From Candidatus Thiovulum karukerense (lineage in GTDB: Bacteria; Campylobacterota; Campylobacteria; Campylobacterales; Thiovulaceae): DNA of 34,342 nucleotides. Below are positions 1 to 34,342 of the stretch, one piece after another. The stretch covers positions 1 to 34,342 of the forward strand of contig JAMJTX010000026.1 in NCBI GenBank assembly GCA_024281215.1, in the 5' to 3' direction. How positions within the stretch are numbered: position 1 is the first letter of the stretch; each line of letters opens with the position of its first letter. Made by a program: the position numbers and the translations under genes. Below the pieces are notes generated by a model. The model had not been told where the DNA came from. It ran no database searches and saw only the letters and a program-made list of their open reading frames with translations.

Positions 1-2044
1 TCATTACACTATATATGCTTTTATTAACATCACTTTTAGAAAGCTGATCAATTGAATAGACTTTTGTGATTGAACCAAGTGCTAATTTATTACTAGATTC
101 AACTCTAGTTAGAATATCATCATCTCCATTCTCTTTAATATCAAAGTTTCTATTTTCATCATTAATGGTTGTCATATATACATAATCACCACTCTCTTTA
201 GACTTAAAGTCCCCAAAGGTTAAAGTTGTTGCAATAGTGTTAGCTGTATTTCCATTACTAACTGTTTTTGAAATATAGTTACCATTACCTGTATAGTCAA
301 TATATAGATTTTCATCTGCTCCAAGAGTTGTATCATCAACTCTAAATGTTTTAGTAAATGTATTATCTAAAATATAGAATGGAGTGTTTCCAACAAGAAT
401 AACAGAGTCTTGGAATCCATTGATATCTAAATCAACAATAACATCATTAATAATATCTACTGAGCCACTTGAAAAATCCGTAGTTAAATCTGCAATATTA
501 TCTTCTGTAACATCAATTTCAGTTGTATTTATTTTGACTTTACCTAGTTCAATGGTTCCACTATTCAAAGGTGTATTAGCAGTAGTTCCATCACCATTGT
601 TATTTATAGAAGCTACTAATGTATATTCACCATATCTTGAAGCTACACCAGTATCCGTTAAGTTTGCAACAGCAATATATGAATTTGATGATAGATCATA
701 AGGATCTTGATCTCCAATTGTTCTTACAATATCAAATACATCGTCATCATTACCTCCACTATCTTTATCATAAACCCTAAACCGTCTGTCTGATAAAATA
801 ACTATTTTTCCTGTTAGCTCAGTATCATCGATTGGGAATGCTCTAACATTAAAATTTTTAGACAGCTCTCCCTTTTCAATACCAGAGCTAATTTGATTAT
901 TAATAGCTCTACATACCTCTTGAGGATTTACCCCATTAGCATCAATAGAGTATAAAGTGATGGATATACTCTCTTTACCTGTCTCATCAGTGATAGTAAA
1001 TTCATCATCAACTGCTTGATTAGATAATTTTAATATCAATCCTGTTGATGAGTGTCGAAGATAACCATCTGGAAATGAGAGCATATTCCAGCCACTTGAT
1101 AAGAGAGGGTGTCCGCCATATCGACTAGTATTGTTTCCATCTGAAAGAGGGTAGTAAGTTTTAGAGTATGTTGTAAGAGATATATTTCCATCTCCAAGAA
1201 TTAGACCATGCTGTGTTGTAGCTTCAGTATCGTCATGGAGTTTTACCCAATATGCACTTCCTGCTGTTAACTCTGTAAAATCATTTGAGCTATCAGCTAT
1301 CTCAGAGTAGAAGCTCTCCCAAATAGATCTATTAGAGTCTAGCCGAAATACTTTTATCCAGTCATCACCAACAGTAAGATCATCTCTGTGAGCAGAGTCT
1401 CTATCATAATCCAGAATATCACCAGATTGACCATCTCTCCCTGGATTGTTTGTGAAGTCCATATCTATCAATTTACGAATCTTAAATGTGTAATCAGATG
1501 TAGCCACTTTTAAGGCTGACAGAGTCATTGGATTGTCAGAAGTGTGGGAAGAGTTAAAATAGCCATAATAGACTCTATTATCATTAAGGTCTGTAATAAC
1601 TTTTAAGTGAAACATTTCACCCTCAAGGTTTGCCTGATACTTCACTTTTATATCAGCAGTTCCACTGTTGTCACTATCGATAAATATCTCTCGTCGTGGT
1701 TGGTAGCTATCAATTGAAAAACCATCTCCATTAAATGAGAGAGTAATTGTATTGAAGTCTGTATCTGTCACCTCAAAACCGACTAGATGAGTTGTTGCAT
1801 TATATACAGCTAGAGTTCCACCATCAGCAGTTCCTATATAACTCCCATCGTTAATGCCACCATCAACCTCAGTCCCATAGTGCCAATCCCCGCTCGTTGT
1901 AATATCACCACTTCCAGAACCCTCCATAAAAGCCCCTGGAACACCTATAAGTTTCCACTGGTCGTTAGGCAAAACAACCTCAACAAGATTATTTGCACTT
2001 AGTCCAATAAAAGCTACTAGAGAAAAAAGTCTTAATATCTTCAC
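1..2044 (-). CDS. Large secreted/surface protein (3' end beyond window), paralogue of the 6168-10229 product
   Basis: Manual reverse-strand translation from GTG at 2044 (overlaps upstream stop as GTGA) stays open to bp 1: VKILRLFSLVAFIGLSANNLVEVVLPNDQWKLIGVPGAFMEG...LTAGSAYWVKLHDD...SSGWNMLSFPDGYLRHSSTGLI...LSKNFNVRAFPIDD...ASRYGEYTLVASI...; N-terminal signal-like segment. Missing from ORF track because no stop occurs in window. Confidence 0.88.
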   Translation of the reverse strand, partial: MKILRLFSLVAFIGLSANNLVEVVLPNDQWKLIGVPGAFMEGSGSGDITTSGDWHYGTEVDGGINDGSYIGTADGGTLAVYNATTHLVGFEVTDTDFNTITLSFNGDGFSIDSYQPRREIFIDSDNSGTADIKVKYQANLEGEMFHLKVITDLNDNRVYYGYFNSSHTSDNPMTLSALKVATSDYTFKIRKLIDMDFTNNPGRDGQSGDILDYDRDSAHRDDLTVGDDWIKVFRLDSNRSIWESFYSEIADSSNDFTELTAGSAYWVKLHDDTEATTQHGLILGDGNISLTTYSKTYYPLSDGNNTSRYGGHPLLSSGWNMLSFPDGYLRHSSTGLILKLSNQAVDDEFTITDETGKESISITLYSIDANGVNPQEVCRAINNQISSGIEKGELSKNFNVRAFPIDDTELTGKIVILSDRRFRVYDKDSGGNDDDVFDIVRTIGDQDPYDLSSNSYIAVANLTDTGVASRYGEYTLVASINNNGDGTTANTPLNSGTIELGKVKINTTEIDVTEDNIADLTTDFSSGSVDIINDVIVDLDINGFQDSVILVGNTPFYILDNTFTKTFRVDDTTLGADENLYIDYTGNGNYISKTVSNGNTANTIATTLTFGDFKSKESGDYVYMTTINDENRNFDIKENGDDDILTRVESSNKLALGSITKVYSIDQLSKSDVNKSIYSVM

Positions 2045-2643
2045 ACACTCTCCCTATCTATATAGTAATCTGTAATCTCTGTATATAGTTCAATTTCGTC
2101 ATATCGGAATATCTTTTCAACTATTGGTTCAAAAAAATCAACCATCTGTTGAGGAATAATAGGAGTTGCAATATAGATAGACTCAATCTTAAATACAGAT
2201 GATATCGTTGCTATTGCTGTCTCCATTCGTAAACCAGTCTCAACTGCTTCATCAACTAAAATAACTTTTTCAACTGTTTCACCTATCTTTAAGTTATCTC
2301 GATTGCCTCGAATAGCTTCAACTCTCGGCATAAGTTTATAGTCATAAATAACATCAATACTATTTAAAAGCATCTCCCGTTCAAGTTGAAAAGCCTCTTT
2401 AAGAACATCGTCAATAATTATAGTTTTAAATTCGCTAACCATAGCTATTTCACAATCAGAGTTCTTTTGGCAAAATACAGGCTCTAAAAATAGTCTTTTA
2501 TTTGGAATTTGAAGATGCTTAGAGAGAATTTTAGCTATCTGCTCCCCACTCTCTGAAATTGCAACAAGAAGCCAATTTTTATCTTCCAACTCCCCGATTG
2601 TTTCTAAGAGTTTTAGTGAAGCATCTTCGATATTTTGAAACAC
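2041..2643 (-). CDS. Phosphoribosyltransferase-like protein
   Basis: 200 aa ORF, GTG start immediately after upstream stop; PRPP-loop-like motif VILVDEAVETGLRM typical of type I PRTases. Confidence 0.75.
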   Translation of the reverse strand: MFQNIEDASLKLLETIGELEDKNWLLVAISESGEQIAKILSKHLQIPNKRLFLEPVFCQKNSDCEIAMVSEFKTIIIDDVLKEAFQLEREMLLNSIDVIYDYKLMPRVEAIRGNRDNLKIGETVEKVILVDEAVETGLRMETAIATISSVFKIESIYIATPIIPQQMVDFFEPIVEKIFRYDEIELYTEITDYYIDRESV

Positions 2644-4020
2644 TTATAGACCTCCTCCAGCAGCTCCCATAAATGCTTTAAGATCGTTATCAATAAAGTA
2701 GAACCCAACTCCCATAAATAGCGCAGAGTGACTATTAATTAAGTTTGTCCCACCTACTAAGAGATCGATATGGTCATAGACTCTATATCGCAATGAAGCT
2801 TTTAAATTTGCTCCATCATTTCTGATATCATTTACAGCATTAAAATCAAATGCTTCAAGTGAAAATTTAAGCTTGTCTGCAAAAGCGAAGAAGTCTATAC
2901 CTAAACCACCTGTACTTTCAATCAATCCAGCTCGGAACAACCAATCACCATACCTTTTTCCATACTGTGCAGAGAAGAGAGTCTCTCCATCTTCATGAAG
3001 CTGACTTCCCTTAATTGTTCCATCAGACTTGTACTCATCATAGACAGGAGCATTAACAAGTGAGAAGAGATAGTATGTATTTGGATTTGGAAGATAAGCG
3101 ATATTTGTATATGTTGAGAAAGTCTCATCTCGGAAATTATGCTCAGCCCTCATCGAGAATTGAAGCTCAGATTTTGTTAATGATAAAATAATTTTATCTA
3201 ACTCTTTAATAGTCTCTTCACCCTTAGAAAAGAATCCTTCAACAGAGTCTAAGCTATTTATTAGAGGCTCTTTTGCATCACTAACAGTTCCGTTTAGCTC
3301 TGTTACAAGAATCTGAATTGAATCTAGCACCTCAGGAAGTCGTCTATCTAAATTTGCTCCAACAGAGTGGTATTTATCAAGGGTTCTTTCAAGAGATTCT
3401 ATAACAGCTGGAAGATTTGATGAAGCACTCTCTATATTTGTTACTGTATTTTTTACTCCATCTCTATTCTCTTGAATAACCCCCTTAAGATCTCGGAGGA
3501 TTGTGGCAAGATTAGATATTGCTCCCTCTAACTCATCTCGTCTATCTTGGTTGAGGGTACTTCTAATCTCTTGAGCAAGTTGTCTAAACTCCTCTGATGT
3601 CTGGAAAAAGCTATCACTTGTCTTCTCAAAAGATGCCAACTTTTTATATCTTTTAATAAATGAGCCTTCACCAAGGTAGATTGGTGAGTGACCTCTATTT
3701 ATAGCTACTATTTTACTTCCAAGAAGTGACTCTTGGACAAGTTGCACCTCTGAATCTTTTGGTATCTGATACCCATTTTCAATAAAGAGGTTTAAGACAA
3801 TAAAGTCATCAGCCATTGAGAATGACTCAACCCAACCGATAGAGATACCATTCATCTTAACTTTAGAGTTAATTTCAAGACCAGTTGAATCATCAACAAA
3901 GACCTGAACTCTATACCCCTCTGCATTAACATTTTTAAACTCACTAACTTGAGTTGTCAATAGAAACAGCATTGCCAAACCAAGAACAACGAAAAAACCA
4001 ACTTTTGCCTCTACACTCAT
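2644..4020 (-). CDS. MCE/MlaD-family protein with coiled-coil and C-terminal beta-strand-rich domain
   Basis: N-terminal TM helix then MCE-like VQVFVDDSTGLEINSKVKMNGISIGWVESF...LLGSKIVAINRG; long helical region; C-terminal alternating beta-strand pattern. Confidence 0.8.
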   Translation of the reverse strand: MSVEAKVGFFVVLGLAMLFLLTTQVSEFKNVNAEGYRVQVFVDDSTGLEINSKVKMNGISIGWVESFSMADDFIVLNLFIENGYQIPKDSEVQLVQESLLGSKIVAINRGHSPIYLGEGSFIKRYKKLASFEKTSDSFFQTSEEFRQLAQEIRSTLNQDRRDELEGAISNLATILRDLKGVIQENRDGVKNTVTNIESASSNLPAVIESLERTLDKYHSVGANLDRRLPEVLDSIQILVTELNGTVSDAKEPLINSLDSVEGFFSKGEETIKELDKIILSLTKSELQFSMRAEHNFRDETFSTYTNIAYLPNPNTYYLFSLVNAPVYDEYKSDGTIKGSQLHEDGETLFSAQYGKRYGDWLFRAGLIESTGGLGIDFFAFADKLKFSLEAFDFNAVNDIRNDGANLKASLRYRVYDHIDLLVGGTNLINSHSALFMGVGFYFIDNDLKAFMGAAGGGL

Positions 4021-4169
4021 CTCTCTATAACCTCTAAATCACTATTTATCATTAATATTCAGCTCTTAAAAATTTTTACTATATTATCATGATTCTAATC
4101 TAGGGAGTGAATGGTTATCACTCGATTAAGTTTCTACTTGGAAATATAAGAGTTAATGAAAGGAGTTAG

Positions 4170-6113
<1,944 letters not shown>

Positions 6114-6167
6114 ACGATTCTTTGACTAGTATATTAATGTAAATAGAGATATAGGGGAGGTTCCGCA

Positions 6168-9100
6168 ATGGCTGGAAAACTAGGTAGGCTACTTATAGCC
6201 TTTATGCTATTCAACACACTCTTATCCGCTGAAAATGATCTGAGTCCAAAGTATGTTCGACTCTTTTCAAATGATAGTAGTGGTGATGGTGTATGGCAGA
6301 TGGTGGGTGTTGCAGGTTTTTATAACAACATCTATGGAGTTGGATTTGATGAAAAAGTAGGGAGTAATGTATATACAGCTTTCTACTGTGATGACAATAG
6401 TGAAGACTCGATTATTAGGGCTAAAGTAGTTAATTCTGAGACTAATGATGACGAGATGAGAAACCGATATTGGTTATTCTCTGTATCTCTCCAGAAGAGT
6501 GTCACAGGATATGAGCCTCTAGTTGTTGATATTGCATCATCTAACTTAAACTGTTCAACAGTCGGTCAATATAATGGTGTTCCATCACTGGAGAAACCAG
6601 TTGAAGAGCCAAATGGAACAGATGTGATGATTAACTTTATTCATGCTTCAAATGTTAACCCAACTGTTGTATTCTCATTAGGCTATGATCTCGATACTGA
6701 GGGGAAAGATATATATAGCATTACTATCGATGATGATGCGACACCTGTTACATTAAGTTCATTGGCAATGGATCAGACAACTCAGACTTACTCATCAATT
6801 ATCTCAAATATGAGTGTAAAAAAGCAGTCAATTGGTAGTATTGTTGATCTATATCTTAATGATAACCCTGGTTTTGGTAGTGCAGATGATAACTCAACAA
6901 ACTATGATAGAGATAGTAGAGAGTTTGTCTCTGTAAATCATCAAGTACCTATTGATGAGAGTAACTTCCTAAGTGATGAGGTAACTCTGACTATATATAG
7001 TTATGAAGATGCTGATGGTGATGATACAGTTGCATCACGAAATAGTTGGCAACTATACAACAACAAACGACCTAGTGCCGAAAACGGATTTAATGAACTT
7101 CAAGCTGGTAGAGGATACTGGATGAAGTATGACTTCTCTGCTGATAGAACATCAACATTTATTCAAACACTAGATCTAAACTCTAGTTGTGGTAGAGGTT
7201 GTGAAAGTAACTTAACTATTAGCATGAATGGTGATCTCAATAGCACTAACTACCAATTTACAGATAGTGATGTTGATTCAATAGTTTCTGTTCTTAATGA
7301 TACTAATGTCTCTAGAAATGGTGTTGCAGAAGTTAATATATCTGCTGTTAAGATAGCAAACAACTCTATCCTTATTCGAGCTATTGCCGGTGCAAAGCCT
7401 ACTCTTAAAGAGGAGAAGGTTGATGGTGTTACAAAAAATATCTTTTTAAATATTAAAAATGCAACTACTGCATTCTCTAATACAGAAGATATTAAAGCCG
7501 GTCTTGTTCTTGGTGATAGTAGTGTTGTATTAACATCTAGTTCCGTCTATCCACAAATTGTAAGAGAGGGTTGGAATCTATTAACTCTGCCAACTTCAAC
7601 AATTCGAGAGAGTGTTACAGGATTAATGATTGACTGGACAGCTCCAGACTTTAATAAACTTCAGATTAGTGATCACTCTGGTGTTAATGTTGTTGATGTT
7701 ATTGATTCAGATAGTAACCTTTTAATGGATCAAGCTAGTCTAAGAGACTCAGCAAGAGCAATTAATCAAGCTATCTATAAAGCTCAAACATCAGGAACTC
7801 TCTCAACTCAGTACTTTAATGTAAGAGCTATTCCAGTAACTGATGCTAATGATGTGAATAAAATTATGTTGATATCTAATGATCGATTCTCTATTGCAGT
7901 TGATAAAACTGGTCATAGTAGTTTTACAGGAAAAGTTTTATCACTAAATGGTAATGATAAAAATATTAGAGATACATCTATTGTATCAAGTGATGCAAAT
8001 TTATCAACATCAACTTATGGAGAGTATGCTCTTGTTTTTGAACCTAACCTCAACTCTCAATTTGTTAAAGATGGTATCGCTTCATTTGAGATTAATGGAC
8101 ATAAAATAGCTATTGCAGCTAATGCAACTCTAAATTCTCTAAAGAATCAAATTAATGGTGCAAATATTGATGTTAATGCATCTGAGATAGACTCAGATAT
8201 AGATGGAACGATGGATAGACTTCTTATAACATCAAGCTCAGTTATATCTATCAGGGATACAACTTATACAAAAGTTTATAAATTTACACCTAATCTTATT
8301 GGTGATGTTACGGTATCTCTTCATAAAGGGACAGATTTAGATGGTGAAGTACTTAATTCAAGAGTTACTGTTGCAAAAGATAAGAATATCTCTACATCAT
8401 CTTACACTCAAAATGGGACTTATCTAGATGGTGAAGTTACAAAGAACTATTATAGTTATATAGTAGATAAAGATGGAAATGGAACAATTACTGGAAGTGA
8501 GACAGAATATATTGTTTTAGTTTCGCAAACTCCTGACCTATATCTCAGAGAGAGTGCAGAGTCAAACAACACAGATGATAGCCTTGAAGAGAACCTCTCT
8601 TATGATAAAAATGTTTCAACAGCCGGAGCAATTTTAGGTGCAATTCACGGTGGAACATTTGCAACTGTTGATCTTGATAGCAATGGAGATATCAATAGTA
8701 GCAAACTTGGTGAAAGAAATGTGACAGCAAACAAGTTTATTACAGATGACCTTTTAGTCTCAAATGCTCTTATTACTCTCTATAATGCATTTGCAAATAA
8801 AGAGACAAAATATGTTCCTACTATGATCATTGGTGGTGAATCAAATGTAGATACTGGTATTATCAAATGGCAGAAACTATCACCTATTCAACAGATTAGT
8901 AAATGGTATAAAGATTACAACCTTTTCCATACTAATAACCAAAAGGGTTACTGGGTATATCTTGATAAGTACGACTCAAATAACAGTCTTGTTAAAGTGT
9001 TGATAGAGGAAGATATCGGTTCTGGTATTGAGGAGAATGAAGTCCCAACCGTTACAAAACAGTATATTAGAAGTTTTGATAATGAGCGCAATACTACAAC

Positions 9101-10229
9101 AAATATGTTTGACCTTGATATATCCGCATTTGTTAAAGGTGTAAAGACAACAACAGATAGTAATGGAGATACAGTAGCAGATGAGAGTAGTCTTTTTGTA
9201 TCAGCTCAACTTGTAGGTGTCTCAGATGCTCTTGAAGCTCTTGAGTTTAAAATGCCTATAAATAGTTCAACTGAGGATTCTGCTCCAACAGTTGATGGAA
9301 TTAGAGAGTTCTCAACAGAGATTAACTACTTTGATGTTGATGGTCTCCATAGAGATATGTTAAGTGGTCTAACTCAATTAACAGGTATTAAAATTACTGC
9401 AACAGATGGGCGACTTGATACAGATGAATATACAATTCCTCTTGATGTAACAAAGCCTAAAAAACCTACTCTTGAGTTTAAGACAACAGAGCCTAGAGAT
9501 ATCTTTATTACAGCTGGTGATGTCAATGATACAGTTAAATATCTCATATTTAAAGATAGAATAGATGATATTAATGGAACTGTTATCGATAGCTCAAATG
9601 GTATAAATATACCATCTAACTTTATTATGGAAGTTAATAGAACAGATGGGGAGAGTGGAGTTGGAGGACTTTGCCAACACCCTACTTTTAGTGGTGACAA
9701 CTTAGAGTATGCTTCTCTTATTGTTCTTGCTCTTGATAACCAAGATGATACTCAAGCAAACTTCTCTGATATGAAACGAATCAACTTCTTACCTATGAGA
9801 GATAGCCATGTTTTAGAGAGTACTTATGCTAATGGTTCTACAACTGAAAGAGACGAAGTACCAACTATCTACAACTCATCTTGTGATAATGACGGTGACT
9901 TAACAGATAGTACAGGTGAAACAATAAATAGTGGGATTAGCTTAAAATCTCTTAATGGAGAAGTTCGTATAGCTTACCGAGGTATTGAGGGTGAAAAGTT
10001 TGCTCAAGATCTACCAAATACAATAGTTGTGGGTGTTGTTGGAAACTCAACAGTAAGAGTTGCTGAGATTAAGTATATTGATAGATATGTTGGTAAAAAC
10101 TTCTATATCTCTTATAACGGAAAGATTTATGGTCAAACTTTCCCAACAACAGCAGATTCTGAAAACTATTTAGAGACACCATATCCATTAAACTTAGTCT
10201 CAAATAGTGGGCAGATAATAGGTGATTAA
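6168..10229 (+). CDS. Large secreted/surface protein (1353 aa)
   Basis: Strong SD (ggggagg) and ATG; signal peptide MAGKLGRLLIAFMLFNTLLSAEN; Asp/Asn/Ser/Thr-rich repetitive beta protein with GW/GYW modules (EGWNLLTLP, RGYWMKY, KGYWVYL). Confidence 0.88.
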   Translation: MAGKLGRLLIAFMLFNTLLSAENDLSPKYVRLFSNDSSGDGVWQMVGVAGFYNNIYGVGFDEKVGSNVYTAFYCDDNSEDSIIRAKVVNSETNDDEMRNRYWLFSVSLQKSVTGYEPLVVDIASSNLNCSTVGQYNGVPSLEKPVEEPNGTDVMINFIHASNVNPTVVFSLGYDLDTEGKDIYSITIDDDATPVTLSSLAMDQTTQTYSSIISNMSVKKQSIGSIVDLYLNDNPGFGSADDNSTNYDRDSREFVSVNHQVPIDESNFLSDEVTLTIYSYEDADGDDTVASRNSWQLYNNKRPSAENGFNELQAGRGYWMKYDFSADRTSTFIQTLDLNSSCGRGCESNLTISMNGDLNSTNYQFTDSDVDSIVSVLNDTNVSRNGVAEVNISAVKIANNSILIRAIAGAKPTLKEEKVDGVTKNIFLNIKNATTAFSNTEDIKAGLVLGDSSVVLTSSSVYPQIVREGWNLLTLPTSTIRESVTGLMIDWTAPDFNKLQISDHSGVNVVDVIDSDSNLLMDQASLRDSARAINQAIYKAQTSGTLSTQYFNVRAIPVTDANDVNKIMLISNDRFSIAVDKTGHSSFTGKVLSLNGNDKNIRDTSIVSSDANLSTSTYGEYALVFEPNLNSQFVKDGIASFEINGHKIAIAANATLNSLKNQINGANIDVNASEIDSDIDGTMDRLLITSSSVISIRDTTYTKVYKFTPNLIGDVTVSLHKGTDLDGEVLNSRVTVAKDKNISTSSYTQNGTYLDGEVTKNYYSYIVDKDGNGTITGSETEYIVLVSQTPDLYLRESAESNNTDDSLEENLSYDKNVSTAGAILGAIHGGTFATVDLDSNGDINSSKLGERNVTANKFITDDLLVSNALITLYNAFANKETKYVPTMIIGGESNVDTGIIKWQKLSPIQQISKWYKDYNLFHTNNQKGYWVYLDKYDSNNSLVKVLIEEDIGSGIEENEVPTVTKQYIRSFDNERNTTTNMFDLDISAFVKGVKTTTDSNGDTVADESSLFVSAQLVGVSDALEALEFKMPINSSTEDSAPTVDGIREFSTEINYFDVDGLHRDMLSGLTQLTGIKITATDGRLDTDEYTIPLDVTKPKKPTLEFKTTEPRDIFITAGDVNDTVKYLIFKDRIDDINGTVIDSSNGINIPSNFIMEVNRTDGESGVGGLCQHPTFSGDNLEYASLIVLALDNQDDTQANFSDMKRINFLPMRDSHVLESTYANGSTTERDEVPTIYNSSCDNDGDLTDSTGETINSGISLKSLNGEVRIAYRGIEGEKFAQDLPNTIVVGVVGNSTVRVAEIKYIDRYVGKNFYISYNGKIYGQTFPTTADSENYLETPYPLNLVSNSGQIIGD

Positions 10230-10259
10230 GAGTCACACTATATTTAGAAGGAGTATAAA

Positions 10260-10466
10260 ATGCTAACAGCAATTGCAGCACTACTTGTCGCCTCCCTTGT
10301 GGGGGGGGTTTTTGGCTCTGTGGCAACATACACCTATGTTGATTCATCTGAAGGTAAGTATTGCGATAGAATGAGTGATGAAGTAACTCCTGATGAGGAG
10401 TTCTATAATGAATATGGCACAACAGAAAATTATAACTCTGGAGAAGACGGATACGAAGGGTATTGA
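10260..10466 (+). CDS. Small secreted or membrane peptide (68 aa) with internal G8 tract
   Basis: AAGGAG SD upstream; hydrophobic N-terminus MLTAIAALLVASLVGGVFGSVATYTYV, acidic C-terminus; stop 1 nt before next gene's ATG. Confidence 0.6.
   Translation: MLTAIAALLVASLVGGVFGSVATYTYVDSSEGKYCDRMSDEVTPDEEFYNEYGTTENYNSGEDGYEGY
10311..10318 (+). repeat. Poly-G (G8) homopolymer in coding sequence
   Basis: cttgtGGGGGGGGtttttgg within the 68-aa ORF; the longest G/C homopolymer I noticed in this AT-rich window. Confidence 0.9.
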
Positions 10467-10467
10467 T

Positions 10468-12135
10468 ATGAAGAAGTTCCTGAATATAATTAACTTATCT
10501 CTCTTCTCTATTTTTATACTCCTATCAGGTTGTAATGTAGCTGATAATATCAATAAAGATCTATTGGGTATTGAAGATGAAGATAACAGTAATCCTCCGC
10601 CATCTAATAGTGATGATAGTCAGCCTGATGATAGTAGTGATGATGACAACAGTAATCCTCCACCATCTAACAATGACAACAATCAATCTGATGATAGTAG
10701 TGATGATGACAACAGTAATCCTCCACCATCTAACAATGACAACAATCAACCTGATGATAGTAGCGATGATTCTAATATTACTAGCAATGGTGATTCAAAC
10801 CTTTCAAGCGGTTCTAACGATAATGATACCCAAGAGACTCCTATGGAGTGTGAGAGTGGTTACCATTTAGAGGGTGATACTTGTGTTGTTGATACAGTTA
10901 CTTGCGATGACGATCAAATTCTTCAAAATGGTGAATGTGTTGATGTAACAACTACTTGTTCGACGGGTTATCACTTATCTGGTGGAACTTGTGTGCCTGA
11001 TAGTTCTGGTGGTTTAGATTATGTGGAGGTGGTTGAATTTAACCTTTCACTACCTGAATATAACAACCAGAAAAGTATAGATATTATCATGCCAAAAAAT
11101 CATGAAAAAGTTGTTATTGTTCGTTCAAATCCTAAACAGACTGATATCAACCTAAAGATGCAACTTCATCAATTTACTAACAATAGTGTAGTTGATGCAA
11201 TGCTTCAGGCTGAAGGTTCTCCAATCGTTGCACAGAACTATGATTATGGAGTCATTTTTACATCTGGAGATGCCATAGGTAAAGATGAGTTCCAATTGAC
11301 CCTTGAGAACGATACAGGATTTAGCGATAGTGTATATATCAATATGCAGGTTATTGATCAGATAACTTTAACTAAGGCACGAGATAAATATACTGTTGTA
11401 ACAGATGGAGATGCTGTAAATATAGTTATTGGGGGCTACAATGCTTTAAATAATCCTCTTGAGTTTGAAATTGTTGATTTAACCCAGATTAACAATGAGA
11501 AAAATCTTGCAATTGTTGTTAATGGCTCAAGAATCTTCAATACAGATACAGTTGATGGAGTTGATTTCAACTTTTCAGTTAGAGGTCTTGAAGATTGGAA
11601 AGAGAGTGTTGAGATTAAAGTTAAAGATAGAAGTACAGGAACAACTGAATCACTATTCTTAACTATTGAGTCTGCAAAACGAAGTACTGCTATCTATGAA
11701 GATCTAGAAGAGTGTAATGAAGATTACAATAGAAACTACTTTGAGGCAACTAGTGATAGCAACACTCCTCAATCTCCAGATGGAATATATAGTTCTGACA
11801 ATGCGATATACTTAAAATCGACTTACAATATGGACTATGATATAGGTAATACATTCTCAACTGTTATGGTATTCCATCCAACAAATGGTCAATACTCTTA
11901 TGATAGCTATGCACGAGAGACAATATCTAATTTAGATACTGGAAAAAGGATAGCTACTATATACTATGCAAACTACCTTCAAGGAATGGATTACTTTGTT
12001 AAGTACTACAATGAGGATAAGAACCAAGTTGTATGTGAGAGACGAACATTCCCTGTAATTAGTGCAGCTCCAATTGAAGACTGGGAGAGCGGACTCTATA
12101 CTCCGACTGAGTCAGAAATTCCTTCTATCTTCTAG
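10468..12135 (+). CDS. Lipoprotein with Asp/Ser/Pro-rich repeat stalk and Cys-rich repeats
   Basis: MKKFLNIINLSLFSIFILLSGCN: signal peptide with lipobox LSGC; 3 copies of a 21-aa repeat; C-x(n)-GYHL-x-G-x-TCV repeats. ATG 10468 preferred over 10393 in the track. Confidence 0.85.
   Translation: MKKFLNIINLSLFSIFILLSGCNVADNINKDLLGIEDEDNSNPPPSNSDDSQPDDSSDDDNSNPPPSNNDNNQSDDSSDDDNSNPPPSNNDNNQPDDSSDDSNITSNGDSNLSSGSNDNDTQETPMECESGYHLEGDTCVVDTVTCDDDQILQNGECVDVTTTCSTGYHLSGGTCVPDSSGGLDYVEVVEFNLSLPEYNNQKSIDIIMPKNHEKVVIVRSNPKQTDINLKMQLHQFTNNSVVDAMLQAEGSPIVAQNYDYGVIFTSGDAIGKDEFQLTLENDTGFSDSVYINMQVIDQITLTKARDKYTVVTDGDAVNIVIGGYNALNNPLEFEIVDLTQINNEKNLAIVVNGSRIFNTDTVDGVDFNFSVRGLEDWKESVEIKVKDRSTGTTESLFLTIESAKRSTAIYEDLEECNEDYNRNYFEATSDSNTPQSPDGIYSSDNAIYLKSTYNMDYDIGNTFSTVMVFHPTNGQYSYDSYARETISNLDTGKRIATIYYANYLQGMDYFVKYYNEDKNQVVCERRTFPVISAAPIEDWESGLYTPTESEIPSIF
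10576..10764 (+). repeat. 63-bp tandem repeat, 3 copies (10576-10638, 10639-10701, 10702-10764)
   Basis: Encodes DDDNSNPPPSNNDNNQ(S/P)DDSS three times; copies 2 and 3 almost identical at nucleotide level, copy 1 diverged. Confidence 0.93.
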
Positions 12136-12153
12136 TTCCGTAGGAGAAAATTC

Positions 12154-15132
12154 ATGAAATATCTATTCACTCTATTGGCTTTAGCAACCTCCCTTTTTGG
12201 GAGGGACTTCACTGTTACAACAAGTGAAGAACTCTACTTTGCTCTTAAAAGTGCAGAAAACAATCTTGAAGATGACACAATTACTCTAAAAAAGGGTCGC
12301 TACATTGCAACGGATAAACATCTTTTTGTCTATGAGTCTAGTGAGAATTTTGACTTAACACTTGAAGCTGAGTCTGGAGCAAGAAGAAGTGATGTGGTCA
12401 TTGATGGAAATGGCTTGTCTTCTGTTCTAACCTTTCGTAATGAGACATATAAGATTATTGTCAATATTCTAAATATAACGATACAGAATGGAGATACAGC
12501 TGAACAGGGTGGTGGTATTCTTATGGATAACATAGGGGAACTAAACCTTGATGGTGTAACAGTTGCTTATAATAAGTCAAAGTATGATGGTGCTGGTGTC
12601 TATAATTTAGGAACAGTTATTGTTAATGAGTCAATTATTGCTAGAAATGAGTCTTTGAGAGGAGTTGGTGGAGGTGTTTTTACGGGTCGTAATGCAATTA
12701 TAAAACTCTCGCAAATATCTTACAACAAATCCTATAAACACGGTGGTGGAGTGTTTAGTACAAAAACAGCTCTTGTCAAAGATTCAACAATATCATACAA
12801 CCAGAGTAGTTATGGTGGAGCATTCTATGGTCTCTCAAAGCTTAAAGCGACACAATCTATATTTACAAACAATAGTGCTAAATATGATGGTGGGGCAATT
12901 AAATGCGATAAAGTTCGCCTTTTTGATGTAAATCTTTCCAACAATAGTGCTAATAACTATGGTGGTGCTATCTATTCAACAAGAGTCAATCTTGATGATT
13001 CAAGCCTTTTTGAGAATAGTGCGAAATATGGTGGAGCTATTCTTTCAGATGAGATCGAGATAAAAGGTGGTTCGATATTTAAGAACTCCGCAGATTATAG
13101 TGGGGGTGCTTTAAAGGGTGTTAATGTAATAGTGAAAGATGCAAATCTTTCATACAACACTAGCAGAAGAGATGGTGGAGCGATTGAGACCACTCAAGCT
13201 ATCATATCAAATAGTGAGCTATCTGATAATAGCAGTAAAAAGGGTGGAGCTATTTTTGGCAAACGAGTCACAATTACAAACTCTACTTTTAATCGAAACA
13301 GGTCAGCTATAAGTGGTGGAGCTGTTAAAGGTTACGATCTTAAAATTCGTTATACCACTATGTGCGAAAATCGATCTGAGAAGTTTGGAGGGGCTATTGA
13401 TGGAGTTGATGTTACAGTTACAAACTCAAATCTTTCCAAAAATGTCAGCTATAAAGGTGGTGCTATCTACTCTCCGCACACATCAAAGCTTGATTTAACA
13501 AACTCCCTTATGTTTTACAATAAAGCATACTATGGAGGAGCACTGTTTGGTAATGTAAAGATTTTTAACTCTCTTCTACTTAATAACTATGCTAAAGGAA
13601 TGACTCTCTATGGTAAAGGAACTCTTATTAACAATGTTATTAAGAACTTTACTGCACCAGATGTAGCTTCTCAAGAGATATTTATGACAGGGAATCTTAA
13701 GCTAGAGAACAACTATCTCAATATGGGTAACATCTATAACTATCAGATGTATAAACTCAAAAGAAAAGGGAATCTGCCACTAAGTCAATTAGAGGAGGTT
13801 GAAGATCTATCGAGTGTATTTGGAGAACAGTCTCATATAGCTTCAGTTGGACTATCCGTAGATTTTAGATCTAGTTGTGAAGAGATTTTTAATGTGAAAA
13901 ATGCATATGAATCTCTTTTAGAGAATGCTCTTATCGATGTTAATGGTGATGATGATAATGATACTATCGTTACGATGAAGCGAGATGATAGAGGTGCTGA
14001 AAGAAGCTCAATGTTAGCAGATATTAGTGATTTGATGGTTGAGGGTGACCAGAAAGTCTTTAATGAACTATACCTTGTTGTGATTGTTAGAAGTGGAAAA
14101 CATAGAGTCGAAAAATATTTTATCGATTTTGACGAGGGTCGAGGTTATGAAGAGATTAGAGGAAATTCTGTAAATCACCGTTTTCATAACTCTGGAATTA
14201 AAGATATAAAAGTTAAGATTGTTGATAGTGCAGGCAATATTGTTGAAAGAGAGTTTCCAGTAGATATATATGAACTATCTCAAGATGAGTTCCGAGAACT
14301 GTTGAGCGATACTGAGACACGAGAGTATCTTGAAAACATAAGTAAAGGTGTTCTAAATGTTGCAGAGGATATGAATGGCTCAAAATATAGTTCTGCGGTT
14401 GGTCTCTTTAATAGAAGTAGTGGTGATAGTGAATATCTAAAAAGAAGGTATGGGGCTTTATTGAGTGAGTTAAACTCTGAGAGTGCTTCAAGTAATGAGT
14501 TTAATATCTCGAAGATGGTACAGTTTAATAATGGTGTCAATGAGGTTAAAGAGTATATCCTTAGTAACTTGGAGGAGTTTAACTTAGTCTCTCGCGAGGA
14601 GTCAAAAGATGCTATTGAGAATGCTAAGAAGTATATAGTTGAGAATCCATCAGAGTTCAATCTCACAAGTTTCAGAAACTATGAAGAGATTATTATCGAT
14701 ATCCAACATCAAATTATGTCAAATCTTGATGAGTATAACTTAACCCATAAAAAGAACTTAGATGTTGCATATAGTGAAGGACAAGAGAAAGTTATAAGCA
14801 ACCCGAAAGCATTCAACCTTATGAGTATGAACGACCTTCAGGGTGAAATGAGAAAACTTACTGATAAGATTAAAGCAGATCCATCTAAATATGGCATTAA
14901 AGTTACCAGAGAAGTTGTTCAAAGTCTTGATAAAGGTTGGTCTCTTCTTGGAACTCTTGCTGAAATAGAAGATATATCAATATTTGACGGTGCAAAAATT
15001 GTTTGGATATTTGCCGAAGGTGAGTTTAAGGGGTATAGCCCTGATCCTGATGTCCGAAGGAAGATTCGGGGAGCATACTTTGAACTCTTTAGCCATGTTC
15101 CAAAAAATGCTGGAATCTGGCTCTATAAGTAA
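12154..15132 (+). CDS. Secreted Pmp-like right-handed beta-helix surface protein
   Basis: Signal peptide MKYLFTLLALATSLFG; repeated SxFxxNSAxxxGGA(I/L/V) turns; C-terminal repeated NPxxFNL motifs; terminal GWSLLG...GIWLYK module. Confidence 0.87.
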   Translation: MKYLFTLLALATSLFGRDFTVTTSEELYFALKSAENNLEDDTITLKKGRYIATDKHLFVYESSENFDLTLEAESGARRSDVVIDGNGLSSVLTFRNETYKIIVNILNITIQNGDTAEQGGGILMDNIGELNLDGVTVAYNKSKYDGAGVYNLGTVIVNESIIARNESLRGVGGGVFTGRNAIIKLSQISYNKSYKHGGGVFSTKTALVKDSTISYNQSSYGGAFYGLSKLKATQSIFTNNSAKYDGGAIKCDKVRLFDVNLSNNSANNYGGAIYSTRVNLDDSSLFENSAKYGGAILSDEIEIKGGSIFKNSADYSGGALKGVNVIVKDANLSYNTSRRDGGAIETTQAIISNSELSDNSSKKGGAIFGKRVTITNSTFNRNRSAISGGAVKGYDLKIRYTTMCENRSEKFGGAIDGVDVTVTNSNLSKNVSYKGGAIYSPHTSKLDLTNSLMFYNKAYYGGALFGNVKIFNSLLLNNYAKGMTLYGKGTLINNVIKNFTAPDVASQEIFMTGNLKLENNYLNMGNIYNYQMYKLKRKGNLPLSQLEEVEDLSSVFGEQSHIASVGLSVDFRSSCEEIFNVKNAYESLLENALIDVNGDDDNDTIVTMKRDDRGAERSSMLADISDLMVEGDQKVFNELYLVVIVRSGKHRVEKYFIDFDEGRGYEEIRGNSVNHRFHNSGIKDIKVKIVDSAGNIVEREFPVDIYELSQDEFRELLSDTETREYLENISKGVLNVAEDMNGSKYSSAVGLFNRSSGDSEYLKRRYGALLSELNSESASSNEFNISKMVQFNNGVNEVKEYILSNLEEFNLVSREESKDAIENAKKYIVENPSEFNLTSFRNYEEIIIDIQHQIMSNLDEYNLTHKKNLDVAYSEGQEKVISNPKAFNLMSMNDLQGEMRKLTDKIKADPSKYGIKVTREVVQSLDKGWSLLGTLAEIEDISIFDGAKIVWIFAEGEFKGYSPDPDVRRKIRGAYFELFSHVPKNAGIWLYK

Positions 15133-16536
15133 GTGCAGAAGATATTTAAAGAGGTAACATCTCTTGATAAGAGATGTTACAAAGAACTCTTTCTCAGTGA
15201 AGATATTTTGATGGAGAGTGCAGGTCGCTCAATATCAGACTATATTCTGAAGAACTTTCCAAAACAATCAACTATCCTGATAATTTCAGGAGGTGGTAAT
15301 AATGGAGCCGATGGAGTTGTTGTTGCAAGACAGCTTCACAAAGATTATAGAGTTAAACTGTTTCTTGCTTCTCAGCCAAAGAGTGAGATAGGCAAACTTC
15401 AGCTAAAACGAGCATCAGCTGTTGGAGTTAAAATTGTTACAGAGGTAGAAGATAGTGATGTTGTTGTTGATGCTATTTTTGGGAGTGGCTTTCAGGGTGA
15501 GTTATCAGAAAAATATATAGACCTCATCAGTAGATTCAATTCGCTATCTGGATTTAAAATAGCTTGTGATCTACCATCAGGAGTAGATATTGATGGAGGC
15601 ATACCTTCAATAGCTACAAACTGTGATATCACTATAACGATGGGGGCTATGAAACTCTCTCTTCTATCTGATGAGGTCAAAGATTTAACTGGTTCAATAG
15701 TTGTGGCAGACTTAGGAGTCTCAAGAGCTATATATGAGACTCACTCTATCTACTCTCTTCTTGAGAAGAGTGATCTAAAACTACCAATTCGAAAGTCTCA
15801 ATATAGTCATAAAGGTAGTTTTGGACATAGTGCTATATTAAGTGGAGAGAAGAGTGGTGCATCTATTATATCTGGAACTGCATCTCTCCTTTTTGGCTCA
15901 GGACTTGTAACTTTAGTCTCTCAAAATGAGAGTCTCAATACTTCTTATGAGTTAATGAGTAGTCAAACAGTACCTGATAATAGCACAGTAATTATTGCAG
16001 GTATGGGACTGGGAAATAGCGGAATAGAGTATTTCAGAGACGAGATATTAAATAGCACTCTACCCATGCTTCTTGATGCAGATATTTTTCATCATCAAAT
16101 TATTAATGATATTCTTAAAAAACGACCATATAACTTAGTTATAACTCCACACCCAAAAGAGTTCCAGTCAATTTTAAAGGTTGTGTTCCATATAGAGTTA
16201 CCAATATCAGAGATAGTCAAAAAACGGATTGAATTAACAGAACTATTCTCACAAAGATTTCCAGATGTAGTTCTTCTATTAAAAGGTGCTAATCGAGTTA
16301 TAGCTTTTCAAGAGAGGCTATATTTTGATACTTTGGGAGATGTTAGTTTAGCAAAAGGTGGAAGTGGAGATATATTGGCAGGATTAATAGGTTCTCTTTT
16401 AGCTCAGGGTTATTCTCCTTTAGATGCAACAGTTTCAGGTTCATTGGCTCTTAGTCTTTTATCACAAAGATATAAGGGAGCAAACTACTCCCTCTCACCT
16501 AGTAGGATTTTAAATATGGTTGGCGAACTATTTTAA
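15133..16536 (+). CDS. nnr: Bifunctional NAD(P)H-hydrate epimerase / ADP-dependent dehydratase
   Basis: NnrE part GGGNNGADGVVVARQL; NnrD part LVITPHPKEF, LLKGANRVI, GGSGDILAGLIGSLLAQG. GTG start directly after preceding TAA. Confidence 0.92.
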   Translation: MQKIFKEVTSLDKRCYKELFLSEDILMESAGRSISDYILKNFPKQSTILIISGGGNNGADGVVVARQLHKDYRVKLFLASQPKSEIGKLQLKRASAVGVKIVTEVEDSDVVVDAIFGSGFQGELSEKYIDLISRFNSLSGFKIACDLPSGVDIDGGIPSIATNCDITITMGAMKLSLLSDEVKDLTGSIVVADLGVSRAIYETHSIYSLLEKSDLKLPIRKSQYSHKGSFGHSAILSGEKSGASIISGTASLLFGSGLVTLVSQNESLNTSYELMSSQTVPDNSTVIIAGMGLGNSGIEYFRDEILNSTLPMLLDADIFHHQIINDILKKRPYNLVITPHPKEFQSILKVVFHIELPISEIVKKRIELTELFSQRFPDVVLLLKGANRVIAFQERLYFDTLGDVSLAKGGSGDILAGLIGSLLAQGYSPLDATVSGSLALSLLSQRYKGANYSLSPSRILNMVGELF

Positions 16537-17225
16537 AATTGAGTTAGTTCGGCTAGAATCTTCTCAACATTTCCTCTCGGATCTTCTGAGTTATAGATTG
16601 GACGACCAACAACTATATAATCTACATGTTGATTCTTTGCAACATATATATTACCAACTCTCTTTTGATCATCAGCACTCTCTCCAAAAGGTCGAATACC
16701 TGGAGTTAGAGTTAGGAAATCGTTAGATGTATGCTCTTTTATTATTTTACTCTCAAATACAGAAGCAACTACACCATCTATTCCTGCTTCAAAACTGTGT
16801 TGAGCGAGTTGAACTCCTTTTTTTGGAATAGGTTCATGATAGATCTCCATAAACTCTTTATTATCAAAAGATGTTAAAGCAGTTACGGCTAAAACTTTAG
16901 GACGACTCTCTCGCTTATTTAATCTCTCCATAACAGCACTCATTCCCCGTTTTCCAGCACTAGCATGGACATTAAACATATCTATACCAAGATCGGCAAT
17001 CTCTTCAGCAGCATCAGCCATTGTGTTAGGAATATCATATAGTTTTAAATCTAGAAATATCTTAAAGTTTGGATTAATACTCTTCAATTCATTGATAATA
17101 CTCTCTCCATCTCTAATGTAGCTTCTAAATCCAACCTTTAGCCATACATCAAAATCTTTAATCTCTTTCACGAGATCAATATTCTCAACTAGAGACGGTC
17201 TATCCAATGCAATACAGAGTTCCAT
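16533..17225 (-). CDS. pyrF: Orotidine 5'-phosphate decarboxylase
   Basis: MELCIALDRPS..., FLDLKLYDIPNTMADAA, FNVHASAG, LTPGIRPFG, YIVVGRPIY. SD AGGAG before ATG 17225. Confidence 0.95.
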   Translation of the reverse strand: MELCIALDRPSLVENIDLVKEIKDFDVWLKVGFRSYIRDGESIINELKSINPNFKIFLDLKLYDIPNTMADAAEEIADLGIDMFNVHASAGKRGMSAVMERLNKRESRPKVLAVTALTSFDNKEFMEIYHEPIPKKGVQLAQHSFEAGIDGVVASVFESKIIKEHTSNDFLTLTPGIRPFGESADDQKRVGNIYVAKNQHVDYIVVGRPIYNSEDPRGNVEKILAELTQF

Positions 17226-17282
17226 ACACTCTCCTAACAATTAATTATTGGTATGATTGTATCAAAAATAGTTATTCACTTA

Positions 17283-18026
17283 TCAGTTCTCAACCCTCAA
17301 TAGGTGAACTCTAAACTTTATATAACCTAGAATATATAGAAAAATAGACTGAATTAATATATGCAACCAGTTAGACCTAGAGAGTTCATCTTGATCGAAG
17401 ATATGAAAATTGGGAACAACTATTGATAGATAGTCATATATAGTCTGCAACTGAAGATCATTTTTTATTTTGTAAGCATAGATATATAACTCATCAAGAC
17501 CATTTCCAAAGAAAAAGATTGTTAAAGAGTATATCATCGCTTTCAAGGCTGTTGTAAATTGAGCTAATGCTAGAAACAGTAATATCAAAACAGTTGAAGA
17601 TAGGATTGATAAACTTAACTGATAAGCTATTTTTACATCAACTTTATAGATTGCCATATAGATCTGATCTACAACCATAAAAAGAATAAACAGAGAGAGT
17701 ATGGTGGCTATTTGAGATAAAACAACTGATAAAAAATATAGACCTCTATTTAAACTGCTTGATAGAGGAAATATAAATATTCCACCATTTCGCTCTTTTC
17801 CTAAATATGAAAATAGCGAAAATATAGCTATTAGATGTAAAAGAGAACCTTGAATGGAGATAGTTACATCTCGAAAAAGACGAGAGTTACCATCTCCCAT
17901 ATCTATATGACTCACCCCTATTGAGATAGCAATTGAGACTATTGAAAGTATGATAAATAGAGTAATAGCTCTCTGTTTTACAAAAGATTTGTATAAAAAT
18001 AGGGTTAAAGCAAACACTCTACTCAT
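17283..18026 (-). CDS. Multi-pass membrane protein, ABC-2 permease-like
   Basis: Around six hydrophobic segments; ABC-2-like SYLGKERNGGIFIFPLSSSLNRGLYF; start MSRVFALT at 18026 overlaps trpA end by 8 nt. Confidence 0.65.
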   Translation of the reverse strand: MSRVFALTLFLYKSFVKQRAITLFIILSIVSIAISIGVSHIDMGDGNSRLFRDVTISIQGSLLHLIAIFSLFSYLGKERNGGIFIFPLSSSLNRGLYFLSVVLSQIATILSLFILFMVVDQIYMAIYKVDVKIAYQLSLSILSSTVLILLFLALAQFTTALKAMIYSLTIFFFGNGLDELYIYAYKIKNDLQLQTIYDYLSIVVPNFHIFDQDELSRSNWLHILIQSIFLYILGYIKFRVHLLRVEN

Positions 18027-18753
18027 TGATAATATTTTTAATCTTCTCTGCACTTTTTGTGATTCTTACTATCTTCTCTGAATGAGATATAGAGCTGTCT
18101 AACAGTATCTTTACAAAAGCACTTCCAACAATTACACCATCAACATCTCTACTCTTCTCTTTAGCACTCTCTTCATTAACTCCAAAACCGATGTATAGTT
18201 CATCTGTTGATGAGGTACGAATATCCTCTATAACTCTTTTTAGATCTTCTGTTTTACCACTTCCAGTAATTCCAGCATAAGCTACTAGATAGATAAATCT
18301 ACTTCTGTCACCTTTTAAGAGTTGAGATATCCTCTCTTTACTATCTGTTGGAGCGATAAATGGTATTAAGTCTCGACTATGATTATTGAACAACTCTCTA
18401 TATTGAAGAGCCTCTTCATATGGCAAATCAGGAATAATCAGTCCCTCAACACCTCGTCTTTTTAACTCAGGAATTAGGATTTCCATTTTTTGATTGTAGA
18501 AACTGTTAAAGTATCCCATAAGATAAGTATCAATAGGTGAACTCTCAGCAAGATTGAGAACATCAGCAAATTTAACACCATTTTTAAGAGCTAAACCATT
18601 AGCCTTTTCAATCACTTCACCATCAGCCACAGGATCAGAGAATGGAACACCAAGCTCAAGAGTATCAACACTTGTTTTTAGCGAGGAGATAAGATCTTTT
18701 GTAAATTCAATATCTGGATAACCAGTTGTTAAGTATGCTACAAGCTTTTTCAT
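18019..18753 (-). CDS. trpA: Tryptophan synthase alpha subunit
   Basis: VAYLTTGYPD, LELGVPFSDPVADGEVIEKAN, GLIIPDLPYEE, FIAPTDSKERI, GITGSG, GFGVN, GVIVGSAFV. ATG 18753. Confidence 0.95.
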   Translation of the reverse strand: MKKLVAYLTTGYPDIEFTKDLISSLKTSVDTLELGVPFSDPVADGEVIEKANGLALKNGVKFADVLNLAESSPIDTYLMGYFNSFYNQKMEILIPELKRRGVEGLIIPDLPYEEALQYRELFNNHSRDLIPFIAPTDSKERISQLLKGDRSRFIYLVAYAGITGSGKTEDLKRVIEDIRTSSTDELYIGFGVNEESAKEKSRDVDGVIVGSAFVKILLDSSISHSEKIVRITKSAEKIKNIINE

Positions 18754-18760
18754 CACGAAT

Positions 18761-18780
18761 CCTTGAGTTTTTTTGCAAGG
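18761..18780 (-). promoter_or_regulatory. Hairpin overlapping the presumed trpA Shine-Dalgarno
   Basis: Minus strand CCTTG-CAAAAAAACT-CAAGG then ATTCGTG-ATG; right arm contains the AAGG SD. Confidence 0.4.
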
Positions 18781-18881
18781 ATAACTAAAATAATCTCTAT
18801 TAAGTGTTTTAAAATTTCTCATCAGCTTTACTATATATATAAATTTCAGTAAAATTCCGCCTAAAAATTGAGGATAGTCTT

Positions 18882-19070
18882 ATGGCAAGAAGATGTGAAA
18901 TCAGTGGCAAAGGTCCTATGTCAGGAAATAATGTTAGCCATGCAAACAACAAAACAAAGAGAAGATTTTTACCAAACTTAAGAAGTGTAAAAATTACTCT
19001 TGAAGATGGAACTACTAGACGAGTAAAAATGTCTGCAAAAGAGTTAAGAACTCTAAAGAAAAAAGGTTAA
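18882..19070 (+). CDS. rpmB: 50S ribosomal protein L28
   Basis: [33 protein letters not shown] is diagnostic. Confidence 0.97.
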
Positions 19071-19107
19071 TTCTTACACTTAGTTACCGCTGGAAAATAA
19101 CTAACAA

Positions 19108-20247
19108 GTGAAGATAGCTAAAAGCTTTCTCGAATTTATAGAGAAGCGAAATCAACACAAGACAAAAGAGGATATTTTCCTCGATCAGGCTCTATATTAT
19201 GAGTTGAGACACTTTCGACTCCCTATGATAATAACCGTGCTGACTATGTTGTTTGGCACACTTGGTTATGTTGTTATCGACGATTTCTCCCTTCTTGATG
19301 CAATCTATCAAACAGGTATAACCTTTACAACTGTTGGTTTTGGAGAGATCGCCCCTGTGTCTCCAATGGGTCGAATATTTACAATTACTCTTATTATTGT
19401 TGGTTTTGCTGTCTTTACCCTTGCGGTGGGGACAGTGGTTAATGTAATAACAAATGGAGAGATTACAAACATTGTAAAGGTGAGAAAAATGCTTCACAAA
19501 ATTGCAAGAGTAAAAAGACACTTTGTTCTCTACTACTTAAATGACTATACAATAGAGATAGCCGAAAACCTACGACGAAATCATATCCCGTTTGTAGTTA
19601 TAGACCCAAGTCCAGATCTTGAAGAGAGGGCTAAAAGACTTAAATTTCCATACTATTTTCAGGCTGAACCCCATACAGAGATTGCGATTAAACGAGCAAA
19701 TCTTGGAATGGCTAGAGGTGTTATTACTCTATCCGAAAAAGAGGCTGATAATATCGCCCTCATAGTATCTGTTCGACTATTTGAGCAAGAGTATCGCAAA
19801 AATAGACCTTTTCAAGTAATTACCAGCTCAAAAAGCTCAATGAGTGCAGATAAGCTTAGAAAACTTGGAGCTGACAGTGTGGTTGTGCCAACAACTTTAA
19901 CAGCACAAAGAATTAGTACTATGGCAGTTAGTCCAGATCTTGAAAATCTTCTTGAGAGCTTTCTATACTCTAATGATACAGCTCTTGATATGGAAGAGGT
20001 ATTTGTTCCAAAATATAGCTGGATTGTTCTTCAGAGGCTTAAAGATCTAAGGCTAAAGAGTTTAGCAAATGTCTCTGTTGTCGGACTACGAAATAAAGAG
20101 GGTGGCTTTTTAGCTATGCCTAAACGAGATGTTCTTATAACTGCTGAGTCTTATCTTCTATTGATTGGAAAGATTAAAGATCTTAAATATGCAAAACGAA
20201 TAATAAATAGAACTGAAGCTCCTGTTGAGTTTAAACTGATGTCTTAA
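19108..20247 (+). CDS. Potassium channel with RCK (TrkA-N/TrkA-C) domains
   Basis: Two TM segments around filter TTVGFGE followed by RCK-like Rossmann region (HFVLYYLNDYTIEIAENL, VVIDPSPD). Confidence 0.88.
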   Translation: MKIAKSFLEFIEKRNQHKTKEDIFLDQALYYELRHFRLPMIITVLTMLFGTLGYVVIDDFSLLDAIYQTGITFTTVGFGEIAPVSPMGRIFTITLIIVGFAVFTLAVGTVVNVITNGEITNIVKVRKMLHKIARVKRHFVLYYLNDYTIEIAENLRRNHIPFVVIDPSPDLEERAKRLKFPYYFQAEPHTEIAIKRANLGMARGVITLSEKEADNIALIVSVRLFEQEYRKNRPFQVITSSKSSMSADKLRKLGADSVVVPTTLTAQRISTMAVSPDLENLLESFLYSNDTALDMEEVFVPKYSWIVLQRLKDLRLKSLANVSVVGLRNKEGGFLAMPKRDVLITAESYLLLIGKIKDLKYAKRIINRTEAPVEFKLMS

Positions 20248-22125
20248 TCAAGAGTAGCTACTAGGATTAATCTCAACCATCAACCGCTTTTTCATCTCTT
20301 TAGGGATAAGTCTTAACATCTCCTCAAGAAATGGAATAGCTTCAGATAGCTTTTTAACTCGTAAAATCAGATGAAATCTATATCTCTTTTCAACTTTCTT
20401 CAGAGGTGCTTCACCTGATATAAATATCTTTAACTTTGAAAAGAAGTGAATATATAGCTCTATATGGGTAAGGGTGTCATTAGCTATCTCTCTATCGAGA
20501 TCTTCGATAACTACTCTAATAAAATTGACAAACGGTGGAAAGAGTCCCTGTCGATTCAGAATCTCATATTTTAGAAACTTCTCATAGTCATCAATATATT
20601 TTTTATAGAAGTCCTCATACTTTGTTCCAATAATAATCTCTGAATCTCTCTCTCTTCCACTCCGTCCTGCAAGTTGAACAACAAGAGAGAGGGTCTTCTC
20701 ATAAGATTGGAAGTCTGTTAGGTTAATTGCAAAATCAAGCCCCAGAATAATAGATAGAGTGACATTTGGATAGTCATGCCCTTTGGCTATCATCTGAGTT
20801 CCAACAAGAATATCTATTTTTTTATCTTTAAAATCTTTAAGAATCTTTTTAAGATCACTCAATTTCTTAACCCGATCGCTATCAAAGTTTATTATGTTTG
20901 CATCAGGAAAAGTCTCTTTCAGTTCATTAGCTACCTGAACTGTTCCAGCTTTACCAACTTGAAGAGTATCTGAGCCACAGCTATCACAACTTATTGGAAT
21001 AGTTGTGCTATATCCACATCTATTACACTTTATCTGATTACTCTCTGAGTAGATAGTTAAACGAACAGAACAGTCTGGACAGATGTATTCATAACCACAA
21101 TCACTACAACTCAGATACTTAAAATTGCCTCTTATAGGGATAAAAATAATTGTCTGCTCTTTTTGTTGTAGTCGCTCATCTATCTTCTGGAGAATTATCT
21201 CACTCAACTCCACATCAATCTTCTGGAACTGATAACTCTTTTCTCCTTTAAAAAATCCACCCTTTAATCTAACAGATGGAAATTTATAGTAGCTATTGAG
21301 TGATGGAGTTGCACTTCCAAGTAGGACAGGTATCTTAAGCTGGTTTCCCAGATAAATTGCCATATCTCTAGCATTAAATTGAAAGTACCCACTCTCTTCA
21401 AGTGAGTAGCTATCTGAATGCTCCTCATCAACAATGATAAGAGATAGTTTTGGTAGAGGTAGAAATAGAGCGGATAGAGTCCCAATAATAACTCGAGTTG
21501 AGCCATTATATATTTTTGCCAATATCTCCCGCTTCTCTTTTGCTGACCGTTTTGAGTGCCAAGTATCGACAATATCTCCAAAGGCATCTCCAACTCTCTC
21601 TGAAATTTGTGGAGTCAAGTTAATCTCAGGTAGGAGAAAGAGAGCTGTACCTCCACTCTGCAACACATCATCAATATATTTTTTATATATAAAAGTCTTA
21701 CCGCTTCCAGTGTCTCCAAAAAGGAGTGATACAGAATGAGACTTAAGGGTCTCAAATACATCTTGTTGTTCGGGTGATAGCTTAATCTTGAGCTGTTTAG
21801 CAGGTTTTGGAATAGGAATATCTAGGTGATGAGGTTGAAAAAACTTTAAGAGAGTTGAGAATGGAGCAAAATAGTACCTATTCATAAAGAGGAGAGATTG
21901 AAGATACTCTTTAGGTAGGTAAAATGGGAGAATTTCAACAATAGCTTTCACTTTGTCCAGAGGAAAAGTGATACTCTCTTCTGAAACCTCTCGATAGATT
22001 ATCCCTCTCTCTCTTCTTCGCATCAGAGGAACAGTAACATATCGAAAACCTCTTATTCTGTATGGGTAAGAGTATGTCAATATAGGAGTTGCACTACCCC
22101 CTAAAATCACTTCATAATAGAACAT
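20248..22125 (-). CDS. priA: Primosomal protein N' (PriA helicase)
   Basis: LLFGDTGSGKTFIYKKYI, IIVDEEHSDSY, Cys clusters CSDCGYEYICPDCSVRL...CNRCGYSTTIPISCDSCGS, GTQMIAKGHDYPNVTL. Confidence 0.95.
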   Translation of the reverse strand: MFYYEVILGGSATPILTYSYPYRIRGFRYVTVPLMRRRERGIIYREVSEESITFPLDKVKAIVEILPFYLPKEYLQSLLFMNRYYFAPFSTLLKFFQPHHLDIPIPKPAKQLKIKLSPEQQDVFETLKSHSVSLLFGDTGSGKTFIYKKYIDDVLQSGGTALFLLPEINLTPQISERVGDAFGDIVDTWHSKRSAKEKREILAKIYNGSTRVIIGTLSALFLPLPKLSLIIVDEEHSDSYSLEESGYFQFNARDMAIYLGNQLKIPVLLGSATPSLNSYYKFPSVRLKGGFFKGEKSYQFQKIDVELSEIILQKIDERLQQKEQTIIFIPIRGNFKYLSCSDCGYEYICPDCSVRLTIYSESNQIKCNRCGYSTTIPISCDSCGSDTLQVGKAGTVQVANELKETFPDANIINFDSDRVKKLSDLKKILKDFKDKKIDILVGTQMIAKGHDYPNVTLSIILGLDFAINLTDFQSYEKTLSLVVQLAGRSGRERDSEIIIGTKYEDFYKKYIDDYEKFLKYEILNRQGLFPPFVNFIRVVIEDLDREIANDTLTHIELYIHFFSKLKIFISGEAPLKKVEKRYRFHLILRVKKLSEAIPFLEEMLRLIPKEMKKRLMVEINPSSYS

Positions 22126-22250
22126 TTAACACATCTCCTTTCCTAACCCTACATTTTAACTTAAATATATGGACTTGGTAAATTAGAACAAATCTTTATC
22201 TATGAAATTGTGTATTGGTTTTTTAAGAAGTTTACTATAAGAAGATTTAG

Positions 22251-22303
22251 GGGGTCGGGACTTTAGTCCCGCACTTATATAGCACAGCTAAAGCTATGAC
22301 CCC
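22251..22303. repeat. Two-hairpin element with complementary ends (REP/MITE-like candidate)
   Basis: Outer GGGGTC/GACCCC (22251-22256 / 22298-22303), inner hairpins GGGAC-TTTA-GTCCC (22257-22270) and ATAGC-N9-GCTAT (22279-22297). Confidence 0.6.
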
Positions 22304-22313
22304 ATTAGAGAAG

Positions 22314-23888
22314 TTACTGTAAAAGTTTTAAGATATTTTGCTGAACAGCATTAGCTTGAGTTAAAGCATAACTTCCAGATTGAACAAGAATATTCATTTT
22401 TGAGAAGTTAGCCGACTCTTCTGCAAAATCAACATCTCTAATTGTAGATTCAGAAGCTTTAACATTTGTTCTTGTTACAGAGATATTGTTAATTGCTGCC
22501 TCTAGCTCGTTTTGAGCAGAACCGAGTCCAGATCGAATAAGGTCAAGGTGTTTAATAGCAGCATCTGCGATATCCATCACAGCAAATGCACCCTCAAGAG
22601 TTGTTACACCAGCAGTTAGTGGATAGTCAGATTCATCAATATTCTCAACACCAGGGTAGTTTAATGAGTTCTCATTTGCAAAAACACCCATTGCATCAGC
22701 CTGAAGTGAGTTAAATCCGTTAAGAATTCCTCTTAAGTTAAAGTTAGCTTGACTCATAGCACCATCATTAACAGCATTAGCTAAAGCTCCACCATCTTGC
22801 TCAGATACTCTAATATCAACAGCACCGATAGATACCATTGTTAATCTACCACCATTAAAGCTGTTTCCATCAATTCCAAAGAAATCTTGAAAAGTTTTTG
22901 TAATAGGATCACCATTCTCATCTGTTCCAACTGTAACAGGATCACTACTAATCTCAACTGCTCTACCATCAGTTGAAGTTAATTTGAGTCGTCCTCTCTC
23001 ATCAATTGAAGCAAAAACACCAGTCTCATCTCTAGCTTCATTGATTGTTGCAACTAAACGACCATCAGCATCATTTGCTTTAATGTCAGCAAGTTCCCCA
23101 AGCTCAACACCGTTGATAACAAGGTTTTTCACCTCTGCATCAGCTTGAACTGCTTTATCTCCAAGAACCTCAACTTTATATGATGCTCGAACACCAAGAA
23201 TTGAGCTATTTTTATTGATAACTTCTGTTAAAACTCCAAGTCCAGTTCCAGCTCGGCTATCAATCTGAACAGACTCCATTGTAATAGCACCATTTGGAAT
23301 ATGAGTACCTGTAAATGTAAGAGTACTTGTTCCACTTGCTGTAATTGAATTAACAGCTGTTGTCTCCGCTCTAACATGTCCAATTTTATCAGTTGAAGTA
23401 GCTTCGATTGAAGCTTGAACAGTGTTTCGGCTATAAGCACCAATTTGGAATTCTCTATTTACGAAGTTTCCAGATAGAAGCTGTTTTCCGTTGTAGCTTG
23501 TACTTCCAGCGATATTATCAATCTGATTCATAAGAAGAGTAATATCTTTTTGGATAGCTTTTCTTGAAGCACTTGACTGTCCATCTTGTGCAGCTTGAGT
23601 AGCTTTTGTCTTGATTGTATCAAGGATAGCAACTTGCTCAGCCATAGCTTTATCAGCAATCTGAATAATTCCAACAGCCTCATTTGCATTGTGAAGAGCT
23701 TGAGTAAGTGAGTTTGCTTGAGATCGGAGGGAGTCAGCAATCGCCATACCTGAAGAATCATCAGCAGCTTTATTAATTTTAAGACCTGAGCTTAATCTTT
23801 CGAGAGAGCTACTAAGACCCTTGTTATTTAAGTTTGCTTGAGTAGATGCAATCATGGCAGCAGTATTCGTATTAACAATAAAACCCAT
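22314..23888 (-). CDS. Flagellin
   Basis: N-terminus MGFIVNTNTAAMIASTQANLNNKGLSSSLERLSSGLKINKAADDSSGMAIADSLRSQ; C-terminus ESANFSKMNILVQSGSYALTQANAVQQNILKLLQ. Confidence 0.97.
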   Translation of the reverse strand: MGFIVNTNTAAMIASTQANLNNKGLSSSLERLSSGLKINKAADDSSGMAIADSLRSQANSLTQALHNANEAVGIIQIADKAMAEQVAILDTIKTKATQAAQDGQSSASRKAIQKDITLLMNQIDNIAGSTSYNGKQLLSGNFVNREFQIGAYSRNTVQASIEATSTDKIGHVRAETTAVNSITASGTSTLTFTGTHIPNGAITMESVQIDSRAGTGLGVLTEVINKNSSILGVRASYKVEVLGDKAVQADAEVKNLVINGVELGELADIKANDADGRLVATINEARDETGVFASIDERGRLKLTSTDGRAVEISSDPVTVGTDENGDPITKTFQDFFGIDGNSFNGGRLTMVSIGAVDIRVSEQDGGALANAVNDGAMSQANFNLRGILNGFNSLQADAMGVFANENSLNYPGVENIDESDYPLTAGVTTLEGAFAVMDIADAAIKHLDLIRSGLGSAQNELEAAINNISVTRTNVKASESTIRDVDFAEESANFSKMNILVQSGSYALTQANAVQQNILKLLQ

Positions 23889-23927
23889 AATATTTCCTCT
23901 AATTTTCTTAATTTAATTCTAAATTTA

Positions 23928-23955
23928 GTATCGTCTAAAGATATAAATTCTTAAA
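23928..23955 (-). promoter_or_regulatory. Possible sigma28 (FliA) promoter of flagellin gene
   Basis: Minus-strand TTTAAG (23955-23950) N16 CGATAC (23933-23928), about 40 nt upstream of ATG 23888; partial match to sigma28 consensus. Confidence 0.35.
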
Positions 23956-24066
23956 ACAGACTCTATATTAGAGCTGTTAGTTAAGTCCGATTCTAACAAA
24001 ACATTGTTATTGCCGTGCCTGATAGAATAATCCATTTTCTAATGAACTTTAATTTTGTCAGTTCAC

Positions 24067-25110
24067 CTAATATTGTTCCAGAAATTTATAAGCTGTGTTT
24101 CGTTGAGCAGGAATTTCTCCAATATCTCTAATTAGCTCAATCATCTCATCTTTACCCATTCGGAATGATGCTCCAGCAGAAGAGACAACATTCTCCTCCA
24201 TCATTGTTGAGCCAAGATCATTTGCCCCAAAAAGAAGTGCCATCTGTCCAATGTAACTACCCTGTGTCACCCAAGAACTCTGAATATTTGGAAAATTATC
24301 TAAAAATAGACGACTAACGGCAAGAAGTCTTAAATATCTATTTGATGAACTCTTTTGAATATCAATCTCTCTGGCAAGTTGAGTATTTTCAGACTGAAAA
24401 GACCATAAGATAAATGCTCTAAATCCACCCGTCTCATCTTGAAGTTTTCGGATTCGATCAAGGTGTTCAACAATCTCCTCATCTGTCTCAACTGTTCCAA
24501 ACATCATTGTTGCTGTTGATTTGATTCCAAGTTTGTGAGCCTCTCGATGAATCTCAATCCAGCGATCAGCATCAATCTTTTTAGGTGAGATAATATCTCT
24601 TACTCTATCACTCAGTATCTCTGCTCCAGCTCCAGGAATTGAAGCCAACCCTTTATCTTTAAGTCTTTGAAGAACTTCTACAATAGAGATTTTTGAGATT
24701 TTGGCAATATAATCGATCTCAATTGCAGAAAACCCATGAATAGTTATTGTCGGGTATCGTGTAGCAATCCACTCAACTAAATCTTCATACCACTCAATTT
24801 TTAGCTTTGGATGAACTCCGCCTTGAAATAGAATCTGTGTTCCACCAATCTCAATAAGTTCATCAATCTTTTGACCAATCTCTTCAAACGATAGAACATA
24901 ACTATCTCTATCTTTTTCATGACGATAAAATGCACAAAACTTACAATTGACCCAACAGACATTGGTATAGTTAATGTTTCTATCAACTACAAATGAGGTT
25001 ATATTATCAGGGTGAAGTCTCTTTTTGACTGCTGTCGCCTTTTCGCCAAGCTCTTTCAGATGCCCATTTTTTATGAGGTCAATAGCCTCACCTATACTTA
25101 ATCTACTCAT
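24067..25110 (-). CDS. mqnC: Radical SAM cyclic dehypoxanthinyl futalosine synthase
   Basis: Radical SAM cluster CWVNCKFCAFYR, ILFQGGVHP, SIPGAGAEIL, ATMMFGTVET, GSTMMEENVVSSAG typical of MqnC. Confidence 0.9.
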   Translation of the reverse strand: MSRLSIGEAIDLIKNGHLKELGEKATAVKKRLHPDNITSFVVDRNINYTNVCWVNCKFCAFYRHEKDRDSYVLSFEEIGQKIDELIEIGGTQILFQGGVHPKLKIEWYEDLVEWIATRYPTITIHGFSAIEIDYIAKISKISIVEVLQRLKDKGLASIPGAGAEILSDRVRDIISPKKIDADRWIEIHREAHKLGIKSTATMMFGTVETDEEIVEHLDRIRKLQDETGGFRAFILWSFQSENTQLAREIDIQKSSSNRYLRLLAVSRLFLDNFPNIQSSWVTQGSYIGQMALLFGANDLGSTMMEENVVSSAGASFRMGKDEMIELIRDIGEIPAQRNTAYKFLEQY

Positions 25111-25748
25111 GATAAATCTGGCTCAATCTGAAAATATTTTAGTGCATCAACTTCATCATCAGAGAATCCATACTTCTTATACTCATCTTTTTCACTCTCA
25201 ATCTGTTCAAGAATCTTTCTCTTTGCAAAGCTGAGTAGAATCTCTCGTCCATCTTCAACTCTATCTGGATCGATAAAAGCAAATCCACTAAACATATATG
25301 GCTCACCATCTTGCTCAATACAGACAAGAGTACCCTCTCCTTTTGCCTCAAGCTCATCAACTAAATCTCGATATGTGATTTTAAACTCAACTGCATGCCA
25401 ACCAATATCTTCCATCACCTTATCTCGAAAACTATCGATACCATCTGCTGACTTATCTTCATAGAGTGCATTGAGACTATTTAGCTCCTCTACTCGATTC
25501 CAGTTTTTAGCAACCGATATTGAGACAGATACAAAAGTAGATGATATGTCATACCCCTTACCTAAAGGTTGCTGTTTTTGAAGCAGATTAGCTTTACCCT
25601 TAAAGATATAGACTCGATCATTTTGAAACTCATAATCGATAACACCATCAACAGTAATTCCAAACTCCCTATTTGAGTTAAGAGCTTTTGCAAACTCACT
25701 ATTTGGAACAACTACTTTATCTGTTAAAAGATTGATTTTTTTGAACAT
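25107..25748 (-). CDS. Conserved hypothetical protein (213 aa)
   Basis: Long ORF overlapping mqnC start by 4 nt (ATGA); no family recognised. Confidence 0.75.
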   Translation of the reverse strand: MFKKINLLTDKVVVPNSEFAKALNSNREFGITVDGVIDYEFQNDRVYIFKGKANLLQKQQPLGKGYDISSTFVSVSISVAKNWNRVEELNSLNALYEDKSADGIDSFRDKVMEDIGWHAVEFKITYRDLVDELEAKGEGTLVCIEQDGEPYMFSGFAFIDPDRVEDGREILLSFAKRKILEQIESEKDEYKKYGFSDDEVDALKYFQIEPDLS

Positions 25749-25877
25749 TTTAAACCCTATTTAAAAGCTGAAATTGTGTAAGTTTAGCAAATTGTTGTAA
25801 TTATGGTGATTGACAGTCATTCAAAGTTAAAGTCTGCTTAATATTCCTCTTAAAAAATCTTCAATGATGATATTTAG

Positions 25878-26471
25878 TCAATTTCTTAAACTCTCTATCT
25901 CTGAAATAATCTTTTTAGAGATGGCTTCAACATCTTCAGAAGCATCTATCTCAAGAGTTCGTAAATTGAGTCTCTTCATCCAATACTTCAGGCTATCTTG
26001 GACTTGCAAGGAGTATTCAACTCCTCGAAGTTCAATATTGTCAAAACCTCTATCCTTTCTTCTCTCAATCAGCTCATCTTGAGATATTTTCAGAAAGATG
26101 ACTAAGTCTGGTTTTCGGTTCTCAACTGCAAGAAGGTTAATGCTTTCGATGGTATCATCATCAACTCCACCATTTTCACGAGCATATGCCATTCCAGATA
26201 TCATTGACCTGTCACTCACAACAACCTTACCACTCTGAAGATTTGGTTTAACAACTCTCTGAAAATGTTCTGAACGATCTGCAATAAACAGAAAAAACTC
26301 TGATAGGCGACTTAGATAGTAATCATCGTGAAGCAGAATCTCTCGGATTTTTTTCCCAAACTCTGTACCCCCAGGCTCTCTTGTAAATAGAAACTCTGGA
26401 AATCTATTTTTAACTTCAGCTATCTGTGTCCCCTTGCCAACAAGGTCGATGCCCTCAAAAACTATATACAT
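25878..26471 (-). CDS. tmk: Thymidylate kinase
   Basis: MYIVFEGIDLVGKGTQIA, FLFTREPGGTEFGKKIREILL, ADRSEHFQRVVKP, VVSDRSMISGMAYA. Confidence 0.92.
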   Translation of the reverse strand: MYIVFEGIDLVGKGTQIAEVKNRFPEFLFTREPGGTEFGKKIREILLHDDYYLSRLSEFFLFIADRSEHFQRVVKPNLQSGKVVVSDRSMISGMAYARENGGVDDDTIESINLLAVENRKPDLVIFLKISQDELIERRKDRGFDNIELRGVEYSLQVQDSLKYWMKRLNLRTLEIDASEDVEAISKKIISEIESLRN

Positions 26472-26479
26472 TCTTTAGC

Positions 26480-28330
26480 CTAAATGTAATTGACAAGAGA
26501 TAGACCCTGCACTCTTGCGATACTCTGAAGCATAGCTTGATAGTTGAGACTAAGAGCTTGAAAATATGCTGATGTCTCTGCAAAATCTGTATTGATAACA
26601 TCGTTTTTAGTTATCTGCATATTAAGAGTTAGAGCCTCTGCCCTATCAATTGTATATTCAATATTCTGGAGTTGAGCTCCACTTCTTGATCTCTCTTTAA
26701 TGACATGGTCAATAATATGTGTTAAATTATCGAGAGAACCTTGAACACCTCTATTTCCTTCAAAACCATCTCGCTCACCATCTGGATGGAAGAGATCCTC
26801 TTGAACGGCATCGATTGCCATATCTATCGCTTCAAAAATATCGACTGACGGTCGGTCAAGGTCAATCGCCTTATTTGAGTTAAAAGCGAGTGGAGAACCA
26901 ATATCTGTTGAGAAGTCATGAACACTCTCATCAAACATTGAAAACTCCATATCTGTTACCGATGAGGTTAAATCCATTATCTCAAACTCTCCACGGTGGT
27001 TCAGTTTCACATCAACAAGCTCTTCTGATTCGAGAACAGCACTCTCAAAATCACCAACTTCAACACCAGACAGAGCTATTCCCATCACCTCTGTCAGTTG
27101 TTGATATGAGAAGCTCTCCGCTCCACCACCAAGTTCAAATGTTGCTCCGTTAATCGATACAGCTGTTGTCTCCTCTCCAAAAGTTAATGAAGCACTCATC
27201 TCTTCACCGCTAACTGTTTTTCCCTCAATATTGATGGTTCGATTTAGGAGGGAGTCTGTTGCAACTTCGCTCAAGGTTGTTCGAGCTGTTGCAAAACCAC
27301 TATCTGGAGATATAAACTGCTGAATATTATTTGTTAGGAAGTTTCCATCTTTTTTAAACTGAAGACTCTCACCAACAGTTGCTTCAGCATCTCCACTCTT
27401 CACAAACTCTATTGACTCGCTCTCAGATAGTTCTGAAATATCATTAACATCTTTTGTTCCAGCGACCATATGGAAATTTAGCTTTGCATTACCGCTCTTA
27501 TTGTCTTGAATAATAAATTGACCATTATTTGATAGTTCAACGGTCACCTCATCTTTAAAGACTAGACGAATCTCCTCTGCCAAATCCTCGACTTTAATTT
27601 GAGATGGATCTCCAACTTGAAACTTATGCTTAAAGCCACTACCATCTGGTCTAGTTCCACTCATATAAAATGTTGTTGATTCACTCTTACCAGTTAAATC
27701 ATAGATAGAGTCTTCAGCTTGGATATAGGCATGTCTCGATGGAATCTCTTGAAGAGCAGATTGATTCAACTTTCGCATATTTGTAGAGACTCGACTCTTA
27801 ATATCTCGGTCATATCCTAAAAATAGAGATGCTCCATCAATACTATACTCTTGACTCTGAAATCTATCTGTTCGGATAGTTAGCTTCTCTCCATTGCCTT
27901 GGTAGTTCCCTTTAATATCAATAGGTGGTTGTTTATTATCAGTTCCACCAAATATATACTCTCCATTTACTTTTGTATTTGCAAGATGTATCATTGATGA
28001 CTTAATAGCTTTCAACTCTTTCACAAGAGCCTCTCGGCTTGTTGTAGAGTGGTTACTTCCTGCATAAGCCAACATTTTAACTTTAAAGTTTTCCATCGTC
28101 TCTGTCATAGAGTTGAGAGATGTGTCTGTATAGATTGCAAACGATTTTGCACTCTCTGCACTCTCTTGAAGCTGTTTTGATAAATTTATATCTGTATCTA
28201 AATCAATTGTCTTTTTAAAGGTTGAAGAGTCTTCATACCCTTGAGATATCTTATTACCTGTACTAATCTGTTTTGAGACTCTGTTAAGTTCTCCCTGAAG
28301 AACTGAACTATAATTTGATGAAATATTCAC
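26480..28330 (-). CDS. flgL: Flagellar hook-associated protein FlgL
   Basis: N-terminus ISSNYSSVLQGELNRVSKQISTGNKISQGYEDSSTF...; VNGEYIFGGTDNKQPP; C-terminus TINDVINTDFAE-like (ITKNDVINTDFAETSAYFQALSLNYQAMLQSIARVQGLSLVNYI). Confidence 0.9.
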   Translation of the reverse strand: MNISSNYSSVLQGELNRVSKQISTGNKISQGYEDSSTFKKTIDLDTDINLSKQLQESAESAKSFAIYTDTSLNSMTETMENFKVKMLAYAGSNHSTTSREALVKELKAIKSSMIHLANTKVNGEYIFGGTDNKQPPIDIKGNYQGNGEKLTIRTDRFQSQEYSIDGASLFLGYDRDIKSRVSTNMRKLNQSALQEIPSRHAYIQAEDSIYDLTGKSESTTFYMSGTRPDGSGFKHKFQVGDPSQIKVEDLAEEIRLVFKDEVTVELSNNGQFIIQDNKSGNAKLNFHMVAGTKDVNDISELSESESIEFVKSGDAEATVGESLQFKKDGNFLTNNIQQFISPDSGFATARTTLSEVATDSLLNRTINIEGKTVSGEEMSASLTFGEETTAVSINGATFELGGGAESFSYQQLTEVMGIALSGVEVGDFESAVLESEELVDVKLNHRGEFEIMDLTSSVTDMEFSMFDESVHDFSTDIGSPLAFNSNKAIDLDRPSVDIFEAIDMAIDAVQEDLFHPDGERDGFEGNRGVQGSLDNLTHIIDHVIKERSRSGAQLQNIEYTIDRAEALTLNMQITKNDVINTDFAETSAYFQALSLNYQAMLQSIARVQGLSLVNYI

Positions 28331-28366
28331 ACTCTCTCCTTTTTATAATCTATCTATCTTATTTTT

Positions 28367-28374
28367 AAATCGGC
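28367..28374 (-). promoter_or_regulatory. Possible sigma28 -10 element upstream of flgL
   Basis: Minus-strand GCCGATTT close to the FliA -10 GCCGATAA, ~37 nt upstream of ATG; no convincing -35. Confidence 0.25.
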
Positions 28375-28387
28375 AAAGATAACTATC

Positions 28388-28419
28388 AAAAAAGCTATCC
28401 TCACTAACTATATTGTGAG
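28388..28419 (-). terminator. Weak intrinsic-terminator-like hairpin downstream of the histidine kinase gene
   Basis: Minus strand CTCAC-AATATAGTTA-GTGAG followed by GATAGCTTTTTT, just after the stop at 28423. Confidence 0.35.
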
Positions 28420-28422
28420 TTC

Positions 28423-31400
28423 TCAACTCTTATTAACCCAAGCTTTAATCATAAGCAGAAGAGCTTTAGAGTCGATCGGTTTAGACATATAGTCATTTGC
28501 ACCAACTTCTATACATCTCTCTTTATCCTCTTTCATAGCCTTTGCGGTAACTGCAATAATTGGAAGCTCTGTCAGTTTCAACTCTCCCCGAATCTTAGTG
28601 ATGGTCTCAAATCCGTCCATCTCTGGCATCATAATATCCATAAGAACCAGATCAACAGATTCACTCTTTAACTTCTCAATAGCTTGAACTCCATTAAGGG
28701 CATGAAGAGTCACAACTTTCTCTTTTTGGAGCATAGCTGACATTGAAAAGATATTTCGTGAATCATCATCAACAATCAACACTCTCTTTCCAGCTAGTTG
28801 ATTATCGAGGGTAAAGCTACTCTCTTTATAGCTTTTATCAATCAGATCTTTATCACTAAAAAGTTCGTCTTTAACTGGACCACTCTCTACTGGAGGCTCT
28901 TGAATAGTAACCTCTGGTTTTTTCTCTTCTTGGACTCTCTTTCGTTGTGTTGTACTCCTCTTCTTGATTACAGAAGAGCTAGGTAGATAGATCTTGAAAG
29001 TACTTCCACTATTTTCCTTGCTGACAACCTCAATTTTACCCCCAATTAACTCAACAAACTTTTTACTGATTGAGAGACCAAGACCAGTTCCACCATACTT
29101 ACGACTAATAGAGCCATCAACCTGTTTAAATGCTTCAAAAATATATGAGAGCTTATCTTTAGGTATTCCAATTCCACTATCTTTTACACTAATCAGAACT
29201 GGGAACTCACTATCTTTCTGTTGAGTCACTCGGAGAGCAACTTGCCCTTTATCTGTAAATTTAAAAGCATTTGAGAGTAGGTTTCTTAAAACTTGTAACA
29301 GTTTAACTCTATCTGTCGAGATACTATTTTTATAATCATCACGAACAATAAACTCAAGATCTTTACTCTTTGCAATTGGTTGGAACAGGTCATTCAATTC
29401 ACCTGTCAATTCTGTTGTATTAAAGTCATCATATATGATATCCATTCGACCTGACTCTATTTTTGATAGATCTAAAATATCATTAATTAGAAGCAGAAGA
29501 TCTTGACCTGACTTATTGATAACTCTAGCCTGTTTTAGAGACTCTTCTGAAAGCTCTTCACTATTATCGCTCAACATCTTTGAGAGGAGAATAATTGAGT
29601 TAAGAGGTGTTCGAAGTTCGTGAGACATATTTGCTAAAAACTCTGATTTGTATTGACTAGACTTCTCTAACTCTTTTGCTCGTTCATCTAACTCAACTTT
29701 TGCAGTCTCAAGCATATCGTTTTTAACCCTCATATCGTGGGCTTGTTGCTCTAACTGCTGTTGTTGTTCCTCCATCTGGACATTTGATTGTTGAAGCTCC
29801 TCACTCTTAACTTGAAGCTCTTCATAAGCCTTTTGAGAATCTTCAAGAAGCTCTCTAATTTTTGATCCCTGTTTGACATTGAAGAAGAAAGCACTAATTA
29901 GCTTTCCAGCTCGATTCATAAAATCTTTTTGGAGTTGAGAGAAAATCTCAAAAGATGCAACTTCAATCACTCCAAGCAGAGTTCCCTCATATATAATAGG
30001 GAATGTATATGTGTTGGTTGGCTCACGATGGACAATCCCACTCCCAACAACAAAGTCACTTTTTGATATATTCTTAAGAAGAATAGGCTGTTTTTCAAGT
30101 GCAACTTGACCAATTACCCCCTCTCCTAATTTAAAGTTATTAGAGAGTGACTCGCGATCGATAAAGGCATATGATGATTTTAGATGTAACTCACCTTTCG
30201 CCTCATTAAATAGAAAGAGAAGAGCTGATGATGCTTCAATATGTTTAGATATTAGAGTTAATGCCTCTGTTGATAGCTTCTGAATATCCTCAATCCCAGA
30301 TAGTGAATTACTCAAGTTGCTAAATCCATCTTTCAGCCAATTATCATCTATATTCTTTTTGCTGTTACTATTAAGAGTTGCTGTCATCTTCTGGAGAGCA
30401 AATCCTAAACTATCCTTATCACTCTTAATTGCTATATTCTGAGAGTAGTCACCCTCGGCAATCTGTTCAGCTTGAAGAACGATCCCCTTAAGAGTCTCTA
30501 TCATTTTGTTAAGAGCTATCCCCAATCTGTCCTGTTCAGAGACATCTTTTAGAGATATATCAAAGTCACCAACGGCAACCCGTTCAGCAACATCTCGAAT
30601 CTCTTCAAAATATATAATTAAATCTTGAAGAGCATTACCTAGGCTATCTTGAGAACCTCTAACATCTAATCGAGTATTGAGTTCGCCATTCGATAGACTA
30701 CTTGCAAGGTTTGCTACCTCATTAAGCCTATCTGTCATTTGGTTAATAGTGTTTGAGAGTTCATTTCGTTCGCCATTAACAGATATACGATTAGAGAAAT
30801 CTCCATCTGCAACCCGCTTCGCCTGTTCAATAACTGTTTTTATATTGATATATAGTCTATTTGAAGCCTCTATCAAATCTCCTATCTCATCTCTATTTCC
30901 GTACTCTATATTTATTGGCACAGGCTCTCCATTCGATATCTTTTGAATCTGAGCTGTGACTGATGAGAGTGGATTTAATACTTGACGAATATATCTTTTT
31001 ATAAAAACTATTAAAACGAAAAGAGCAAATATTACCGCAGAGAGAAAATAGTATTCAAACTCTCGTAACTCCTCAAAAGCTACATCTTTTTCAGCATGGC
31101 TAATTATCACCCAATACTTATCTGGATGATTTTGGTCTGGATATACTCGTTTAAAAGCATGAATATGGTTATGGAGATTGACAAAACCACTCTCTTGTTT
31201 CTGAATAGCTTCAAATAGAGGTGGATCATCAATTTTGACATTTGACTCGTGACCAATTTGCCATCCCCACCTCTTATTCTCATTGTTGTGGTAAAGATAG
31301 TATCCATCTTGATTAACCATATAAATACTTCGATTTTCATGTGTAATATCTATCTTTCTAAAGAATTGGAAAAAATATTCAGCATAAGCATTTATAACTA

Positions 31401-32016
31401 ACATTGACCGCTGATTGCCATCTCCATCATATATAAAAGTTGAGAAGTGTAGAATTGGTGTCTGCGGAATGAGAATTTTTCCAAACTCCATATTCAACTC
31501 CATCTGAGATATATAGATATCTTGGAAGCCCAAGCTTAAAGCTGATTTGTAGTAATCATAACTCTCTCTATTTTGCAGTCTATTCTCCGGTTGAACAATT
31601 GCACCTTTGCTTTTTACATCAAAGAGAACAGTAACACTCTCTTTTCCATTTAAGTCTAAAATTCTGATTTTAAAATATGCTTTTTTTAACTCTATTAAAG
31701 ACTTAAAAGTCTCTTCATTGGCTCGTCTCCACTCCTCAATCTCATACTTCATTCGGACACTCTCCCAATTTAGCATATTGGTAATTGAGTGTGAGTTAGC
31801 AATAAAGTGAGTATCCTGTTTAACCATCTCCAACTTCTGCATAAGAGATAGATGGGCATCATCAACAATCTGTTGATGGGTCTTGAGGACTTTATCAATG
31901 TGTGCCTCTTGACTAGTTGTATAGCCAATATAACCAACTAACCCTACAATAAGAATTGTAAAGGCTGTTATGATATATGTTAATTTTGTCTGAATATTTA
32001 TCCGCACTCTAGTCAC
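28423..32016 (-). CDS. Hybrid sensor histidine kinase/response regulator (CACHE-type sensor, HAMP array, GAF, HisKA, HATPase, REC)
   Basis: Two TM helices flanking periplasmic sensor; repeated A..V..GDF/Y...E.D.LG.ALN.M units; GAF-like region; H-box SHELRTPLNSI; N/G boxes (NLLSNAFKFTDKG, DSGIGIPKDKL, GGTGLGLSI); REC VLIVDDDSRN...LVLMDIMMPEMDG. Confidence 0.95.
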   Translation of the reverse strand: MTRVRINIQTKLTYIITAFTILIVGLVGYIGYTTSQEAHIDKVLKTHQQIVDDAHLSLMQKLEMVKQDTHFIANSHSITNMLNWESVRMKYEIEEWRRANEETFKSLIELKKAYFKIRILDLNGKESVTVLFDVKSKGAIVQPENRLQNRESYDYYKSALSLGFQDIYISQMELNMEFGKILIPQTPILHFSTFIYDGDGNQRSMLVINAYAEYFFQFFRKIDITHENRSIYMVNQDGYYLYHNNENKRWGWQIGHESNVKIDDPPLFEAIQKQESGFVNLHNHIHAFKRVYPDQNHPDKYWVIISHAEKDVAFEELREFEYYFLSAVIFALFVLIVFIKRYIRQVLNPLSSVTAQIQKISNGEPVPINIEYGNRDEIGDLIEASNRLYINIKTVIEQAKRVADGDFSNRISVNGERNELSNTINQMTDRLNEVANLASSLSNGELNTRLDVRGSQDSLGNALQDLIIYFEEIRDVAERVAVGDFDISLKDVSEQDRLGIALNKMIETLKGIVLQAEQIAEGDYSQNIAIKSDKDSLGFALQKMTATLNSNSKKNIDDNWLKDGFSNLSNSLSGIEDIQKLSTEALTLISKHIEASSALLFLFNEAKGELHLKSSYAFIDRESLSNNFKLGEGVIGQVALEKQPILLKNISKSDFVVGSGIVHREPTNTYTFPIIYEGTLLGVIEVASFEIFSQLQKDFMNRAGKLISAFFFNVKQGSKIRELLEDSQKAYEELQVKSEELQQSNVQMEEQQQQLEQQAHDMRVKNDMLETAKVELDERAKELEKSSQYKSEFLANMSHELRTPLNSIILLSKMLSDNSEELSEESLKQARVINKSGQDLLLLINDILDLSKIESGRMDIIYDDFNTTELTGELNDLFQPIAKSKDLEFIVRDDYKNSISTDRVKLLQVLRNLLSNAFKFTDKGQVALRVTQQKDSEFPVLISVKDSGIGIPKDKLSYIFEAFKQVDGSISRKYGGTGLGLSISKKFVELIGGKIEVVSKENSGSTFKIYLPSSSVIKKRSTTQRKRVQEEKKPEVTIQEPPVESGPVKDELFSDKDLIDKSYKESSFTLDNQLAGKRVLIVDDDSRNIFSMSAMLQKEKVVTLHALNGVQAIEKLKSESVDLVLMDIMMPEMDGFETITKIRGELKLTELPIIAVTAKAMKEDKERCIEVGANDYMSKPIDSKALLLMIKAWVNKS

Positions 32017-32025
32017 AACGACTCC

Positions 32026-33423
32026 TTATAGCTTATCTCCTATGAGATAATCAATCACCTCATCCATATTTATATGAGGCACAGCATCAATATCTCGATC
32101 TGGAAACTCAATTGGAGAGAAACTTGGAAAACTAAACATACCACCTCTCCATTCACTTTTTGGTGGATAATCTTCAGGAACTCTTCCAGAGTACTCTATT
32201 GTTGGTACTGTTTTTCCAACAACTCGCCCCTTTAAAGAGTCCATCTCTTTGCCTCCATAATCATGAACAATATCTTCCGTACTCTTAACTGATGCAAAAA
32301 CAATTGCCTCTGTATCTATCCCCTTGAGATTCAACTCCCGTTCAGCCTCTTCAACAACTGTATTCAGAAGCTTCTGATAGTTTTGATGTTGTGACGAAGC
32401 TATGTGATCAGCTTTTGTTGCTCCAAATAGAACTTTATCAATCTTCTTCTCAAGAACTTTTTTAAGAAAGCTCTGCTCCCCATACTCATACATTCGTATT
32501 ATCTTCTTAATAGCCTCTGTCATATCGATAAATGGGTTATACCCATTCTGGAGAGATTTTAGGACATCAACAAGAATAATCTGTCTATCAAACTGAGAAA
32601 AATATTCAACTGCAAGAGGCTCTACAATCTCTTTAATATATCGATTGTATCTATTTTGAAATCGTTGATATATTGAGTCTTCATGAGGTTTTAAATATTT
32701 TGGTGGTGGAAGAGGGGTAAAGAGAAGAGTTGAGTGATCACTTAGGTTTCCACTCTGAACACTTCGTCCAGGTTGAATAATAGAGAACCCCATATTTTGG
32801 AGAGTTCTTAAGTAGTCCCGATATTTATCCACAATTCCACGATCTGCACTTCCATCAGAAAAGCCATAGATATCGTGTTTGCTTAACTCACTCTGCCACT
32901 CTTTAGCTAACTCTCGTTTTACAGAGTTTCGTAACTGAGAGTATGCACTCTCTGACCACTCTGCAAACTCTTTGTTATACATCTCCAGATCAAAAAGCCA
33001 CTCTCCAGGATAGTCAATCACCTCAAGCTCTAATATCTTGTTTGGAAAGAATGAACTTCGGCTCTTAACTTCAATCTCAACTCTCACTTTTGAGACTGAT
33101 GAGGTTGATTTAGGCCACTTCGGATCTTCTGTCCGAAGAGCATCAACAACTGTTCGATAATCAAATTCAGGAACAGAGTCATCTTCAAGAGGGATAACCT
33201 TTGCAATAAACTCTTTTCCTCTACTTCTGCTAACTTTTTGGATTCTTTTTCCAGATACAAGTTGATTAACAAGTGATGTGATAAAGATACTCTTTCCACT
33301 TCGATTCAAACCAGTAACGGCAAGTTGAATCTTCTCCCGCTTCTTAAATATAGTATCAGCATGAATATCTTTTAGAAGTTTGAGTGTCTCACTCGATACT
33401 TTATCTATATACTCTTTTGCCAT
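32026..33423 (-). CDS. YcjX-like P-loop ATPase/GTPase family protein (DUF463)
   Basis: Walker A GLNRSGKSIFITSLVNQL; LEVIDYPGEWLFDL; VLFGATKADH; family-typical layout. Confidence 0.8.
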   Translation of the reverse strand: MAKEYIDKVSSETLKLLKDIHADTIFKKREKIQLAVTGLNRSGKSIFITSLVNQLVSGKRIQKVSRSRGKEFIAKVIPLEDDSVPEFDYRTVVDALRTEDPKWPKSTSSVSKVRVEIEVKSRSSFFPNKILELEVIDYPGEWLFDLEMYNKEFAEWSESAYSQLRNSVKRELAKEWQSELSKHDIYGFSDGSADRGIVDKYRDYLRTLQNMGFSIIQPGRSVQSGNLSDHSTLLFTPLPPPKYLKPHEDSIYQRFQNRYNRYIKEIVEPLAVEYFSQFDRQIILVDVLKSLQNGYNPFIDMTEAIKKIIRMYEYGEQSFLKKVLEKKIDKVLFGATKADHIASSQHQNYQKLLNTVVEEAERELNLKGIDTEAIVFASVKSTEDIVHDYGGKEMDSLKGRVVGKTVPTIEYSGRVPEDYPPKSEWRGGMFSFPSFSPIEFPDRDIDAVPHINMDEVIDYLIGDKL

Positions 33424-33430
33424 TCGCCTC

Positions 33431-34342
33431 TTATAGTCCCATTTTATCTGGATTTAGAATATTATTAGGATCAAAAGCCTTTTTAATATTTCGGAATAGA
33501 TTCATCTCTTCATCACTAAATGCCATGCCCATATATGGAGCTTTTACCATTCCAATACCATGCTCACCGCTCAATGTTCCACCCATATCTATTGTAGCTT
33601 GGAAAATCTCTTTTATAGCTTTGTAACCAATCTCAACAGCTTTTGGATCTGAACCATCAACCATAACATTTGTGTGTATATTTCCATCTCCTGAGTGTCC
33701 GAAGCAAGGAACATTAATTTTATACTTTTCAGCTATTTCGTTGAATCTTTTTAGTGTCTCTGGTAGCTTACTTCTAGGAACAGTAACATCTTCGTTTATC
33801 TTTTTGCTTCCATAGATAGAGATAGCCTGACTCGCATTTCTTCTTGCAAACCAGATATCTTTTGCTTCATTTTCATCTTTCGCTCGTCGAAACTCTGTGG
33901 CTCTATTCTCTTTAAAGACTCGTTCAATTACCTCTAGTTGAAGATTAAGGTCCTCTTCTAAATCTCCATCAACATCAGTTACAAGAATTGCTCCCGCCTC
34001 CTCTGGAAGTCCTTTTTTATACATCTGCTCAACAGCTTTAATGGTTAAGTTATCAAGAAACTCCATCGCAACAGGTGTTACACCACTTGCCATAGTTTTA
34101 AAGACGGCACTCATTGCATCTTCAACAGTTGGAAATATTCCCATTGCTGTTTTTGTCAATTTAGGTTTTGAAATTAGCTTCAGAGTAATCTCAGTAATGA
34201 CAGCAAGAGTCCCCTCACTTGCTATTAAAATCCCAGCGATGTTATAACCAGCAACATCTTTAATCGTTCTCTTACCAGCTCGGATAATATCTCCATTTGG
34301 AAGCACTGCTCGAACTGCCATCACATAATCTTTAGTGATTCC
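33431..34342 (-). CDS. glcD: FAD-linked oxidase, glycolate oxidase subunit GlcD-like (5' end beyond window)
   Basis: Reads to window edge as GITKDYVMAVRAVLPNGDIIRAGKRTIKDVAGYNIAGILIASEGTLAVITEITLKL...CFGHSGDGNIHTNV...SGEHGIGMVKAPYM...FDPNNILNPDKM. Confidence 0.9.
   Translation of the reverse strand, partial: GITKDYVMAVRAVLPNGDIIRAGKRTIKDVAGYNIAGILIASEGTLAVITEITLKLISKPKLTKTAMGIFPTVEDAMSAVFKTMASGVTPVAMEFLDNLTIKAVEQMYKKGLPEEAGAILVTDVDGDLEEDLNLQLEVIERVFKENRATEFRRAKDENEAKDIWFARRNASQAISIYGSKKINEDVTVPRSKLPETLKRFNEIAEKYKINVPCFGHSGDGNIHTNVMVDGSDPKAVEIGYKAIKEIFQATIDMGGTLSGEHGIGMVKAPYMGMAFSDEEMNLFRNIKKAFDPNNILNPDKMGL

Follow-up and report, generated by a model that had tools for sequence, protein, structure and literature searches.

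The window (the whole stretch of DNA analysed, 34,342 nucleotides) is a complete contig (C26) of a 1.87-Mb Thiovulaceae MAG (Campylobacterota). Downstream of ligA it carries four genes (P0001–P0004), all on the plus strand and separated by gaps of 30, 1, and 18 nt. An ORF check on the window bore out the tight co-directional packing described in the sequence-only reading. The features are as follows.

6093..6120, plus strand: predicted sigma-28 (FliA) promoter TTAAAAATATTTCCACATTAGACGATTC, ungapped in six of six Thiovulaceae
6168..10229, plus strand: giant secreted protein P0001 (1353 aa, pI 4.4) with a Sec signal; full-length orthologues confined to Thiovulaceae
10260..10466, plus strand: micropeptide P0002, 68 aa; one membrane helix with GxxxG (LVGGVFGSVA), invariant GKYCD, variable acidic tail
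10290..10309, plus strand: G8 tract and hairpin-forming segment (CCTCCC-loop-GGGGGG) inside the micro ORF; synonymous constraint
10468..12135, plus strand: lipoprotein P0003, 555 aa; lipobox Cys22 (LLSGC), disordered repeat linker, variable Cys repeats
11029..12132, plus strand: conserved C-terminal part of P0003; predicted tandem Ig/cadherin-like beta-sandwich domains (AF2, Foldseek)
12154..15132, plus strand: Pmp-like secreted protein P0004, 992 aa
12391..13653, plus strand: right-handed beta-helix of P0004, about 13 rungs of 23–26 residues (TIGR01376, 3e-27)
14566..14910, plus strand: tail of P0004, five helical repeats of exactly 26 residues (NPxxFNL type)
14926..15129, plus strand: GW domain (GWSLLGT...VWIF..G.F.GYSP...GIWLYK) at the C-terminus of P0004; recurs in secreted proteins of Campylobacterota
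23928..23955, minus strand: flagellin (flaA) promoter with TTTAGACGATA core, internal reference

Six genomes were compared: that of the window (G000), four other Thiovulaceae (G001–G004), and the Campylobacterota MAG GLC1. The order ligA–giant–micro–lipoprotein–Pmp-like was kept in all six, the G001 contig stopping within the Pmp-like gene. A scan of the named genomes placed orthologues in Ca. Thiovulum stygium, Ca. T. imperiosus, and GLC1. Unlike the constant ligA side, the genes beyond the Pmp-like gene vary between Thiovulaceae genomes. Because the identical order recurs in five further genomes although the proteins are only some 35–60% identical, the layout goes beyond chance. The proposal of one co-directional unit in a conserved neighbourhood is supported.

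Of the 120 genomes searched, 5 (the window's own among them) had full-length giant orthologues, and all 5 are Thiovulaceae; searches of phylum genomes found no micro gene, full-length giant, or full Pmp-like protein outside this family. Synteny, suggested as a check across Campylobacterota, is therefore kept throughout Thiovulaceae but not across the phylum. Partial P0001 paralogues do occur in other Campylobacterota. The only Pfam or NCBIfam family matches of the cassette were PMP repeats in P0004; P0001, P0002, and P0003 had no credible match in either, and a PDB sequence search returned nothing credible. This agrees with the earlier view that the cassette belongs to no recognised system.

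The T. stygium giant ORF and the start region of the G004 lipoprotein are frameshifted, and the T. stygium outer-membrane protein described below is likewise disrupted (frameshifts or stop; L023 ~10690-10920, L024 ~9300-9500, L150/L151). Either assembly error or slippage could account for these interruptions.

Predicted exported products of the cassette

Sec or lipoprotein signals on the three large products support their export as the sequence-only reading had it. That reading considered the export route unexplained. These signals, together with two secretins encoded in the genome, supply part of it, short of the passage to or across the outer membrane.

For the micropeptide, an export signal is not the reading we favour. 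The first 38 residues of P0002 are 84% identical between genomes and its acidic tail 27%, compared with 36–40% for the N-termini of the other three cassette proteins. Given that P0002 has no basic n-region and that nothing else in the cassette is as well conserved as its hydrophobic segment, this segment reads as a membrane helix and not as a disposable signal. The helix probably has some role, and its charges suggest a tail-out orientation. A P0002 profile run over 299 phylum genomes returned its own match and one false positive only; the latter, in G119, sits in a 550-aa open frame read as a transporter.

P0003 was correctly called a lipoprotein: besides its own lipobox, orthologues with an intact start carry LSGC, FSGC, or SAC. 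The stalk and Cys-rich knob attributed to it proved lineage-specific. The linker is variable and includes a 63-bp repeat, and neither this repeat stalk nor the Cys-rich stretch (residues 127–180) is conserved among the orthologues. What is conserved is a C-terminal region of 370 aa, predicted to form a string of Ig-like domains (AF2 pLDDT 74; Foldseek E down to 7e-10, with TM low from domain flexing).

P0004 matched Chlam_PMP (PF02415, 3e-18) and POMP_repeat (TIGR01376, 3e-27), and 14 GG[AGM] turns follow one another at a regular spacing of 23–26 residues from residue 172 on, in line with the Pmp-like beta-helix first proposed. It carries 11 GGA[ILVF] motifs, 3 FxxN, and 21 of the looser [FLI]xxN. 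An Ig-like stretch may lie between the beta-helix and the 26-residue repeats. No Pfam barrel family matched P0004, whose C-terminus is a GW domain ending in IWLYK, so the absence of an autotransporter barrel noted earlier holds. Elsewhere, the unique tail of P0004 was matched in its C-terminal domain alone, apart from short stretches of weak similarity.

This GW domain (about 65 aa, no Pfam family) occupies N-terminal, internal, or C-terminal positions in secreted Campylobacterota proteins (window 14926-15129; L031, L034, L035, L040, L046) and also occurs in a GH16-like protein of the window's own genome. A function as a dedicated sorting tag was rejected on account of the N-terminal occurrences. 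A profile comparison did not show homology between the GW domain and P0001.

A predicted sigma-28 promoter and the genes that share it

The sequence-only reading missed a predicted sigma-28 promoter, which supplies a biological context for the cassette. The element, TAAA-N15-GACGAT, lies some 50 nt ahead of the giant gene, with CGAT at 6115-6118; its −35 falls within the last ligA codons and its −10 spans the ligA stop and beyond. When the ligA–giant junctions of six genomes were aligned, TTAAA-N17-CGAT stood out as a block without gaps, with TAGACGAT unchanged throughout. Constraint on the LigA protein accounts for part of the conservation of the −35 half, which lies over codons of conserved ligA residues.

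The flagellin gene of the window served for comparison. TTTAGACGATA was found at the matching place upstream of this gene and of its orthologues in four genomes, the T. stygium flaA promoter showing the variant TTTTGACGATA, and the cassette promoter core is common to all five flaA promoters. In the window, a PWM built from these five flaA promoters only placed the cassette site directly behind flaA, at rank 2; of the other five loci, four had it at rank 1 and one at rank 3. The chance of the promoter pattern in one 75-nt upstream stretch is approximately 3e-4 to 1e-3 per genome. FliA itself is encoded in the genome (TIGR02479, 208.7 bits; cut-off 189.6).

The strict pattern TAAA-N15-GNCGAT had 11 matches in the window's genome, a total not above that of the reversed-pattern control; matches also occur inside genes, and the informative set is the promoter-positioned subset alone, as defined in this analysis. 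Five of the 11 fall into this subset, 34–50 nt before a gene start. The genes concerned are those of the cassette, flagellin 2, flgM-flgN-flgK, a second giant of 1267 aa, and a probable outer-membrane protein of 225 aa. In T. imperiosus (G002) and T. stygium (G003) the pattern again stands before the cassette, the second giant, and the outer-membrane protein; the second-giant match in T. stygium was counted though an opposite-strand ORF overlaps it. One of the four promoter-positioned matches in T. imperiosus precedes an unrelated small ORF, and T. stygium has a further match 73 nt upstream of a GW-domain secreted protein. Across the three genomes, nearly all promoter-positioned matches thus precede flagellin, flgM, the cassette, the second giant, or the Thiovulaceae-only outer-membrane protein.

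The 225-aa protein (L113:3887-4564, minus strand; orthologues L146-L151) has no Pfam family, is confined to Thiovulaceae among the 120 genomes searched, and in three or more genomes is preceded by a predicted sigma-28 promoter. The second giant paralogue (L112:7439-11242, contig C163) carries its own sigma-28 type promoter. Another giant paralogue, at 2-2044 of the window on the minus strand, is cut by the contig end and has no sigma-28 type promoter of its own.

Because the cassette has a flaA-type promoter, promoter-positioned matches recur, and FliA is encoded, we conclude that the cassette is predicted to belong to the late flagellar (FliA) regulon.

Proposed surface assembly and alternative readings

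We consider that the cassette probably specifies an exported surface assembly, Thiovulaceae-specific and co-regulated with the flagellum through its FliA-promoter operon. In this model, sigma-28 would drive the operon within the late flagellar programme. P0002 would stay in the inner membrane as a signal anchor with its tail outward, packing through its GxxxG face; P0003 would be membrane-anchored, its flexible linker extending to the Ig-like domains; and the acidic giant and the beta-helix protein would lie outside the cell. The four products, the co-regulated second giant, and the outer-membrane protein may form one structure made together with the flagella. We infer the surface location, the interaction of the four products, and any stalk or veil role from these features. 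Attachment or cell–cell tethering of a motile cell appears the most likely use of such an assembly, and we put it forward tentatively. It is doubtful, yet conceivable, that the cassette, the second giant, and the outer-membrane protein make up an undescribed, flagellum-timed extracellular organelle of Thiovulaceae, either the protein component of the attachment stalk or veil threads or a coat of the peritrichous filaments.

A use as an accessory of the flagella themselves is unlikely within the proposed assembly. The corresponding rival reading, in which the giant is a filament accessory (sheath, cap-like, or bundling) with flagellin-IN/FliD-like domains and the cassette serves swimming and not attachment, we rate as similarly unlikely. 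The FliA promoter upstream of the cassette suits it. Residues ~640-700 of P0001 resemble Flagellin_IN (PF07196; Pfam E 0.47 in one of six; hhalign P 0.002, reversed control 0.33), and the leading Foldseek matches of P0001 include FliD D2-D3 structures. However, all of these scores are below significance. The P0001 structure prediction was poor (mean pLDDT 51.5), and Foldseek with this model gave no significant match (E at least 0.1). Moreover, filament proteins of flagella are not exported by Sec, yet the giant has a Sec signal. The Flagellin_IN/FliD-like domain is therefore treated as a lead.

We find it improbable that the cassette is an ordinary surface or adhesin operon transcribed by sigma-70 read-through from ligA, with TAGACGAT kept for other reasons. 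ligA is always upstream at a conserved spacing of 54–63 nt, and many chance sigma-70-like sites are present; against this, the motif is identical with the core of the flaA promoters, and in up to three genomes it stands again ahead of flagellin, flgM, the second giant, and the outer-membrane protein.

The G-rich segment of the micro ORF bears on a further reading, that of a phase-variable surface locus whose poly-G tract toggles the small membrane protein. The G8 tract at 10301-10308 is the sole G/C run of at least 6 in the window; G7, G7, and G6 tracts are the only such runs in the G001, G002, and G004 loci, and poly-G phase variation is common in Campylobacter according to the portion of PMC6321876 consulted. 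However, T. stygium and GLC1 have GGAGGGG in place of a pure tract, and a hairpin that is stable in all six genomes accounts for the G codons equally well, which makes phase variation a poor prospect.

This hairpin ranks among the strongest operon folds in each genome. The folding sum of the stretch was −82.0 kcal/mol, versus −37.3 ± 5.3 kcal/mol after synonymous reshuffling, and none of 2000 reshuffles matched the observed folding. Ser12 of P0002 is TCC in all six genomes, where TCC makes up 1–9% of Ser codons. No covariation supporting the hairpin was found in a fixed register. Selection may act on an RNA hairpin or on a slippery tract. A classical terminator was rejected, since four of the six genomes have only a short U-run.

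The window's genome has five other tracts of G8 to G10 (L086:1984-1992, L087:2066-2074, L088:2039-2046, L089:1985-1994, L090:1985-1992); mostly intergenic, they are possible contingency sites. As counterparts of the micro-ORF tract they were rejected, since they lie mostly outside main coding genes and do not share its terminator-like context.

Comparison with known systems

P0004 shares GGA[ILVF] repeats and the beta-helix period with chlamydial Pmp proteins (PF02415, TIGR01376), but it has few FxxN motifs and no autotransporter barrel, carrying instead the putative Ig-like stretch, the 26-residue helical repeats, and the C-terminal GW domain. Giant secreted W-domain proteins of other Campylobacterota families (L066, L067, L068, L071) resemble P0001 in length (1000–1400 aa), in having a Sec signal followed by WxL[VI]G..G, and in partial sequence similarity; they had no Pfam annotation where tested. 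Unlike P0001, they are lone genes in unrelated neighbourhoods, and no sigma-28 site was seen in the intact upstream regions checked.

Campylobacter jejuni has sigma-28-dependent non-flagellar secreted proteins (PMC4626219). They would share with the cassette the late flagellar sigma factor, secreted non-filament products, and a CGAT-type −10; the cassette differs in its large products with Sec or lipoprotein signals, its fixed four-gene operon, and its restriction to Thiovulaceae.

The available portions of PMC4680615 and PMC9938260 describe Thiovulum as attaching by a secreted stalk and forming veils, with threads linking cells. Thiovulum is among the fastest swimming bacteria known, its veils reach centimetre scale, and its stalk formation is called mysterious (PMC4680615, in part); its short surface filaments are disputed as flagella or pili (PMC9938260, in part). 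Those portions held no gene tied to the stalk and no mention of the cassette, and the literature, as far as accessible, yielded no genes tied to the speed, veil, stalk, or surface-filament traits. What the analysis yields is a small set of exported proteins, specific to the family, that are predicted to be turned on together with the flagella. The stalk and veil, together with type IV pili, belong to the same organisms as the cassette, in which the extracellular threads are unexplained (PMC4680615 and PMC9938260, in part), and a surface assembly made with the flagella would suit an organism that alternates between fast swimming and tethering.
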